Assembly: GCF_004339575.1 (NCBI RefSeq)
Contig: NZ_SMFV01000004.1
Span: 62,001-126,000, forward strand
Length of the DNA: 64,000 nt
DNA from: Phorcysia thermohydrogeniphila
GTDB lineage: Bacteria; Aquificota; Aquificia; Desulfurobacteriales; Desulfurobacteriaceae
Direction: 5' to 3'
The position numbers were made by a program, and so were the translations under genes. Below are positions 1-64,000 of the stretch, piece after piece (position 1 is the first letter of the stretch; each line of letters begins with the position of its first letter). The notes beneath the pieces were generated by a model. The model did not search any database. It had not been told where the DNA came from and saw only the letters and a program-made list of their open reading frames with translations.

Positions 1-419
1 CCTTTCGTGATGACGATGTAGTTGATAACGACCAGTATCAGGAAAACGACAATTCCTACAACGTAGTTACCACCGACAACGAACTTTCCAAAGGCTTTTA
101 TAACGCTACCGGCAGCGTCGGGTCCCTCGTGACCGTGAAGAAGAATTCTCCTCGTCGTCGCCACGTTAAGGGAAAGGCGAAAGAGAGTAGCAAGGAGGAG
201 GAGAGAGGGAAAGGAGGAGAGCTCTAAGGGATGGTTGATGTATACAGTTGCCATTAGAATCACTAAGGAGAAAGTGATGCTTGTAGTTAGGAGAACGTCA
301 AGGAAAAAAGGAGGGATAGGAAGTATCATAGAAGCTAAAATGGCAAGAATGAGAACGACAAATATTATGTCCGAGTAGCGATAAAACTTGCTGTAGTAAA
401 GACTTACCGTCTCCCTCAT
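1..419 (-). CDS. flhA: Flagellar export apparatus protein FlhA, N-terminal part (cut by window edge)
   Basis: The reverse strand reads in frame from an ATG at 419 to the window edge, giving about 139 residues with several hydrophobic helices and the segment [20 protein letters not shown] followed by [12 protein letters not shown]. These are characteristic of the FlhA membrane domain of the flagellar type III secretion gate. The remaining C-terminal part lies outside the window. The start ATG overlaps the stop of the preceding rod-binding gene as ATGA, so the two are translationally coupled. It is the last visible gene of the flagellar cluster. Identification comes from recognising the protein sequence and the flagellar context. 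Confidence 0.93.
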
Positions 420-706
420 TTGGATTCCTTTGAAAACTGTGAGTAGCTTGCTATAGCCTTTTCAAATAGAATCTCAAACTTAAGAGGGTCTGTCTGGGAA
501 GCTACCTCTGCCATCTCCATATCAAGTAGGTCATAGTAGAACTTAGAAGAAAAAGAGCTAAAGAGTCCTTCAGGAATAGACTTGCGGGCTTCTTTCAGGA
601 AAATTCTAAAGAGGTACGCCTCAAACTCCTTTATAGCCTCTTTGGGCTCTTTTATCTGCTGGATAGAAACTATATCCCAGTAGGCTTTTCCTATTTTCTC
701 AACCAT
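416..706 (-). CDS. flgJ: FlgJ-type rod-binding domain protein
   Basis: This 96-residue protein carries the rod-binding signature of Flg[21 protein letters not shown] followed by [20 protein letters not shown]. In FlgJ this domain acts in the periplasm as a scaffold for rod assembly. The peptidoglycan-hydrolase domain found at the C terminus of proteobacterial FlgJ is absent, as in many non-proteobacterial flagellated bacteria, so another enzyme must open the wall. It lies 9 bp after flgI and overlaps flhA by 4 nt. The domain assignment is good; the gene name is by homology to the N-terminal half only. Confidence 0.85.
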
Positions 707-715
707 TTAAATCCC

Positions 716-1807
716 TCACATGACAATAACTTTTGCGTGAAGTTTCCCCGCAGCCTTTATAGCCTGTATTATGGCAATTAAATCTCCGGGAGAAACGCCG
801 AGCTCGTTAAGAGCTTTCACTAAATCCCGCAGAGAAGGGGACTCTATGGCAAATATCCTCCCGTGCTCCTCCCTAACGGTAGTCGTAACTTTCTCCGTAG
901 TTACAGTTTTACCCCCAGAAAGAGGGGGAGGCTGCGAAACGACAGGAGTTTTAGTAACAGAAACGTATATGTTCCCGTGGGAAACGTAGACGGGCGGGTC
1001 AATCTTTATGTCTCCGCTCATAATAACCGTTCCCGTCCTTTCGTAGATAACTATTGTCGGCTCCGGATTCGTCTCAACGGTAAGGTTCAAAACTTCCGAT
1101 ATGAAGCTGACTTTATCAACACCGGGAGGGTACTTAACTTCTACAGTTGCTGAGTCCTTAGCCTTTGCAACATCTATTCCACAGTGTTTATTGATAGCAA
1201 AAGCTATAGCGTTAGCCAAGGAAAAGTCAGGATGTTTCAAGGTGAGAATAAGGTTCTTGACGTTATCAAGCTCAAAAGGCAAGTCTCTCTCAACTATTCC
1301 TCCGCCGGGAATAATACCTGTAGTAGCAAAGTTCTTCTTTACTTTACCTCCCTTGTTTGACTCGCTGTAACCGCCGCCCGTTGAGACAGGCCCCTGAGCA
1401 AAGGCGTAAATTTTCCCGTCGGGCCCCATAAGGGGAGTCCTTATTAAAACACCTCCCTGAAGGCTCTTAGCGTCTCCTAAGGAGGCAACCTCAACGTCAA
1501 AGGTCATACCAGCCTTAGCAAAAGGAGGTAGCTTGGCCGTAACTATTACAGCCGCGGCGTTCTTCGTCTTTACAGCCTTAGGGTCAACGTAGATTCCCAT
1601 CTTCCTGAGCATATTCGCTATACTCTGAAGGGTAAAGACGCTCGTCGTTCCGTCACCGGTTCCGTCAAGCCCAACGACTATACCGTAACCTGTAAGGTAG
1701 TTAGGCCTAACGCCAACAATGTTAACTTCAGTCCCTATCTTTACTTCCGCAGCGATAGCAATTAGAGGAGATAGTAGAGTTAAGAGGAATAAAAAGAACC
1801 TATTCAA
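716..1807 (-). CDS. flgI: Flagellar P-ring protein FlgI
   Basis: The 363-residue product begins with a Sec signal peptide (hydrophobic to about residue 19, then AEVKIG) and continues with VRPNYLTGYGIVVGLDGTGD and later PGGGIVERDLPFEL, both conserved in FlgI. The protein forms the periplasmic P ring around the distal rod. Length matches the family (about 365). It sits between flgH and the rod-binding protein with gaps of about 10 bp, consistent with a single transcript. Its presence with FlgH shows that the cell has an outer membrane. Confidence 0.97.
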   Translation of the reverse strand: MNRFFLFLLTLLSPLIAIAAEVKIGTEVNIVGVRPNYLTGYGIVVGLDGTGDGTTSVFTLQSIANMLRKMGIYVDPKAVKTKNAAAVIVTAKLPPFAKAGMTFDVEVASLGDAKSLQGGVLIRTPLMGPDGKIYAFAQGPVSTGGGYSESNKGGKVKKNFATTGIIPGGGIVERDLPFELDNVKNLILTLKHPDFSLANAIAFAINKHCGIDVAKAKDSATVEVKYPPGVDKVSFISEVLNLTVETNPEPTIVIYERTGTVIMSGDIKIDPPVYVSHGNIYVSVTKTPVVSQPPPLSGGKTVTTEKVTTTVREEHGRIFAIESPSLRDLVKALNELGVSPGDLIAIIQAIKAAGKLHAKVIVM

Positions 1808-1817
1808 GTCTCCTCCC

Positions 1818-2516
1818 CTAAAACGGCCAAATCTTCATGAGGAACCTTGCAAGCCAGCCGGGTCTCTGGTTTTCTGCCATATAACCTTTTCCGTTATACT
1901 CAACGTACATGTTAGCAACCTTACTTGACGGAACGGAGTTATCAGGAGCTATGTCCTCAGGCCTTACAATGCCGGAAATCCTTAAAACCTGAACATCGTC
2001 GTTTATCCTGATTACTTTCTCTCCAACAACGTAAAGGTCTCCATTAGGGTAAACCTTAACAACCCGTGCAGAAATTGTTGCAATAAGCCTTGCGTTCCTT
2101 GCGGTCGCTCCTTTTCCAGCAAAGTCAACTTTGGGAGACGTAGAGAAGTTAAGGAGCGGGTCTTTTGAACTTCCGGGGACTTTGTTTCCAAGAACGGTCG
2201 GCTTATTAACGTTTATATCAAAAGAGGACTGTTTTGCCGAGGAGCTCTGAACGCTCCCCGTACCTGAAAGGTTTTCATAGACCTTTATAGTGACAACATC
2301 GCCAACGTTCCTTGCCTTTGGGTCAGAGAAAAGGTTTTCATAGCCAGAAAAAAGAGAACCGGGGGAAGGCGGCTGGGGTTTTACCTCTGGAGGTGGGGAT
2401 GAAAAAGTAGATACCGTCTTCTTCTCCTGCACAGAACCACAGGAAAAGAGGAAAACTAAGCTAAATAACGCTACTTTAGTAAAAACTTTACTGTGTTTTC
2501 TCCGATAACCTTGCAT
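1818..2516 (-). CDS. flgH: Flagellar L-ring lipoprotein FlgH
   Basis: This 232-residue protein starts with a basic N terminus and a hydrophobic segment ending in the lipobox LFSC, so it is probably lipidated at that Cys. Family features follow: a segment around NLFSDPKARNVGDVVTIKVY and a C-terminal region with GIVRPEDIAPDNSVPSSKVA. FlgH forms the outer-membrane L ring. The ATG start lies 46 nt inside the end of flgA; no later in-frame start would keep the signal peptide, so this long overlap appears real. Confidence 0.95.
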   Translation of the reverse strand: MQGYRRKHSKVFTKVALFSLVFLFSCGSVQEKKTVSTFSSPPPEVKPQPPSPGSLFSGYENLFSDPKARNVGDVVTIKVYENLSGTGSVQSSSAKQSSFDINVNKPTVLGNKVPGSSKDPLLNFSTSPKVDFAGKGATARNARLIATISARVVKVYPNGDLYVVGEKVIRINDDVQVLRISGIVRPEDIAPDNSVPSSKVANMYVEYNGKGYMAENQRPGWLARFLMKIWPF

Positions 2517-3433
2517 ACCAAAACTTTTCCGGTAGAAACGTTTTTCACTTTTATTATATCCCCCACCGCCCCGTTTTCCAGAGCAACGGCCAAGAGCTCT
2601 ACATGAATCCCCCCTGACTCGTAAATGAGCTTTACCGGTTTGCCCTTTTTAACAACGAAGTTCGGCTCTAAGTCCCTACCCTTTATAACCTCCCCAGCCC
2701 TTATGTCCCTTTTAGCAACCTTACCGATAACGCTTTCAAAAGTAAGAGCTCCCCTCCTCACCTTTAAAGAAGGAAGTTTTTCTTTTTTAAGGTCAGAAGG
2801 AGAAATAACCTTTCCCTTAGGAATATCGCGAGCGGCAACAACAACTTCCACTTTTTTGTCAATCCTTACGGGAATCCAAAACTTTCTAATCGGAACGCCC
2901 TTTACTAAGATTTCATACTTCACTCTGGCGTACCTATCCCCTAAGGAGTCAAGAGATATCCTCTCTTCAAAGTGTTCGTAGGGAATAGCAACAGAAGGGG
3001 CAGAAACAGAAAGGACCACGTAGTCAGGATAGTTCTTGTTGAAGAACTCAACAACAGCCGCTTTTACTCTTTCCCTATCAAGCCTCACGCAAGGGCGAGT
3101 CATCCTTATAAGAGAAGGGCCTGTAACTCTTATCTCCTTGAAGGAAATTCCGTTTTCTTCTAAGAAGCGAACGATACGCTCGGCTACCCGCTTTTTACTC
3201 AGCGTTCTTTCCCGGCAGGGAGGTGGGGAGGAGGTTATAAAGATATCTGAGAGGAGCTGAACTTCGGCCGGAGCTCCCCTGATATCGGCTACGTCCTTAA
3301 GGAAAACCTTCTCCCCTGAAACCTTAACATCATTCTTTAGAACGACCTCAGCTGCAAAGGCAACTTGAAAAAGCAAAAGCACAAACAGGAAGAGGTTAAG
3401 ACTTAAGGGAAGCAACCGTTCTAAGCATTTCAT
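2471..3433 (-). CDS. flgA: Flagellar P-ring assembly chaperone FlgA
   Basis: The product is 320 residues, with a signal peptide ending near VAFAAEV and a C-terminal SAF/FlgA domain containing VAARDIPKGKVISPSDLKKE, RRGALTFESVIGKVAKRDIR and AGEVIKGRDLEPNFVVKKGK. FlgA is a periplasmic chaperone for P-ring assembly. It overlaps flgG at its 5' end (38 nt) and flgH at its 3' end (46 nt), so translation is likely coupled along flgG-flgA-flgH. It is longer than Salmonella FlgA (about 220), the extra length being N-terminal to the SAF domain. Confidence 0.93.
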   Translation of the reverse strand: MKCLERLLPLSLNLFLFVLLLFQVAFAAEVVLKNDVKVSGEKVFLKDVADIRGAPAEVQLLSDIFITSSPPPCRERTLSKKRVAERIVRFLEENGISFKEIRVTGPSLIRMTRPCVRLDRERVKAAVVEFFNKNYPDYVVLSVSAPSVAIPYEHFEERISLDSLGDRYARVKYEILVKGVPIRKFWIPVRIDKKVEVVVAARDIPKGKVISPSDLKKEKLPSLKVRRGALTFESVIGKVAKRDIRAGEVIKGRDLEPNFVVKKGKPVKLIYESGGIHVELLAVALENGAVGDIIKVKNVSTGKVLVCKVIGENTVKFLLK

Positions 3434-4196
3434 CCGCCGTAGTTATTCCTTTAGAGTTAATCTCATAAGCCCTTTGGGCAACAATAAGGTTAACCATCTC
3501 CTCCACAATGTTAACGTTTGACGCTTCTAAGAAACCTTGAGCCAACTTTCCAAAGCCGTCGGTATTTGGGTCTCCTTCTATCGGCTCTCCTGAAGCCTCA
3601 GTCTGGACGAGCAGGTTACCGCCGATAGCCTTAAGACCTGCAGGGTTTATAAATCGGTAGAGTTTTATAGTCCCCGCCTCCTCCGTAACCTGTTGGCCAC
3701 CGGTATTCCTAACTACGTAAACCTTCCCGTTGGGACTTATTGAGATGCTTACAACCGTTTCTGGTGCAGAAATTTGGATGTTCGGGGAAAGTCTATACCC
3801 TTCAGGGGTTACTATGTAGCCTTCGTTATCAAGCTGGAAGTTTCCAGCTCTCGTGTAGGCCTCGCCACCTCCGGGGAGCTCTATCTTGAAAAATCCAGCT
3901 CCCTGAATGGCAATGTCCAGAGGCTTGTCCGTCTTTATAAGGCTACCTTGAGTGAATATCTTGCTAACGTCAGAAACCTTCACTCCAAGACCTATCTGAA
4001 TTCCCGAAGGCACTCTGTTCTCCTCAGAGCTCATAACCCCGGGGTCTCTTATGTCTTGGTAGATAAGGTCCTCAAAGTTTGCCCTTGAACGTTTAAAACC
4101 AACCGTGTTAACGTTGGCAATGTTGTGAGAGATAACGTCTAAGTTGGTCTGCTGAGCTTCCATTCCAGAAGCAGACGTCCACAGAGCTCTAAGCAT
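3396..4196 (-). CDS. flgG: Flagellar distal rod protein FlgG
   Basis: The 266-residue protein has the rod-family N terminus (MLRALWTSASGMEAQQTNLD, then ISHNIANVNTVGFKRSRANF) and the C-terminal heptad region (LAQGFLEASNVNIVEEMVNL followed by IVAQRAYEINSKGI) that forms the coiled coil of axial proteins. Together with the central DIAIQGAGFF motif this marks FlgG. It forms the distal rod in the periplasm. It follows flgF with a 15-bp gap and overlaps flgA by 38 nt. Confidence 0.97.
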   Translation of the reverse strand: MLRALWTSASGMEAQQTNLDVISHNIANVNTVGFKRSRANFEDLIYQDIRDPGVMSSEENRVPSGIQIGLGVKVSDVSKIFTQGSLIKTDKPLDIAIQGAGFFKIELPGGGEAYTRAGNFQLDNEGYIVTPEGYRLSPNIQISAPETVVSISISPNGKVYVVRNTGGQQVTEEAGTIKLYRFINPAGLKAIGGNLLVQTEASGEPIEGDPNTDGFGKLAQGFLEASNVNIVEEMVNLIVAQRAYEINSKGITTADEMLRTVASLKS

Positions 4197-4211
4197 TTTT
4201 CCCTCCAGCCG

Positions 4212-4928
4212 TTACACTTTGCCTATCTCATTGCTCCTCTGATTTAGCTGGTCAAGACCTCTTATAAGGTTTCCGTACATCTCAAAACGCCTTTGAGCGT
4301 TTATAAGCTCAACCATCTCCTTAACAGGGTCTACGTTTGACATTTCTAAGTAACCTTGAAGAACTTCCGCTTCCGTCGGTTGAGGTTCCCCACTGCCTTT
4401 ATAGTAGGAATTCCCAACAGGCGAAACCGAGTCAAAAGCAACGATTTTCAGGACAGCTACCTTCTCGTTTCCCTGATAGACAACGCCGTCCTTCGTTATA
4501 GTCACTGGTTTTGTTCCATCTAAGAATATCTCACCGTCCGCTATGTCAAGAACCGGATTACCCTTACTATCAACCAGTCTGCCGTCGGCATCTATGAAGA
4601 AGTGGCCGTTGCGGGTGTAGAGCTCCCCAGCCTTCGTTCTTACGGCAAAGAATCCTTCTCCCTTAATCGCAAGGTCCAAAGGATTCCCAGTTTCCTTAAG
4701 AGACCCTTGCTCTAATAACACGTGAGTTGCCTTAAATCGGGGAAAAACGAGGAGGTTATAGGCATCTCCTTTATTGTTTGGTATGTGCTGGGACATCTCC
4801 TCTTCAAGGATTCTCTTAAAACCGGGAGTGTTAACATTGGCAATGTTATTAGCAGTAACGTCAAGCTGTTCAATAGCCCTCTCGCCGCCAGCGGCCAAGA
4901 CGTAGAGGGTCTGAAGCGTTAGTGCCAT
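4212..4928 (-). CDS. flgF: Flagellar proximal rod protein FlgF
   Basis: This 238-residue rod-family protein shares the N-terminal motif LDVTANNIANVNTPGFKRIL, a central DLAIKGEGFFAVRTKAGELY and the C-terminal QGYLEMSNVDPVKEMVELIN plus RRFEMYG. It is shorter than the adjacent FlgG and encoded just upstream of it, the usual position of FlgF. A second FlgG-like paralogue is the alternative label; both act in the rod. It begins 4 bp after the end of fliN, so the switch, rod and ring genes are in one transcription unit. Confidence 0.88.
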   Translation of the reverse strand: MALTLQTLYVLAAGGERAIEQLDVTANNIANVNTPGFKRILEEEMSQHIPNNKGDAYNLLVFPRFKATHVLLEQGSLKETGNPLDLAIKGEGFFAVRTKAGELYTRNGHFFIDADGRLVDSKGNPVLDIADGEIFLDGTKPVTITKDGVVYQGNEKVAVLKIVAFDSVSPVGNSYYKGSGEPQPTEAEVLQGYLEMSNVDPVKEMVELINAQRRFEMYGNLIRGLDQLNQRSNEIGKV

Positions 4929-4932
4929 GCCT

Positions 4933-5433
4933 TCATTCCTCTAAGAGTTTTAACCGCTCCTCTGGCGTTATTATTTGTGTAATCTTTATACCGTAACTAT
5001 CCTTGACAGTGTAGAGCTCTCCCTTTGCAATGAGCCTACCGTTTACTTTTATATCAACCGGCTCGTGAATGTAGCGGTCAAGTTCTACGATGCTGTTTGG
5101 GTGAAGCTTAAGAACCTCCTCTAAAGGAAGGCTGGTACTCCCTACCTCTATTGTAACTTCAAGTGGAATATCCTTAAGTAGCTCAAACTTTTCTTCTCCA
5201 CAGCTTTCATCGCCCTCTTCAGGACTCTCCTCAGAAGAAGCCTGCTTCTCTTTTTGCTCTTTAAGCGCCTCCTCCCAAGCGCTCATTATATCCTCTTCTG
5301 AAGAAGAACCTTCAGAACCCTCCTGCTGTTGCTGCTGGAGCTCCTGCTGTGCCTTAAGAGCTTCCTCCCACTCCTTTGCCAGTTCCTCTTGGCTCTTCTC
5401 CTCCTGATTCTGCTGCTTTTCCTCCTCTGCCAT
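4933..5433 (-). CDS. fliN: Flagellar motor switch protein FliN
   Basis: The last 80 residues form the FliN/SpoA domain (LKDIPLEVTIEVGSTSLPLE, then LHPNSIVELDRYIHEPVDIK). The first 85 residues are a highly charged, Gln/Glu-rich extension containing two copies of a WEEALK motif (near residues 22 and 53), so the protein (166 aa) is longer than a minimal FliN. FliN is part of the cytoplasmic C ring. The chosen ATG has GGGGAAGGAG just before it but lies 80 nt inside fliM; a shorter start at the Met before the second WEEALK copy (5286) is possible. Confidence 0.92.
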   Translation of the reverse strand: MAEEEKQQNQEEKSQEELAKEWEEALKAQQELQQQQQEGSEGSSSEEDIMSAWEEALKEQKEKQASSEESPEEGDESCGEEKFELLKDIPLEVTIEVGSTSLPLEEVLKLHPNSIVELDRYIHEPVDIKVNGRLIAKGELYTVKDSYGIKITQIITPEERLKLLEE

Positions 5434-6388
5434 CTCCTTCCCCGTTTATGAAGTCAACAACCTTTGCAGCATACTTATCTCTTACTTTACCAAGTTTAGC
5501 ATAAAACTTGGGACTCTCCTCAACGTAGAGTTTCAGGAGGTCTCCCTTAGACACATCTAAAACGAAGCTGTCCCCTAACTTCCACTCCAAAATTTCCCTA
5601 AGCGTAAACTGCTTCCTCGCTACCTCAAGGGAGAGGCGAACCTCCGTCTTAAGAAGCTTCTTCCGCAGGTGATTCTCCCATACAGGGTCCTTCTCTGCAA
5701 AAAGTGACTCAGAGAAGATGAGCTCCTTTATCGGCATGAACATTCCCTGAGGAAAGCAGAAAAAGAAAGGAGCTTCATAGCCGTCTATGTCCATAGTGGA
5801 CTCAACAACTATAACTTTTTCGTTACCAGAGACTATCCGGGCAAGGGCAGGGTTTAGCTCTATAGAGCGGAGCTCAAGCTGTACAGGATAAACGTCCTGC
5901 CACACCTTTTCAAAGGTGGTGAGAGTAACTCTCACAAGGTCGTCAATTATTCTCGTTTCAAGCTTTGTAAACTCCCTACCCTCTATCTTAAAGGGCTGGG
6001 CAGGTCCCCCAAACATAACGCTAATAACAACAAACACAAGGCGAGAATCAAGGATAAAAAGAAAGTTATCCTTAAAGGGCTTCATAGAAACGATGCTGTA
6101 GCTTGCCGGCATAGGTATCTTTATCATGAAGTTGTTAAAACGGGTTATGTAGACGGATTCCTTAGTTATCATTCCGACCTGAGGAACGAGGCGCCTTATC
6201 TCCTCCCTATAGACCTTAACCCACCGCTCAAAGAGAAGCTCAAGTCCCGGGACGCCACCCTTTTTAAGGTGCTCTACTTGGGAGAAATCAAAAGGCGCTA
6301 TCTCATCTTTTTTTTCCTCTTCCTTAGTAGACTCTCCACCTCCAAGAAGAGCGTCTATCTCTTCCTGAGAGAGGAATTCATCAGCCAC
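5354..6388 (-). CDS. fliM: Flagellar motor switch protein FliM
   Basis: This 344-residue protein opens with FLSQEEIDALLGG, the CheY-P binding motif of FliM, followed by the middle CheC-like domain (GLELLFERWVKVYREEIRRL, VSMKPFKDNFLFILDSRLVF) and a C-terminal SpoA domain. FliM links FliG and FliN in the C ring and receives the chemotaxis signal. The C-terminal tail is Gly/Glu-rich and low-complexity, and its coding sequence overlaps the start of fliN by 80 nt. It follows fliG by 21 bp. Confidence 0.96.
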   Translation of the reverse strand: MADEFLSQEEIDALLGGGESTKEEEKKDEIAPFDFSQVEHLKKGGVPGLELLFERWVKVYREEIRRLVPQVGMITKESVYITRFNNFMIKIPMPASYSIVSMKPFKDNFLFILDSRLVFVVISVMFGGPAQPFKIEGREFTKLETRIIDDLVRVTLTTFEKVWQDVYPVQLELRSIELNPALARIVSGNEKVIVVESTMDIDGYEAPFFFCFPQGMFMPIKELIFSESLFAEKDPVWENHLRKKLLKTEVRLSLEVARKQFTLREILEWKLGDSFVLDVSKGDLLKLYVEESPKFYAKLGKVRDKYAAKVVDFINGEGDGRGGKAAESGGEEPRGTGKGVGGSS

Positions 6389-6409
6389 AGACCCTCCGCT
6401 GTTTCAGGA

Positions 6410-7459
6410 TTAGATCATCTCTTCAGAGCCGCTAATATCTATCTTGCCTTCTTCCGCCATTTTCTTAATTATAGCAATGACTTTCTTTCTGGCCTTTTCA
6501 ACGTCAGACTTCCTAACAGGTCCAAGGGCCTCCAAATCCTCAAGGAACATCTGAGAAGCACGCTTAGACATGTTGGAGAGGAACTTGTTGAGGATTTCTT
6601 CTGGAGCTCCCTTGAGGGAAAGGAGAAGGTCGTTCTTATCAACTGCTTTAAGTATCTCAATGATTGCCCTGTTGTCAAGCTTGACGATATCTTCAAACTT
6701 GAACATCCTCTCTTCAATTGCATCGGCAAGGGAGGGATTCTCTTTCCGTATCTCGTCAAGGAGCTCCTGAGCCAGTTCTTTCGGCAAGTTGTTAACTATT
6801 TCAGCGGCAATGTCAACGCCGCTAAGTGCCTGCTCTTTACCTGCACCGATAGATGCAAGCTCGTCCTCAAGGGCGTCTGTAAGTATCTTAAGGGTGTTCA
6901 TTGAGACCTTTTCAAGCATAGCGAGGCGTTTAACAACCTCTTCTCTAACGTTAGTTACACCGAGCCTCTTTGGAAGGTACTGAATAACCTCTGCAGCCTT
7001 CATAGGCTTTAGTTGGGAAAGGATAATAGCAATTATCTGAGGATGTTCCTTTTCTATGAGTTTCGCAATAAACTTAGGGTCCATCTTGCCGAGCTCTTCA
7101 AAGACTACCTTCCCGGACTCGGTAAGCATCGTCTCTTCAAGGAGCTTCCTAAACTTTTCGGGAGGGAGAGCCTTCTCAAAAAGCCTCCTGAGCTCATCAG
7201 GAGCTGTTCTCAAAGGAGCCATCTCTGCCAGCTCGTCCCGTGCCTCTTTAAGGACGAGCTTTACCATATCCCTCTTTATCGTCCCGAGAGTAAGTATCGT
7301 CTTAGCAAGCTTATTAAGCTCGTGCTCCTTGAGCTTCCTTATGACGTTAACAGCAACATCCTCGGGTAAAGTAAGTACCAGAATCGCCGCTTTTTGAGGA
7401 CCGGTAATTCTCTCTGTTCTCTGCTTCTCCTGTTCTTTTTGTTCCTTCTCTTCAGGCAT
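6410..7459 (-). CDS. fliG: Flagellar motor switch protein FliG
   Basis: The 349-residue protein has all three FliG domains: N-terminal (TGPQKAAILVLTLPEDVAVN), middle with the EHPQ motif (KEHPQIIAIILSQLKPMKAA) and the C-terminal torque helix with charged residues (FEDIVKLDNRAIIEILKAVD; GPVRKSDVEKARKKVIAIIK). FliG sits on the MS ring and couples stator ion flow to rotation. It begins the flagellar part of this gene run, directly after the YqhA-like membrane protein, whose start is 17 bp upstream on the transcript side. Confidence 0.97.
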   Translation of the reverse strand: MPEEKEQKEQEKQRTERITGPQKAAILVLTLPEDVAVNVIRKLKEHELNKLAKTILTLGTIKRDMVKLVLKEARDELAEMAPLRTAPDELRRLFEKALPPEKFRKLLEETMLTESGKVVFEELGKMDPKFIAKLIEKEHPQIIAIILSQLKPMKAAEVIQYLPKRLGVTNVREEVVKRLAMLEKVSMNTLKILTDALEDELASIGAGKEQALSGVDIAAEIVNNLPKELAQELLDEIRKENPSLADAIEERMFKFEDIVKLDNRAIIEILKAVDKNDLLLSLKGAPEEILNKFLSNMSKRASQMFLEDLEALGPVRKSDVEKARKKVIAIIKKMAEEGKIDISGSEEMI

Positions 7460-7475
7460 TTAAATTTCCTTCCCC

Positions 7476-7982
7476 TCAGTGATTCTTGTGGCTAAAGTAA
7501 AGGGCTAAAGCAAGCATTAAAACTCCAACAGCGAGGTAAAGTGTTTCAAGAGGGGTCTCATACTTAATGTGAATAGCATACTTAAAGAACGTAACGATGA
7601 GAACCATTAAGACGACCTTCGCCAGCTTCTCCTTCAGGTCGTCAAGGCTGTGAATAGCAAGGATTTTAGAAGACCTCTCGTCACTCTCGGCCTCATCAAT
7701 CTTGCTTATGAAGAGTTCGTATAGACCGAGGGAAAAGATGATGAGAACTGTAGCTATGAGGAAAAGGTCTATAGCACCGACAATAGAGCTCACGAGCTTT
7801 TCGTGCTCCTCAGCACTTAGGTGGAAAGAGTTTTTAAATACGTGGCTAATAGGTTCGTATATCTCTACAGAGGCCACTATAAACATCCCAAAAGCTGCAA
7901 CGAGGGAGAAAATAACGGCAAAGAGAACCATTAGCCTTGAACGCCACAGCAAACCCTCAAAAAACCTTTCCAGAAACTTCAT
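7476..7982 (-). CDS. YqhA/UPF0114 family membrane protein
   Basis: This 168-residue protein begins MKFLERFFEGLLWRSRLMVL and has four predicted membrane helices, with the family segment FSLGLYELFISKIDEAE in the middle and an LDDLKEKLAKVVLMVLIVTF motif. This pattern is that of the UPF0114 (YqhA) family, whose role is not established. The ATG at 7982 is preferred over an earlier in-frame codon because it has GGAGGT five bases upstream and does not overlap nhaD. It lies between nhaD and fliG in the same direction. Confidence 0.85.
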   Translation of the reverse strand: MKFLERFFEGLLWRSRLMVLFAVIFSLVAAFGMFIVASVEIYEPISHVFKNSFHLSAEEHEKLVSSIVGAIDLFLIATVLIIFSLGLYELFISKIDEAESDERSSKILAIHSLDDLKEKLAKVVLMVLIVTFFKYAIHIKYETPLETLYLAVGVLMLALALYFSHKNH

Positions 7983-7992
7983 TCTACCTCCA

Positions 7993-9363
7993 TTAAATTC
8001 CGCCGAATATTGTGTGTTCAACGTAGAAGAGAAGGAGGGCTACCACAACAGTTACAACGGCAACGGGTGTTCCGTACTTCATGAATCTGAAGAAGTCAAT
8101 CTTGTAACCGTTCCTTTCAGCAATGTCTGCAGTAACTATGTTTGCAGAAGCTCCAATAAGCGTGAGGTTACCACCAAGACACGCACCAAGGGAAAGGGAC
8201 CACCAGAGGGGATCCATAATGCTTCCCATTTGGGCTTCCATACCCTTTAGGACGTAGGCCATAGACATTGTAAAGGGTATGTTGTCAACAAAACCGGAAA
8301 TTATCGCTGAAGTAAAGCCAACGATTAGAATTCCTGCGTGGATATTGTTCCCAATTTCTTGGATGAGCCAGTTGGCAGCCGTTTCAAAGACGCCGTTAAC
8401 CTCAAGGGCTCCAACGACCATAAAGAGTCCCATGAAGAATATAAGTGTAGTCCACTCAACCTTCTCAAGTATCCAAGCAGGAGAAAGACCGCTGATAAAG
8501 GCTAAGATAGTAGCCATTAAGAGTGCGATTACCCCCGGCTCAAGTCCCAAGTTGTGGCCAACAACAAAGAGAACGATTGTAATGAGAAAAATGCCTACAG
8601 ACTTTTTCATAAGTTTTCTGTCAATGAGCGACTCGTCAACCTTACCAGAAAGGACTTCCCTGAGCTCCTCTTCGGTAGCTTTTGCCTCTAAGAAGCCTCC
8701 CTTAGCCATCATCATGTGCATAACGATAAGTCCCAGAATGAAGGCAATAATGGCGTAAGGTGCTACTTCTATCAGGAAGTCGTTAAAGGTCTTTCCTGCA
8801 ATGCTACCAATGATGATGTTCGGCGGGTCACCGATAAGCGTTGCAGTACCTCCCGTGTTTGATGCAAGGACAATAGCTATAAGGTAGGGAATCGGGTTAA
8901 GCTTAAGTCTTTCAGCTATGTTTATCATTACAGGGGCCATAAAGAGAACCGTCGTAACGTTATCAAGGAATGCAGAGAAAACAGCCGTTAGGAGGGAGAA
9001 AACCCACAGAACTCTCGTAGGTGAACCCTTCGTTAGCTTTACAGCTTTTGCAGCAACTATATGGAAAAAGCCACTTTTACCCATAACCGTAACGATGTTC
9101 ATCATTCCAAAGAGTAGGAGTATGGTATTCTGGTCTATCGCTTCCCATGCTTTCTCCGGTGTAATGACGCCGATAACCAGAACTAAGGAAGCTCCAACAA
9201 GGGCTGCAATCGTCCTGTGGAAGAACTTTTCAAGGAGTATCATTGCGTAGGTTGCTACAAAAAGAAGAACGGAGAGCTCCGCCAGCTCTGCTTTTGTAAG
9301 GTGGAGGTTAAAGGCCTGAATTAGTCCTCCAACCGTTTCATGACTACCCATTCCGTGACCCAT
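7993..9363 (-). CDS. nhaD: NhaD-type Na+/H+ antiporter
   Basis: The 456-residue protein is a polytopic membrane protein of the NhaD/ArsB ion-transporter superfamily. It shows LVIGVITPEKAWEAIDQNTI, FSAFLDNVTTVLFMAPVMIN, ASNTGGTATLIGDPPNIIIG and the mirrored second half (SGFVDNIPFTMSMAYVLKGM; GACLGGNLTLIGASANIVTA), the inverted-repeat hairpin motifs of the family. It would exchange Na+ for H+ at the inner membrane. The start used is the ATG that shares one base with the recN stop (TGATG) after GGGAGGAG; a GTG four codons upstream is the alternative. Confidence 0.9.
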   Translation of the reverse strand: MGHGMGSHETVGGLIQAFNLHLTKAELAELSVLLFVATYAMILLEKFFHRTIAALVGASLVLVIGVITPEKAWEAIDQNTILLLFGMMNIVTVMGKSGFFHIVAAKAVKLTKGSPTRVLWVFSLLTAVFSAFLDNVTTVLFMAPVMINIAERLKLNPIPYLIAIVLASNTGGTATLIGDPPNIIIGSIAGKTFNDFLIEVAPYAIIAFILGLIVMHMMMAKGGFLEAKATEEELREVLSGKVDESLIDRKLMKKSVGIFLITIVLFVVGHNLGLEPGVIALLMATILAFISGLSPAWILEKVEWTTLIFFMGLFMVVGALEVNGVFETAANWLIQEIGNNIHAGILIVGFTSAIISGFVDNIPFTMSMAYVLKGMEAQMGSIMDPLWWSLSLGACLGGNLTLIGASANIVTADIAERNGYKIDFFRFMKYGTPVAVVTVVVALLLFYVEHTIFGGI

Positions 9364-10925
9364 CACTCCTCCCACTTCTTTATCAACTCATCGGCAGCTC
9401 TAAGGCTACCCTCACTTACATCTCCAGAAATCATTATAGCAATTTCTTTTTTCTTCTCTTCCTCGTCAAGGACTCTAACGGTAACGCTACCGCTTGGAGA
9501 CTTCTCCACCTTAAAGACCCTATCTGCTGCGGCAACTACCTGAGGAGAATGCGTTACAGCAATAACTTGCTGACTTTTAGCAATATCCCTTAACTTCCCT
9601 GCAACCTTTGTAAGGACCTTCCCGGACATACCCGCATCAATCTCATCAAAAACCATAGTGACTTCCGGGAAAGAGAAAAGGGCAAGCACAGAGAGAAGAA
9701 ACCTAGAGAGCTCTCCACCGGAAATAGAATCAGATAGCGGGGAAAGGGAAAGTTTTGGGTTTCCGGAGAAGAGAAAGGTAACTCTGTCCTTCCCTTTAGG
9801 CGTAAAATCTGGGAGTTCCTCTAATAAAACCTCAAAGCGGGCAGACTCCATTTTAAGCTCTCTAAAGGAGTCAATGAGTACCGCTTTAAGCTCTTTCGCT
9901 CCCGCCTTCCTTTTGGCTGAAATTTTCGCTGAAATCTCCTGAAGTTCCCTTCTTAGTTCCTCCAGCTCCTTTTCCTTTTTCTCAAGTTCAAAGTCAAGGT
10001 TTTCAAGAACTTCAAGCCTTTCCTTTGAGCGCTCCAAGAACTCCTTTACTTTCTCTAAGCTTCCACCGTACTTTCTCTTTATCCTCTCAATCTCGTAGAG
10101 CCTATCCTCTATTGCTTCTAAGGAGATATCCTCATCTGGAACTTCAAGTCTTTTCTCAAGCTCAAAGTAGACGGCCTCAAGCTCATAGTAGAGGTTGCTT
10201 AGCCGTTTAACAAGGTCAGAAAACATTTCAAGCTCTTCAAGGGAAGAGAGAACCTCACCTATCTTCTCAAGGGCAGCTCCTTCTCCATCGTAAAGGTTAA
10301 AGCGAACAAGCTCCCTGAGGGATTTAACCTTCTCTGCTTGCGAGACTACTTTCTTGAGCTCTAAGAGCTCCTCCTCCTCTCCTTCCCGTAAATTAGCAGA
10401 CTCAATCTCCTCTATCTGAAACTTCAGGATATCTATCTCCCTTTCTTTTTCCGCTGCATCAGCTTTAAGGGATTCAAGTTCTTTTTGCTTTTCCCTGTAG
10501 GCGTGGTAGAGCTCCTTATAGCTTTCAAGGAGGGAGCTAACCCCAGAAACTCTATCAAGAACCTCAATCTGGTAGGAAGGTTTTAGGAGCTCTATAGACT
10601 GCCTCTGGGACTGAAATATGAGAAACCTCGCTACCTTCTCCTCAACAAGCTTCTGGGGGACTCTCATGCCGTTTAAGAAGTAGCGGGAACGTCCCCCTTT
10701 TATTTCTCTCCTTACGAATACCTCCTCATCCTCAAAAGAGAAAACCGCCTCTACAAAGGAGCCCTCAGAAACTACATCACTCTTTGCCCCTTTTAGGAAA
10801 TCTATTGAACTAAGGAGAAGGGATTTACCGGCGCCCGTTTCTCCGATGATGACGTTAAAGCCGGGAGAGAAGGAGAGCTCTGCAGATATCAAGCCAAATT
10901 TGTAGAGCCTCAGTTCTTCTATCAT
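9363..10925 (-). CDS. recN: DNA repair ATPase RecN
   Basis: This 520-residue SMC-like protein has an N-terminal Walker A (GETGAGKSLLLSSIDFLKGA), a long central coiled coil (about residues 150-350) and a C-terminal ABC signature (SGGELSRFLLSVLALF) followed by a Walker B (MVFDEIDAGMSG). RecN binds DNA ends in double-strand break repair. The length is close to the family norm (about 550). It is followed by nhaD through a TGATG overlap and preceded by engB with a 1-bp gap. Confidence 0.96.
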   Translation of the reverse strand: MIEELRLYKFGLISAELSFSPGFNVIIGETGAGKSLLLSSIDFLKGAKSDVVSEGSFVEAVFSFEDEEVFVRREIKGGRSRYFLNGMRVPQKLVEEKVARFLIFQSQRQSIELLKPSYQIEVLDRVSGVSSLLESYKELYHAYREKQKELESLKADAAEKEREIDILKFQIEEIESANLREGEEEELLELKKVVSQAEKVKSLRELVRFNLYDGEGAALEKIGEVLSSLEELEMFSDLVKRLSNLYYELEAVYFELEKRLEVPDEDISLEAIEDRLYEIERIKRKYGGSLEKVKEFLERSKERLEVLENLDFELEKKEKELEELRRELQEISAKISAKRKAGAKELKAVLIDSFRELKMESARFEVLLEELPDFTPKGKDRVTFLFSGNPKLSLSPLSDSISGGELSRFLLSVLALFSFPEVTMVFDEIDAGMSGKVLTKVAGKLRDIAKSQQVIAVTHSPQVVAAADRVFKVEKSPSGSVTVRVLDEEEKKKEIAIMISGDVSEGSLRAADELIKKWEE

Positions 10926-10926
10926 T

Positions 10927-11514
10927 TCAGGACTCTAAGAGCCTCTCTATCTCCTTTAAAAGTTCCACCCTTCCTTCCCTCGTCTTTGCGGAAAAAGGCA
11001 CTATTTTTATGTTCTTGTCTCCCAAACCCTCCTGTATCTTCTTCTCAAGCTTCTGCCTCTCAGAAGTCCTGAGCTTGTCCACCTTCGTAGCTACAACGAC
11101 GTAAGGGATTCCGTAAAAGTCAAGCCAGTCCTTCATCTGAAGGTCTTTTTCTGTTGGCCCGATACGGGAATCTACAAGGAGGAATACCCCCTTAAGGGTA
11201 TCCCTTCCCTTTAGGTAGGTCTCTATAAGCTCTCTCCACCTCTTCTGCTCTTTAAGGGGAACTTTTGCAAAGCCGTAACCGGGAAGGTCAACGAGGAAGA
11301 ACCTCTCGTTAACGAGGAAGAAGTTAACAGAGCGGGTCTTTCCCGGCTCAGAGCTTACCCTTGCCAGCTTAAAGTTGTTAGCAAGGGTATTAAGGAGAGA
11401 AGACTTCCCGACGTTTGACCTTCCTACGAAAGCTACCTCCCTGTAAGGGGTCCGGGGAAGTTCCTCGGGAACGTAAACGGTCTTGTAGAGCCTTACTTTC
11501 TTTATCTTTACCAT
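10927..11514 (-). CDS. engB: Ribosome biogenesis GTPase EngB/YsxC
   Basis: The 195-residue GTPase has G1 GRSNVGKSSLLN, G3 DLPGYGFAKVP, G4 TKVD and G5 near PFSAKTREG, the arrangement of the EngB (YihA/YsxC) family, which assists assembly of the large ribosomal subunit. Length matches the family (about 195-210). It lies 11 bp after the TlpA-like gene and 1 bp before recN. It is confidently assigned from the G motifs and the family-specific KTRSVNFFLVNERFFLVDLP stretch. Confidence 0.96.
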   Translation of the reverse strand: MVKIKKVRLYKTVYVPEELPRTPYREVAFVGRSNVGKSSLLNTLANNFKLARVSSEPGKTRSVNFFLVNERFFLVDLPGYGFAKVPLKEQKRWRELIETYLKGRDTLKGVFLLVDSRIGPTEKDLQMKDWLDFYGIPYVVVATKVDKLRTSERQKLEKKIQEGLGDKNIKIVPFSAKTREGRVELLKEIERLLES

Positions 11515-11525
11515 CTCGGCTGCCG

Positions 11526-12077
11526 TTACTCTCTCAGGAGCTCTTCAACAGCTTTCCTAAAGAGGGACTCGTAGGAGGGCATATAACCAACTTCGTAGTA
11601 CCTTACAAAACCTTCCTTATCAATAATGTAAGTCTGGGGGATGGAATCAAGACCGGTAATCCTTGCAGCGTACTCCTGCCAAGTCCTCTCGTCGGAAACA
11701 AGGACGGGGTAGGTTACTCCCATCTGCTTGACAAAAGGCTTTAGCTTTGAAGGGTCCTCTCCCATGTAGTCAACGGAAATACCTAAGACCACCACCTTAC
11801 CGCCGTAGTCTTTGTAGAGCTTTTCAAGGACGGGCATCTCCATCCTGCAGGGAGGGCAGTAAGTTCCGAAGAACTGAACTATGACCACCTTTCCTTTAAA
11901 GTCAGAGAGCTTAACCTTCTTGCCGTTAACGTCCGTTAGCTCAAAATCGTAGGCCTTAACGCCTTCCTCATTTTTCCTAACTTCTTCCTGAGCCTTTTCA
12001 ACCTTTGTCTCCTCTTTTCCACAACCGACAAAGGTAGCTACCGAAAGGGCAAGAAAGGCCACCAAGAGCTTCCTCAT
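11526..12077 (-). CDS. TlpA/ResA-type thioredoxin-like lipoprotein
   Basis: The 183-residue protein starts MRKLLVAFLALSVATFVGC, a lipoprotein signal with the lipobox FVGC, then a charged linker and a TlpA-type thioredoxin fold with the active site FFGTYCPPCRMEMP. It probably acts as a membrane-anchored thiol-disulfide reductase facing the periplasm, for example in cytochrome c maturation or disulfide reduction. The ATG at 12077 is chosen because the signal peptide starts there and GGAAGG precedes it; an earlier in-frame start would run well into trxB. It overlaps the trxB frame by no coding bases. Confidence 0.9.
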   Translation of the reverse strand: MRKLLVAFLALSVATFVGCGKEETKVEKAQEEVRKNEEGVKAYDFELTDVNGKKVKLSDFKGKVVIVQFFGTYCPPCRMEMPVLEKLYKDYGGKVVVLGISVDYMGEDPSKLKPFVKQMGVTYPVLVSDERTWQEYAARITGLDSIPQTYIIDKEGFVRYYEVGYMPSYESLFRKAVEELLRE

Positions 12078-12078
12078 T

Positions 12079-13005
12079 TTAACCTTCCTTCTCCTCAAGG
12101 TATTTTGTGGCAGACATTGCAGCAATTGCTCCATCTGCAGCAGCAGTAACGACCTGTCTTAAAGACTTATGCCTAACGTCGCCGGCAGCAAAAAGTCCCG
12201 GCGTTTTAGTTCTCATTTCATCGTCAGTAATGATAAAACCATCCTCTGTTGTATCTACAAGGTGGGCAACGGCAGAAGTGTTGGGCTCGTTGCCTATGAA
12301 GATAAAAACGCCGTCAACTGGGAGCTCTGAGAGCTCTCCGGTCTCTGTATCCCTAAGAGTAAGGGACTCTACGAACTGAGTTCCGTTTATTGAAACCACA
12401 ACTTTATTCAGAACCGGCTCTATCTTGTCATTCTTTAAAACCCTATCCTGAATAATCCTGACAGCCCTGAACTTATCCCTTCTATGGATAAGGTACACCT
12501 TGCTGGCAAACTTCGTTAAGTATAGGGCCTCCTCAAGGGCTGAATCCCCACCGCCAACAACGGCAACGGTTCTATCCCTAAAGAAAGCTCCATCACAGAC
12601 GGCACAGTAAGAAACTCCCCTACCTGTAAACTCTGCCTCACCGGGAACGTTAAGTTTCCTAGGAGTAGAGCCTGCTGCCCATATAAGGGTTTTCCCTTTA
12701 ATCTCTCCCGACTCTGTCCTTACTACAAAGAGGTCTCCTTCAACGTCAACGGTGCTTACAAGCTGGCCGTTCTCAAAGACGGCTCCGAACTTCTCAGCGT
12801 GCTGTCTCATCTTCTCTGAGAGCTCAAAGCCCGTAATCCCCTCAAAGAAACCCGGGTAGTTCTCAATCCGCTCTGTAATGAGGAGCTGTCCTCCGGGCAT
12901 CATCTGGTCAAGTATAAGCGTCTTCAGCCGAGAGCGACCGGCGTAAATGCCGGCCGCCAGCCCGGCAGGGCCGGCACCGACTATAACAACATCCCAAACC
13001 TTCAT
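12079..13005 (-). CDS. trxB: Thioredoxin reductase
   Basis: This 308-residue flavoprotein has the FAD Rossmann motif VGAGPAGLAAGIYAGRSRLK near the N terminus, the redox pair CAVC (SYCAVCDGAFF), an NADPH-binding GGGDSALEEALYL and the C-terminal FAAGDVRHKSLRQVVTAAAD. It would reduce the thioredoxin encoded immediately upstream on the same strand; their coding regions touch with no gap. Length and domain order match bacterial TrxB. Together with arsR, trxA and tlpA it forms a thiol-redox operon. Confidence 0.97.
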   Translation of the reverse strand: MKVWDVVIVGAGPAGLAAGIYAGRSRLKTLILDQMMPGGQLLITERIENYPGFFEGITGFELSEKMRQHAEKFGAVFENGQLVSTVDVEGDLFVVRTESGEIKGKTLIWAAGSTPRKLNVPGEAEFTGRGVSYCAVCDGAFFRDRTVAVVGGGDSALEEALYLTKFASKVYLIHRRDKFRAVRIIQDRVLKNDKIEPVLNKVVVSINGTQFVESLTLRDTETGELSELPVDGVFIFIGNEPNTSAVAHLVDTTEDGFIITDDEMRTKTPGLFAAGDVRHKSLRQVVTAAADGAIAAMSATKYLEEKEG

Positions 13006-13335
13006 TTACTGCTCCCCGAGAACCCTTTCTATCATCGCTTCAAAGACTGCCTTAGGCTGAAGACCGACCTTAACGTCGGCAACGTCCCCGTTTACAAAGA
13101 GCATTACTGTAGGAATACCCCTGATACCGTACTGCATTGCGAGCATCGGGAGCTCATCGGTGTTAACCTTAAACACCTTTATCTTTCCGGCATACTGCTC
13201 AGCCAGCTCGTCAATAGTTGGAGCAAGCATCCTACATGGACCGCACCACGGAGCCCAAAAGTCTACAAGTACGGGAACGTCGGAAGAGAGAACTTCCCTT
13301 TCAAACTCTTCAATGGTCCTAATTTCCTGAGCCAT
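13006..13335 (-). CDS. trxA: Thioredoxin
   Basis: The 109-residue protein is a classic thioredoxin with [20 protein letters not shown] and the cis-proline loop [11 protein letters not shown]. It is the general cytoplasmic disulfide reductant, recycled by the adjacent TrxB. Its start directly abuts the stop of the ArsR-type regulator and its stop abuts trxB, so the three are translated from one transcript. Confidence 0.97.
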
Positions 13336-13650
13336 TTAGTCACCCTCCTCTGAAAGTAGTTTGATTATCTCAACAGCCTTCGGCTCTTCTACTCTGTAAC
13401 AGGTTTTAACGCCGTCTTTCCTGAAAGAGATAATTCCCGCACTCTTGAGAATATTTATATGCTGAGAAACTGTCGGCTGCGGGATACCGAGCTCCTGCCA
13501 TATCTCCTTAACGCACTTTTCCCCATCGGCCAAGAACTTGATAATCTTCACGCGGGTCGGATGGCCAAGGGCTTTCAAAACTTCCGCAATTCTCTCGCAA
13601 TCGCTCAAACGAACCTCCCCTTCTAAATAATTTTCATGAAATTCTATCAT
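13336..13650 (-). CDS. ArsR-family winged-helix regulator
   Basis: This 104-residue protein has the ArsR winged helix: LKALGHPTRVKIIKFLADGE, then the recognition region LGIPQPTVSQHINILKSAGI and a wing with RKDGVKTCYRV. Three cysteines (near residues 18, 48 and 87) could sense metals or redox state, but the canonical ELCVCDL metal box is not present; the corresponding stretch reads EKCVKEI. It is the first gene before trxA, so autoregulation of the thiol-redox operon is a reasonable inference. Confidence 0.88.
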   Translation of the reverse strand: MIEFHENYLEGEVRLSDCERIAEVLKALGHPTRVKIIKFLADGEKCVKEIWQELGIPQPTVSQHINILKSAGIISFRKDGVKTCYRVEEPKAVEIIKLLSEEGD

Positions 13651-13652
13651 AG

Positions 13653-14456
13653 TTAATATACGATTATCCCGGCATAACCCACAACCTGTGCGTAGTCCCC
13701 GGTTACATCTCCGGATGTTCTATACATAACGAGCTCTGCGCTTTCTGCACCGAGTAACTTCGCAGCAATGAGTCCAACAGTTGCAGGGATAACACCGCAC
13801 ATAGAGATGTTGTAGGTCAGAACTCTCCTGTAGAGCTCCTCAGGGTCTAAGTTGAGTATCGCGTCTATAGCGTAGGAGTCGTACTTTTCAGCCTCAGACT
13901 GAGAAACGTAGTGGGAGAAGTCTGTACTCACAACTATGAGGGCATCTTCGTCCTTTATTGCCTCTGCAAGAACCTCGCCAGCCACAGCACAGTCGGAGTA
14001 GGATATATGCTGAAAAACTACAGGAACTATCTTCAGGTCGCTCCTGTAACGGGAGCAGTGCTGTAAAAACGGAACTTGAACTTCTAAGGAGTGCTCGTAG
14101 ATGTGGGCAGTCGTGTCCGCTTCGTAGGGGTAGTGGGAGATTAGCCTCTCAACGACCCCCTCGTCAACGGGAACTTCTCCAAAGGGTGTTAGCCAGACCC
14201 CTTCAGGAAAAACAGAGGCCGGCTTTCCCAAGCCTGTATGGTTTGGCCCTAAAATGACGTTCTTCCCTGGTATCTCAACCCTGCTATAAGTCTCTCCAGC
14301 AACTTTACCAGAGTACACGTAGCCTGCGTGGGGAACAATTACCGCCTTAGCTTTTACTCTTGGAAGGTCAGACCTGCAGTAAGAGTCAAGGTAGAGGCGG
14401 AGCTCCTTCGCCGTCCCCGGATAGAACTGGCCAGCAACTGCCGGATACCTTACCAT
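13653..14456 (-). CDS. MEMO1-family protein (AmmeMemoRadiSam protein B)
   Basis: The 267-residue protein begins [20 protein letters not shown] and carries the MEMO motifs [29 protein letters not shown] and [11 protein letters not shown] with conserved His/Asp residues resembling a metal site of extradiol dioxygenases. The molecular role of bacterial MEMO is unknown; in many genomes it accompanies an AMMECR1 protein and a radical SAM enzyme, neither of which is adjacent here. It is the first gene of the long minus-strand run and diverges from panD across 86 bp that probably hold both promoters. Confidence 0.9.
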
Positions 14457-14542
14457 CTCTCCCTCCTCTCAAGCACTTATCACACTCTCTCAATTTAATG
14501 GATATATTTAAGGCCGTAAACTTTCCAGCGAGGTGGAAAGGA

Positions 14543-14920
14543 ATGAGAAGGTTCATGTTCAAGTCCAAGATACACAGGGCAACGGTAACGGGAGCCGACC
14601 TTCACTACGAAGGTAGCATAACCATAGACAGCGAACTCCTAAAGCTCGCAGACATCCTGCCCTACGAAAAGGTTGACATATACAACATAACCAACGGAGA
14701 GCGCTTCTCAACCTACGTAATACCGGGAGAACCGGGAAGTGGGGAAATATGCTTAAACGGAGCTGCCGCAAGGAAGGTACAGAAAGGAGACCTCGTAATT
14801 ATTGTAAGCTACTGTGAACTTGAGGAAGAGGAGATAGAGGACTTCCAGCCCATTGTTGTTTTAGTTGACGAGAAAAACAGACCAGTAAAAGTAAGCAGAG
14901 GTTCCGGCGGACTTACGTAA
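14543..14920 (+). CDS. panD: Aspartate 1-decarboxylase proenzyme
   Basis: The 125-residue protein starts [20 protein letters not shown] and contains HYEGSITID, so the self-cleavage site is Gly24-Ser25, which generates the pyruvoyl cofactor. PanD makes beta-alanine for pantothenate and CoA. The reading frame is open further upstream, but the ATG at 14543 aligns with the usual PanD N terminus and follows AGGTGG by six bases. It is transcribed alone, divergent from the MEMO gene and convergent with ino1. Confidence 0.95.
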
Positions 14921-14937
14921 GTTAAGAGAAGGAAAAG

Positions 14938-14954
14938 CCCTCCTTAGCGGAGGG
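14938..14954 (-). terminator. Short hairpin, probable ino1 terminator
   Basis: CCCTCC and GGAGGG form a 6-bp GC-rich stem with a 5-base loop in the 38-bp space between the convergent panD and ino1 genes. Read on the minus strand it follows the ino1 stop by a few bases and is followed by GCTTTTCC, a weak U tract. On the plus strand no U tract follows. It could also slow polymerase coming from panD. Confidence 0.5.
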
Positions 14955-14958
14955 GAAA

Positions 14959-16056
14959 CTACCTCTCTACCTCTCCCTTTATAAACTTATCCACCAGCTC
15001 CTTTGCCTTCCAGTCAGGGTACTGAACTGGTGGATGTTTCATAGTGTAAGCAGAAATTGAGTAGAGGGGGCCGGCAATACCCCTATCAAGGGCTAATTTA
15101 GCGCACCTTATTGCGTCAATTGCTGAGCCAGCGCTGTTCGGAGAGTCCTCAACGGACAGCTTGAGCTCTATGTACATAGGGACATCACCGAAGAGCCTTC
15201 CCTCAAGCCTTATGTAGGCAATCTTGTTGTCCTTGAGCCACGGAACGTAATCGCTTGGACCTATGTGGATGTTATCGCTCTCAATAGGGTAGGGGAGGAG
15301 AGACCTTACAGCTTCCGTCTTAGAAACCTTCTTGGTCTTTAATCTCTTCCTTTCCAGCATGTTGAGGAAGTCGGTGTTACCGCCAAAGTTGAGCTGGTAG
15401 GTTCTATCTATCCTAACTCCCCTGTCGCTCATTAAGGTAGCAAGAACTCTATGGGTAATTGTCGCTCCAACCTGAGACTTTATGTCATCACCAACTATAG
15501 GAAGTCCTTTTTCCCTGAACTTCTTTGCCCATTCTTCATCAGAGGCTATAAAAACAGGAATACAGTTTACAAAGGCACAGCCAGCCTCAAGGGCACACTG
15601 GGCGTAAAACCTCGTAGCTTCCTCTGAACCAACCGGCAGGTAGTTTATTACAACCTCCGCACCACTCTCCTTCAAAACCTTAACAACGTCTACCGGCTCC
15701 TTATCGGCAGGAACGAAACGCTGGTCTTCTGGGTAATCCTTCATGTGCTCAGCAAAGCCGTCCATTATAGGTCCCATCTGGACCTCAACACCCATCTCAG
15801 GGACATCTGGACAGAAAACCGTCGTGCAGTTGGGCTTTTCAAATATTGCCTTACTAACGTCCTTCCCTACCTTTCTAACATCTATGTCAAAGGCAGCAAC
15901 AACTTCTATGTCCCAAGGCTTGTAACCACCTATGTCGTAGTGCATAAGACCAGATATCTCTTCTTCACTTTTATTACGGTAGTAATAAATTCCCTGAATC
16001 AGGGAACTTGCACAGTTTCCCACCCCAACTATGGCCACCTTTACTTTTTCTGACAT
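14959..16056 (-). CDS. ino1: Myo-inositol-1-phosphate synthase
   Basis: The 365-residue protein has an N-terminal NAD-binding motif ([20 protein letters not shown]), [40 protein letters not shown] and [20 protein letters not shown], all typical of inositol-3-phosphate synthases. It converts glucose 6-phosphate to inositol phosphate. In hyperthermophiles this feeds di-myo-inositol phosphate, a compatible solute, or inositol lipids; which applies here is inferred, as no partner gene is in the window. It directly follows a small hypothetical gene with no gap. Confidence 0.93.
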
Positions 16057-16440
16057 TTACTCTCCTCCCATTCTGTACTTACCTGCAAGGAGTTTGAACT
16101 CCTTTATTTTACTATCTAAATCAGAGAGTATCTTTTCCATCTCCTCAACGACCTTAGGAAAGTTATTCGCAAGGCTCTCAACTACGTCCTGAATGATTTT
16201 CTCCCTTTCCTCCTCAGAGAGGTACTGCTTGTTCTTTAGAGCATCCTCTATAAGGGCCATTTCAAGAAGTCCCAAAGTCAAGAGCAACGGGTTTAATTCT
16301 TCTGCCTTAAAGCGCTGTTTAAGGAAACTCGTAACCTGTTCATAGTTGCTGTCGGGACGATGTCTTGAAAGTTCTAAGTTGAGCCAAAGGTCAGCAGCCC
16401 TAAAGGCGAGCCCTTTTATAGCCTTCTCATCAATTATCAT
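16057..16440 (-). CDS. Hypothetical helical protein
   Basis: The family of this 127-residue protein was not recognised. It appears all-helical and soluble: an N-terminal MIIDEKAIKGLAFRAADLWL, a central hydrophobic helix LLLTLGLLEMALIEDAL and a charged C-terminal coiled-coil-like segment. It is packed between cpoB (1-bp gap) and ino1 (no gap) on the same strand. Coding is well supported by the tight spacing and codon use like its neighbours. Confidence 0.8.
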   Translation of the reverse strand: MIIDEKAIKGLAFRAADLWLNLELSRHRPDSNYEQVTSFLKQRFKAEELNPLLLTLGLLEMALIEDALKNKQYLSEEEREKIIQDVVESLANNFPKVVEEMEKILSDLDSKIKEFKLLAGKYRMGGE

Positions 16441-16441
16441 C

Positions 16442-17155
16442 CTACCTCTCCAGTTCCATAAGTTTAACTTTCGCTATCCCAGCCTCAGGAGTTCCGGGAT
16501 ACATCTCAATCACCTTACGGAAGGCCTCTTTCGCCTTCTCCACATCTCCCATTCCCTTGTAGCAGAGGCCAAGCTTAAGCATCGCAGCAGGAACTTTGTT
16601 CTCGTTGGGGTACTTCTCAATAACCTGCTTAAAGTAGTTTACGGCAGTCTCGTAATCGTTGTGGGAGTAGTAAATCTCACCTATCCAGTAGAGTGCATTG
16701 TCAGCAAGGGAGCTCTCAGGATACTGCTGGACGAGCTGCTCAAAGAGGGACTTTGCTTTCTCAAGGTCACCGGCCTCCATAGCGTTGAAGGCCTGCCTGT
16801 AAAGGTCTCTGGCGCTAAGCTGAACAACTGGCTGGGGTTTCTCTCCCTCCTTGCCCTCCACGGAGGGAGGTTTAACAGAAGTAATGGGAACCGTAACGGC
16901 AGAAAGGGTTTTGTCTATTTCCTCTACTTTCTTTTTAAGCTCAAAAATCTGTTGCTCGTTACCTGCGCTTTTGTCTTCAACTTTTGAGAGCCTCTCCTCT
17001 AAGAGGGAAAGTTTCTCTCCTTGAGAGTCCACCTTGACCTTAAGGGCTTCAAGCTCTTTTTTAATCTGTGAGAAATCGGCGTTAACCGGTCCCTGAGTCT
17101 GTGCACACCCAAAAAGGAAAGAGAGTGCTATAGGAACAAGAATCAACCTTCTCAT
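16442..17155 (-). CDS. cpoB: CpoB/YbgF-like TPR lipoprotein
   Basis: The 237-residue protein starts MRRLILVPIALSFLFGC, a lipoprotein signal with lipobox LFGC. A coiled coil follows (about residues 30-80), then a linker and three tetratricopeptide repeats (YRQAFNAMEAGDLEKAKSLF; ALYWIGEIYYSHNDYETAVN; AMLKLGLCYKGMGDVEKAKE). This is the layout of CpoB (YbgF), which links Tol-Pal and peptidoglycan synthesis in the periplasm. Other Tol-Pal genes are not in the window. Its start overlaps the previous gene's stop as ATGA. Confidence 0.85.
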   Translation of the reverse strand: MRRLILVPIALSFLFGCAQTQGPVNADFSQIKKELEALKVKVDSQGEKLSLLEERLSKVEDKSAGNEQQIFELKKKVEEIDKTLSAVTVPITSVKPPSVEGKEGEKPQPVVQLSARDLYRQAFNAMEAGDLEKAKSLFEQLVQQYPESSLADNALYWIGEIYYSHNDYETAVNYFKQVIEKYPNENKVPAAMLKLGLCYKGMGDVEKAKEAFRKVIEMYPGTPEAGIAKVKLMELER

Positions 17156-18228
17156 TGCTCACCCCCAAAATTTAGTCCCTTCCTCTCAAGCTCCTCTTCA
17201 CACTCCTCAACGAGCTCCCTCATAAGCTCGTCAACGTGATACATCCTGTTTACCCTACCGACGTTGCTACCGGAGAAAACGAGGCCTTCAACCACGTCTC
17301 CTTCCACCGACTTAAGGAGAACGTCGGCTATGCAGTAGATGGAATCCGGCCCCGGACACGTTTTAAGGCACTTATAAGGGCAGGAGTGAGGAATTTTTCC
17401 CTCCTTTTCAAGCCTCTCGGTAAAAGGATTCCTAACGGCATGAGCCGGCATGCCGACCGGACTCTTTATGTAAATAGAGTCCTCCGGCTTTGCCTTTATT
17501 ATATAGTCCTTAAACTCCTGAGCTGCATCACACTCATAAGTCGCAATAAAGCGGGTTGCTATCTGAACCCCACTTGCTCCCATCTCAAAGGCCCTTGCCA
17601 TGTCCTTTCCGTCAAAGATACCGCCGGCGGCTATTACGGGAATGTTTACAGCCTTCACAATATCTGGAAGGATATCCCACAAGCTATCCATCGTTCCCAA
17701 GTGTCCACCGGCATCACCGCTCTCAACAATCACAGCAGCAGCGCCAAGCCTTTCAGAGAGCTTTGCCCCCTTTGGAGTGGCTACAATCTCAACAAGGGGA
17801 ACGTCAAAGGTGTTGCATATCTTAAAGACGTCCTTGCCAAAACCTGCTCCCTGAATAATCAGGTCAGCCCCGGCATCTATCGCCGTCATTAAGAGCTCGT
17901 AGAAGTGGGTAAGGGCGTACATAATGTTCACGCCGATTATTCCGTTAGGAGCAAGTTCTTTGGCCTTCCTTATCTCTTCAGCCAGCTCCCAAGCGTAGTG
18001 GTAGGGTTTTAGGCCAACGCTCTCAACGTCAATTCCTTTACAGGTGGTCTTCTTCGGCTTGCTCCTGTCCTTTTCGTGAAGGAGAACTGCAGAGATAACC
18101 CCAATTCCGCCGGCATTGGCAACGGCTGCTGCTAACTTATGGAGGGATACCTTCGCACCCATCCCTCCCTGAATGATTGGATACTTGGGTTCTAAGTCCT
18201 TGATTCTAAGCCTCGGCAACCTACTCAT
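17152..18228 (-). CDS. Nitronate monooxygenase / FabK-like flavoprotein with Cys-rich tail
   Basis: This 358-residue TIM-barrel flavoprotein has YPIIQGGMGAKVSLHKLAAA, DLIIQGAGFG, VESGDAGGHLGTMDSLWDIL and VIAAGGIFDGKDMARAFEMG, which define the nitronate monooxygenase/enoyl-ACP reductase II superfamily. Which reaction it performs cannot be decided from sequence. Unusually, the C-terminal part contains a cysteine cluster (HSCPYKCLKTCPGPDSIYC) that could bind an Fe-S cluster. It overlaps the DUF523 gene by 8 nt and cpoB by 4 nt. Confidence 0.85.
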   Translation of the reverse strand: MSRLPRLRIKDLEPKYPIIQGGMGAKVSLHKLAAAVANAGGIGVISAVLLHEKDRSKPKKTTCKGIDVESVGLKPYHYAWELAEEIRKAKELAPNGIIGVNIMYALTHFYELLMTAIDAGADLIIQGAGFGKDVFKICNTFDVPLVEIVATPKGAKLSERLGAAAVIVESGDAGGHLGTMDSLWDILPDIVKAVNIPVIAAGGIFDGKDMARAFEMGASGVQIATRFIATYECDAAQEFKDYIIKAKPEDSIYIKSPVGMPAHAVRNPFTERLEKEGKIPHSCPYKCLKTCPGPDSIYCIADVLLKSVEGDVVEGLVFSGSNVGRVNRMYHVDELMRELVEECEEELERKGLNFGGEQ

Positions 18229-18721
18229 TTAAACTCCTTATAAGAATTTTTTTTATGATTTCAGTATCTTCTGAACTGATAATTTTAAAACCTTTTTCTG
18301 AGAGAAGGGCTGCAGTTACCCCCATTCCCTCTTTCAAGTTATCTGTATCAAACTCGTAGATTTTCTTCACTCCACAGGAAGGACTTTTTTCCTTAAGTAT
18401 ACACGCTACAAGTCTATCACCAAGGAGCTCCGCCGCCTTAAGGGTCTCATAAGCCCCCCTTAAGAAGTTCTCCGTCACGTCTTTAAAAGAACCATCAACT
18501 GTTAAAACTTTTCCCTTCCCAGAGAGAACGTCCTTACCGTCACCACCCTTTATCTTGGCAGGAGACCTCGGAGTTGGAAGTCCGCCGAGCTGTTCAGGAC
18601 AAACAGGAACTACAAAACCTCTACGAAAGGCCTCAACGATAAGTTCAGACCTGTTGTTACCTCCGTTATACTTACAGTTAAAGCCAACAAGACAAGCACT
18701 AACGAGAATAAGTTTACTCAT
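18221..18721 (-). CDS. DUF523 family protein
   Basis: The 166-residue protein reads MSKLILVSACLVGFNCKYNG, VPVCPEQLGGLPTPRSPAKI and LKEKSPSCGVKKIYEF, the three conserved Cys-containing blocks of DUF523 (YbbK-like). No function is established; the conserved cysteines suggest metal or Fe-S binding. The ATG at 18721 is preferred over an upstream TTG. It overlaps both neighbours by 8 nt, consistent with coupled translation. Confidence 0.88.
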   Translation of the reverse strand: MSKLILVSACLVGFNCKYNGGNNRSELIVEAFRRGFVVPVCPEQLGGLPTPRSPAKIKGGDGKDVLSGKGKVLTVDGSFKDVTENFLRGAYETLKAAELLGDRLVACILKEKSPSCGVKKIYEFDTDNLKEGMGVTAALLSEKGFKIISSEDTEIIKKILIRSLNE

Positions 18722-19916
18722 CCTTAACAACTACCTCGTGGAAAGGTCTTAAGGCAACATCTTCTGCAATTTCCCTTAGCCTCTCTACGCTAATTCCTTC
18801 AATCATCTCAATAAAGGAAGAATCGTAGGAGTAACCTTTCCCCATAACTTCCCAGAAACCTGCATACCAAGACTTCTTACTCCTCGTCTCGTGGTCCAGC
18901 TCAAAGCCTCCTCTGAGGTAGCGCTTCGCCCTACTAACGCTCTCAGGAGTTACAAAGTCCGGAAGGTTTCTAAGGAGCTCCAAAAGCGCCTTCTCAACAT
19001 CTTTTTCCTTTTCTGGAGAAGTTCCTATATAAAGGAAAAGTCTACTTTTTCCAAGGCGGGTAGGATAAATAGAACCTGTTGAGTAGGCAAATCCTCTTTT
19101 TTCGCGGAGCTCCTGAAAAAGAACTGAACCTATCCCTTCCCCAATCAGTGTATTCAGAAGGCGAAATTCAACGTAACCTCCCTCGTTAACTGCCGGCGCC
19201 TCAACAGCAACCATAAGAAAGCTCTGGGCAGAGCCTTTCCTCTTTACAACCTCTTTTTTGGTTTCCCGAATCCCAGTAGTAGGTCTTTTTAAATCTCCCG
19301 GGAAGGTTTCTAAACCTTCCAGTAGAGGAAGTATCTCCTCAAGGGAGTGGAGCTTCCCACAGATTGAAAAGACAGTTCCTTCAGGGAAAATGGAACCCCT
19401 AAACCAGCTTTCAGCTTCCTCCAGAGAGGTTGAGGAAACGCTTTCTTCGCTACCGTAGGGCATATTCTCGTAAGATGTTCCACAGTAAGTCATCTTAACT
19501 ATCTTCTCGTAGGCAAGCGAAAAGGAGTTTTCTATCTTAGAGCGAATAGCGGCTAAGAGAGATTCCTTTTCAACCTTGAAGCTCTCGGCAGAGAAATCTG
19601 GGTTTTCCACTACCTCTTTAAACAACCTGAAGAACTCAACTACCCCTTCTGGAACGACCTGAAACCTTACTAAGGAGTAGTCAACTGAAACTTCTGGAAC
19701 AAAAGGAGTCCCAAAACGCTCCTGAAGTTTTGAAAACTCTAAAGGAGAGCGTAGAGAACTTCTCTTAAAGGCCGTTTTAAAAGACAGCGTAGTAATTCCG
19801 GGCTTTCTGTCAAAAGAAGAACCTCTTGGGATAAAAACGTTGCATGCAACTATTTCAAAGCCGTCAACAGGGTTTAGCAGAACCTTTATACCGTTACGAA
19901 GTTTGATCAGCTCCAT
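18714..19916 (-). CDS. M16 peptidase-family protein lacking the zinc site
   Basis: The 400-residue protein has the two-lobed M16 fold: an N-terminal lobe from MELIKLRNGIKVLLNPVDGF and a C-terminal lobe with NTLIGEGIGSVLFQELREKR and GFAYSTGSIY, the substrate-gripping R/Y motif. The expected HxxEH zinc motif after the first glycine-rich strand is replaced by TTLSFKTAF, so His, Glu and His are all missing. It should be the non-catalytic partner of a heterodimeric M16 protease or a binding protein; an active M16 gene is not in the window. Its start shares a base with the purN stop (TGATG). Confidence 0.88.
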   Translation of the reverse strand: MELIKLRNGIKVLLNPVDGFEIVACNVFIPRGSSFDRKPGITTLSFKTAFKRSSLRSPLEFSKLQERFGTPFVPEVSVDYSLVRFQVVPEGVVEFFRLFKEVVENPDFSAESFKVEKESLLAAIRSKIENSFSLAYEKIVKMTYCGTSYENMPYGSEESVSSTSLEEAESWFRGSIFPEGTVFSICGKLHSLEEILPLLEGLETFPGDLKRPTTGIRETKKEVVKRKGSAQSFLMVAVEAPAVNEGGYVEFRLLNTLIGEGIGSVLFQELREKRGFAYSTGSIYPTRLGKSRLFLYIGTSPEKEKDVEKALLELLRNLPDFVTPESVSRAKRYLRGGFELDHETRSKKSWYAGFWEVMGKGYSYDSSFIEMIEGISVERLREIAEDVALRPFHEVVVKDE

Positions 19917-20566
19917 CAGAAGTCCTCTAGAGCCGGAACTACTGGTAGTGAGGAGTAATCTGCACCCTTAACGATTACCTTTCTGCCAGAGAGCTCTATC
20001 CGCCCGTCAACAAACCACTTAACGGCCTGAGGGTATATCCTGTGCTCGTACCTTAGGATTCTCTCTGAAAGGGTCTCAGGCGTATCGTCCGGAGAAACGG
20101 GAACTGCAACCTGAACAATAATGGGACCTGTATCAACCCCCTTATCAACAAAGTGAACTGTAGCCCCCGATACGTTAACTCCGTACTTTAAAACCTTTTC
20201 GTGAGGCTTTAGGCCGGGAAAAGAGGGTAAAAGAGTGGGGTGGATGTTCATAATCCTGCCCGGAAAGGCATCAACAAAGGGGGCTGAAACGATTTTCTTG
20301 TAGCCGGCAAGACAGACTAAATCAACTCCTAAGTACTTAAGTATGGCAACAATCCTTGAGTCGTACTCCTCGCGACTTGGGAAACCATTTGGGTCTACAA
20401 AGACCCAATTTATTCCGAGCTTCTCTGCCCTTTCAATAGCTCCTATGTTTTTCCTGTCAACAATTAAGACAGCAACTTCAGCGTTTATTTTTCCAGATAA
20501 AACAGCTCTCGCAATAGCTTCAAAGTTGCTTCCTCTTCCAGACGCTAAAACGGCAATCCGCTTCAT
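19916..20566 (-). CDS. purN: Phosphoribosylglycinamide formyltransferase
   Basis: The 216-residue protein begins MKRIAVLASGRGSNFEAIAR and contains NIHPTLLPSFPGLKPHEKVL with the catalytic Asn-His pair and SGATVHFVDKGVDTGPIIVQ, diagnostic of the folate-dependent PurN (GART). It catalyses the third step of purine synthesis. It overlaps purM by the ATGA arrangement, so these two consecutive pathway enzymes are translationally coupled. Confidence 0.97.
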   Translation of the reverse strand: MKRIAVLASGRGSNFEAIARAVLSGKINAEVAVLIVDRKNIGAIERAEKLGINWVFVDPNGFPSREEYDSRIVAILKYLGVDLVCLAGYKKIVSAPFVDAFPGRIMNIHPTLLPSFPGLKPHEKVLKYGVNVSGATVHFVDKGVDTGPIIVQVAVPVSPDDTPETLSERILRYEHRIYPQAVKWFVDGRIELSGRKVIVKGADYSSLPVVPALEDF

Positions 20567-21597
20567 TCAATAACTACTCTCCCCTTTCCTTCTGTTATCC
20601 TTCCTATTCTATAAACCTTTTCACCGCTCTCTGAGAGGATAGTTTCAGCCCTTTCCACATCCTCAGGAGAAACAACTAAACAGAGACCTATTCCCATGTT
20701 AAATGTTCTGAACATTTCATCCTCTGGAACGTTTCCTTTTGAATGGATAAAGTTGAAAATAGGAAGGATTTCCCAAGAGCTCTTATCAATCACGGCGTCA
20801 ACGTTTTTGGGTAGGATCCTAACCAAGTTACCCGGTATTCCACCACCGGTAATGTGGGCAATCCCTTTAACCTCTACTTCCTCAAGGAGCTTAAGAACCG
20901 ACTTTACGTAAATCCTCGTCGGAGTTAACAAAACTTCATAAACTTTCCCGCCAAGCTCTTCAACGTAATCATCAACCTTAAGCCCCAAGACTTCAAAGAA
21001 GAGCTTCCTCACCAAAGAGTATCCGTTACTGTGAATACCGGAGGAGGCAAGTCCTAAAACAACATCTCCCGGCTGTATCTTTTCTCCAGTTATGTACTTT
21101 TCCCTCTCAACAATACCTACGACAAAACCGGCAAGGTCGTACTCACCTTCCGGGTAAAAGTCCGGCATCTCAGCCGTCTCACCGCCTATAAGGGCACAGC
21201 CTGCTATCTCGCACCCCTTTGCTATTCCCTTAATAACATCCGCAGCAACGTCAACAGAGAGCTTTCCCGTGGCAAAGTAGTCAAGGAAGAAGAGAGGTCT
21301 TGCCCCAACTGTAAGGATGTCGTTAACGCACATGGCAACAAGGTCTATTCCAACTGTATCGTGAACGCCGGCCATCTGGGCTACTTTCAGCTTCGTTCCA
21401 ACACCGTCAGTTCCAGAAACGAGGACGGGCTCCTTATAGCCCTTTGGAATAAGGTAGCCAGCTCCAAAACCTCCTATTCCGGCAAGGACGTTACCGTCAA
21501 AGGTCTTTGCTGCAAAGGGCTTTATCCTCTCAACGAGCCTCTCGCCAGCCTCTATGTCAACGCCAGCGTCCTTGTAAGTAAGCTTCCTCTCCTCCAT
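20563..21597 (-). CDS. purM: Phosphoribosylformylglycinamidine cyclo-ligase
   Basis: The 344-residue AIR synthetase starts MEERKLTYKDAGVDIEAGER and has SGTDGVGTKLKVAQMAGVHD, FLDYFATGKLSVDVAADVIK, GCALIGGETAEMPDFY and ASSGIHSNGYSLVRK. It performs the fifth step of purine synthesis. It follows the broken yhaM-type gene by 17 bp and is coupled to purN by a 4-nt overlap. Confidence 0.98.
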   Translation of the reverse strand: MEERKLTYKDAGVDIEAGERLVERIKPFAAKTFDGNVLAGIGGFGAGYLIPKGYKEPVLVSGTDGVGTKLKVAQMAGVHDTVGIDLVAMCVNDILTVGARPLFFLDYFATGKLSVDVAADVIKGIAKGCEIAGCALIGGETAEMPDFYPEGEYDLAGFVVGIVEREKYITGEKIQPGDVVLGLASSGIHSNGYSLVRKLFFEVLGLKVDDYVEELGGKVYEVLLTPTRIYVKSVLKLLEEVEVKGIAHITGGGIPGNLVRILPKNVDAVIDKSSWEILPIFNFIHSKGNVPEDEMFRTFNMGIGLCLVVSPEDVERAETILSESGEKVYRIGRITEGKGRVVIE

Positions 21598-21614
21598 ACT
21601 CCACTCCCAGAGTT

Positions 21615-22480
21615 TCAGTCTTCCGAGCCGTAGCCAAACTCTCCATCAAAGTATATCGGAACATCAAAGGCAAAGTGTCTCCTCGTCCAACCTTTACTCT
21701 CTCCAAGCTCCCTCTCTATGTGCTCTTCAAAACCTTTTACCCTTGAATCTAAAGCGTCTGCATAGGCAAGTGCCACCGCTTCAAGAGTTTTCGGCCTCTT
21801 AGGCGAACCGTGCTCGTACTCCCCGTGATGGGCAAGTAGACAGTGGAGAAGCTTTACCTTTAAATCCTTTGGGAAGTCCTTTATTTTCTCTATCTTGCGG
21901 CACTTACGAGTAAATCTCTGTCTATGCTTTTAAACCTTTTTGCAACAGTTTCACAGATTTCCACGACGCCTAAGGTGTGCTCCAGAAGACCACCGATACA
22001 GGCGTGGTGAACGGTCTTGCCGGCGGGAGCTCTCAAAAACTTCTCTACAAAATCATCGTCGTAGAAGAACTCCTCAAGGAGCTTCTTTAAAAAAGGGTTG
22101 CTTACGCTGTCTATTACCTCAAGGAGCTTAACGAACTGGTCATCTATTGAAAATCGGCTCTCGCTCAAGAATTTCTTAGGGTCAAATTCTCCTTGAGAGG
22201 CCAACCTTATTTCCTTAAGCTTAGGCTGAAGATTTCCCTGAAAGTATTCAACGGAGCCGGAAACAAAGACCACGTCTCCTTTCTTGAAAACCGCAAGGTC
22301 GGCTTCTTTCGGAGGTTTCCACCAAAGAGCCGAAAAAGCTCCCGTCCTATCTGAGAGAACTAACCTTAAAAAAGGTTCTCCTGTCCTGTGTTTTTTTATC
22401 TCTACGTGTTCAATTACAAAGTAACCTTCAAAAGGAGCGCCGATGGGAAGCGCGTGGAGCTCCCTGCTCAGTATGTCCAC
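21615..22480 (-). pseudogene. YhaM-type 3'-5' exoribonuclease, frameshifted and missing the HD motif
   Basis: The 5' part (GTG at 22480, preceded by GGAG) encodes an OB-fold domain (EGYFVIEHVEIKKHRTGEPF; FSALWWKPPKEADLAVF) and the start of an HD domain (KTVHHACIGGLLEHTLGVVE), then stops in frame at SAAR-TAG at 21890. In another frame, from an AAG codon at 21896 to a TGA at 21615, the natural continuation appears: KIEKIKDFPKDLKVKLLHCL, LAHHGEYEHGSPKRPKTLEA and DALDSRVKGFEEHIERELGE. Compared with the family, the stretch LLHDIG between the two parts is missing, together with the frame. A deletion of 3n+1 bases, about 19 nt, would explain both. The restored length would be about 294 residues against about 314 for YhaM. 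A sequencing or assembly error is the alternative. Confidence 0.82.
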
Positions 22481-22605
22481 GCTCTTTTCTCCTTCTTCTT
22501 AAGTCCTTGCGGCTGATTATAGAACTTTCCTTCTTCTATTTCAACGCCTTTAACATACCGCTTGACTACACTGCAGGGAGCTCTAAACCCTCCTTTAGAA
22601 TCCAA
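22468..22605 (-). CDS. Possible 45-residue basic protein between nuoN and the yhaM pseudogene
   Basis: A frame open from a TTG at 22605 (inside the end of nuoN) to a TGA at 22468 (inside the start of the yhaM-type gene) encodes 45 residues including GGFRAPCSVVKRYVKGVEIE and QPQGLKKKEKRAWTY. It fills the otherwise empty 114 bp between the two genes and overlaps both, the style of this chromosome. The family is not recognised, the start codon is non-ATG and its ribosome-binding site is weak, so this is tentative. Confidence 0.4.
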   Translation of the reverse strand: MDSKGGFRAPCSVVKRYVKGVEIEEGKFYNQPQGLKKKEKRAWTY

Positions 22606-24010
22606 CCTGTAAAGCAAAGAGGTGTGAAACGTTCACCACGGGCCCAAGCCAGATTCCAAGAACTATCAAGAAAGCCGCCATAACGGCTAAGGGAACTACT
22701 ATGAACTTTTTATTTGAAGGAGCGTTTACGGGCCTTTCAAGTGTCGGCTCTTCAAGGAACATCTGTTTTGCAATCCATATGTAGTAGGCAACAGAAAAGG
22801 CACTATTTATAAGTCCAACAAGGGCAAGCCACGTCATCCCTGCATCAACAGCGGCAGCAAATACGAAAACCTTACTGATAAAGCCGGCCATAGGTGGAAC
22901 GCCTGCAAGGGAAAGAAGGAATATCAGGAAGAGGACAGCTAAAACCGGCTCCCTCCTTCCAAGTCCTTTGTAGTCGTCCATCGTCTTTGCACCCCAGACG
23001 AAGAGGAAAACGGCAAAACAGAGGAAGGCCGCAGTTTTCATGAAAACGTAGGCGGCAGAGTGGTAGAGGATACCTGTAACGCTTAAAGGAACTGAAAGGG
23101 CAGCAAAAGCTATGAGCGTATAGCCGGCGTGAGCCACAGAGGAATAGGCAAGGATACGGGAGACCTTCTTCTGGGCAAGGGCAAGGAGGTTTCCAACAGT
23201 CATCGTAATGGCTGCAAGGAGAGCGAGGATAAAGGTAAAGTTTTCAGAAACTGCAGGGAGGGCCTCATAAATTACCCTCATTAGAGCTATAAAGGCTGCA
23301 CTCTTGGTTATTCCAGTTAAGAGGGCTGCAACTCCGGGGCACGTTCCCTCATAAACGTCCGGTCCCCAGAAGTGGAAGGGGAAGGCAGTTATCTTAAAGG
23401 CAAAGCCTGCAAATATCAAAACTGCTCCAAGGAGAACGAGGGGGTCTTTAAAGAGTTCCTTCGCAAGAACTTTAAACTCAAAACTGCCGGTAACGGCATA
23501 GAGGAGGGAAATACCGAAAAGCATCGTACCTATGGCAAGAGCTCCGTTAAAGAAGTACTTAACGCCTGCCTCTATTGACCTCTCGTCAAAGGCAAAGAGA
23601 ACCATAAGGTAGGTAGGCATCGTCATGAGTTCCATAGCAATAACGAGGGAAACAAAGTTCGTAGCAGAGATAAGGAGTAGAGCTCCTGCCGTCGATATAA
23701 GAAGAGCTCCTATAAGTTCGTTGACGAACTTATCTTTCTCTGTAACCCAGTAAACAACCAACATAGTCATCCATGATGCCACAAGTATGAGCAGCCCTAA
23801 AAGCTGCGTTACACCATCGCTAACGAAGAAGTTGGAAAGAATCGTTCCTCCCTTCTCTGAAAGGAGGACTAAAAAGCCAGAGAGAACGTAGCCTGCACTT
23901 GCGATAATTGCACCGAGAATTCCAGATATCCTGAAGATTCTGTTAATGACAGGCAAGAAAGCGCCCGTAAGAGCCAAAATCATTATGGCTGCAAGGAAGT
24001 TGACGTTCAC
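22595..24010 (-). CDS. nuoN: Complex I subunit N
   Basis: The 471-residue protein has about 14 membrane helices and the antiporter-like core of NuoN, including YFFNGALAIGTMLFGISLLY and FPFHFWGPDVYEGTCPGVAA, followed by a helix containing LAYSSVAHAGYTLIAFAALS. It is one of three proton-translocating subunits of NADH:quinone oxidoreductase-type complex I in the inner membrane. It is the last gene of the nuo operon and begins 10 bp after nuoM. Confidence 0.95.
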   Translation of the reverse strand: MNVNFLAAIMILALTGAFLPVINRIFRISGILGAIIASAGYVLSGFLVLLSEKGGTILSNFFVSDGVTQLLGLLILVASWMTMLVVYWVTEKDKFVNELIGALLISTAGALLLISATNFVSLVIAMELMTMPTYLMVLFAFDERSIEAGVKYFFNGALAIGTMLFGISLLYAVTGSFEFKVLAKELFKDPLVLLGAVLIFAGFAFKITAFPFHFWGPDVYEGTCPGVAALLTGITKSAAFIALMRVIYEALPAVSENFTFILALLAAITMTVGNLLALAQKKVSRILAYSSVAHAGYTLIAFAALSVPLSVTGILYHSAAYVFMKTAAFLCFAVFLFVWGAKTMDDYKGLGRREPVLAVLFLIFLLSLAGVPPMAGFISKVFVFAAAVDAGMTWLALVGLINSAFSVAYYIWIAKQMFLEEPTLERPVNAPSNKKFIVVPLAVMAAFLIVLGIWLGPVVNVSHLFALQVGF

Positions 24011-24020
24011 TTGCTACCCC

Positions 24021-25472
24021 CTACTTAAAGAGTTGAGCAAAGATATCAACGCTTCCGTTGTAGAGATTAAAGACGACAGAAGGAACAATACCTACGAAGA
24101 TGAAAGCCGCAATGTACATAGCAAGGGCAAGGTTTTCAACGAAGGGGAGTTCCTTAAGGCTCTTGAGCTCCTTAAAAGACTCCCTTAAGGGCCCAAAGAC
24201 AGCCCTCTGGAGCATCCACATGAAGAACCCAGCAGAGAGAGCACTTGCCAAGGGAACGATAATCATTACCCAGCCGTAGTAGTCAAAGGCGGCAAGCATA
24301 ACGGTAAGCTCTCCAACAAATCCTGCCGTTCCCGGAAGTCCAACGGCGGCGAGAACCCCAATTACGAACATCGTCATGAGTCCCGGAATCTTCTTCATTA
24401 GACCGCCAAGCTCAGAGATGTACCAAGTATGGGTCTTGTGGTGAATGTAACCGGCAATCATAAAGAGGATGGAAATAATGAGGGCGTGTCCCACCATCTC
24501 GTAGAGGGCAGAAGAAATTCCAGCTGCTGTCAGGGCAGAAAGTCCAAGGAGAACAAAGCCCATGTGGTTGATACTTGAGTAGGCGACCATCCTCTTTATG
24601 TGGTCCTCGGCCAACGCCCTAAAACCGGCGTAGAATATGGTAAGAATCGCAATAACTGCCATAAGAGGAGCAAAGAACTTAGTAGCCTGTGGAAAGAGAA
24701 AAATCTCCCACCTGAGGAGACCGTAAGCACCCATCTTAAGGAGAAGTCCTGCAAGGAATACAGAAATGGGGGAAGGAGCTTGAACGTGGGCATCGGGAAG
24801 CCACGTATGGAACGGAACAACGGGCATTTTGACTGCAAAGCCGATAAACATCAGAATCCAGATAAGCTTGACAACGCTTGGGTCAAGGGCTGCACTCTTT
24901 TTAAGAAGCTCAACAAACTCAAAGGAGTGGGTATTCAAGTATAGAACGATGATTCCAAGGAGCAGGAAGACACTCGCAAGGTGGGTGTAGATGAAGAACT
25001 TCATCGCCGCGTAAATTCTATTTTCAGCACCCCATATACCTATGTGGAAGAACATTGGAACTAAGGTAAACTCCCAGAAGATAAAGAACCACAGGAGGTT
25101 TAAGGAAGCAAAAACTCCAACCATAGGCCCTAAAAAGACAAGAACTAAAGCAAAGAAAGCTCCCGGCTTCTCTACGTTCCAAGAGGACAGAGTAACCGTA
25201 ATTGCCAAGAAAGCAGTAATGGCAAGGAGCGTAATGGATATCCCGTCAACCGCTAAGTGGAGGTTAAAGTCAAATGGAGGGTAAATCGCGTAAAACTCTT
25301 CAAAGCCGAAACCGCTTTCCGGCCTGTTTACGAGAAGGTAGACGGTGCACAGAGCTAAGAAGATAGCTACTGCAAGTGATAGATACTTAGGGATGTTCCT
25401 ATTGATCCTTTCCCCAATGTAGGCAAAAGGAGCTGCTAAGACCGGAACGAGTATCATGCTAAGAAGGACCAT
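24021..25472 (-). CDS. nuoM: Complex I subunit M
   Basis: The 483-residue membrane protein carries the NuoM motifs WEFTLVPMFFHIGIWGAENR, FVFHTWLPDAHVQAPSPISV-like segment VPFHTWLPDAHVQAPSPISV and VAYSSINHMGFVLLGLSALT. The conserved Glu in the first motif and the broken helix around the second belong to the proton channel. It is the middle antiporter-like subunit and lies between nuoL and nuoN with gaps of about 10 bp. Confidence 0.97.
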   Translation of the reverse strand: MVLLSMILVPVLAAPFAYIGERINRNIPKYLSLAVAIFLALCTVYLLVNRPESGFGFEEFYAIYPPFDFNLHLAVDGISITLLAITAFLAITVTLSSWNVEKPGAFFALVLVFLGPMVGVFASLNLLWFFIFWEFTLVPMFFHIGIWGAENRIYAAMKFFIYTHLASVFLLLGIIVLYLNTHSFEFVELLKKSAALDPSVVKLIWILMFIGFAVKMPVVPFHTWLPDAHVQAPSPISVFLAGLLLKMGAYGLLRWEIFLFPQATKFFAPLMAVIAILTIFYAGFRALAEDHIKRMVAYSSINHMGFVLLGLSALTAAGISSALYEMVGHALIISILFMIAGYIHHKTHTWYISELGGLMKKIPGLMTMFVIGVLAAVGLPGTAGFVGELTVMLAAFDYYGWVMIIVPLASALSAGFFMWMLQRAVFGPLRESFKELKSLKELPFVENLALAMYIAAFIFVGIVPSVVFNLYNGSVDIFAQLFK

Positions 25473-25481
25473 CCACTCCTC

Positions 25482-27308
25482 CTACACAAAGAGAATAATC
25501 AGAGAAATAGCTATAACGCCAAGAGCGAAGTAAGTTAGGTAGTTGACAAGGTCTCCAGTCTGAATCTTTCTACACTTATCCCACAGGTAAAGGGATAAAG
25601 AAGCAACTCCGTTTACAGCTCCGTCAACAACGTTTGTGTCAACCCACTCTACAGCCTTGGCTATAGAACCGTAGAAGACCTTCCTGCAGACCCACTTGAT
25701 GGCATCGTCCACTAGCCAACCCTTATAGAGGAAGACGTTTACAGCCTCACCCATAGGATGGGCAAGGAGCTTAGAAGTCCCAAGGCTCCTCTTGTAGTAA
25801 ATCAGGTAGGCAAGCATAAAGAGGAAGAACATAACGGTAAGTGTGGCGACCAAGAGGTTAGCGTAGAAGGGCTCGTGAACCTCCCCAAAGAGGAAGTGAA
25901 CAATGTCTTCTTTAAAGAAGGCCGTTATGAAAGTAAATGCGGCCAAGACGTAAAGGGGAACGAGCATTACCGGGTAGGCTTCCTTAGCGTGCTTTGAAGC
26001 CTCAGAAGGCTCTCCCGTAAAGATTACAAACCACAGTCTAAAGCCGTAGAAAATTGCAAGAACACCAGCCACGAAGGTAAGGCCAAAGATTACAGGATTA
26101 AAGTGGAAAGTTTCTGCCAGAATCCAGTCCTTACTGAAGAAACCGTTAAGGGGCGGAATTCCAGAAAGGGCAAGGACACCAACCAAGAAGAGAAGTGCCG
26201 TTTGAGGCATGTATTTTTTGAGTCCACCGAGCTTAAAGGCATCTTTCGTATGGTGGGTCATGTGAATTACCGCACCTGCAGCAAGGAAGAGGAGGGCTTT
26301 AAAGATTGCATGGTTCATAAGGTGGAAGATTCCTGCAGCGGCAGAACCAACTCCAAGACCTACAAACATGAGGGCAAGGTGCTCCATCGTGGAGAACGCT
26401 AAGACCTTCTTTATCTCTGTATGGGCCAAAGCACCGGTAGCGGCGATGAAGGCAGATAGAGCTCCAACGAAGGCAACAACTATGAGCGCCTGTGAGTAGT
26501 CAAAGAATGGGAACATCCTTGCTACCAAGTAAATACCGGCATTAACCATAGTAGCAGCGTGAATTAGAGCTGAAACCGTCGTAGGACCTTCCATAGCGTC
26601 AAGCAGCCACGGGAAGAGAGGAAACTGGGCGGACTTTCCGATAGCACCTATGAATATGAGTATGGAGATTAAGAGCCCCAGCTTTACGCTGAAAGCCCCT
26701 GCAACTGCAAGGGCGTTGAGTTCCTGAAAGTTAATCGTTCCGAGAACGACGTAGGCAACGATGATTCCGGCCAGCATAAAGACGTCGCCGAACCTCGTCA
26801 TAACGAAGGCTTTAAGGGCTGCCTCGGCAGCACTCTTCTTCCAGTACCAGTAACCAATCAAGAGGTAGGAGCAAAGACCAACACCTTCCCAGAAGATGTA
26901 AAGCCCCACCAAGTTGCTAACAAAGACAAGGCCTACCATTGAGCCGATGAAGAAGAGCTTCTCAAAGTAGTACCTGTGAGGAGACTCGTCCTCTTCCATG
27001 TAACCCTTAGAGAAAACAATATCCAAAAGGCCTATGCCAGTAGCAATTATCGCCATAACGATGGCAAGGTGGTCAACGTAAATACCTAAGGGAACGGAAA
27101 AGCTTCCGAACCTAAACCACTCAAACTCGTGGACTAAAGGCCTTTCACCAAGGTTTAAGGCCACGTAAGACGTAAGACCAAAACCGAGAGCTCCCGTAAT
27201 TACCGCAACCCAAAAGGAGTTCCACCTACTTGTAAACTTCCCTACAAGGAAGGAGAGGATACTCCCGACAAAGAATACAGCTATAGTCAAGTAGACGAGT
27301 TTCTCCAT
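25482..27308 (-). CDS. nuoL: Complex I subunit L
   Basis: The 608-residue protein has the NuoL core (FWEGVGLCSYLLIGYWYWKK; FPLFPWLLDAMEGPTTVSAL; HAATMVNAGIYLVARMFPFF; FSTMEHLALMFVGLGVG) and a C-terminal extension with the lateral-helix region (GWLVDDAIKWVCRKVFYGSI). It is the distal proton-pumping subunit. It starts 1 bp after nuoK and ends 9 bp before nuoM. Length is normal for the family. Confidence 0.97.
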   Translation of the reverse strand: MEKLVYLTIAVFFVGSILSFLVGKFTSRWNSFWVAVITGALGFGLTSYVALNLGERPLVHEFEWFRFGSFSVPLGIYVDHLAIVMAIIATGIGLLDIVFSKGYMEEDESPHRYYFEKLFFIGSMVGLVFVSNLVGLYIFWEGVGLCSYLLIGYWYWKKSAAEAALKAFVMTRFGDVFMLAGIIVAYVVLGTINFQELNALAVAGAFSVKLGLLISILIFIGAIGKSAQFPLFPWLLDAMEGPTTVSALIHAATMVNAGIYLVARMFPFFDYSQALIVVAFVGALSAFIAATGALAHTEIKKVLAFSTMEHLALMFVGLGVGSAAAGIFHLMNHAIFKALLFLAAGAVIHMTHHTKDAFKLGGLKKYMPQTALLFLVGVLALSGIPPLNGFFSKDWILAETFHFNPVIFGLTFVAGVLAIFYGFRLWFVIFTGEPSEASKHAKEAYPVMLVPLYVLAAFTFITAFFKEDIVHFLFGEVHEPFYANLLVATLTVMFFLFMLAYLIYYKRSLGTSKLLAHPMGEAVNVFLYKGWLVDDAIKWVCRKVFYGSIAKAVEWVDTNVVDGAVNGVASLSLYLWDKCRKIQTGDLVNYLTYFALGVIAISLIILFV

Positions 27309-27309
27309 C

Positions 27310-27618
27310 CTACCACCTCAGGTTCTTGATTTTTGAAGGAATTACCTCACCAAAGCGCTTGTAGAAGACGATAACTATCGCAAGGCCTACGGCGGCCTCT
27401 AAAGCTGCAAGACCTATGGTGAAGAAGGAGAAAATCTCTCCGTCAACGTTCCTCTGGGCAGAGAAAACAACGAAGTTTAAGTTGGCTGCATTGATAATCA
27501 TCTCTATGGAAAAGAGCATCCTGATTACAGACCTTCTTGACAAGAGACCGTAGACCCCAACTGCAAAGAGCGAGAAGGAGAGAAAAAGGTAAGCATGAAC
27601 GTCAGCGGCAAGTAGCAT
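27310..27618 (-). CDS. nuoK: Complex I subunit K
   Basis: The 102-residue protein has three membrane helices and the NuoK segment RMLFSIEMIINAANLNFVVF with the conserved membrane Glu, then the helix LAALEAAVGLAIVIVFYKRF with the second Glu. It is a membrane subunit near the quinone site. Its start shares a base with the nuoJ stop. Confidence 0.96.
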   Translation of the reverse strand: MLLAADVHAYLFLSFSLFAVGVYGLLSRRSVIRMLFSIEMIINAANLNFVVFSAQRNVDGEIFSFFTIGLAALEAAVGLAIVIVFYKRFGEVIPSKIKNLRW

Positions 27619-28100
27619 TACTTAGCCTCCCTCTTCTTCGTGATAATGGCGTTTGCCATGTAAAGAATCGCAGCAACGATAAAGCCGAGAACTATGGTGA
27701 AGAAGGAATATTTCTCAACAAAGACCGTTCCGAGCTTTTCCGTTGAGTAAACCTTGTAGGGAAGGGTGTCCACAGCGCTTAAAAAGGAGAGGAACGTTCC
27801 AAAGACGGTCAAGAAGACGCTCACCAAAATGGCAACTACGGCCTTTCCAGAAGGTTTTTGGTAACTCTCGCCTATCATCATAATTGCGAAGAGAACCAGA
27901 ATGGTTACTCCTCCAGCGTAAATGGCAAGCTGAACGCCCCCTAAAACGGGCATCCCAAGCCCAAAGTAAACGAGAGCAATTTCAGACAGGAGAACCACGA
28001 AAGAAATTGCTGCCCAAAGGAGTGATGATACTTCCAAAGCAAGTATCGCCGACGCCACGATTATTGCGTATATAATCCAGAAGTAAACGTTACCGCTCAT
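27618..28100 (-). CDS. nuoJ: Complex I subunit J
   Basis: The 160-residue protein has five predicted helices and LGMPVLGGVQLAIYAGGVTI with the conserved Tyr of NuoJ, followed by LVLFAIMMIG. It is a core membrane subunit next to NuoK. It begins 3 bp after nuoI. The C-terminal part is a single helix and short tail, as usual. Confidence 0.94.
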   Translation of the reverse strand: MSGNVYFWIIYAIIVASAILALEVSSLLWAAISFVVLLSEIALVYFGLGMPVLGGVQLAIYAGGVTILVLFAIMMIGESYQKPSGKAVVAILVSVFLTVFGTFLSFLSAVDTLPYKVYSTEKLGTVFVEKYSFFTIVLGFIVAAILYMANAIITKKREAK

Positions 28101-28103
28101 GGC

Positions 28104-28613
28104 TTATTTCTCCTTTTTCTCTGCCTGCTTTTTCTTTAAAGCTTCCTGTTTTTTCTTCTCTATTAACTCTTCCATCTTCTTTGCCTTTTCTATTGCTTCC
28201 TGCAGGTTCTCCGGTTCAAAAATGAACTGGGTAAGGTTCTCCCACGTTCCGGGCGCAACTATCATACTGTAGTGGTCCGTGAGTTTTATCGCCTTCTCAG
28301 GCTTCGTAGGACAAGCATCCTCGCAGAAGCCACAGAACATACACTCGTTAGCCCTAACCCTCGGGACAGCCCTTGGCTTCTTAACTCCAGTTGGAACCAT
28401 CTCTATGCAGTTAACGGGACACGAACGAGAGCACATCCCACAGCCAATACAGATGTCCGCTTTTATTACGTGCTTTCCGCGGTAGTGGAGCTCCCTCCTT
28501 ATCCCTTTGTCCCACCAAATTTCCGTAGCCTTTGGGGCGAAAATGGCCTTTGAAACCCTTATAACCTTTTTTGTAGCCTCAAGCGGTATTCCGAGGATAT
28601 CCTTCAGCTCCAT
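28104..28613 (-). CDS. nuoI: Complex I subunit I (2x[4Fe-4S])
   Basis: The 169-residue protein has two ferredoxin-type cluster motifs, CIGCGMCSRSCPVNC and CMFCGFCEDACPT, the N6a/N6b clusters that pass electrons to NuoB. The C terminus is a Lys/Glu-rich helix. The ATG at 28613 is chosen because GAGGAG lies eight bases upstream; a TTG six codons earlier would overlap nuoH by 8 nt. With NuoEFG absent, this subunit may accept electrons from a ferredoxin or another partner, which is inference. Confidence 0.94.
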   Translation of the reverse strand: MELKDILGIPLEATKKVIRVSKAIFAPKATEIWWDKGIRRELHYRGKHVIKADICIGCGMCSRSCPVNCIEMVPTGVKKPRAVPRVRANECMFCGFCEDACPTKPEKAIKLTDHYSMIVAPGTWENLTQFIFEPENLQEAIEKAKKMEELIEKKKQEALKKKQAEKKEK

Positions 28614-28623
28614 ACTCTTCTCC

Positions 28624-29568
28624 TCACGCAAGTATCATCTTGATGAAAACGATGAAGGCAAGGTTTAAAAGGGCAAGAGGGGTAAGGACTTTCCAGCAGA
28701 ACTTTAAAAGCTGGTCCATCCTGATACGGGGCGTTGAGGCCCTTACAACGAAAGTAAAGACGTACAGGGCTCCTAACTTTAAGAGGAACCAGATAACTCC
28801 GGGGAGAATTGGTCCCTTAAAGCCACCGAGGAACAGAATAACAGCAAGTGAATAAAGAGCGAAGAGCTCAATGAGCTTTGATAGAACGAGAATGGCATAG
28901 TTGAAACCGCCAAACTCGGTTAAAAATCCGTAAACGATTTCCTGCTCTGCCTCCGGAATGTCAAAGGGAGGCCTGTCTGTAACTATGAGAGTTGCCGTAA
29001 TAAAGATGAGAAAGGCTGGAATAAGGAAGATAAAGCCAAGGAGGGAGCTCCTCTCAACGATTTCAACGTGGTTGAGGGTTCCGTAGAAAACGGCAACCGA
29101 AAGGGCAGAAAGCCACAGGGGAATCTCACCTGAAATCATCTGGTTAACAACCCTTAAGCCCCCGATAAAGGAGTACTTGCTCTTTGAGGCCCAACCAGCG
29201 TAGAAGAATATCGGAGGCATACTGGTAACGAGGGCAAGGGCGATAAGGAGGTCAAAGCTCGTGCTAACTATGTAAATACCTTTGGAAAAGGGAATAAAGG
29301 CAATCATCATCGCAACCATTATGAAAGCAACGAAAGGAATAAGTGAAAAGAGGAGCCTATTTGCCCTTCTCTGAATGATGAATTCCTTCTGCAGAAGCTT
29401 AAAAACGTCAGCAGTTGTCTGAAGTAATCCCCACTTACCAACGTAGTAGGGACCGGTTCTTAGGTGAACATCCGCCAGTATTTTTCTTTCAAGGTAGAAC
29501 ACCAGCAGGAAGACAACCAAAAGGAACAGAAATCCCGGAAAAACAAGAGCTTTAAGCCACGGGCCCAT
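28624..29568 (-). CDS. nuoH: Complex I subunit H
   Basis: The 314-residue membrane protein carries the NuoH signature (FYLERKILADVHLRTGPYYV) and FDIPEAEQEIVYGFLTEFGG, with ASTPRIRMDQLLKFCWKVLT near the C terminus. It forms part of the quinone chamber at the junction with NuoB and NuoD. It follows nuoD by 8 bp. Confidence 0.97.
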   Translation of the reverse strand: MGPWLKALVFPGFLFLLVVFLLVFYLERKILADVHLRTGPYYVGKWGLLQTTADVFKLLQKEFIIQRRANRLLFSLIPFVAFIMVAMMIAFIPFSKGIYIVSTSFDLLIALALVTSMPPIFFYAGWASKSKYSFIGGLRVVNQMISGEIPLWLSALSVAVFYGTLNHVEIVERSSLLGFIFLIPAFLIFITATLIVTDRPPFDIPEAEQEIVYGFLTEFGGFNYAILVLSKLIELFALYSLAVILFLGGFKGPILPGVIWFLLKLGALYVFTFVVRASTPRIRMDQLLKFCWKVLTPLALLNLAFIVFIKMILA

Positions 29569-29576
29569 AACTCCTC

Positions 29577-30746
29577 CTACCTGTCAATGTCACCATGACA
29601 CATGTAGAGTGACGCAAAAATCACCGGAATATCGGCAAGCTTCACGCCTTTCATCATCTCGGGCATAGCCCATAGGTTCGCAAATGAAGGTCCCCTCATC
29701 TTGAGCCTGTAGGGACCAGTTCCGCCTTCACTTACAAGGTGAAAACCGAAACATCCCCTCGCCCATTCAACGTTAACGTAGGCCTCTCCGGGAGGAACCT
29801 TAACAGGGAACTTCACCCTATACTCTCCCTCTGGTAACCCCTCAATAGCCTGTCTGATAATCTTTGCAGATTCCTGTATCTCTTCCCAGAGGACAAGGTA
29901 CCTTGCGTAGGCATCCCCTTCTTCTTTTGTTACAACCCTAAAATCAAGCTCCCCGTAAGCAGCGTAAGGATAGTCCTTCCTTATGTCAGAAGCTACACCA
30001 GAGGCCCTTAAAGCTGGCCCAGCAAGTCCCAGCTCAATGGCCTTTTCCTTTGAAACAACGCCAACTCCGCGGGTACGGAGCTTCAGGGTGGGGTTATCTA
30101 TAAAGACCTCTCCATAGCGGGGAATGAACTCCTTCTCAAGGTAATCAACGGCCTCAATCATTTTTTCAATGAACTTACTTGTAGGTTCATACCTAACGCC
30201 GCCGGGAACTATGGAGGCCGTAGCAATTCTCTGACCTGAATAAACTTCAAAAGCGTCAAGGAACTTTTCCCTTGCAATGAGAGCCCACTGTGATGGAGTA
30301 TGAACACCAAGAACTCCTATAAAGCCTCCTAAACCTATCAGGTGACTAACAATCCTTCCTCCCTCACAGAGGATAGTTCTCATATAGTCAGCCTTCTTGG
30401 GAACCTCCACTCCAGCTATCTTCTCAGCAGCTATTGAGTAACCTGTCATCGTGCCGAAGTTGTCAATAAAGCAGGCCCTTTCAACGTTGACTATCGCATT
30501 CAGCCACGTCCTGTACTCAACGAGCTTCTCAAGGAGTCTGAGAACGTATCCAATATCCGGGTCAACTTTTACGACTTCATCACCGTCAACCCAGACCTTT
30601 AGCCTCATAGGGCCAGAGGCCGGGTGTTGAACTCCCCAGTTAAGCTGGAGTATCTTCTCCTGAAGGAGTCCTAAGTCTTTTCCCGCTACTTCTTTCTCCT
30701 CTTCAACAATAAACACGTATCCTGTTAAAGCTACGCTGTTTCCCAT
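29577..30746 (-). CDS. nuoD: Complex I subunit D (49-kDa)
   Basis: The 389-residue protein shows LNWGVQHPASGPMRLKVWVD, IGYVLRLLEKLVEYRTWLNA, the quinone-site region and RGCFGFHLVSEGGTGPYRLK, which define NuoD. The C terminus reads YMCHGDIDR instead of the more usual IVFGEVDR-type ending, a minor oddity. An N-terminal extension of about 30 residues precedes the conserved part. NuoC is encoded separately upstream and overlaps by one base. Confidence 0.96.
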   Translation of the reverse strand: MGNSVALTGYVFIVEEEKEVAGKDLGLLQEKILQLNWGVQHPASGPMRLKVWVDGDEVVKVDPDIGYVLRLLEKLVEYRTWLNAIVNVERACFIDNFGTMTGYSIAAEKIAGVEVPKKADYMRTILCEGGRIVSHLIGLGGFIGVLGVHTPSQWALIAREKFLDAFEVYSGQRIATASIVPGGVRYEPTSKFIEKMIEAVDYLEKEFIPRYGEVFIDNPTLKLRTRGVGVVSKEKAIELGLAGPALRASGVASDIRKDYPYAAYGELDFRVVTKEEGDAYARYLVLWEEIQESAKIIRQAIEGLPEGEYRVKFPVKVPPGEAYVNVEWARGCFGFHLVSEGGTGPYRLKMRGPSFANLWAMPEMMKGVKLADIPVIFASLYMCHGDIDR

Positions 30747-31216
30747 TATGCTTTCCCCTTACGAACTTCCTTTCTGTGCTTTTTAAAGTCGTAAGACTTC
30801 CTAAGAGGGTAAAGACCTTTCGCCCATTCTGGAAGAATCATTACTTCAAGTCTTGGGTTGCCGACAAACTCAACCCCAAACATTTCCCACGCTTCTCTTT
30901 CGTGAGGTTGGAAAGGAGGAAATATGTCACAGACAGTTGGAATCCTCAGCTCATCCTCAGGTAGATTTACCCTAACAATTACGAACTTCTTCTCAACCAA
31001 GTTCTCAATGATGTAGTTAATCTGAAATCCCTCGCCCTTCGGTGTGTAGTCAACAACGGAGATAGTATGGGGATACTTAAAGCCATAAGATTTCAAGAAT
31101 TTCATAAGGTCACGGATTCTCTCTTTAGTAGCATGCACAAGCAGCATGTTTGTGTCGTAAGGCTCTGTTTCAAAGCCAAATTCCTCTTTTATCCTGTCTT
31201 TAATTTCCTCAAGCAT
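30746..31216 (-). CDS. nuoC: Complex I subunit C (30-kDa)
   Basis: The 156-residue protein has the NuoC core: FKYPHTISVVDYTPKGEGFQ, then VCDIFPPFQPHEREAWEMFG and FVGNPRLEVMILPEWAKGLY ending in PLRKSYDF. It is a peripheral-arm subunit beside NuoD. It is short but complete. It follows nuoB by 12 bp and shares one base with nuoD. Confidence 0.96.
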   Translation of the reverse strand: MLEEIKDRIKEEFGFETEPYDTNMLLVHATKERIRDLMKFLKSYGFKYPHTISVVDYTPKGEGFQINYIIENLVEKKFVIVRVNLPEDELRIPTVCDIFPPFQPHEREAWEMFGVEFVGNPRLEVMILPEWAKGLYPLRKSYDFKKHRKEVRKGKA

Positions 31217-31228
31217 CCTTGCCTCTCG

Positions 31229-31699
31229 TTAGTAGGATATATCTTCCATTCGGTTTGGATACTTCTTCGCTGCGTTTTCTCTATCCCTCATGATTATCTC
31301 TTTGAGTTTTAGGAAACCTTCTAAGGTAGCCTCAGGGTTGGGTGGACAGCCGGCAACGAAAACGTCAAAGGGGATGTACTGAGAAACGTCAACGGCAACA
31401 AAGTCGGAATCCCAGTAAGGTCCTCCTCCAGCAGCACAAGCTCCCATACCAAGAACGTAACGGGGTTCAGGCATTTGTTGATAGACGCGGAGTAAAACGG
31501 GAAGAACTTTCTTTGAGACAAGCCCCGTAACGATAATGAAGTCCGCTTGCCTCGGGCTGGGAGCCATCATAAAGCCGTACCTTTCCCAGTCAAACCGCGG
31601 GGACATAAGGGCTAAAACCTCTAAGGAACAACAACCGCTACAGAAGTGAACGCCCCACGGAGAGTTTGCCCTACTCCAGTCAAAGAACTTCAAAATCAT
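31229..31699 (-). CDS. nuoB: Complex I subunit B ([4Fe-4S] N2)
   Basis: The 156-residue protein has GVHFCSGCCSLEVLALMSPR, MGACAAGGGPYWDSDFVAVD and VFVAGCPPNPEATLEGFLKL, supplying the four Cys ligands of cluster N2. The ATG at 31699 overlaps the nuoA stop as ATGA and has GGAGG upstream, so the longer in-frame reading (from 31771) is rejected. NuoB delivers electrons to quinone. Confidence 0.97.
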   Translation of the reverse strand: MILKFFDWSRANSPWGVHFCSGCCSLEVLALMSPRFDWERYGFMMAPSPRQADFIIVTGLVSKKVLPVLLRVYQQMPEPRYVLGMGACAAGGGPYWDSDFVAVDVSQYIPFDVFVAGCPPNPEATLEGFLKLKEIIMRDRENAAKKYPNRMEDISY

Positions 31700-32031
31700 T
31701 CTTTCTTTCCTCCGAGCATTACGTAGGAGAGGGGAATCATCAAGAGAAACGCAAAGAGGACGAAAACCCAACCAAACTGGGGGTCCCCCTTTCCAACTGC
31801 ATAGAGAACAAAGAGAACACCAGCTATGTCCATTGCAATGAAAATAATCGCGTAGAAGTAGTATTGAAAGTTAACGCTGGATATAATGGGCTCGGGAGCT
31901 GGAAGTCCACACTCGTAAGTATCCTCCTTGACCGGATGAGGACTCTTGGGAGATACAGCAACAGACATTAACCAGAGGGAAAGACCGGCAAGCGCCATAA
32001 CTATCACGAATACTAAGAAGCTGTAGAGCAT
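31696..32031 (-). CDS. nuoA: Complex I subunit A
   Basis: The 111-residue protein has three membrane helices and the NuoA loop KEDTYECGLPAPEPIISSVN followed by FQYYFYAIIFIAMDIAGVLF. It is the first gene of the nuo operon (ABCDHIJKLMN), with no nuoE, nuoF or nuoG in the cluster. Its ATG is preceded by ACGAAAGG. Promoter-like elements and a repeat array lie just upstream. Confidence 0.96.
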   Translation of the reverse strand: MLYSFLVFVIVMALAGLSLWLMSVAVSPKSPHPVKEDTYECGLPAPEPIISSVNFQYYFYAIIFIAMDIAGVLFVLYAVGKGDPQFGWVFVLFAFLLMIPLSYVMLGGKKE

Positions 32032-32059
32032 CCTTTCGTCCCCTTACTATTTAAGATTC

Positions 32060-32088
32060 ATTCTACCATTTTGTAAACGTTTTGTAAA
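32060..32088 (-). promoter_or_regulatory. Proximal nuo promoter P2 (TTTACA-17-TAGAAT)
   Basis: On the minus strand TTTACA (32088-32083) and TAGAAT (32065-32060) are separated by exactly 17 bp and lie about 29 bp upstream of the nuoA start codon. The -35 element is itself part of the second copy of the 11-bp repeat, so a protein bound to the repeats would touch the polymerase site. This is read from sequence only. Confidence 0.55.
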
Positions 32089-32110
32089 CATTTTGTAAAA
32101 ATTTGGTAAC
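32067..32110 (-). repeat. Four tandem 11-bp repeats, Pho-box-like, upstream of nuoA
   Basis: Units in plus orientation are CATTTTGTAAA (32067-32077), CGTTTTGTAAA (32078-32088), CATTTTGTAAA (32089-32099) and a degenerate AATTTGGTAAC (32100-32110). On the transcribed (minus) strand this is TTTACA repeated every 11 bp. Such one-turn direct repeats are how OmpR/PhoB-class response regulators bind; the TTTACA unit resembles the Bacillus PhoP box. The neighbouring operon encodes the Pst phosphate transporter, but the array faces nuo. Confidence 0.7.
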
Positions 32111-32126
32111 TAAGCCGGTGAGGATG

Positions 32127-32156
32127 ATTTTACGATAAACAATACAAGATTGTCAA
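32127..32156 (-). promoter_or_regulatory. Distal nuo promoter P1 (TTGACA-18-TAAAAT)
   Basis: A perfect TTGACA (32156-32151) is followed after 18 bp by TAAAAT (32132-32127) on the minus strand, in the space between pstB and nuoA. Transcription from it would start near 32120 and read through the four 11-bp repeats into nuoA. It would also separate nuo expression from pst. Confidence 0.5.
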
Positions 32157-32186
32157 GGATTATAAAGATTTAATATCCCATAGAGG

Positions 32187-32966
32187 TTATCCAAACCTTC
32201 CCGTTATATAGTCTTCCGTTAGTTTCTCCTTAGGCTTAACGAAGAGGTCATCTGTTCTATTGAACTCTATGAGCTCCCCCATGTACATAAAGGCTGTGTA
32301 GTCGGAAACCCTCGCAGCTTGTTGCATGTTGTGGGTTACTATGATTATAGTCAGCCTCCCCCTAAAGCTGACTACAAGCTCCTCAATCTTTGCCGTTGAA
32401 ATAGGGTCAAGGGCTGATGTTGGCTCGTCAAAGAGCAAAACCTCCGGCTCAACGGCTATCGCCCTTGCAATGCAGAGTCTCTGCTGCTGCCCTCCAGAAA
32501 GCCCCGAAGCTGGGTCGTGAAGCCTGTCCTTAACCTCATCCCACAGGGCAGCGTCCTTTAAGGCCTTTTCTACCCTGTCTTGGAGCTCCGTCTTATTCTT
32601 AATTCCTTTTAACCTCAACCCGTAGGCAACGTTATCAAAGATTGACATAGGGAAGGTTGTAGGCTTCTGGAAGACCATACCTACACGGCTTCTGAGCTTT
32701 ATCAGGTCATAGTCCTTTTCAAGGATATTCTCCCCGTCAAGGAGAATCCTTCCTTCATACCTGTTTCCGGGGTAAAGGTCGTGCATCCTGTTAAAACAGC
32801 GAAGGAGGGTAGTCTTACCACAGCCGGAAGGACCTATGAGGGCAGTTATACGCTTTTCAGGAACTTTAAAGGAGATATTTTTCAGGGCGTGCTTTTCTCC
32901 GTAGTAGAAGTTTAGGTTCTCAACGACTATCTTCGGGTTTTCCTTTATGTCAACTACGTAGGCCAT
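32187..32966 (-). CDS. pstB: Phosphate ABC transporter ATPase PstB
   Basis: The 259-residue ATPase has Walker A ([20 protein letters not shown]; the NRM is typical of PstB), signature [20 protein letters not shown] and Walker [13 protein letters not shown]. It energises phosphate import. It is the last gene of pstC-pstA-pstB; neither pstS nor phoU follows. It starts 9 bp after pstA. Confidence 0.97.
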
Positions 32967-32975
32967 AGCTCCTCC

Positions 32976-33818
32976 TTACTTTTTGAAACCGTAGTGGGCG
33001 ATTAATCTTCCGAGAATGTTAGCACCTAAGACTCCAACTGTAAGGATAATCGCTGCAGCCCAAGCAAGCTCCTGCCAGTACTTGTAGGGGCTCATGGCGT
33101 AGTCGTACATGGTTACGGTAAGGGAGGCCATCGGTTGGGTCATATCAAGGGTAAAGAAATTGTTGTTGAAGGAGGTAAAGAGAAGTGGGGCAGTTTCTCC
33201 ACCAATCCTTGCAACTGCCAGAATAACCCCTGTAACGATTCCGGTTATCGCAGACCTGTAAACTACGTCCTTTATCACCTTAAACTTCGTAGCTCCAAGG
33301 GCGTAGGCTGCCTCTCTAAGTTCTGGCGGAACCATCCTGAGCATATCGTCGGTAGTCCTGAGAACTATAGGAATCATCATAATCGCAAGGGATAGAGAGC
33401 CTGCAAATCCCATGAAGTGACCAACGGGCTTTACAAGGAGGGCGTAGATAAAAGTTCCAATTACGATTGATGGAACGCTCATCATAACGTCCGACATATC
33501 CCTTATGAAGTTGGCAAGCTTACTGTTCCTGCCGTACTCCGAAAGGTAAGTTCCAGCCAGCACTCCCAAGGGAATACCAATCACCGTCGCTGTAAGAACT
33601 ATTAGTAACTGCCCCACTATCGCGTGCTTGAGCCCACCAGTTTCATCACCGGGAGAAGGTGGGTCACCGATAAAGACCTCTATGGAAAGGGCGAAGAATC
33701 CCTTGTAAATAAGCGTTCCCAGTATCCAGAAAAGCCACATAATCCCAAAGACAGCGGCAAGGGTTGAAAGGACAAGAACTATCCCATTAACAAGTTTACG
33801 TTTCTGGAAAGCGTCCAA
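32976..33818 (-). CDS. pstA: Phosphate ABC transporter permease PstA
   Basis: The 280-residue permease has six predicted helices and PstA motifs: GIPLGVLAGTYLSEYGRNSK, MSVPSIVIGTFIYALLV and the EAA loop ELREAAYALGATKFKVIKDV. It forms the inner-membrane channel with PstC. It is separated from pstC by 3 bp and from pstB by 9 bp. Confidence 0.95.
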   Translation of the reverse strand: MDAFQKRKLVNGIVLVLSTLAAVFGIMWLFWILGTLIYKGFFALSIEVFIGDPPSPGDETGGLKHAIVGQLLIVLTATVIGIPLGVLAGTYLSEYGRNSKLANFIRDMSDVMMSVPSIVIGTFIYALLVKPVGHFMGFAGSLSLAIMMIPIVLRTTDDMLRMVPPELREAAYALGATKFKVIKDVVYRSAITGIVTGVILAVARIGGETAPLLFTSFNNNFFTLDMTQPMASLTVTMYDYAMSPYKYWQELAWAAAIILTVGVLGANILGRLIAHYGFKK

Positions 33819-33821
33819 GGC

Positions 33822-34733
33822 TTACCTCTCCACCTTTTTCAGGAAGAAAAATTTTCCGACAACGATAACGAAGAAGCTCATAACGAAGAGAATGAGGGCT
33901 AAGTAAAAGAGGCTTGAAAGGTAAAGGTCTGTATCAGCCTCAGTAAACTCGTTGGCAAGTGTAACCGTAATGGATGTTGCAGGCTCTAAGATGGAGCTCG
34001 GTATAACGGGCTGGTTACCCATAACGAAGGTAACGGCCATTGTCTCTCCGAGAGCTCTACCGAGAGAAAGAATTATTCCACCTATAACGCCAAGCTTTGC
34101 GTAAGGTATAACGACGTCCTTCATAACGTCCCACTTTGTAGCTCCAAGGGCGTAGGCAGATTCTTTAAGAATATCTGGCACCATCTTAAAGGAGTCCCTC
34201 GCTATGGCTGCCGTAAAGGGAAGTATCATGATTGAGAGAACGACTGAGGCCGTTAAAAGGCCAATACCCGGAGTGTAACCGGAAAAGAAACTACCAACCA
34301 CGGGGAGCTTACCTAAGGTGGCGTGGATGATTGGTTGAACTTTGTCACGCATGAAGGGGGCAAAGTAGAAAAGTCCCCACATACCGTAGATGATACTGGG
34401 AATGGCGGCAAGGAGCTCTATAGCTACCCCAACGGGTGTCCTTAAAAAGTGGGGTGCTATCTCTGTTAGGAATATGGCGATACCTATGGCAACGGGAACT
34501 GCAATGGCAATTGCAATAACCGTGCTAACGAGAGTGCCAAAGATTGCTGGAGCTCCCCCAAACTTTTCAAGGGGAGGATTCCAGACCTGTGATGTTATGA
34601 ACTTCCACACCCCAAAGGCCTGAATGGAAAGAGAAGACTCTTTATAGAGAACAATAAAGAGAGCTCCAAGTATGAAAAGAACAAAGAGCGCCGCCCCAAG
34701 AGCCACCTTGGCAAAAACCCTATCTATGCTCAC
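33822..34733 (-). CDS. pstC: Phosphate ABC transporter permease PstC
   Basis: The 303-residue permease shows AVPVAIGIAIFLTEIAPHFL, AAIPSIIYGMWGLFYFAPFM and the EAA loop ILKESAYALGATKWDVMKDV, typical of PstC. Translation starts at a GTG (34733-34731) after AGGAG. Normally pstS, the binding protein, precedes pstC; here the restriction-modification island occupies that side, so the binding protein must be encoded elsewhere or lost. Confidence 0.95.
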   Translation of the reverse strand: MSIDRVFAKVALGAALFVLFILGALFIVLYKESSLSIQAFGVWKFITSQVWNPPLEKFGGAPAIFGTLVSTVIAIAIAVPVAIGIAIFLTEIAPHFLRTPVGVAIELLAAIPSIIYGMWGLFYFAPFMRDKVQPIIHATLGKLPVVGSFFSGYTPGIGLLTASVVLSIMILPFTAAIARDSFKMVPDILKESAYALGATKWDVMKDVVIPYAKLGVIGGIILSLGRALGETMAVTFVMGNQPVIPSSILEPATSITVTLANEFTEADTDLYLSSLFYLALILFVMSFFVIVVGKFFFLKKVER

Positions 34734-34850
34734 GCCGATAACTCCTGAACTTGTTGAGGAAATTCTAACAGATAGAGCAAAAGTAGGAGGTTATCCTATC
34801 AAATCTGGAAAAGCCTCAGAGCTTGTATTTCCCATCCGCACATTTTCGGT

Positions 34851-34872
34851 TTGCATGATTACCGCACTAATT
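34851..34872 (+). promoter_or_regulatory. Candidate operator upstream of the methyltransferase arm
   Basis: TTGCATG, six bases, then GCACTAATT lie about 55 bp upstream of the small winged-helix-like gene. The same two blocks, spaced by two bases, occur upstream of the nuclease gene on the other strand. The shared blocks suggest a common regulator site for both arms of the restriction-modification island, possibly bound by the 45-residue protein. The different spacing weakens the case. Confidence 0.35.
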
Positions 34873-34925
34873 TACACTCGTATATTCATCCACTAAACTA
34901 TAACAACGACTACTTGGAGAAGGAA

Positions 34926-35063
34926 ATGTGGACACCACCCCAAATAGCAAGAGAGTCAGGAGTTAGTGGTAATACGAGACGCTATACCCGTAAACATTTA
35001 AAAACTCTTCAAAAGGAAGGAACTCTAAGAGTCAAAAAACCGGAGAATTACCCATGCAAGTAA
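34926..35063 (+). CDS. Small winged-helix/HTH-like protein, putative restriction-modification controller
   Basis: This 45-residue ORF begins MWTPPQIARESGVSGNTRRY and continues TRKHLKTLQKEGTLRVKK, the pattern of a helix-turn-helix followed by a wing strand (IARESGVSxxT, then LxxLxxEGxLRVKK). GGAGAAGG precedes the ATG well. Its stop lies 10 nt inside the methyltransferase gene, so the two are coupled. Position and size resemble controller genes of type II systems, although classical C proteins are a different (Xre-like) fold. Function is inferred. Confidence 0.6.
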   Translation: MWTPPQIARESGVSGNTRRYTRKHLKTLQKEGTLRVKKPENYPCK

Positions 35064-36277
35064 AAGCAACGGAAAGAGTAATTAGGTATAAAGAGTACGA
35101 TTATGCAGGCATACTGGCAAGCACCGGAATATACGGAATCCATAAATTCCCTGCGATGCTACACTTTAAAGTTGTAGAATCATTAATAGACGAATTCTCT
35201 TCCCCAGAAGAAATAGTATATGACCCATTCTGCGGTAGCGGGGTAACTCTTAACGTTGCCATTAGAAAAGAAAGAAACGCTATAGGAACAGATATAAATC
35301 CGCTGGCTCTTCTAATAGCTGAAGTTCGCTCATTAACGAACATTAATCCAGAGGAATATATAAAAGAACTCCTACAAAATTGGGAAAAACTAACCCCCGA
35401 AATTCCAAAAGTTAAAAATTTGAATTATTGGTTTAAAGACTATGTCGTAGAAGAACTTGGAAAAATACGGAGTTTTCTTCTTAAACTTCCACCCAGTGGA
35501 GAAAAAAAGTTTCTCTCAGTCGTCTTCTCCCAGACAGTAAGAGATGTTTCCCTCACTCGCAAAGGGGAATTTAAAAGATACAGGATGAAACCCTCAGAAA
35601 TTGAAAAGTTTTCTCCCAATGTCCTTGCTACTTTCATTAGCTTGTCGCAAGATTACTACAAAAGGCTTACAAGCTGGCCAAAACCAAAAGGAAAGCTATC
35701 CCTATACTTGCACGATACAAGAAGGCCACTCCCCTTTAATGAAAAAGTTGATACAGTAATCACATCGCCCCCTTATGGAGACAGCAAAACTACAGTAGCC
35801 TACGGGGAGTTCTCGTCTTTTTCCTTAGAATGGTTGCAAGGTATTATAACTCTACCTCCTTACAACATTGATAGAAAATCCTTAGGCGGGGATAAAAGTA
35901 AAGCTCCCTATGAAATTCCTTCTTTTCCAAGCTTAGAAAAAACAATAGAAGATATCTCCAAAAGAGATAGAAAGAGAGCCGAAGAGGTATTAAGCTTTTA
36001 CAAAGACCTATTCATTTGCATTAGAAACATCACGGGTAAATTATCTGATAGAGCTACTGTATGCTTCATCGTTGGGAACAGAAGAGTAAAAAAATGCACA
36101 ATTCCAATGAATGAGATAGTAAAAGAAATGTTTGAGTATTTTGGATTAAATCACTACGAAACACGAGTTAGAAATATTCTTAACAAAAGGATGCCTCTTA
36201 ATAATTCTCCTTCCAACAAAAAAGGTGACAAAGACAAAACAATGAAAAGTGAGTTCATCGTAATAATGAAAGTTTAG
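35054..36277 (+). CDS. DNA methyltransferase (probable N4-cytosine or N6-adenine), type II modification arm
   Basis: The 407-residue protein has GIHKFPAMLHFKVVE (motif X-like, near residue 28), DPFCGSGVTLN (motif I, residues 57-67, SAM binding) and TSPPYGDS (motif IV, about residue 237). An SPPY catalytic motif marks amino-methyltransferases, most often N4-cytosine. About 170 residues between motifs I and IV may hold target recognition. The gene is AT-rich compared with dnaE and pst. It converges on the nuclease gene, overlapping its 3' end by 23 nt. Confidence 0.9.
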   Translation: MQVKATERVIRYKEYDYAGILASTGIYGIHKFPAMLHFKVVESLIDEFSSPEEIVYDPFCGSGVTLNVAIRKERNAIGTDINPLALLIAEVRSLTNINPEEYIKELLQNWEKLTPEIPKVKNLNYWFKDYVVEELGKIRSFLLKLPPSGEKKFLSVVFSQTVRDVSLTRKGEFKRYRMKPSEIEKFSPNVLATFISLSQDYYKRLTSWPKPKGKLSLYLHDTRRPLPFNEKVDTVITSPPYGDSKTTVAYGEFSSFSLEWLQGIITLPPYNIDRKSLGGDKSKAPYEIPSFPSLEKTIEDISKRDRKRAEEVLSFYKDLFICIRNITGKLSDRATVCFIVGNRRVKKCTIPMNEIVKEMFEYFGLNHYETRVRNILNKRMPLNNSPSNKKGDKDKTMKSEFIVIMKV

Positions 36278-36974
36278 CTCTTATCCACCGAGGTAAATAG
36301 GAAAGTTCATAAACTTCTATACGCTTAATATCCTCTTCAATAAAACCTTTTAAGGAAAAATACAAATTGTCAGGCAAAAATAGAACTCGTAACCCCTCTT
36401 CCTGCATATCCAAAAGTTTTCCTTCCGTTATGTCAGCAGAATCACTTAAACAAACAAAAGCCGCATTAGGAAAATGACGAAAAATAGGAATATCCTCTCT
36501 CCACCTCTCCCTTAATGTTCTTTTAACAGCCAAAGCGATAACCCCATTAGGATTTTTTTCAAGAGCTTCCTTAGAAGGAATCGCTACATCTGGATAATAA
36601 CTTTTCTTTGATCTCCTTCTACCAACAGGTTCATTGTCTATACCGTATTCCTTTAGAGCATAACTTAATATGTATTCGCTACTCATTCCCCCTCTTGACC
36701 TCCGTGTATTGGCTATTACCGTGGAAAGTTCAACAACGATATCTGCAACTTTTTGTAAAGTATCCTTCAATCTACTTTCAGGATTTATTTCCTTTAAGAG
36801 AATCTCTCTTACCACTCTTTTTTCTTCTAAAAGATACAGCCTATGGGCTTCCTTTTCTATTTCGTTCACATACTCAGAAAAAGAAACATCACTTGAAATT
36901 CTTCCTCTCACGTTTCTGACTGCCTCGTCTATAATATCCGAAACGGCCCTTATACTTTTAGAAAAAAAAGACAT
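36255..36974 (-). CDS. Type II restriction endonuclease, EcoRII-C/PspGI-like
   Basis: The 239-residue protein shows, in order, ANTRRSRGGMSSEYILSYAL (residues 89-108), YPDVAIPS (127-134) and ALAVKRTLRERWRED (147-161). These match the EcoRII-C/PspGI pattern: an RRSRAG...E helix, PD(F)IIPS and AKTTxKDRWRQ, giving a PD-(D/E)xK site with D129 and K151. Family members cut CCWGG-type sites, so a related target is possible but unproven. The ATG at 36974 has GGAGGAG upstream; an upstream TTG is the alternative. It faces the methyltransferase tail to tail. Confidence 0.78.
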   Translation of the reverse strand: MSFFSKSIRAVSDIIDEAVRNVRGRISSDVSFSEYVNEIEKEAHRLYLLEEKRVVREILLKEINPESRLKDTLQKVADIVVELSTVIANTRRSRGGMSSEYILSYALKEYGIDNEPVGRRRSKKSYYPDVAIPSKEALEKNPNGVIALAVKRTLRERWREDIPIFRHFPNAAFVCLSDSADITEGKLLDMQEEGLRVLFLPDNLYFSLKGFIEEDIKRIEVYELSYLPRWIRAKLSLLR

Positions 36975-36997
36975 AACTGCTATCTCCTCCAAATCTC

Positions 36998-37015
36998 AAT
37001 TAGTGCAACATGCAA
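36998..37015 (-). promoter_or_regulatory. Candidate operator upstream of the nuclease arm
   Basis: On the minus strand TTGCATG, two bases, GCACTAATT lie 24-41 bp upstream of the nuclease ATG. Both blocks recur, with a six-base spacer, upstream of the methyltransferase arm at 34851-34872. A single factor could control both arms. The site also lies upstream of dnaE on the other strand. Confidence 0.35.
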
Positions 37016-37073
37016 CTATAAGCTTCTAACCTAAATTTCAGTATAACAAACCTTAGGTCAGAAGGAGAAAAAG

Positions 37074-40000
37074 ATGGCAAAAGCTGGTGATTTCGTTCAC
37101 CTCCACCTCCACTCCCAGTACTCAATCCTTGACGGGGCAATAAAAATAAAGGACCTCGTAAAGAAGGCCAAAGAGTACGGAATGCCGGCCGTTGCCGTTA
37201 CAGACCACGGAAATATGTACGCCTCCTATGAGCTCTACAAAACCTGTAAGGAAGAGGGAATAAAACCAATAGTTGGACAGGAGTTCTACATAGCTAAGGG
37301 CTCTCGCTTTGACAAACAGAAAGGAGAAGAGGGAGAAAAGGGTAGCTACCACCTAATACTCCTTGCCAAGAACGAAACAGGCCTCAAGAACCTCATGAAG
37401 CTAAGCACAATAGGGTTCTTAGAGGGCTTTTACTATAAACCGAGAATAGACAAAGAGGTCTTAGAAAAGTACAGCGAAGGGCTAATTGCCCTTTCTGCCT
37501 GCATTCAGGGTGAAATCCCCCTCCTCTACCTTACGGGAAAAGAGGAAGAGGCCGTAAAAGCAGCAAAGTGGTACAAGGAGCTCTTTGGCGACGACTTCTA
37601 CCTTGAAATCCAGTACCACGGAATAAAGGAACAGGAAAGGGCAAACAGGTTTTTAATAGAGCTCTCCAAAAAACTTGACATAGAGCTCGTTGCAACAAAC
37701 GACGCTCACTACTTAAACAGCGAGGACTGGGAAGCCCACGACGTTTTACTCTGCCTCCAGACTGGTAAAAAGCTCTCCGACGAAAAACGGATGCGCTTTC
37801 CAACAAAGGAGTTCTACTTTAAAAACGCCCTTGAAATGCTTGAAGTCTTCAAAGAGGTTCCCCACGCAGTATTCAACACCCTAAAAGTTGCAGAGAAAAT
37901 AGACGACACCTTAGCCCCCTTTGAGTCCTCAGGATACCTCCTTCCAAAGTACGAAGTTCCTGAAGGCTACACCTACGAGTCCTTCCTTAGAGAGCTTGCC
38001 CTTAAAGGGCTTGAAAAAAGGTTTAAGGAGCAGGGGATAACCGACGGGGAAACAAAGAAAAAATACTATGAGCGCCTTGAGCACGAGCTAAAAATCATCT
38101 CAGACATGGGATTTCCCGGTTACTTCCTGATAGTCTGGGACTTTATCAACTGGGCAAAGAAAAACGGCATTCCCGTTGGTCCCGGTAGGGGTTCGGCTGC
38201 AGGTTCACTGGTTGCTTACGCAATCGGCATAACCGACATAGACCCATTAAGGTTCAACCTCCTCTTTGAGCGTTTCCTAAACCCAGAAAGGGTAACGATG
38301 CCAGACATTGACGTTGACATCTGTCAGGAAGGAAGGGACAGGGTTATCCAGTACGTCCGCGAAAAGTACGGAGAGGACAAGGTCTGCCAGATTATCACCT
38401 TTGGAACTCTAAAGACAAAGATGGTCATCCGTGACGTAGCAAGAGTCCTTGGAATGCCACCAAAGGAGGTGGACAAGTTTGCAAAACTCATTCCCGGGGA
38501 TGCCGGCTCTGTAGAGGAAGTCCTTGAGAAAGCTCCAGAGATAAGGGAGCTGGCAGAAAAGGACGAAACCATAGGAAAGCTCATAGACATCGCAAAGAAG
38601 CTTCAGGGGCTTACAAGGCAGACTGGAGTCCACGCTGCAGGCGTCGTTATTGCCCCCGAAACGCTCACAAACTTCATCCCCTTAGCCCGCAGTAAGGACG
38701 GGGACGTAACGACCCAGTACGACATGGGACAGATTGAGGCCTTAGGGCTTTTAAAGATGGACTTCTTAGGCCTCAAGACCTTAACGATTATTGACAGAAC
38801 GATAAAGCTGATAGAGGAACGCCACGGGGTAAAGATTGAACCAACGAAGATTCCCCTTGACGATGAGAAGACCTTTAAACTCCTACAGGAGGGCAACACC
38901 ATAGGCGTCTTCCAGCTTGAATCAAGGGGAATGAGAAACCTCATGAGGAGATTAAAGCCCTCCGTCTTTGAGGACATCATAGCCTTAGTTGCCCTCTACC
39001 GTCCGGGACCTCTAAACTCCGGAATGGCAGAAAGCTACATAAGGCGTAAGCACGGTCAGGAAGAGGTTGACTACATCTTCCCAGAGCTTGAGCCTGTTCT
39101 TAAAGAGACCTACGGCCTCTTCATCTATCAGGAACAGATAATGCAGATAGCCAACATCTTGGCAGGCTACACCCTCGGAGAGGCAGACCTCCTCCGTCGT
39201 GCAATGGGTAAAAAGAAAAAGGAAATAATGGAGGAGCAGAGGAGCATCTTCATCAGCCGTGCCGTTGAGAGGGGTTACCCGAGGGAGAAGATTGAAAAGC
39301 TCTTTGACGACATAGCAAAGTTTGCTGAGTACGGATTCAACAAGTCTCACTCGGCAGCTTACGGATTCTTGGCCTACGTAACGGCTTACCTTAAGGCCCA
39401 CTACCCGAAAGAGCTAATGGCAACAATGATGTCCCTTGATTTTGATAAGACCGATGAAATCGTTAAGTTCATGAAGGATTGCCGTGAAAACGGCATTCCC
39501 GTATTCCCACCGGACATAAACAAGAGTGACGCCTTCTTCTCAATAGAAGGGGAAGGAATAAGGTTCGGCCTTGCCGGTATTAAGGGCGTTGGAGAGAAGG
39601 CAGCCCGCCACATCGTAGAGGTCAGAAAGGAAGGAGGGGAGTTTAAGGATATCTACGACTTCTGCGAAAGGGTTGACCTTAAAGTTGTAAACAGAAAGGT
39701 AATTGAGTCCCTCATAAAGGCCGGAGCTTTTGACTCCACCGGCGTCTCAAGGGCAGCAAACATGGCTGTTCTTGATAAGGCAATGTCCGTTGCCCAGAGC
39801 CTACAGAAGTCTAAGAGCAAAGGACTCCTGAGCCTCTTTGGAGATGAAAGTAAGGGAATTGACAGGGAAATCCCCGACGTTCCGGAGTGGAATGAGAGGA
39901 TTAAGCTGGAGTATGAGAGGCAGTCCGTAGGCTTTTATCTTTCAGGCCATCCCCTCCTTGAGTACAAGGACCTCATACAGTTTAGCTTTAACTCAACCTC

Positions 40001-40526
40001 TGAGAAGGAAGAGTGGAAGGACGGCCAAGAGGTGAAGCTCGTTGGAGCGATAACTGAGGTAAACGTAAAGAGGACACAGAGAGGGGAGCTCTGGGCAAAC
40101 GTGGAACTTTCAGACCTTGACGGAACTGTTAACCTCCTTGTCTTTCCGAACCTCTACAGGGAAAAGATGGAGCTCCTCACAGAAGGTAACGTCGTAGTTG
40201 TAGAGGGAGAGGTCAGGGAAGAGGAGGAGGCAAGCTCAATAATAGCTAAGGAGATATCCACCCTCAACGAGAAAGTCTTTAACGACGTCAACGAGATAGC
40301 CATTAGGCTCTACGACGAGGAGATAACCGATGAGCTCTTAAAAAAGCTAAAGAGCTTTGTAGAGGAGCACGGCTCTCCAAGGGGTAAACCTGTTATCATA
40401 GAGGCAAAGCTGAAGGATTGTTTTGTAAAATTGCAACTCCACCCAGACTACTCGTTACCCGTTAGCGCAGAAGTGCTTAAAGAGCTTAAGAAGATACTAC
40501 CGGCAGAAAGAATAAGTATTAACTGA
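37074..40526 (+). CDS. dnaE: DNA polymerase III alpha subunit
   Basis: The 1150-residue protein has an N-terminal PHP domain (FVHLHLHSQYSILDGAIKIK), the polymerase core with GPGRGSAAGSLVAYAIGITD and TMPDIDVDICQEGRDRVIQY (catalytic Asp pair), a helix-hairpin-helix region and a C-terminal OB domain (VKLVGAITEVNVKRTQRGEL). It is the replicative polymerase of the DnaE1 type. The ATG follows AGAAGGAG. It is transcribed with accA, 10 bp downstream. Confidence 0.98.
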   Translation: MAKAGDFVHLHLHSQYSILDGAIKIKDLVKKAKEYGMPAVAVTDHGNMYASYELYKTCKEEGIKPIVGQEFYIAKGSRFDKQKGEEGEKGSYHLILLAKNETGLKNLMKLSTIGFLEGFYYKPRIDKEVLEKYSEGLIALSACIQGEIPLLYLTGKEEEAVKAAKWYKELFGDDFYLEIQYHGIKEQERANRFLIELSKKLDIELVATNDAHYLNSEDWEAHDVLLCLQTGKKLSDEKRMRFPTKEFYFKNALEMLEVFKEVPHAVFNTLKVAEKIDDTLAPFESSGYLLPKYEVPEGYTYESFLRELALKGLEKRFKEQGITDGETKKKYYERLEHELKIISDMGFPGYFLIVWDFINWAKKNGIPVGPGRGSAAGSLVAYAIGITDIDPLRFNLLFERFLNPERVTMPDIDVDICQEGRDRVIQYVREKYGEDKVCQIITFGTLKTKMVIRDVARVLGMPPKEVDKFAKLIPGDAGSVEEVLEKAPEIRELAEKDETIGKLIDIAKKLQGLTRQTGVHAAGVVIAPETLTNFIPLARSKDGDVTTQYDMGQIEALGLLKMDFLGLKTLTIIDRTIKLIEERHGVKIEPTKIPLDDEKTFKLLQEGNTIGVFQLESRGMRNLMRRLKPSVFEDIIALVALYRPGPLNSGMAESYIRRKHGQEEVDYIFPELEPVLKETYGLFIYQEQIMQIANILAGYTLGEADLLRRAMGKKKKEIMEEQRSIFISRAVERGYPREKIEKLFDDIAKFAEYGFNKSHSAAYGFLAYVTAYLKAHYPKELMATMMSLDFDKTDEIVKFMKDCRENGIPVFPPDINKSDAFFSIEGEGIRFGLAGIKGVGEKAARHIVEVRKEGGEFKDIYDFCERVDLKVVNRKVIESLIKAGAFDSTGVSRAANMAVLDKAMSVAQSLQKSKSKGLLSLFGDESKGIDREIPDVPEWNERIKLEYERQSVGFYLSGHPLLEYKDLIQFSFNSTSEKEEWKDGQEVKLVGAITEVNVKRTQRGELWANVELSDLDGTVNLLVFPNLYREKMELLTEGNVVVVEGEVREEEEASSIIAKEISTLNEKVFNDVNEIAIRLYDEEITDELLKKLKSFVEEHGSPRGKPVIIEAKLKDCFVKLQLHPDYSLPVSAEVLKELKKILPAERISIN

Positions 40527-40536
40527 GGTTTGAGCC

Positions 40537-41475
40537 ATGGCTGGACTTTTTGAATTTGAAAGACAGGTTGATAGACTAAGAAAAAAGATTGAGGAACTCA
40601 AATCAATGGGAAAGTTTGAGCCAGCAGTAATTGAGGAGATAGAGAGAAAGTTCCAGAAGAAGATAAGAGAGTTCTACGAAAACCTTTCCGCTTGGGATAG
40701 AGTTCAGATAGCCCGCCACCCCGACCGTCCCCACGCCATTGACTACATAAGAAACGTCTTTACGGACTTTATAGAGCTCCACGGCGATAGGCACTGTGGC
40801 GATGGTAAAGCAATTATCGCCGGCTTTGGGAAGTTTGAAGGTCAACCGGTCTGTATCATAGCTCAAGAAAAAGGAAGGGACACGAAGGAGAAGATAGAAA
40901 GAAACTTTGGAATGCCCGTTCCGGAGGACTACAGGAAGGCCCTAAGGGTAATGAAGCTGGCAGATAAACTTGGAAAACCCATAATCACCTTAGTAGACAC
41001 GCCGGGCGCTTTTCCCGGGATAGAGGCAGAAGAACACGGGCAGTCTGAAGCGATAGCGAGAAACCTCCTTGAGATGGCAAAGTTAAAAGTTCCCGTAGTT
41101 ACAGTCGTGATAGGTGAAGGAGGTTCTGGAGGAGCTTTAGCAATAAGTGTAGCGAATAGGCTGTTAATGTTTGAAAACGCCATCTACTCCGTGATTTCCC
41201 CTGAAGGTTGTGCAGCGATTCTCTGGCAGTCTCAGGAAAAAGTTAAGGAGGCAGCAGAAGCCCTCAAACTTACGGCTAAGGACCTACTAAAACTTGGAAT
41301 AATAGACGACATAATTCCTGAGCCTTTAGAGGGTGCTCACAGGGACTGGAGAACGACATTTGAAAACTTTAGGGTTTACGTTAAGAAACACCTTGAAGAA
41401 CTCCTCCCTCTAAAGCCCGAAGAGCTCGTAGAACAGAGGTACAGGAAGTTTAGAGAAATAGGAAGCCTGAGGTAG
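40537..41475 (+). CDS. accA: Acetyl-CoA carboxylase carboxyltransferase alpha subunit
   Basis: The 312-residue protein has an N-terminal helical pair (EFERQVDRLRKKIEELKSMG) and the carboxyltransferase core: IARHPDRPHAIDYIRNVFTD, FIELHGDRHCGDGKAIIAGF, LVDTPGAFPGIEAEEHGQSE and VIGEGGSGGALAISVANRLL. It makes malonyl-CoA for fatty acid synthesis together with AccD, which is elsewhere. It follows dnaE by 10 bp, and its stop codon lies within a shared terminal hairpin. Confidence 0.97.
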   Translation: MAGLFEFERQVDRLRKKIEELKSMGKFEPAVIEEIERKFQKKIREFYENLSAWDRVQIARHPDRPHAIDYIRNVFTDFIELHGDRHCGDGKAIIAGFGKFEGQPVCIIAQEKGRDTKEKIERNFGMPVPEDYRKALRVMKLADKLGKPIITLVDTPGAFPGIEAEEHGQSEAIARNLLEMAKLKVPVVTVVIGEGGSGGALAISVANRLLMFENAIYSVISPEGCAAILWQSQEKVKEAAEALKLTAKDLLKLGIIDDIIPEPLEGAHRDWRTTFENFRVYVKKHLEELLPLKPEELVEQRYRKFREIGSLR

Positions 41476-41488
41476 TACTCCTCAGGCT
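41464..41488. terminator. Bidirectional hairpin between accA and the DEAD-box gene, containing both stop codons
   Basis: AGCCTGAGG and CCTCAGGCT form a perfect 9-bp stem with a 7-base loop. The accA stop is in the loop, and the stop of the converging helicase gene is in the right arm. The U tract is poor on both sides, so it may act as an RNA 3' end stabiliser or a weak terminator for both genes. Confidence 0.6.
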
Positions 41489-42732
41489 ATCACCCTCTTT
41501 AAGAGTAAAGCAACAACCTCTTCGGGATTTCTCCTCTCAACAAGCTCTTTCGCAAGTTCCCTTACTCTTTCGGGAAGCCTCTCAGTTGGAGCTGAAAGGA
41601 GCTCCTCCTTTAGTTCCTTTAAGTCATTTGCCCTAAACCTTTCTGGACGAACTCCCTTTAGCCCTTTAATCCTGTAGAGCCTCCTCTTTTCACTCTCAGC
41701 GACGAGGCTAATCGCAACACCTTCCCTTCCGGCCCTTCCGGTTCTGCCAATCCTGTGAACGTAGCTTTCTGGGTTTTCAGGGAGCTCGTAGTTAATGACA
41801 AGCCCCACGTCCTTGATATCTATTCCCCTTGCAGCTACATCGGTAGCAACGAGGACTTTAACCCTACCTTCCCTAAAGGTCTTCATTACGTTCTCTCTCT
41901 GTCTCTGGGAGAGGTCTCCGTGAATAGCCCTTGCACCTATGCCTCTCTTTTGGAGCTCCCTCTCAAGCTCTGCCGCGTCCCGCTTTGTCTTTACAAAAAC
42001 AATTGTTGTCGTTCCTTCGTGTTCCCTAAGGAGCTTTTCAAGGGCTCTCAGTCTTTCCTCACTTTTTATAAAAATCAACCTCTGGCGCACCTTAGGAGTG
42101 ATAAGCTGCTTTCCAACCTTAACGGTCTTATAGCCCGGCCTTAAGTACTTATCTATGAGCTTCCTTATCTCGTAAGGCATAGTGGCCGAAAAGAGCATAG
42201 TTTGTTTATTTTTCGGCGTTTTAGAGAGTATCTCCTCTATGTCCTCTATGAACCCCATATCAAGCATCTGGTCCGCCTCATCAAGGACGGCAAACCTTAC
42301 CCTGTCAAGCTTCAGAACTCCCCTGTTTATCAAGTCCTTAACCCTACCGGGCGTCCCAACAACTATCTGGTTTCTACCTCTCCTTAGGATGTTTATCTGC
42401 TTCTCAATAGAAACGCCACCGTATATGGGATAGGCAGAAACGCCCTTGTTCTTACCGATAAGAGAAAGCTCGTGGGCAACCTGAATTGCGAGCTCCCTCG
42501 TTGGAGTAAGAACTATCGCCTTAACTCCCCTCTCCCTTGAGCCAATTTTCTCAACCAGAGGTATTCCAAAGGCAGCAGTTTTACCTGTTCCTGTCTGTGC
42601 CTGTCCAACAATATCGTAACCTTCAAGGGCTATAGGAATCGCCTCCTTCTGTATAGGCGTTGGTCTCTCAAAACCCATTTCCTCTAAGGATTTCTGAATC
42701 CTTGAATCAAGTTGCTCAAATGTAAACTCCAT
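41482..42732 (-). CDS. DEAD-box RNA helicase
   Basis: The 416-residue protein has all helicase motifs: Q motif (GFERPTPIQKEAIP), AQTGTGKTAAFGIPLVEKIG, PTRELA, VLDEADQMLDMGF, FSATMP, ATDVAARGIDIKDVGLVINY and HRIGRTGRAG. The C-terminal tail is short and basic. It lies downstream of cspA on the same strand with only a terminator between them, so a role in cold adaptation like CsdA/RhlE is likely. The ATG at 42732 follows AGGAGAAGAG. Confidence 0.95.
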   Translation of the reverse strand: MEFTFEQLDSRIQKSLEEMGFERPTPIQKEAIPIALEGYDIVGQAQTGTGKTAAFGIPLVEKIGSRERGVKAIVLTPTRELAIQVAHELSLIGKNKGVSAYPIYGGVSIEKQINILRRGRNQIVVGTPGRVKDLINRGVLKLDRVRFAVLDEADQMLDMGFIEDIEEILSKTPKNKQTMLFSATMPYEIRKLIDKYLRPGYKTVKVGKQLITPKVRQRLIFIKSEERLRALEKLLREHEGTTTIVFVKTKRDAAELERELQKRGIGARAIHGDLSQRQRENVMKTFREGRVKVLVATDVAARGIDIKDVGLVINYELPENPESYVHRIGRTGRAGREGVAISLVAESEKRRLYRIKGLKGVRPERFRANDLKELKEELLSAPTERLPERVRELAKELVERRNPEEVVALLLKRVIA

Positions 42733-42762
42733 ACTCTTCTCCTCTCCTTAATAAGTCCTTAC

Positions 42763-42815
42763 AAATAAAAAATTGCCACGATTTCCGACGCCGTTTCAGA
42801 CGGAAACCGTGGCAA
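42763..42815 (-). terminator. Rho-independent terminator after cspA
   Basis: On the minus strand TTGCCACGG-TTTCCG pairs with CGGAAA-TCGTGGCAA (one mismatch in about 15 bp, loop of about 13), followed by TTTTTTATTTG. It lies 28 bp after the cspA stop and 31 bp before the DEAD-box start. It would separate the short cspA message from the longer cspA-helicase transcript unless read through. Confidence 0.85.
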
Positions 42816-42842
42816 CCTATTTTAGTTAAATTCCATTAGCTG

Positions 42843-43049
42843 TTAAAGCCTTTCTACATCTACAGCTTTTAGACCCTTATCGCTCTCCATAACGTTGAAG
42901 GAAACCCTTTCTCCTTCCTCAAGGGTCCTAAAGCCTGTTCCGGAAATACCGGTGTAGTGGACAAATACGTCCTGTCCGTTGTCGGCCGTAATAAAGCCGT
43001 AACCCTTCTTTGAGTCAAACCACTTCACTGTTCCTGTGAGCTTCTCCAT
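42843..43049 (-). CDS. cspA: Cold-shock protein (CspA family)
   Basis: The 68-residue protein begins MEKLTGTVKWFDSKKGYGFI and has the RNP motifs KGYGFI and DVFVHYTGI of the cold-shock domain. It binds single-stranded nucleic acid and acts as an RNA chaperone. The ATG at 43049 is chosen because GGAGAGGT precedes it and the family starts here; the reading frame is open upstream through the leader. It is preceded by a switch-like leader and followed by a terminator and an RNA helicase gene. Confidence 0.96.
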   Translation of the reverse strand: MEKLTGTVKWFDSKKGYGFITADNGQDVFVHYTGISGTGFRTLEEGERVSFNVMESDKGLKAVDVERL

Positions 43050-43085
43050 GCGTCTTACCTCTCCAAAAGTTTCTTTAAAAATTAA

Positions 43086-43135
43086 AAAGCCCCAGAAGGC
43101 AGAAACGGCATGCCCTCTGGGGCTTTCTGCCTTCA
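43086..43135 (-). promoter_or_regulatory. cspA leader with two mutually exclusive stems (attenuator-like)
   Basis: In the transcript (minus strand) GAAGGCAGAAA (43134-43124) is perfectly complementary to TTTCTGCCTTC (43105-43095), and AAAGCCCCAGA (43126-43116) is perfectly complementary to TCTGGGGCTTT (43096-43086). The two 11-bp stems interleave (A-B-A'-B') and share bases at both overlaps, so only one can form fully. B-B' is followed by TTTTTAATTTTT, making it an intrinsic terminator; A-A' would be the antiterminator. The leader sits between a TTGACA promoter and the cspA ribosome-binding site. Confidence 0.72.
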
Positions 43136-43153
43136 ACTATCTGCTACTACCCC

Positions 43154-43181
43154 AACTTATGCCCGCCGCTCCGTTTGTCAA
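43154..43181 (-). promoter_or_regulatory. cspA promoter (TTGACA-16-TAAGTT)
   Basis: TTGACA (43181-43176) and TAAGTT (43159-43154) on the minus strand are spaced by 16 bp. The expected start near 43147 would give a leader of about 98 nt that begins just before the first arm of the switch. The same hexamers occur upstream of the large secreted-protein gene. Confidence 0.55.
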
Positions 43182-43249
43182 GGCTTTCTTCTTATCATTT
43201 CTTCGTAAGAGAGAGACCGAAGTATTCTGAACAATTTGATAAAACTTTT

Positions 43250-43460
43250 AAAGTCTTTTAAAGTAACTATTCCATTCCAGCTGGTAGTCCAGCTGGGAGA
43301 TTTCTGACTGAGCTTGATTTGGGTTGCTCCTGCCTCCTACGGTGGGACAGGAAAAATACACAAGGGGGATAACCCGTTGATTTCCTGTGTCTTCAACGAG
43401 GGACACAGAAAAGAGAACGGGACAGGCAAGTGTTCCCAGCACTTGCTTGGCTTAAGATAG
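43250..43460. other. Structured non-coding region, possible RNA gene or mobile-element remnant
   Basis: The 43182-43570 gap holds no convincing gene but many nested inverted repeats: CCAGCTGG-tagt-CCAGCTGG (near 43277-43296), CCTG...CAGG (near 43328), CCCGTT...AACGGG enclosing CTGTGTC...GACACAG (43373-43419) and GCAAGTG-ttcccag-CACTTGC (43426-43446). GC content is higher than in the AT-rich genes next to it. tmRNA, RNase P and SRP RNA signatures were looked for and not found. A minus-strand frame of 64 codons crosses it; a decayed TnpB C terminus with its guide RNA is one idea, unproven. Strand is undecided. Confidence 0.4.
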
Positions 43461-43570
43461 GGGGATGGACACCTTACCAAAATGGGCGCGGGGATTAAAA
43501 GGAAGCGTTGGAGATCAAAAGATTACTTTGCTGAAAGATTCCCTAAGGAGTGAGAACAAATTCTATTTGT

Positions 43571-44173
43571 TCAGTTTGTGATTTCGCACTTTGATATGTT
43601 CAACTCTATATCTTGAATTGCTGTAGTCTCACTATTTTGGATCGCAGAGGTATTGAACTTGATTATGAATGTTTCTCCGTATTTATGTAAAATTCCATTT
43701 TCTTCCAAAGTTTTTGTAGTTTCGTCAGAGATTTCGATCTCAGGAATATAGTTAATTTGTGAGAGTGTTGTTATATTAAACAGCTTAAAGTTATAAGTGA
43801 ATGCAATCTTGATGTCTTGTTCCTTTTCAAAACCAAAGTATTCAATATTGCATACGTAGCTACTTTCAGTTTTATTGCAGGGATGAAAGGAAGTATCACC
43901 TTGTTTTTTGTACCATACCTTCCCGGTTTCATTTTGCTGTCGGGTTTCTGGTACAGATACAGTTATTTGTTTTCTATAAATCCTTAAATTTTCAGGTAGT
44001 GTAGTAGTTGTCGTGCTATAGTTACTCTGCTCGTTATTCGCTGAGTAATTACTATCGCTATATCCATTTTCAGACGAAGTTAAAGTATCAGTAGAAATAT
44101 TGTTACCTCCCCCGCCGCCACACGATAAGATAAATATTATGAAAAAAAATAGTAAGTTTAAGTTTCTTCTCAA
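43571..44173 (-). CDS. Hypothetical lipoprotein downstream of the large secreted protein
   Basis: The 200-residue protein starts MRRNLNLLFFFIIFILSCGG, a lipoprotein signal with lipobox ILSC, then a Gly run and a Ser/Thr/Asn-rich linker (about residues 25-65) and a beta-rich domain with two cysteines. The family is not recognised. It is AT-rich and begins 1 bp after the 1664-residue protein, so the pair is one unit; a partner or periplasmic immunity role is only a guess. A small stem, GAACAAAT-tct-ATTTGTTC, overlaps its stop. Confidence 0.75.
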   Translation of the reverse strand: MRRNLNLLFFFIIFILSCGGGGGNNISTDTLTSSENGYSDSNYSANNEQSNYSTTTTTLPENLRIYRKQITVSVPETRQQNETGKVWYKKQGDTSFHPCNKTESSYVCNIEYFGFEKEQDIKIAFTYNFKLFNITTLSQINYIPEIEISDETTKTLEENGILHKYGETFIIKFNTSAIQNSETTAIQDIELNISKCEITN

Positions 44174-44174
44174 G

Positions 44175-47100
44175 CTATCCTCCTATTCTATAGGCAGGAT
44201 AGAAAGTAATCATATATATTTTATTACCCTTTTTATAAAGGGCAAACCCAGCCTTCTGGGCTTGAAAGTCAAAAACTTTTATCCCTTTATCAGTTTCTTT
44301 GAATAGTACGCTTTCAATAGGTTTATTCAGGTCTATTTCACCACCTATTCGTCCATCACCTAATCTTCCAATGATCTGTAATATTGAATCTTCAACTAAC
44401 TTAATGAACTCTTTATTATCCTTTTTAAACACGGTATGTAAGGTAGTATATTCTACCTCTTCACCAATTTTTAAGATCTTAAAAAGATTCCTGTATATAC
44501 TCTCTACCAATTTCTTTTTTGACTCTTCAAGCGATTCCTTAATCAAGTTTAAGGATTCTACGTTATGTAAGTGAGTATGAGAGATCTCTGAAGTTATCCT
44601 CAGTAAAACTGAGTACAACTTAGTGGGGTCATTTATTTTTTCTGAGATTTTTTTTACGTCCGGCGTTAAATAGATAAGTTCGTATCTACTTCTATTTACT
44701 TTAACCTCTTTAAAGTAGACCCTAAAAAAGTCAAAAGCATTATCTATGATCTCCTTCAAATCCTTGTCTGTTACATCATGAAGCTCTTTTCTTATATAAT
44801 CCGCTTCTATGCTTGTGATATTTCTCCGTTTATACCCCGCAGATTCAAGACTTTCTATAAACTTATCAAATAACCTCAAGTTAACAAAAAGTCTGAATTC
44901 CCTGATTTCTCTTATTGAAAGCTTTGCAAGTAACTTTTCTAAGCTTTTTGTGGTAATTTCTCCAACAGATCTTGAAACTTTTCTATTCTTAGCTCTCTTG
45001 TATAAGTCAAAGTAGCAGAAACTTTTAAGATGTTCAGTAAGTGTATCGGCATTTTCTTCGCTAAGAGTAAGGCATAGCTCCTTCGCATTTATAGGATTTT
45101 CTTGAGCGCCTATGTAGTACTCTTGCAGTTTCCCATAAGAGTCGTACAAAAATTTGTACTCAATAGAGTAAGTGTATACATTTATTACATCTGTCTCGTA
45201 ACCTCCTGAGGTTCTGTAGCTAATAATTACGTAAGGGTCTATGTACTTAAACGAAATTAATTTTTTCCCAGAATAGTATTCTTTTATGTATTCCGCTTCC
45301 TTACTCCAAGTAGCTTCTATACTTTCCTTAGGAAATGTCCCTGAATATTTAACTATTACCGGTAACTCACCATTCTGTACAAATAATGCTAAATAGCTAA
45401 GCTCTCTATCTTGCAATGAAAGCTTTCTTAAAAGTTCGTCAAAAGGATAGAATCCATTAAATGGGATGTATATACTCTCTATCCTGCATAGTTGTGTTCT
45501 ATTACATAGTTCGTATGCCTTAATTGCTGAGAGGAAATTAGGTAATATTTCCTCTGACGCCAATTCAGAGTTTAGCAAACTATATTTCCTGTCTATTAGT
45601 TTAAATGGATCTGAAGTGTGTATTACACTTGAAAATCCATAAATAAGCTTAACAAGTGGTTTTTTTGATAGCAAAATGAAATATTTAATTTTGGAGCAAG
45701 AGCCAGAAATGTAACAGTACTTTTCCCTTTTCAAAGGAATTTCAATAACCGATAGCGGCAAGTTTAAGTCAATTCTCTCTATGTTAAACTGACAAACGGG
45801 AACATCCGATAAGGTTATTGAATCTGCAAGCAAAATCACATCATCTCTGTTTTCAGAAATTAAAGGAGAGAGACAGTTAGCTATATCAACAAGTATTTTC
45901 TGATTTATAGGATCATAAGTGATATGGTCCGCACATAGTGTAATCAATTGTTTTTCGGATAATAAAAGTATGTAAGGATAATTGTACTCTATATTTTCTG
46001 CTCTTTTCCCGACATACGCTAAGGCAGCTTCAGCGATATACTTGGCTGCGTTTGCCATTAGCCCTATTTCACATCCAGCTTTAGCCCCGACTAAGGCTCC
46101 AACTCCAAAACCCAAACTTCCGATAGACGCTCCGATAGAAGCTCCGGCTAAACACGACGCTATGTTAGATTTATAAAAATCTTCATAGTAGCGTAATATA
46201 CAGATTTCTCCGTATTCGTTTATATAATTATTTATCTCGTGGAGATCGTGGATATCAGTGAACACAAATGGATCTGCTGCCGACACGAGTAAATCTTTGA
46301 AAGAGAAACTACTTAGACTACTTATAAAATTCTCAAGCTTTTCCTCAGGTGACAGATAGAAGCTGAATCTAAAGACCTCCAGCTCTTCTTCAGAATTTTC
46401 TACTAAAATAGAATACGTCCCGGCAGGCAGAGTTTTAGTAAGGCTGATTGTAATTTCACATCCATCCTTTCTTATTGTAAAACTCTTAGTTTCATCTTTG
46501 TAGTAATATTCAGGCTGAGCTAAGTCGTTTCCAGTTAGGATATCGTCACAATACTCGTCAGATTCCCAAATTTTGTAAATTTTTACATCTGTACTCTTAC
46601 AAAATTTATTGCCTATTCTTAGTTTCAGCAAATAGTTATTACGGACTTCGTAGGGATAAACCACAACTGGAAGAGACTCTTGTTCAAGTTTAGAAAGTAA
46701 TAGTCCATCTTCCAATGTAATTTCAAAACTTACTGCTGGTGGATAGTTTGAGTCTTTGATAGAGATTGTTCCCATAACTGTGTTGGAAGGTTTTTCAAAG
46801 GTATCATAAGCCGTAGCTGTCCATGTATATGTACCGGCTGAGTTATAGTTGCAAGTTAGTGAAACTTCTGCATAGCCTGTATTAATGTAAAAGGTTTTAT
46901 GACTATCAGGTGTTCCGTCTCCGTCACAATCAAGAATCAATTTAGAGAGATTGTTATCCTCATCGGAAACGACAAAAGTGAATGTTACAGGTTTGCCTTT
47001 ATAACCTTCGGATGGAGAAATTTTTGTTGTAAGAAAGGGAGGGTGGTTTGAATTTTCAACAGGGTAGTAACCAATTCCTGTAACTGGTATTTCAGCGGAG

Positions 47101-49169
47101 ATAATGTTCTCGGTATCATCAATAGGATAGTATTCAATTTTTATATAATCCCTATATTCCTTTTCAGTGGTCGGTTCAAATCTTACAACCAAAGTACACT
47201 TACCTGATGGATCCAGAATTTTATTTATACAGTGATTTTCGTAGATATAAAAAGCAAGATTTTCGTTTTTAGTGTTTTTTATTACGATGCCTACGTTACC
47301 ATTGTTTTCAATGGTTAGTTTCTTCTCCGAGAAGGAGTTAACTTCAGTATCTTCAAACGTAAGCTCATGTGGAATGACCTGAATAGAAGCAATACCTTTT
47401 CCCGTACCTTCAATGGGCACTCTTAGATCTTTATGGCCGTTATATTTGTCTTTGTATTCAACTACTAGGATGCTGTTGTATTGGACGGTTTCAAGCGGAG
47501 AAAAGCGAATTTTTAGTTGGCAAGACTCGCCACTTACAAGAGTTTTATTCTTACATCCATTCTCAGTGATAGAGAAAGCGTTTTCCGTATTATTTTCTAT
47601 CTTAATAGCTTTTATAGAAGCAGAAATTTCCCCAGTGTTAGTGATTTCTATAGTAAGGTCACTGAAGCTATTTATTGATACATTTCCAAAGTCATACACT
47701 TCTTTGTCCGTTTTTAGTTTCGCATTAGGGGGGTTTTTAACAGTAATATCTATGCTTTTTCTTGCACCCAATACGTTCTTGCACCAAGAGTCTAATTTCT
47801 CATAATTAAGGCCTTTAAAATTTCCTTTTATAAATAGTGTAAGTGTATAGCTTCCACTTTTATTTATCCCTAAATCATTAGGATTAAGCTCTATTTTCTT
47901 CCCTTGAAGCAACTTTTCACATTTGTCAGTTGATAATTCATACGTCTCCTCGCCATCTATAATTATGAAACAACTGTATTTAAGCTCTGCATACTCATTC
48001 TCCTGCCGTCCTTTCACTTTTGCATATAGTTTTATGGAATCTCCGAGATATATTTCTTCGTCGTCTAACTCTAACTTTTCTATTTCGAGTTCTCTATTCT
48101 CTAGAGCCGGCAAATTATGGTCGCCAGCTACAGCAAGGAGTTTCCCTTCCTGACAATTTTCATCGTATAGGTAAGTACGAATGACTCCATAATCTTTCTG
48201 GTCTTCTTTGTTATAAATAAAGGAAATGTACCCACTGGTTTCCTCTTCGTGCAAAGTTATAGTTTCTACTTTTCCTACATCATCTATTTTTGCAAAAATG
48301 CAAACCTTCCCATCTATAGCTTTATCAGTTTTTATAGTGTATCTTAAATAATACGCTCTCCAATCTATCAAGCATGTAGCTTTTTCTTTACAATTTTGAT
48401 CTAAACAGATGCTGCTTTCTATTGTAGATTGGAATGCTTTTGTTCTGATAGAGATGAATCCATTCACTGTGTCGGAAGGCTTTCCAAAGGTATCATAAGC
48501 CGTAGCCGTCCAGAGGTATGTACCATCTGAATCATAGTTACAGGTCAGAAAGACTTCTGCGTGACCTGTATTAGCACGGAAGGTCTTGCGATTATCAGCT
48601 GTTCCGTCTCCGTTGCAGTCAATGGCAACTTCTGAAAGGTTTTCGTCTTTGTCTGAAACGATAAAAGAGAAAATAACTGGTTCATTTGTATAGCCTTTAG
48701 ATGGAGCAGTTTTAATTTGAATGGAAGGTGGGTGATTAGAGTATTCAAAATAACAATTATGCAGAACTGCTTGGTTATCAAGTGTACATATAATGATTTG
48801 GCAAGAACCTGTATCGTTTTCTTTGTTAATAAAATCCTCCTTGAGTTCTATTTCTTTTTCTTCGTTTTTTGTAAGAGATATCTTTTTTTGTTTCCCAAAG
48901 TCACACTCATCCTTCCAGAATGATTCATCGCTGCATTGATAAAATATGTTAAATGTAGCGTCTCCTCCATAAGTAGGATTTGTTGTGGTGTTTTGAATTT
49001 TTATATGAATGGTATTTGGAGTTATGTATATCTCATCTTCTAATATTTTAGCTCCCCATCCGTTGCTTGTATAGGGAGTTGAGCACTCCTTATAAATAAT
49101 AGATGCTTTTGTACTGATAGGAATTGAGAGTATTACAACACTTATAATTAAGATTAGCAAATGCACCAT
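44175..49169 (-). CDS. Large secreted multidomain protein (PKD and ASH-type modules, glycine zipper)
   Basis: The 1664-residue product begins MVHLLILIISVVILSIPIST, a signal peptide. Modules seen, by approximate residue: a PKD-like domain (145-245; DCNGDGTADNRKTF, TWTATAYDTF), ASH/choice-of-anchor-D-like domains (485-590 and 598-700; DFGNVSINSFSDLTIEITNT), a second PKD-like domain (706-808), a Gly-zipper hydrophobic stretch (1005-1055; ASIGASIGSLGFGVGALVGA) and a long unrecognised C-terminal half ending in FALYKKGNKIYMITFYPAYR. It is AT-rich and foreign-looking. An upstream TTG extension to 49286 would disrupt the signal peptide and is rejected. A polymorphic toxin or adhesin is possible; function unknown. 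Confidence 0.8.
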   Translation of the reverse strand: MVHLLILIISVVILSIPISTKASIIYKECSTPYTSNGWGAKILEDEIYITPNTIHIKIQNTTTNPTYGGDATFNIFYQCSDESFWKDECDFGKQKKISLTKNEEKEIELKEDFINKENDTGSCQIIICTLDNQAVLHNCYFEYSNHPPSIQIKTAPSKGYTNEPVIFSFIVSDKDENLSEVAIDCNGDGTADNRKTFRANTGHAEVFLTCNYDSDGTYLWTATAYDTFGKPSDTVNGFISIRTKAFQSTIESSICLDQNCKEKATCLIDWRAYYLRYTIKTDKAIDGKVCIFAKIDDVGKVETITLHEEETSGYISFIYNKEDQKDYGVIRTYLYDENCQEGKLLAVAGDHNLPALENRELEIEKLELDDEEIYLGDSIKLYAKVKGRQENEYAELKYSCFIIIDGEETYELSTDKCEKLLQGKKIELNPNDLGINKSGSYTLTLFIKGNFKGLNYEKLDSWCKNVLGARKSIDITVKNPPNAKLKTDKEVYDFGNVSINSFSDLTIEITNTGEISASIKAIKIENNTENAFSITENGCKNKTLVSGESCQLKIRFSPLETVQYNSILVVEYKDKYNGHKDLRVPIEGTGKGIASIQVIPHELTFEDTEVNSFSEKKLTIENNGNVGIVIKNTKNENLAFYIYENHCINKILDPSGKCTLVVRFEPTTEKEYRDYIKIEYYPIDDTENIISAEIPVTGIGYYPVENSNHPPFLTTKISPSEGYKGKPVTFTFVVSDEDNNLSKLILDCDGDGTPDSHKTFYINTGYAEVSLTCNYNSAGTYTWTATAYDTFEKPSNTVMGTISIKDSNYPPAVSFEITLEDGLLLSKLEQESLPVVVYPYEVRNNYLLKLRIGNKFCKSTDVKIYKIWESDEYCDDILTGNDLAQPEYYYKDETKSFTIRKDGCEITISLTKTLPAGTYSILVENSEEELEVFRFSFYLSPEEKLENFISSLSSFSFKDLLVSAADPFVFTDIHDLHEINNYINEYGEICILRYYEDFYKSNIASCLAGASIGASIGSLGFGVGALVGAKAGCEIGLMANAAKYIAEAALAYVGKRAENIEYNYPYILLLSEKQLITLCADHITYDPINQKILVDIANCLSPLISENRDDVILLADSITLSDVPVCQFNIERIDLNLPLSVIEIPLKREKYCYISGSCSKIKYFILLSKKPLVKLIYGFSSVIHTSDPFKLIDRKYSLLNSELASEEILPNFLSAIKAYELCNRTQLCRIESIYIPFNGFYPFDELLRKLSLQDRELSYLALFVQNGELPVIVKYSGTFPKESIEATWSKEAEYIKEYYSGKKLISFKYIDPYVIISYRTSGGYETDVINVYTYSIEYKFLYDSYGKLQEYYIGAQENPINAKELCLTLSEENADTLTEHLKSFCYFDLYKRAKNRKVSRSVGEITTKSLEKLLAKLSIREIREFRLFVNLRLFDKFIESLESAGYKRRNITSIEADYIRKELHDVTDKDLKEIIDNAFDFFRVYFKEVKVNRSRYELIYLTPDVKKISEKINDPTKLYSVLLRITSEISHTHLHNVESLNLIKESLEESKKKLVESIYRNLFKILKIGEEVEYTTLHTVFKKDNKEFIKLVEDSILQIIGRLGDGRIGGEIDLNKPIESVLFKETDKGIKVFDFQAQKAGFALYKKGNKIYMITFYPAYRIGG
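46761..47035 (-). repeat. Second copy of the PKD-module coding repeat
   Basis: This stretch is visibly similar at the DNA level to 48462-48720 (shared runs such as GGTATCATAAGCCGTAGC and TGTTCCGTCTCCGT). Both encode a PKD-like module with the same DxDGDGTxD and TAYDTFxKPS motifs. An internal duplication inside the large gene is the simplest explanation. Confidence 0.7.
48462..48720 (-). repeat. First copy of the PKD-module coding repeat
   Basis: This is the N-terminal PKD-like module of the large secreted protein, similar in DNA and protein to the copy at 46761-47035. Similarity at the nucleotide level suggests a fairly recent duplication or gene conversion between the modules. Confidence 0.7.
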
Positions 49170-49257
49170 GATACTACCCTTGGTGCTTACCGTAATGCTT
49201 GGAAACAGATTCTTTCTTCTGCTAAAGGACTCCTCCCCGACAATGTTCCTCAAAATT

Positions 49258-49286
49258 AACTTATTCCTAATAAATCCCTCTGTCAA
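49258..49286 (-). promoter_or_regulatory. Probable promoter of the large secreted-protein gene (TTGACA-17-TAAGTT)
   Basis: TTGACA (49286-49281) and TAAGTT (49263-49258) on the minus strand have a 17-bp spacer and lie about 89 bp upstream of the ATG at 49169. The -35 element overlaps the stop codon of the dead toxin gene. The hexamers equal those proposed for cspA. Confidence 0.5.
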
Positions 49287-49546
49287 GCTCTTTCCCTTAT
49301 CATCTCCCCGTAATCGTCGTGATTACCTATCCAAACTCAGATGAAGGTATCACCGTCTTTCACCGCAAGAACTCTGTAAGAATCATCTATCCTCATCGAC
49401 TAAAACTTTCCTACTTTTTTAAAATGTAAAGACGGGTGCCGTGGCTCTTGCTTTAGTAAAGCAAACTGTTTTCTGGCTTTTTCTTTTACATGTTCAGGAA
49501 GTTTTTCAAAACACTTCCAAAACCTTGCGGTGGCCACATGCTTCAT
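49283..49546 (-). pseudogene. RelE/ParE-type toxin gene with two in-frame stops at expected Trp codons
   Basis: From an ATG at 49546 (2 nt after the antitoxin stop) one frame reads MKHVATARFWKCFEKLPEHV, then LLKQEPRHPSLHFKKVGKF, a TAG, SMRIDDSYRVLAVKDGDTFI, a TGA, VWIGNHDDYGEMIRERA and a final TGA at 49283. Without the two internal stops this is a complete 87-residue RelE/ParE-like toxin; both stops stand where the family usually has Trp (KFWS and FIWVWIG), each explained by one G-to-A change from TGG. The toxin is therefore inactive unless the stops are read through. Confidence 0.85.
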
Positions 49547-49548
49547 AA

Positions 49549-49752
49549 TCAGAATATGTCCCTCAAACTTCCGTCCTTCTTTTCTCTTAGAGCTTCTTCA
49601 ATCAGAAAGTCAAGGACTCCTTCCTGAGAGTCCTTTTCTATTTCCCTATCCCACCTCTTCCAGTAGAGCTCCGTAATCCAGTTTTTTAGTTCTGCAAATT
49701 CTTCGGGTGGGAGCTCTTCAACGGCCTTTTTGATTTCTTCCAAAGTCCTCAT
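49549..49752 (-). CDS. Antitoxin of a RelE/ParE-type pair
   Basis: The 67-residue protein begins MRTLEEIKKAVEELPPEEFA and ends with FLIEEALREKKDGSLRDIF, a composition and layout seen in antitoxins encoded upstream of RelE/ParE-type toxins in Aquificota and other thermophiles. The ATG at 49752 is used; the longer frame upstream runs through the tRNA and is not coding. Its toxin gene lies 2 nt downstream and is broken, so this gene is an orphan that may still be expressed. Confidence 0.75.
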   Translation of the reverse strand: MRTLEEIKKAVEELPPEEFAELKNWITELYWKRWDREIEKDSQEGVLDFLIEEALREKKDGSLRDIF

Positions 49753-49775
49753 ACAAGGCCTCACAAAAAAATAAA

Positions 49776-49852
49776 TGGTCGGGGCGACCCGATTTGAACG
49801 GGCGACCTCTGGCCCCCCATGCCAGCGCGCTACCAGGCTACGCCACGCCCCG
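49776..49852 (-). tRNA. tRNA-Pro (anticodon GGG)
   Basis: The 77-nt minus-strand sequence folds as a cloverleaf: acceptor CGGGGCG/CGCCCCG, D arm GCGTAGCCTGGTAGCGC, anticodon stem CTGGC/GCCAG with loop ATGGGGG (anticodon GGG), T arm GCCCG-TTCAAAT-CGGGT, discriminator A and an encoded CCA. It lies 38 bp after pycB and 23 bp before the antitoxin gene. The accessory region begins right at its 3' end, a common position for integrated islands. Confidence 0.95.
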
Positions 49853-49890
49853 ACGCATACCAAATATAGGAGTAAAAAAATAATTTTCAA

Positions 49891-51741
49891 CTACTCAATC
49901 GTCATTATGGCTTCATCCGGGTTAACGTTGTCCCCTACTTTAACGTAAATGGCCTTAACCGTTCCGCTAATTGGCGCGTGAAGCTCGTTCTGCATCTTCA
50001 TCGCTTCAACTATCGCAACAACGTCCCCTTCGTTTACCTTGTCTCCCTCTTTAACCTTTATCTCAACTACCTTAGCAGGCATTGGAGAGGTAACGTCTCC
50101 CTCTTTTGTTGCCCTCGGACGCTTGGAAGAGCTTGTGAGCTCTCCCTTAATCTCAACCTCTTCGCCGGTTGGAACGACTTCAACGAGAGGCTCAACAACT
50201 ACTTCCTCAAGTCTTCCGTCAATCTTAATGAAGTAAGGTTTCTTTCCGTCCTTCTTATGTCCAACACCTGCAACTTTAACGTGGTAGCTCTCACCGTGAA
50301 CGTTGATAATGAACTCTGTAGGAGCAAGGGGTTGAGGGCATCTCTTTTCTTCCTCTTCAACTCCAAAGAACTCCTCGTCTGTAAGTGGAGGAATCTCTCC
50401 TTTCTCTACCTTCTCCCTCCACTCAAAGAACTCCCTCGCAACTTTGGGGAAGAGACAGTAAGAGAGAACGTCCTCCTCGCTCCTTGCAAGATCCTTTATC
50501 TCTTCCCTGCGCTTGTCAAGCTCAGGCTCTAAGAGGTCTGCAGGACGGCAGGTGATTGGCTCTTCGTCTCCGAGAACCTTCTTGATAATCTCCTCCTTAA
50601 TTGGAGCTGGCGGTCTTCCGTAGAGTCCCTTAACGTAGTTCTTCGTCTCCTGAGTAATCATCTTGTAGCGCTCACCGGCCAAGACGTTGAGGACGGCCTG
50701 AGTTCCAACTATCTGGCTCGTTGGAGTAACGAGGGGAGGATATCCGAGGTCTTCCCTAACTCTTGGAACTTCCTCAAGGACTTCCTCCAGCTTGTCAAGA
50801 GCTCCCTGCTCCTTTAGCTGGTTTATGAGGTTAGAAATCATTCCTCCCGGTATCTGGTGCTCAAGGACTGCAGCGTCAACACCTTTAAAGTCTATGTCAA
50901 ACTTCTTGTACTTCTTCCTAACCTCCTTAAAGTGCTGTGCCATCTTCCTTAAAGCCTTCCTGTCAAGGTTCGCCTCAAATCCAAACTCAGCAAAAGCATA
51001 GAGCATCGTCTCAACGGCAGGGTGAGAAGTATCAGAAGCCATTGGAGAAATGGCAACGTCAAATATGTCAGCTCCAGCTTCAGCAGCCTTTAGCTGAGCC
51101 ATCTCTGCAAGACCACTTGTGCAGTGGGTATGGATGTGAACGGGAAGTCCAACTTCCTCTTTAATCGCCTTGACGAGAGAGTATGCCCTTTCTGGGGAGA
51201 GGAGTCCAGCCATGTCCTTAATGGCTATGATGTCAGCTCCCATCTCCTTAAACTCAAGGGCAAGCTCTATGTAGAGGTCCTCTGTGTGAACGGGACTTAT
51301 TGTGTAGGAGAGAGCTCCCTCTACAATCTTTCCCATCTCCTTTGCAGTTTCTACTGCAACCTCAACGTTCCTCAGGTCGTTGAGAGCGTCAAACACCCTG
51401 AAAACGTCTATTCCGTTCTCTGCTGCCTTCCTGACAAAGGCCTTAACGACGTCGTCTGGGTAGTGCCTGTAACCTACTAAGTTCTGTCCCCTAAGGAGCA
51501 TCTGAAGGCGGGAGTTTGGCATGAGCTTCCTTAAAGTTCTTAACCTTTCCCAAGGGTCTTCCTTTAAGAACCTTAGGCAGACGTCAAAGGTTGCACCTCC
51601 CCAGCACTCAACGGACCAGAAACCTGCCTTGTCAATAACTGGAGCTATATCAACCATGTCCTTTGTTCTCATCCTCGTAGCAAAGAGGGACTGGTGGGCA
51701 TCCCTTAGTGTTACGTCCGTAAACTGTATCTTCCTGCCCAT
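49891..51741 (-). CDS. pycB: Pyruvate carboxylase subunit B
   Basis: The 616-residue protein has a carboxyltransferase domain of the HMGL/DRE-TIM type (FTDVTLRDAHQSLFATRMRT; GGATFDVCLRFLKEDPWERL; HIHTHCTSGLAEM), a PYC/OADA domain with MISNLINQLKEQG, and a C-terminal biotinyl domain with VEAMKMQNELHAPISG, whose Lys carries biotin. With PycA it makes oxaloacetate from pyruvate, feeding the (reductive) TCA cycle. A decarboxylase alpha subunit is the alternative, but no membrane partner is nearby. Confidence 0.93.
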   Translation of the reverse strand: MGRKIQFTDVTLRDAHQSLFATRMRTKDMVDIAPVIDKAGFWSVECWGGATFDVCLRFLKEDPWERLRTLRKLMPNSRLQMLLRGQNLVGYRHYPDDVVKAFVRKAAENGIDVFRVFDALNDLRNVEVAVETAKEMGKIVEGALSYTISPVHTEDLYIELALEFKEMGADIIAIKDMAGLLSPERAYSLVKAIKEEVGLPVHIHTHCTSGLAEMAQLKAAEAGADIFDVAISPMASDTSHPAVETMLYAFAEFGFEANLDRKALRKMAQHFKEVRKKYKKFDIDFKGVDAAVLEHQIPGGMISNLINQLKEQGALDKLEEVLEEVPRVREDLGYPPLVTPTSQIVGTQAVLNVLAGERYKMITQETKNYVKGLYGRPPAPIKEEIIKKVLGDEEPITCRPADLLEPELDKRREEIKDLARSEEDVLSYCLFPKVAREFFEWREKVEKGEIPPLTDEEFFGVEEEEKRCPQPLAPTEFIINVHGESYHVKVAGVGHKKDGKKPYFIKIDGRLEEVVVEPLVEVVPTGEEVEIKGELTSSSKRPRATKEGDVTSPMPAKVVEIKVKEGDKVNEGDVVAIVEAMKMQNELHAPISGTVKAIYVKVGDNVNPDEAIMTIE

Positions 51742-51763
51742 CTATCTTTCCTCCCTTTATTTT

Positions 51764-53182
51764 TTAAAGCCCGTGGTGGGCGGCTATCGCCGCAGAAAGG
51801 GCAAGGGCTATTACCTCTGGGTCTGGCTCTTTGATGAAAGTAAAGTCCTTTATCTTCCTGTCTATGAAGGAAGTGTCAAACTGTCCCTTTACGAACTCGG
51901 GGTCGTTAAGGATTTTCTTGAAGAAGGGAATCGTTGTTGGAACGCCTCGGATTAAGAACTCGCCGAGAGCTCTCCTTGAACGCCTTATAACCTCGTCCCA
52001 GCTCCTTCCCCAAACAATGAGCTTTGCAACCATGGAGTCGTAGTATGGAGGAATCGTGTAACCTTTATAGACGACGCCGTCAATCCTTACGCCAATACCT
52101 CCCGGAGAGTAGTAGGCAGTTATCGTTCCGGGAACTGGAGCAAAGTCCTTAGTTGGGTCCTCTGCGTTTATCCTGAACTGCATGGCAAAGCCGTGTATCT
52201 GAACGCTCCTCTGGGAGAAGGAAAGCCCCATACCCGCTGCTATCCTTATTTGCTCCTGAACAATGTCTATGCCGGTAATTTCCTCCGTAATAGTGTGCTC
52301 AACCTGAAGCCTTGGGTTTACTTCCATAAAGTAGAAGTTGCCGTACTTATCCATTAAGAATTCCCAAGTTCCGGCTCCGTAGTAACCTATCGCCTTTGCT
52401 GCCTCAACGCAGATTCTACCGAGTTTTTCCCTCTGCCTGCGCGTTAAAACGGGAGAAGGTGCAATCTCCAGAACTTTCTGGTGCCTCCTCTGGAGTGAAC
52501 AGTCCCTCTCTCCTAAGTGAACAACGTTTCCGTGCTTATCTGCAAGTATCTGAATTTCTATGTGACGGGGATTCTCAATGTACTTTTCTATAAAAACTTC
52601 TCCCTTACCGAAAGCTGCCTCAGCTTCCTTTACAGCGATGTTAAACAGGGTCTCAAGCTCCTTTTCACTCCTTGCAACCCTCAGTCCCCTTCCTCCACCA
52701 CCGTGGGCAGCCTTTATCATTACAGGGTAGCCTATCTTCTCGGCTATTTTCTTAGCCTCCTTAAGGCTCTCTATAGGCTCTTCGCTTCCCTCGGCTACAG
52801 GAACGCCAAGCTCCCTCATAAGCTTTTTAGCCTCAATTTTCGAGCCGAAAACTCTTAGGTGCTCAGCAGAAGGTCCGATGAACTCTATTCCTTGCTTCCT
52901 TGCGTACTCGGCAAAATCTGCCCTTTCTGACAGGAAACCGTAACCGGGGTGAATGGCGTCAGCGCCGGCCCTCTTTGCTATATCAACTATCCTGAAGTAG
53001 TTGAGGTAGGCCTTTATAGGGTCACCGTGAATCAGGTAGGCCTCGTCGGCCTTCTTAACGTGGAGTGAGTTAACGTCTGCCTCTGAGTATATGGCAACGG
53101 TTTTGATTCCAAGCTCTTTACACGCCCTTATTACCCTCGTTGCAACCTCACCCCTGTTGGCTATTAAAACCTTTTTAAACAT
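51764..53182 (-). CDS. pycA: Biotin carboxylase subunit (pyruvate carboxylase subunit A)
   Basis: The 472-residue ATP-grasp enzyme starts MFKKVLIANRGEVATRVIRA and contains HPGYGFLSERADFAEYARKQ, KAAHGGGGRGLRVARSEKEL, HLGERDCSLQRRHQKVLEIA and FMEVNPRLQVEHTITEEITG. It carboxylates biotin. The gene next to pycB argues for a pyruvate carboxylase subunit rather than AccC of fatty acid synthesis, although it could serve both. It shares one base with pgpA. Confidence 0.93.
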   Translation of the reverse strand: MFKKVLIANRGEVATRVIRACKELGIKTVAIYSEADVNSLHVKKADEAYLIHGDPIKAYLNYFRIVDIAKRAGADAIHPGYGFLSERADFAEYARKQGIEFIGPSAEHLRVFGSKIEAKKLMRELGVPVAEGSEEPIESLKEAKKIAEKIGYPVMIKAAHGGGGRGLRVARSEKELETLFNIAVKEAEAAFGKGEVFIEKYIENPRHIEIQILADKHGNVVHLGERDCSLQRRHQKVLEIAPSPVLTRRQREKLGRICVEAAKAIGYYGAGTWEFLMDKYGNFYFMEVNPRLQVEHTITEEITGIDIVQEQIRIAAGMGLSFSQRSVQIHGFAMQFRINAEDPTKDFAPVPGTITAYYSPGGIGVRIDGVVYKGYTIPPYYDSMVAKLIVWGRSWDEVIRRSRRALGEFLIRGVPTTIPFFKKILNDPEFVKGQFDTSFIDRKIKDFTFIKEPDPEVIALALSAAIAAHHGL

Positions 53183-53634
53183 TAAAGCAAACCTCCAAGC
53201 ATTCTGAGAATCATGTTTGTTATGACGCCTGCTAAGGCATCATCAATTGTTATTCCCCAGCCGCCGGGGAATCTTTCAAACCATGGAATAGGCGGGGGTT
53301 TCATTATATCAATAATCCTAAATAAAAGCAGGCCTAAGAAAACAAGCTTTAAATTTCCTTGAGCAGAAAGTCCTAAAAGGGCAAGTTCCATTCCCAGTAT
53401 CTCGTCAATAACCACACAGTCAGGGTCCTTACTTCCTAACTCCTTTGAAAGGAAGTCCGCTGATACCACGCTCAAAACAAACGTTACAGCTATAACGCCG
53501 AGCTGAAACCATAAACTTTCAGGCCAGAAGAAGAAAAGGAGTACAGCAGCAAGTATTGAACCCCAAGTGCCCGGCATTTTTGGCAGTTTGCCACTATAAA
53601 ACCCAGTAGCTATGAATTCTAAGAGCTTTCTCAT
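53182..53634 (-). CDS. pgpA: Phosphatidylglycerophosphatase A
   Basis: The 150-residue membrane protein has ATGFYSGKLPKMPGTWGSIL, DPDCVVIDEILGMELALLGL, LFRIIDIMKPPPIPWFERFP and GGWGITIDDALAGVITNMIL, the conserved blocks of PgpA. It dephosphorylates phosphatidylglycerophosphate in phospholipid synthesis. It is divergent from folC across a 50-bp gap and precedes pycA with a one-base overlap. Confidence 0.94.
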   Translation of the reverse strand: MRKLLEFIATGFYSGKLPKMPGTWGSILAAVLLFFFWPESLWFQLGVIAVTFVLSVVSADFLSKELGSKDPDCVVIDEILGMELALLGLSAQGNLKLVFLGLLLFRIIDIMKPPPIPWFERFPGGWGITIDDALAGVITNMILRMLGGLL

Positions 53635-53684
53635 AAATTTTCCCCTTGACGTTAGTGACTCCTGAATTTTACCAAGAGGGAAAA

Positions 53685-54890
53685 ATGACGTTATTTGAAG
53701 AGTTCTACAAGAGCAAGGAATTCAACTGGAAACCGGGACTTGAAAGGATAGAGAAAGCAGTAAAGGAGAGCAATTTTAAAATTTTCCCCTCCATAATCGT
53801 TGCCGGAACTAACGGGAAAGGTTCAACGTCCCACATGATAGCTGAAATTCTCAGGCAAAATGGTTTAAAAGTAGGCCTTTTCACCTCCCCCCACCTTTTA
53901 AGGTTTAACGAACGAATAAAAGTTGACATGAAGGAAGTTGATACAGAAACCCTTGATAGCTCTTTTAAGGAAATTATCCCGCTCGTTGAAGAATATCAAC
54001 TAACGTACTTTGAGGCCTCCTTTCTCCTCTCCCTTAAGGTCTTTCACGATGCAAAAGTAGACGCAGCAGTCTTTGAAGTAGGACTTGGAGGAAGACTTGA
54101 CGCTACCAACGCCCTTTTCCACGAGCTTGCCGTTATAACACGGGTAGGCCTTGACCATACGGACTACTTAGGAAACACGCTCGCAGAGATAGCAAGGGAA
54201 AAGGTTGCCGTTATAAAGGGGGGAATTCCAGCTGTTATATCTGATAACCCTCCCGTAGTTAGAGAGCTTGCAGAGGAGAGAACAAAGGAACTTTTTGCCT
54301 ACGGAATAGACTTTAAGGCAGAAGAAATAAAGGTCTCTCCATCTGGCACTCAGTTTCTCTACAATGGAAAGGTTATAAGAACTTCCCTAATCGGAAAACA
54401 TCAGGCCGTTAACTGCGCTACCGCTCTAACTGCCACTAAACTCTTTATTGAAAGGAACTTTAAAAAAGAATTCCTCCTACCCGAAACTGTAAACGTTCGT
54501 CTCCCCGGAAGGCTTGAAGTTATAAGAAATTCTCCCCTCATTATCTTTGACGTCGCCCACAACGTGAACGCCCTTACAGAGCTCTTTAAAACCTTAAATA
54601 CTCTCGGCATCAGGGCAGACGTTGTCTTTTCAAGCCTTAAAGACAAAAATGTAGAAGAAAACCTAAGGGTAGTTGCAGACTACCTAAGAACTTCTGGTGG
54701 AGAGCTCTACCTGATTGAGATTAAAAACGAAAGGGGCACTCCCCTAAGGGAGCTCCTTACAGCTTCCCAAAAACTCGGAATAAAGGCAAAGGTATTAGAG
54801 AAAATCTACCCAGAAGACTTTAAGAAAGATACAGTAATAACTGGCTCATTCTACATAGCGGAGTTAATAGATGGTTACCGTGGAGTTTAG
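53685..54890 (+). CDS. folC: Folylpolyglutamate synthase / dihydrofolate synthase
   Basis: The 401-residue Mur-ligase-family enzyme has FPSIIVAGTNGKGSTSHMIA, LFTSPHLLRFNERIKVD, DAAVFEVGLGGRLDATNALF and LDHTDYLGNTLAEIAREKVA, typical of FolC. The ATG at 53685 follows AGAGGG; an open frame from a TTG at 53646 is less likely. It overlaps truD by 20 nt. Confidence 0.95.
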   Translation: MTLFEEFYKSKEFNWKPGLERIEKAVKESNFKIFPSIIVAGTNGKGSTSHMIAEILRQNGLKVGLFTSPHLLRFNERIKVDMKEVDTETLDSSFKEIIPLVEEYQLTYFEASFLLSLKVFHDAKVDAAVFEVGLGGRLDATNALFHELAVITRVGLDHTDYLGNTLAEIAREKVAVIKGGIPAVISDNPPVVRELAEERTKELFAYGIDFKAEEIKVSPSGTQFLYNGKVIRTSLIGKHQAVNCATALTATKLFIERNFKKEFLLPETVNVRLPGRLEVIRNSPLIIFDVAHNVNALTELFKTLNTLGIRADVVFSSLKDKNVEENLRVVADYLRTSGGELYLIEIKNERGTPLRELLTASQKLGIKAKVLEKIYPEDFKKDTVITGSFYIAELIDGYRGV

Positions 54891-55752
54891 CTGGAAGAGG
54901 GAAACACCCGAAGACTTCATCGTAAAAGAGGTTGCAGAGTACCCCTTAATCCCAAAAGGCGAGCACTACCTTTACATCCTTGTAAAGAGAAACCTTACAA
55001 CGAAGGAACTTGCGAGAGCTCTCGGCTTTTCCTACGCTGGAATGAAGGACAAGCTTGCCCTCACCTCTCAGTTCGTTTCCTTTGACAGGTTCTTGGGAGA
55101 GCTTGAAAAGGGCAAAGTTGACGATGAATCTTGGTACATACTGAAGTTCATAGGAAGAACCCAGAGGAAGCTAAAAATCGGACAGCTCAAAGGGAACAGG
55201 TTTGCCGTAAACCTGAGAAACTTTGAAAGGGAAGAAAGGGACTGGTTTATAAACTACTACGACGTCCAGAGAGTAAAGAACAACAGCCAAAGGGGGAAGG
55301 AACTCCTTAAGAAACTCTTTGAAAAACCAAAAAGGAAGTTAAAGTGGAGCGAAAACTTCTACATTGACGCGTACCTTTCCTACCTTTGGAACAAAAGCCT
55401 TGAAAAATTCTTAATGGAAAGAACAAAGGGACACTTCATCTGCGAGAAGGAAGAGCTCTTCTTCATTCCAGAGAAAGGTTTTAACTACACCACATTACCT
55501 AAGTTCTGGACGATTCTTGGCTACAAGAAAAAACTCCTTGACTCAGAAAGCTACTACAGGGAAGTACTTAAAGAAGAGGGTTTTGAGTTTGAGGAGTTTT
55601 TGGAGCTCCTAAGGAAGCTCAGGATAAAGGGCGATTACAGAATGACTTACGTGAAAGTAAAGGAACTAAAGGAGATAGGCAGTTACCTTTTCTTTTTCCT
55701 CCCTAAGGGGAGTTATGCTACTATGTTTTTAAAACACGTTCAGAGGGTTTAA
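54871..55752 (+). CDS. truD: TruD-family tRNA pseudouridine synthase
   Basis: The 293-residue protein contains ETPEDFIVKEVAEYPLIPKG and ALGFSYAGMKDKLALTSQFV, the TruD catalytic motif with Asp60, plus ILKFIGRTQRKLKIGQLKGN and NRFAVNLRN. TruD modifies U13 of some tRNAs. It is shorter than E. coli TruD (349), with a reduced insertion domain, as in other thermophilic bacteria. It overlaps folC by 20 nt and is followed 4 bp later by the radical SAM gene. Confidence 0.9.
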   Translation: MVTVEFSWKRETPEDFIVKEVAEYPLIPKGEHYLYILVKRNLTTKELARALGFSYAGMKDKLALTSQFVSFDRFLGELEKGKVDDESWYILKFIGRTQRKLKIGQLKGNRFAVNLRNFEREERDWFINYYDVQRVKNNSQRGKELLKKLFEKPKRKLKWSENFYIDAYLSYLWNKSLEKFLMERTKGHFICEKEELFFIPEKGFNYTTLPKFWTILGYKKKLLDSESYYREVLKEEGFEFEEFLELLRKLRIKGDYRMTYVKVKELKEIGSYLFFFLPKGSYATMFLKHVQRV

Positions 55753-55756
55753 TCTG

Positions 55757-56605
55757 ATGGAAAAACTAAAAAGTTTCCTTTCACCCTGTAAACTCTGTCC
55801 ACGAAACTGTAAAGTCCTGAGAGACAGGGGAGAAACGGGCTTCTGTGGGGTTACAGATAAGCCTATGGTCTCTTCCTTTGGCCCTCACTTTGGAGAAGAG
55901 CCCGTCCTTGTAGGTTACGGCGGAAGTGGAACGATATTCTTTACAGGGTGCAACTTGGGGTGCGTCTTCTGCCAGAACTACGACATCTCCCACGAGCTTA
56001 AAGGAGAGTACATTACCGTATCCCAGCTTGCCGAAATAATGCTCTACCTTCAGGAAAGGGGCTGTCACAACATTAACCTCGTTACTCCAACTCACCAAGT
56101 CCCCCAAATTTTTGAGGCCGTAGAGGAAGCAAAGAGGAGAGGACTAAAGCTTCCAATAGTTTACAACTGTGGAGGTTACGAGAGCGTAGAAGTCTTAAAA
56201 GAACTTGAAGGACTCGTTGACATCTACATGCCCGACGTAAAAACCTTCAGTAGAGAGTTTGCCACCAAATACCTTAAAGCTCCCGACTACCCAGAAGTCG
56301 TAAAAGAAGCCGTAACTGAGATGCACAGACAGGTAGGCCACCTTGAAATTAACGAGTTCGGGATAGCTGTTAAAGGCCTAATGGTTCGCCACCTTGTTAT
56401 GCCCGGCTGGACGGAGGACAGCAAGGAGATTTTAAGCTGGATAACAGAAAACCTTGGAAGAGAAACCTACGTAAACGTGATGGATCAGTACTTTCCCTAC
56501 TACAAGGCCTGTGATTACGAGGAGCTCTGCCGCAGGATAACCAAAGAGGAGTTTGAGGAGGTCTATAACTTCGCAAAGAGTTTAGGTCTTAGACTCGCCG
56601 TTTAA
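55757..56605 (+). CDS. PflX-like radical SAM protein
   Basis: The 282-residue protein has an N-terminal Cys block (CKLCPRNCKVLRDRGETGFC), then the radical SAM motif FFTGCNLGCVFCQNYDISHE (CxxxCxxC after a shift: CNLGCVFC) and NCGGYESVEVLKELEGLVDI plus YMPDVKTF. This matches the COG1313/PflX group, related to pyruvate formate-lyase activases; the substrate is unknown. It converges on the HEPN gene with a 10-bp gap. No glycyl-radical enzyme is in the window. Confidence 0.85.
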   Translation: MEKLKSFLSPCKLCPRNCKVLRDRGETGFCGVTDKPMVSSFGPHFGEEPVLVGYGGSGTIFFTGCNLGCVFCQNYDISHELKGEYITVSQLAEIMLYLQERGCHNINLVTPTHQVPQIFEAVEEAKRRGLKLPIVYNCGGYESVEVLKELEGLVDIYMPDVKTFSREFATKYLKAPDYPEVVKEAVTEMHRQVGHLEINEFGIAVKGLMVRHLVMPGWTEDSKEILSWITENLGRETYVNVMDQYFPYYKACDYEELCRRITKEEFEEVYNFAKSLGLRLAV

Positions 56606-56615
56606 CTTAGCTCAT

Positions 56616-57275
56616 TTACTTCACTCCCCCGTTTTCGCAAGAAATAAACTCTAAAAGGTACTGTTCCGTAGCCTCCACAAAACTAACTAAGCATTCAAAC
56701 AAGTTCTTTAGCCTTTTTAATCCTAGCCTTTCCTTAAAACTAACCTGATGAACAAACCTATGTCTAAGGTTCAAAAGCTCTTCTAGCTTCTTCCTCCAAT
56801 CAGGACACTTTTCATTCAAAACAAAGCTTTTTCCTTCCTCATCTTCAACTTTGACTTTCCCCACTTTATCTAAAAACTTTTCTCCAGTTAAAGCAGAAAA
56901 AACTTCTTCTATATGAGCTATATTTTGAAACGAATAAGTAGCAACAATAAGTTCCCCCAAAGAAACCTTACGTTTGTTAAACATCTTACAAGCATCTAAA
57001 AGATTAAGTTTTATATCTCTCAGTTTTTGTAACTTCTTTACCTTTTCATAAAACCATTCTTCATTGCTATACAACAAAATTACTATCATGTCTTTTAAAA
57101 AGACCTCCAGAGCGGTAACACAATTAATCACAAAATTCTTTCTTGCTTCTATTTTCAGTTCCTTAGGAACATTAGAATCCTCAATCGTACCTAAGAGGAG
57201 CAGGGCTCTCCGACTTTTCTCATAAAAGACATCTATAGGTATATCACAATATCCGTCATATCTTTTCGCTATCAT
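56616..57275 (-). CDS. HEPN-domain protein (candidate ribonuclease), downstream frame of an A9-interrupted gene
   Basis: The 219-residue protein is helical and AT-rich. Near the C terminus it has LLNLRHRFVHQVSF, a HEPN Rx4H motif (Arg171, His176), in a RiboL-PSP/MAE_28990-like layout. Such HEPN proteins are often RNases in defence or toxin-antitoxin systems. Its own ATG at 57275 has no ribosome-binding site. A strong one lies upstream before an ATG at 57321 in another frame, and the two frames meet at a run of nine A; with eight A they would fuse (MKVRDLVEKAEEIKK then MIAKRYD). Confidence 0.65.
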   Translation of the reverse strand: MIAKRYDGYCDIPIDVFYEKSRRALLLLGTIEDSNVPKELKIEARKNFVINCVTALEVFLKDMIVILLYSNEEWFYEKVKKLQKLRDIKLNLLDACKMFNKRKVSLGELIVATYSFQNIAHIEEVFSALTGEKFLDKVGKVKVEDEEGKSFVLNEKCPDWRKKLEELLNLRHRFVHQVSFKERLGLKRLKNLFECLVSFVEATEQYLLEFISCENGGVK

Positions 57276-57321
57276 TTTTTTTTATTTCTTCCGCTTTTTC
57301 TACTAAATCCCTTACCTTCAT
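57256..57321 (-). CDS. Short upstream frame of the HEPN gene (21 codons through an A9 run)
   Basis: ATG at 57321, preceded by AAGGAGG eight bases upstream, opens a frame MKVRDLVEKAEEIKKNDSEK and one more residue before TGA at 57256. It crosses A9 (57283-57275) and overlaps the HEPN frame. Either it is the true N terminus, joined by RNA-polymerase slippage or phase variation at the A tract, or the run length is a sequencing error, or it is a leader peptide. Confidence 0.6.
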   Translation of the reverse strand: MKVRDLVEKAEEIKKNDSEKI

Positions 57322-57353
57322 ATTGAAACCTCCTTATTCTGCTTGCTCCTTCT

Positions 57354-58796
57354 TTACACCTTTTCAAGACAACAGAAAGAAACCACAAACTTTTCAGCAT
57401 CTTCCTTAGTCTTAATTACACCAACCGCTTGGAGCTCCAGCATTTTTTCCTTTATCCTGCCGATACATTCGTTTGGCCTGTCAAAACCCTTTATATCCAT
57501 TATCTCTTTACCGGAAAGTAAAGGTTTAAGGTTCTCCATTCTCTCTTCATAAAAAGAAAGAAGCTCGTGAATAAATGAAACAAACTCTCCTACTTTCTCA
57601 GACATTTCACAAGAAGTAGCCATCCAGTCGGCAACAGAGTGAAGAAGAGTATGGAATGCATACCTTTTAGTATCGCGGAAGAACCTGTAAATAGCCCTCT
57701 CCGTTAACCTACCCTCTTTATAGAGCTCGTAGAGGAAGAAGGGACGAAGGTGGTTGCGAACGATGAGAGCTCCCATCCTGCTGGCCTTCCTCCCAAGTCC
57801 AAGCCTTAAAAAAGCGTCTGCCGTAATTTCTGCCCCAACCTTATCGTGGCCGTAAAAGGTGAGTTTTCCGTCCTTTTCCTCCATAGTCAGAGGTTTTGCA
57901 ACGTCGTGATAGAGGGCAACAAACTTTAAACAGTCGGCATCTGTAAAACGGGAGAAAAACTCCTCACTACCTATCTTTTCCGCATATTTCCCGAGTATCT
58001 CCTCCCTCTTTGGCAGACAGTAGGTTTCAAGAAACTTAACGGTTAAAAAGGTATGTTCTTTAAGGTTGTACTGGTGAAGTCCCGAAGGGGGAACTGTTTT
58101 TAGCTCCTCAAGCTCCCTAAAAATTGGAATAAGAGCTCCCAAAGAGTCAAAGTCATTAAGGGCTTCATAGAACCTGTCCGTTTTAAGAATTTTTAGGAGC
58201 TCCTCCTTTACCCTCTCAACAGGCACTTCAGAGAGTTTATGAGCTACTTCCTGAGCGTAGCTGATAAAGGAGTCGTGGTATGAAAAGTCAAGCTGAAGCT
58301 TGAACCTAACGCCCCTTACTACCCTTACAGGGTCTTCTCTAAGAGCTCCCCCCGTAACCGGCCTGATGATTCCCTTCTGTAAATCCTCAAGTCCACCAAA
58401 GGGGTCTATTAAAATGGCGTCGTCGTTAAATGGCAAGAAGAGCTCCGAAATATCAACGGCAATGGCGTTTATCGTAAAGTCCCTCTTTGATAGGTCTTCC
58501 TCAATACTTTTGCCTTCAACGCTCGTTATGTCAAAGCGATAATCCTCTCCAACGTAACAAACAACCCTCTTTTCCTTTTCAAAGGAAAAGGGTTTCTTAC
58601 CAAGGGTTTTAGTAACGCACCTTTCAACCTCCTCTAACCTGTCAAAGGTAACAATATCTATATCTGTAAAGTCCTTCCTGACACCAAGTATCCTGTCCCT
58701 TACAAACCCTCCCACCAAATAGGCCCTGTTAAAACAGTCCCAAATTCTCTCCAGCTTGGGGTGATAGAAAGTTAGTTTGTGGATTCTCTTTTCCAT
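57354..58796 (-). CDS. cca: tRNA nucleotidyltransferase / poly(A) polymerase family with HD domain
   Basis: The 480-residue protein has the class II nucleotidyltransferase head (YLVGGFVRDRILGVRKDFTD then IDIVTF with the catalytic DxD), SKRDFTINAIAVDISELFLP, IIRPVTGGALREDPVRVVRG and a C-terminal HD domain (FVALYHDVAKPLTMEEKDGK). It should add CCA or part of it to tRNA; in Aquificota CCA addition is split between separate CC- and A-adding enzymes, so its exact specificity is open. The tRNA-Pro here encodes CCA, leaving a repair role. Confidence 0.9.
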   Translation of the reverse strand: MEKRIHKLTFYHPKLERIWDCFNRAYLVGGFVRDRILGVRKDFTDIDIVTFDRLEEVERCVTKTLGKKPFSFEKEKRVVCYVGEDYRFDITSVEGKSIEEDLSKRDFTINAIAVDISELFLPFNDDAILIDPFGGLEDLQKGIIRPVTGGALREDPVRVVRGVRFKLQLDFSYHDSFISYAQEVAHKLSEVPVERVKEELLKILKTDRFYEALNDFDSLGALIPIFRELEELKTVPPSGLHQYNLKEHTFLTVKFLETYCLPKREEILGKYAEKIGSEEFFSRFTDADCLKFVALYHDVAKPLTMEEKDGKLTFYGHDKVGAEITADAFLRLGLGRKASRMGALIVRNHLRPFFLYELYKEGRLTERAIYRFFRDTKRYAFHTLLHSVADWMATSCEMSEKVGEFVSFIHELLSFYEERMENLKPLLSGKEIMDIKGFDRPNECIGRIKEKMLELQAVGVIKTKEDAEKFVVSFCCLEKV

Positions 58797-58837
58797 ACCT
58801 TCTCCCGAACTTAAATTCTCTCCTCAAGGAGGCCAAG

Positions 58838-59515
58838 ATGTCAGAAATCGTCCTTAAAGCCGTTAACCTCAGGAAAGTATACGAAACAGAAAACGATAGA
58901 GTAGAAGCCCTTAAGGGGATTAACCTATCACTTAAAAGGGGAGAGTTTTCTCTCCTCATGGGAGCTTCAGGCTCAGGGAAGTCAACCCTCCTTCACATAC
59001 TTGGAACTCTTGACAGACCAACCGGTGGAAAGGTTTTCTACAAGGACTTAGACCTCTTCTCACTACCGGAAAAGGAGTTAGCCTTTTTTAGGAACAAAAA
59101 AGTTGGATTCGTATTCCAGTTTCACTACCTTATAAATGAACTGTCTCTGGTTGAGAACGTGATGATTCCAATGCTCTTAGCCGGAGCTCCCAAAAGAAAG
59201 GCCAAGGAAAGGGCAGAGTACCTGTTGCAGACTATAGGACTTGGACATAGATTATCTCACAGACCATTTGAGATTTCTGGTGGAGAAAAACAGAGAGTAG
59301 CTATTGCACGGGCCCTCGCTAACGACCCTGAGATTGTCCTTGCCGATGAGCCAACCGGCAACCTTGACACCGAAACTGCCAAGTCCGTCCTCACCCTCAT
59401 GAAAGAGCTGAACCGGAAGTTCGGGACTACCTTCCTCATAGCCACCCACAACAGGGAGCTGGAAAAGTTTGCCGATAACGTATACTTTATAAAGGATGGC
59501 GTCTTAATAGCTTAA
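58838..59515 (+). CDS. lolD: LolD-like lipoprotein-release ABC ATPase
   Basis: The 225-residue ATPase has [20 protein letters not shown] (Walker A), [40 protein letters not shown] (signature) and [16 protein letters not shown] (Walker B), the pattern of LolD/MacB-type ATPases. LolD powers release of lipoproteins from the inner membrane; the permease partner is not in the window, so a MacB-type role cannot be excluded. It is divergent from cca by 41 bp and precedes clpC by 20 bp. Confidence 0.85.
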
Positions 59516-59535
59516 ACCCTATCAAAGGAGCGTAT

Positions 59536-61998
59536 ATGTTTGAAAGGTTCACCACGAAAGCAAGGCAAATCATCATCAAAGCCAAGGAGCAGGCCGTTGC
59601 CTTAAGGTGCGAAAAGCTCGGAACTGAACACATCCTCCTTACACTCCTAAAGGAGGATGAGATAACGAATCAGATTCTTGCCAAGTACAACATATCAAAG
59701 GCAAGAATTCAGGAGATTATCATATCTCAGGTTCAGCCGGTCTCCTTTGACGTTGACGTAAACACAATCACCTTCTCAACAGAAGCAAGGAGAGTCCTTG
59801 AGCATGCCCTTGAAGAGTCAAAAATCTTAGGACACGCCTACGTAGGCCCCGAACACCTTTTCATCGCCCTTGCAAAGGAAAGGCTTGGACTTGCAGGTAG
59901 GATTTTAAGGAGCTACGGACTTGACCACTACACCTTAAGAAGAGAGGTCTCTAACCTCCTTAAAGGAATCGCCAGAGAGAAAAAAGCTACAAGGCGCTCT
60001 TCCACTCCAAACCTTGATAAGTTCGGAAGGGACTTAACTAAGCTTGCCGAAGAAGGAAAGCTTGACCCGGTGATTGGAAGGGACAGGGAAATTGAAAGGG
60101 TAACCCACATCCTTGCAAGGAGGCGCAAGAACAACCCTGTTCTCATAGGAGACCCCGGAGTTGGAAAGACTGCCATAGTAGAGGGACTTGCCCTAAGGAT
60201 TGCAAAGGGTGAAGTGCCTGAAAAGCTCAAGAACAAGAGAATCGTCTCCCTTGACATGGCCTCCCTCATTGCCGGCACAAAGTACAGGGGTCAGTTTGAG
60301 GAAAGACTAAAGGCTATCGTCAGGGAGCTTGAGAACAACAAGGACGTAATCCTCTTTATTGACGAAATCCACACCCTTGTGGGTGCTGGAGCTGCCGAAG
60401 GTTCTATGGACGCTTCTAACATACTCAAGCCTTCTCTTTCCCGCGGTGAAATTCAGGTCATCGGTGCAACAACCATTGACGAGTACAGGAAGTACATAGA
60501 GAAGGACGGAGCTCTTGAACGCCGATTCCAGCCCGTTCTCGTAGAAGAGCCTTCTGTAGAGGACACAATTGAGATACTCAAAGGTTTAAGGCCAAAGTTT
60601 GAGGAGTTCCACAACGTCAAGATAACAGACGGAGCTATTGAGAGAGCCGTAAAGCTGGCCGTTCGCTACATAAACGACAGGAAACTCCCCGACAAGGCCA
60701 TTGACATCATTGATGAGGCAGGAGCAAAAGCTCAGCTTCAGGCAAGCAAGAAAGACTCACGGATAGAGAGCTTAGAGAAAGAGATTGAGAAGGTTCGTTC
60801 CCTCAAGGAAGAAGCCCTCGCAATGGCAGAGTACGAGAAGGCCCACTACTACAAACAGCAGGAGCTCTCCCTCTTAGCAGAACTTGAAGAGCTCAAGAGA
60901 GAGCAGAAGCTCAAGCAGAAGGAAGAGAAGATAGTCATAGATGAGGCCAAAGTTGAGGAGATAGTCGCCCTCTGGACTGGTATCCCTGTCCAGCAGTTAC
61001 AGGAGAAAGAGGCAGAGAAGCTCCTGAAACTTGAAAGCGAGCTCCACAAGAGAATCGTAGGTCAGGAAGAGGCCGTAAAGGCCGTCGCTAAGGCCATTAA
61101 GCGTTCAAGGCTTGGAATCAGGAGCAACACCAACAGGCCTATAGGCTGCTTCCTCTTCTTAGGTCCAACTGGCGTTGGTAAGACTGAGCTTGCCAAAGCC
61201 CTCGCAGAGGTTCTCTTTGGCGACGAGAAGGCAATGATAAGGCTTGACATGTCTGAGTACATGGAGAAGCACACAGTTTCAAGGCTAATCGGTGCTCCTC
61301 CCGGATACGTCGGCTACGAAGAAGGTGGTCAGCTTACAGAGGCTGTAAGGCGTAAACCTTACACGGTTATCCTCCTTGACGAGATTGAGAAGGCTCACCC
61401 GGACGTCCTTAACATCCTCCTTCAAATAATGGAGGACGGAAGGCTCACAGACGGACTTGGAAGAACAGTCTCATTCACAAACACCATACTGATTATGACG
61501 TCAAACCTTGGAGCTAAGCACCTCATTTCCTCACAGAAAGGTTTAGGATTTGAAGTGGCAGACGGAAAAGAGGAAGAACGCTCATTTGAGAGGATGAAGT
61601 CCTTTGTCCTTGAGGAGGTCAAGAAACACTTTAAGCCTGAGTTCTTAAACAGGCTTGACGGAATAATCGTCTTCCACCCACTTACCCGTGAGGACGTTAA
61701 GGAAATCGTCCGCAAGCAGGTTGAAAAGCTCAACGAGGAGCTCAAGGAGCGCAACCTTAAAGTTCACGTTACAAACAGGTTCATTGAGTACGTCGTTGAC
61801 AAGGAGTTTAAGAAAGAGTACGGTGCAAGGACTATCCGCAGAGCTCTCCAGACCCTCATTGAGGACAGGCTCACAGACGAGATTCTCATGGGAAGGTTTA
61901 CAGAGGGTGGAGAGGTCGTCTTTGACGTTACTCCAAAGGGTAGAATCTCCGTAAGGGAGAAAAAACCAAGGAAGAAAAAGGAAACTACCGGAGTGTAA
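59536..61998 (+). CDS. clpC: ClpC ATPase
   Basis: The 820-residue protein has two N-terminal Clp repeats ([40 protein letters not shown]), a first AAA module ([20 protein letters not shown]), a UVR-like middle coiled coil and a second AAA module ([40 protein letters not shown]). This is the ClpC type, the unfoldase partner of ClpP. The C-terminal tail is Lys-rich. It follows lolD by 20 bp and precedes rsmE by 3 bp. Confidence 0.95.
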
Positions 61999-62001
61999 GT
62001 A

Positions 62002-62721
62002 ATGAGGCGCTTTAAGGTTGACAAGGTAAAAAACGGCGAGGCCTTCCTGAGAGGACAGGAGGCCCGCCACGCCTTAAAAGTCTTAAGGCTTAAAAAAGGG
62101 GACGAGATAATCATCTTTGACGGGGAAGGAAAGGAGTACTTGGCCGAAATTACTGCAGCTTCACCAACGTCTGTGAAGCTCAAAGTCCTTGAAGAGATAA
62201 ACATAAACAGGGACAGCCCCTTAAAGTCCATTCTCTACATGGGTATAACAAACAAGCTCCAGAAGTTTGAGCTGGCAATCCAGAAGTCAACGGAGCTCGG
62301 AGTTACCGAAATCGTTCCCGTAATCTGTCAACGCTCATCAAACGCCCACAACATAAAGAACTGGGAAGGAAAGTTAAGACGCTGGAACGAGATAGTTATA
62401 AACGCAGCAAAACAGTGCGGTAGGAACATCCTTCCCGTAATTCACGAACCTGTAAGGCTTCCGGAGATTGAGAACAACACGGAGCTCTCCTTCGTTCTCT
62501 GGGAAAAAGGTGGAAAGTCTTTTAAAGATTACGAGTCCTACAACGCTAGCTCCGTCTCTTTCTTAGTCGGTCCAGAAGGAGGTTTAGACAAAACGGAAAT
62601 TGAAATCCTTAAAGAGAAAGGCTTTAAACCCATATACCTTGGAAAACGAATCTTAAGGGCAGAGACAGCAGCGATAGCTGGTATGAGCCTCGTCCAGTAC
62701 ATATGGGGAGACTTGGGATAG
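62002..62721 (+). CDS. rsmE: 16S rRNA m3U1498 methyltransferase
   Basis: The 239-residue SPOUT enzyme starts MRRFKVDKVKNGEAFLRGQE with ARHALKVLRLKKGDEIIIFD, and has the knotted C-terminal motifs LVGPEGGLDKTEIEILKEKG and LGKRILRAETAAIAGMSLVQ. It methylates U1498 in 16S rRNA. It sits 3 bp after clpC. Length matches the family (about 240). Confidence 0.95.
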   Translation: MRRFKVDKVKNGEAFLRGQEARHALKVLRLKKGDEIIIFDGEGKEYLAEITAASPTSVKLKVLEEININRDSPLKSILYMGITNKLQKFELAIQKSTELGVTEIVPVICQRSSNAHNIKNWEGKLRRWNEIVINAAKQCGRNILPVIHEPVRLPEIENNTELSFVLWEKGGKSFKDYESYNASSVSFLVGPEGGLDKTEIEILKEKGFKPIYLGKRILRAETAAIAGMSLVQYIWGDLG

Positions 62722-62754
62722 TCCCTTGCAAACCCTAATAGAGGTGATAGGAGC

Positions 62755-63300
62755 ATGGAAGTTCTCCTTGAAAGGAGCTACAAGGGGGTAACCATAAAGG
62801 TAATCCACGGCGATATAACGGACGAGGACACAGAGGCCATAGTAAACGCTGCAAACAGCTCTCTAAAACACGGCGGGGGAGTTGCAGGTGCAATTGTAAG
62901 GAAGGGAGGAACGGTTATACAGGAAGAGAGCGACAAAATAGGCTACGTTCCCGTAGGGAAGGCAGTTTACACCTCTGCAGGAAACCTAAAAGCAAAGTAC
63001 GTAATTCACACGGTAGGCCCTGTCTGGGGAGAGGGGAACGAGGAGGAGAAACTGAGGAGCGCAATCCGTTCAGCCCTTGAGGTGGCAGAAGAGTTAAAGG
63101 TAAAGTCTGTCGCCCTGCCGGCAGTTAGCACAGGAATATTCGGATATCCCAAGGAGTCTGGCGTTAAGGTAATCACAGATGAAGTCCTAAAATATATAGA
63201 CAATAACCCAGAAACCTGTTTAAAAGAAATCCACTTTACAAACATAGATAAGCTAACCTCAGAGCTCTTTTACGGGGAGCTCCTTCGCAGGCTGAGGTAA
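62755..63300 (+). CDS. Macro-domain protein (ADP-ribose binding/deacylation)
   Basis: The 181-residue protein has [60 protein letters not shown] and [20 protein letters not shown], the macro-domain loops that bind ADP-ribose. Such proteins remove ADP-ribose or O-acetyl-ADP-ribose. Single-domain, no partner ADP-ribosyltransferase in view. It follows rsmE by 33 bp with GAGGTGATAGG before its ATG. Confidence 0.93.
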
Positions 63301-63308
63301 GAAGTTCT

Positions 63309-64000
63309 ATGCTAAAGGAGCTCAAAACTGCCGACGGCTCTATTACCTTCTTTTCTGAGAAGTTCAACGAAGCCTACCACTCGGTTACTGCCGGAGCTTT
63401 CAGAGAATCAGTAGAAAAGTTCTGCATCCCCTGTAAGGTAGAGGAAAAAGTAAGAAAAAAGGGAGAGCTTAATCTCTTTGACGTCTGCTTTGGCCTTGGT
63501 TACAACACCGTCGCCTTCTTAGACACAGTATTTAAGGCCAACCCAAAAGCTAAGGTTTCAGTAGTCGGCTTTGAGATGAACCTCTCTGTAATAGGGAGCT
63601 CCCTTAAAGTAAACTGGAAGGAGTATGAAATCTGGAAGCCAATTATAAGAACAGCTTTAAAAAACAAGGGGTGTGAAAAAGGATTTCTAAGTCTAAACTA
63701 CGTAGACGAGAGAATTAGACTGAAAATCTTTATAGGAGAAGGAAGGGCTATTCTCAAAGCGTTTGGAGAAAGGTTTTATGGGTTTGCAGATGCAATTTTT
63801 CACGACCCTTTCTCCCCAAAAGTAAATCCGGAGCTCTGGACGCTTGAGTTCTTTTCTATCCTGAGAAGGATTATCAAGGATGATGGAATACTTGCAACCT
63901 ACTCTGCAGCCTCACCTGTGAGGAGAGCTCTCCTAATGGCCGGTTTTGGAGTAAAAGAAGGTATAGCCCTCGGGCGAAAGTCAAAGTCCACCGTAGCCTC
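63309..64000 (+). CDS. MnmC-like SAM-dependent methyltransferase (3' end cut by window edge)
   Basis: The frame opens at ATG 63309 and runs to the window edge (about 230 residues): MLKELKTADGSITFFSEKFN, EAYHSVTAGAFRESVEKFC, LNLFDVCFGLGYNTVAFLDT and ADAIFHDPFSPKVNPELWTL. These match the DUF752/MnmC methyltransferase domain, which completes the mnm5 modification of wobble uridine in tRNA. The C terminus and any fused oxidoreductase domain are not visible. It starts 8 bp after the macro-domain gene. Confidence 0.88.
   Translation, partial: MLKELKTADGSITFFSEKFNEAYHSVTAGAFRESVEKFCIPCKVEEKVRKKGELNLFDVCFGLGYNTVAFLDTVFKANPKAKVSVVGFEMNLSVIGSSLKVNWKEYEIWKPIIRTALKNKGCEKGFLSLNYVDERIRLKIFIGEGRAILKAFGERFYGFADAIFHDPFSPKVNPELWTLEFFSILRRIIKDDGILATYSAASPVRRALLMAGFGVKEGIALGRKSKSTVA

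Follow-up and report, generated by a model that had tools for sequence, protein, structure and literature searches.

A putative transcription attenuator of interleaved helices ahead of a cold-shock gene in Desulfurobacteriaceae

Studies on bacterial leaders and cold-shock genes describe several systems close to the one considered here. Terminator/antiterminator attenuators, both trp-type and riboswitch platforms, place exclusive helices that share a strand in the 5′ leader, one of them being a U-tailed terminator. In the E. coli cspA thermosensor (RF01766; Giuliodori et al. 2010), as it is cited in PMC3738593, a structured csp 5′ UTR has alternative folds and is thought to respond to cold; there, refolding of the mRNA alters translation, and the scheme includes no terminator. 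Cold-shock proteins are tied to the read-through of intrinsic terminators in E. coli and B. subtilis (PMC9765468, PMC8307031), and in the icaR mRNA of S. aureus the 3′ and 5′ UTRs are complementary to each other (PMC3868564). Terminator/antiterminator leaders, Csp-linked antitermination and pairing between 5′ and 3′ UTRs are thus already known separately. The csp leader described here bears a likeness to each of them.

The window, a stretch of 64,000 nucleotides, comes from a genome of 1.62 Mb in which csp is the sole match to its own protein in a protein search. The relatives of this csp come from Desulfurobacteriaceae, Thermovibrio and Desulfurobacterium, placing the host in the Desulfurobacteriaceae, Aquificota. 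The original prediction had located two perfect 11-bp complementary pairs in the stretch from a TTGACA promoter to the start of csp, and both are confirmed at their positions (Table 1). They interleave in the order A-B-A′-B′, and because A and B share 3 nt and A′ and B′ share 2 nt, A-A′ and B-B′ are mutually exclusive, again as predicted. When the 98-nt leader is dinucleotide-shuffled 20,000 times, two interleaved perfect helices of at least 10 bp appear in none of the sequences, interleaved perfect helices at 8 bp in 21, and any single 11-bp helix in 22. Chance origin of the two interleaved 11-bp pairs is excluded. The folding energy of the leader is −34.2 kcal/mol (z = −3.0), and in the minimum-energy fold B-B′ is the lower portion of a continuous 18-bp hairpin, T1. 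The proposal that B-B′ and the U run form a terminator is refined by this: a conserved U-tailed hairpin is present, but B-B′ is just the lower part of it. Since B-B′ is only part of T1, the competitor of A for the 3′ arm is the entire 5′ arm of T1. A generic terminator scan did not list T1 because it allows loops of 3-8 nt only.

Table 1. Features of the csp-deaD region, in window coordinates
Feature	Sequence or description	Position	Strand	Basis
csp promoter-like site	-35 TTGACA 43181-43176, 16-nt spacer, -10 TAAGTT 43159-43154	43154-43181	-	
A, antiterminator 5′ strand	GAAGGCAGAAA, conserved core GAAGGCAG	43124-43134	-	8-mer identical in 19/19 main leaders
B	AAAGCCCCAGA	43116-43126	-	within T1
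A′, antiterminator 3′ strand	TTTCTGCCTTC, in T1 loop and upper 3′ arm	43095-43105	-	
B′	TCTGGGGCTTT	43086-43096	-	within T1
T1 hairpin, candidate intrinsic terminator	18 bp, 9-nt loop UGCCGUUUC (43110-43102)	43084-43128	-	fold, covariation, family-wide model matches
U-rich run	3′ of T1	43077-43088	-	
csp Shine-Dalgarno	GGAGAGGT	43057-43064	-	sequence; GAGAGGT-like in all relatives
csp start	ATG	43049	-	sequence
csp	68-aa cold-shock domain protein	42843-43049	-	PF00313, E 6.9e-27
Candidate deaD promoter	TTTAAC-17-TAAAAT, ends just before T2	42819-42847	-	consensus match; weak evidence
T2, csp-deaD intergenic hairpin	loop UGAAACGGC (42798-42790), U run 42772-42763	42773-42815	-	covariation, family-wide model matches
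deaD-like gene	DEAD-box RNA helicase, downstream of T2	41482-42732	-	PF00270, PF00271

T1 is a family trait. A search at the protein level in 22 family genomes recovered 19 main csp loci, spread over 7 genera, plus 4 second copies in genus g4, and every one of these 23 loci has T1 with the same loop, TGCCGTTTC. Its stem changes on both sides in 8 of 16 pairs, and its covariation score is 0.372, against 0.177 in shuffles and at most 0.112 in slid controls. When a covariance model of T1 (R1) was run over 136 Aquificota genomes, strong matches (E < 1e-18) were confined to Desulfurobacteriaceae, one per csp gene, and T1 was not found with R1 in the other Aquificota among them. Of the other R1 matches, some read the same hairpins in antisense, some are the hairpin that follows the second csp and looks inverted, and the remainder have E of 1e-8 and weaker. 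As a U-tailed, G+C-rich hairpin ahead of the Shine-Dalgarno sequence, T1 has the form of the terminator in attenuators.

The csp leaders of other Aquificota families (L223-L243) carry a different structured 5′ UTR, GAAG-TGTTTAAAG ... CTTTAAAC-CTTC around GGGGAGGG. The structure looks conserved and has no obvious terminator; it is possibly another undescribed type of csp leader. Several assemblies of relatives break at or near csp or T2 (L213, L008), and one contig (G017) ends inside T2. In the window itself, an intergenic stretch of about 250-300 nt, located upstream of the csp promoter (43260-43500), folds unusually strongly (z −2.9 on the plus and −2.6 on the minus strand) and contains several perfect hairpins, with weak, partial matches in two relatives only and no Rfam match. 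Beyond it lie a 200-aa lipoprotein-like ORF (43571-44173), 3′ of a gene whose 1703-aa product has HYDIN/ASPM-like Ig domains, and that gene itself (44175-49286, minus strand).

The core of element A, GAAGGCAG, is 100% identical between the 7 genera, in 19/19 main leaders, whereas identity between genera is 29% in the 12 nt before it, 40% in the 12 nt after it and 56% at csp fourfold sites. In all 19 it lies downstream of a TTGAC...TATAAT/TTAAAT-like promoter, and the TTGAC / TATAAT-like pair of the relatives precedes A at equal distance. A pairs with A′ in all main leaders (128/128 cells). In most relatives A extends into CGGAA(AC), which is able to add CGG/CCG or GAAAC/GUUUC pairs. The window leader has lost the CGGAAAC stretch, yet it retains 11 continuous A-A′ pairs. 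The main leaders of g4 have inserts of ~40-110 nt between A and A′, predicted to hold hairpins, and keep the complementarity. A-A′ shares A′ with the loop and 3′ arm of T1, as the earlier, mutually exclusive helix of attenuators does. There is no covariation of A-A′ in the 19 main leaders because A never varies. The two g4 paralogues L020 and L021 provide one compensatory change, GAAGG/CCUUC against GAAAG/CUUUC. Where the original prediction looked for covariation in both stems of relatives, the T1 stem covaries strongly, with its 8 two-sided pairs, but A-A′ offers only this one compensatory change alongside an invariant A; the case in which neither stem is conserved or covaries does not apply. 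Taken as comparative evidence, these patterns support a terminator/antiterminator attenuation before csp, and A could also be conserved for a reason other than A-A′ pairing. An attenuator based on a leader peptide was considered as well and dropped: the open frame before csp is 70-117 aa among relatives, and the sole conserved ATG sits within the T1 hairpin.

Folding calculations bear on how such a leader could respond to temperature. In stepwise folding, A-A′ has a probability of 0.86-1.0 once A′ has just emerged, at both 20 and 70 °C. T1 is preferred some nucleotides later, with the exception of L014 at 20 °C, where A-A′ is still competitive. At equilibrium T1 is favoured at all temperatures from 20 to 70 °C in 5/6 leaders tested, with no crossover. 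Therefore, temperature would not act via melting alone, only through kinetics. At 70 °C the computed barrier from A-A′ to T1 is ~11-14 kcal/mol; at 25 °C it rises to ~22-30 kcal/mol. Both ranges are findpath upper bounds, with L014 (no distinct low-temperature end state) and L020 (misplaced constraint) left out. For the temperature dependence expected by the original prediction, 5/6 leaders thus show no thermodynamic crossover in this range, although the computed refolding barrier is far higher in the cold. If kinetics decide, we infer that cold would favour read-through into csp by trapping A-A′.

The original prediction overlooked T2, a partner hairpin downstream of csp. Six pairs of the T2 stem are changed on both sides, and its covariation is 0.203 against 0.109 shuffled. 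The loop UGAAACGGC is invariant at the main loci. With a covariance model of T2 (R2), 20 family genomes each show a single strong site, and the Aquificota genomes outside Desulfurobacteriaceae show none. At all main loci, the T2 loop UGAAACGGC is complementary over 8 nt to the invariant T1 loop UGCCGUUUC; GAAACGGC in the T2 loop and GCCGUUUC in the T1 loop are exactly complementary. Both loops are thus fixed, and the stems covary around them. Two random 9-mers of the window have at least 8 complementary nucleotides with a chance of ~1.2e-4, a figure that is only a guide as the match was spotted post hoc. A general scan found no complementary hairpin loops above 5 nt flanking other csp genes, and random pairings among the hairpins of other csp loci give at most 6. 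Among ~60 sites of the two 9-mers examined in the source genome, T1 and T2 alone are U-tailed hairpins with such a loop. The computed 8-bp duplex of T1 and T2 has −11.4 kcal/mol at 37 °C and −4.8 kcal/mol at 70 °C. This complementarity suggests a possible pairing of the 5′ and 3′ ends of the message. Because A-A′ also uses part of the T1 loop, the full antiterminator could not form during contact with T2 and termination would be favoured; we propose a loop-loop contact of this kind as a possible feedback.

Behind T2, the Shine-Dalgarno sequence and ATG of deaD lie within ~10-40 nt of the T2 U run in most genera, so that there is little room for a promoter 3′ of T2. Therefore, deaD would be reached by read-through of T2 or from a promoter-like site before it, and a TTTAA-(16-18)-TAAAAT/TAGAAT element precedes T2 in most, not all, loci outside g4. 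The second csp copies of g4 (L020-L023) separate the loop match from deaD. Their downstream hairpin has a stem unlike T2 and no deaD behind it, and contains GGUAGAAACGGC, a 12-nt complement of GCCGUUUCUACC in the copy's own T1, in L020, L022 and L023; in L021 the match includes G-U pairs. Since the second copies keep the loop match without deaD, the common factor is csp and not deaD, and the T1-T2 match most likely serves csp. T1 is present in L022 and L023, with no clear A. The hairpin after the second csp, which stands between convergent genes, resembles an inverted T1 leader hairpin, and in one genome R1 gives its reverse strand a score of 42.5 bits. By this resemblance, the complementarity at the second copies may be partly due to an inverted copy of T1.

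We propose that the csp leader is a transcription attenuator. A would pair with A′ to form the antiterminator while the rest of the T1 3′ arm is still unsynthesised. As this arm emerges, strand exchange would recover A′ and transcription would end at the U run; if A-A′ persists, the polymerase would continue into csp. Fast strand exchange would occur only when hot. At growth temperature many transcripts would then stop at T1, and cooling would trap the antiterminator so that csp is made. If T2 paired with the T1 loop, A would lose access to part of its partner and the balance would shift toward termination; through this contact, accumulated csp mRNA could possibly exert negative feedback. We assign the whole model, attenuator, cold-trapped antiterminator and possible T2 loop feedback together, a probability of about 0.55. 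Its boldest part is the most tentative: that the csp 3′ terminator regulates the csp leader by loop pairing, in cis or from finished mRNAs, and blocks the antiterminator in a protein-free, temperature-tuned negative feedback, seems to us rather unlikely when taken by itself.

The signal of the switch is likely to be temperature or Csp. In the latter case, Csp protein or another RNA chaperone would bind the leader and shift the balance between T1 and A-A′, making it an autoregulatory device rather than a temperature-responsive one. Pyrimidine-rich stretches are preferred by Csps, and the T1 loop holds an invariant, pyrimidine-rich UUUC. E. coli CspA/C/E and CspD lower intrinsic termination (PMC9765468), and B. 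subtilis CspB/CspD alter terminator read-through (PMC8307031). Binding of a protein, however, needs neither the complementarity of A and A′ nor that of the T1 and T2 loops, and the T2 loop is purine-rich. We regard a protein signal of this kind as a rather unlikely alternative to temperature. About equally doubtful is the idea that the T1-T2 match acts after transcription, either by joining the 5′ and 3′ ends of the csp mRNA with effects on its stability or translation, or by letting the terminated leader RNA act on deaD mRNA. There is a precedent in icaR, where pairing between the UTRs blocks translation and invites RNase III (PMC3868564), but the csp Shine-Dalgarno sequence, unlike its counterpart there, lies outside the match. 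T2 closely precedes deaD in most genera, as the deaD version would have it, but that version fails to explain the second g4 copies; the match kept at those copies, with no deaD behind, favours the version that joins the two ends of the csp mRNA.

Less probable still is that T1 is a plain constitutive terminator or 5′ stabiliser that fixes the csp level, with A kept for initiation or early pausing and A-A′ incidental. The constant place of A, which every leader has ~20-25 nt 3′ of its −10 box, would fit a role in initiation or pausing, as would the invariance that leaves A-A′ without covariation in the main set; the two second copies that have T1 without A and the equilibrium preference for T1 point the same way. 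Such a reading has difficulty with the complementarity of A to A′ in 19/19 main leaders, those of g4 with their ~40-110 nt inserts included, with the window pairing that reaches 11 bp despite loss of neighbouring sequence, and with an interleaving far beyond chance. Finally, uptake sequences are often located in terminators as inverted repeats and the hairpin at the second g4 csp looks like an inverted T1 (antisense, 42.5 bits), but that the shared 8-mer GCCGTTTC/GAAACGGC is a DNA-level repeat, whether an uptake sequence or the ends of an inverted element, with no RNA contact is very improbable. TGCCGTTTC has no genome-wide excess: it occurs at 41 sites and the reversed control at 57, counts that speak against an uptake sequence or genome-wide repeat. 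Apart from T1 and T2, none of the ~60 sites is a U-tailed hairpin with this loop, and the loops of both stay fixed while their stems covary, the pattern expected of RNA.

The attenuator that we favour differs from each of the known systems. The combination of leader switch and loop match is absent from Rfam and from the open-licence literature searched, and the main text of a survey of Aquificales ncRNAs (PMC4227106) mentions neither csp nor cold. In a search of Rfam over window positions 41000-45000, no riboswitch or other element reaches its gathering score. The cspA model gives 28.6 bits, far below its gathering score of 78, in a match that covers the csp coding region, which bears out the original view that the design is unlike the E. 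coli cspA thermosensor; set against that system as cited above, the csp leader here has a terminator. If the model is true, cold-shock control in hot-vent bacteria would run through kinetic competition during transcription, and the two hairpin terminators of one gene would communicate by their loops. Csp antiterminators such as E. coli CspA/C/E and CspD act as proteins on the terminators of other operons, whereas here the csp leader RNA itself holds the competing helix. In icaR, a linear motif pairs with the Shine-Dalgarno region; at csp, the match joins the apical loops of two U-tailed hairpins and involves the leader terminator instead. Trp-type and riboswitch attenuators differ in other respects: for the csp leader neither a leader peptide nor a ligand aptamer was found, nor an Rfam family, and the loop of T1 matches the loop of the gene's own 3′ terminator.
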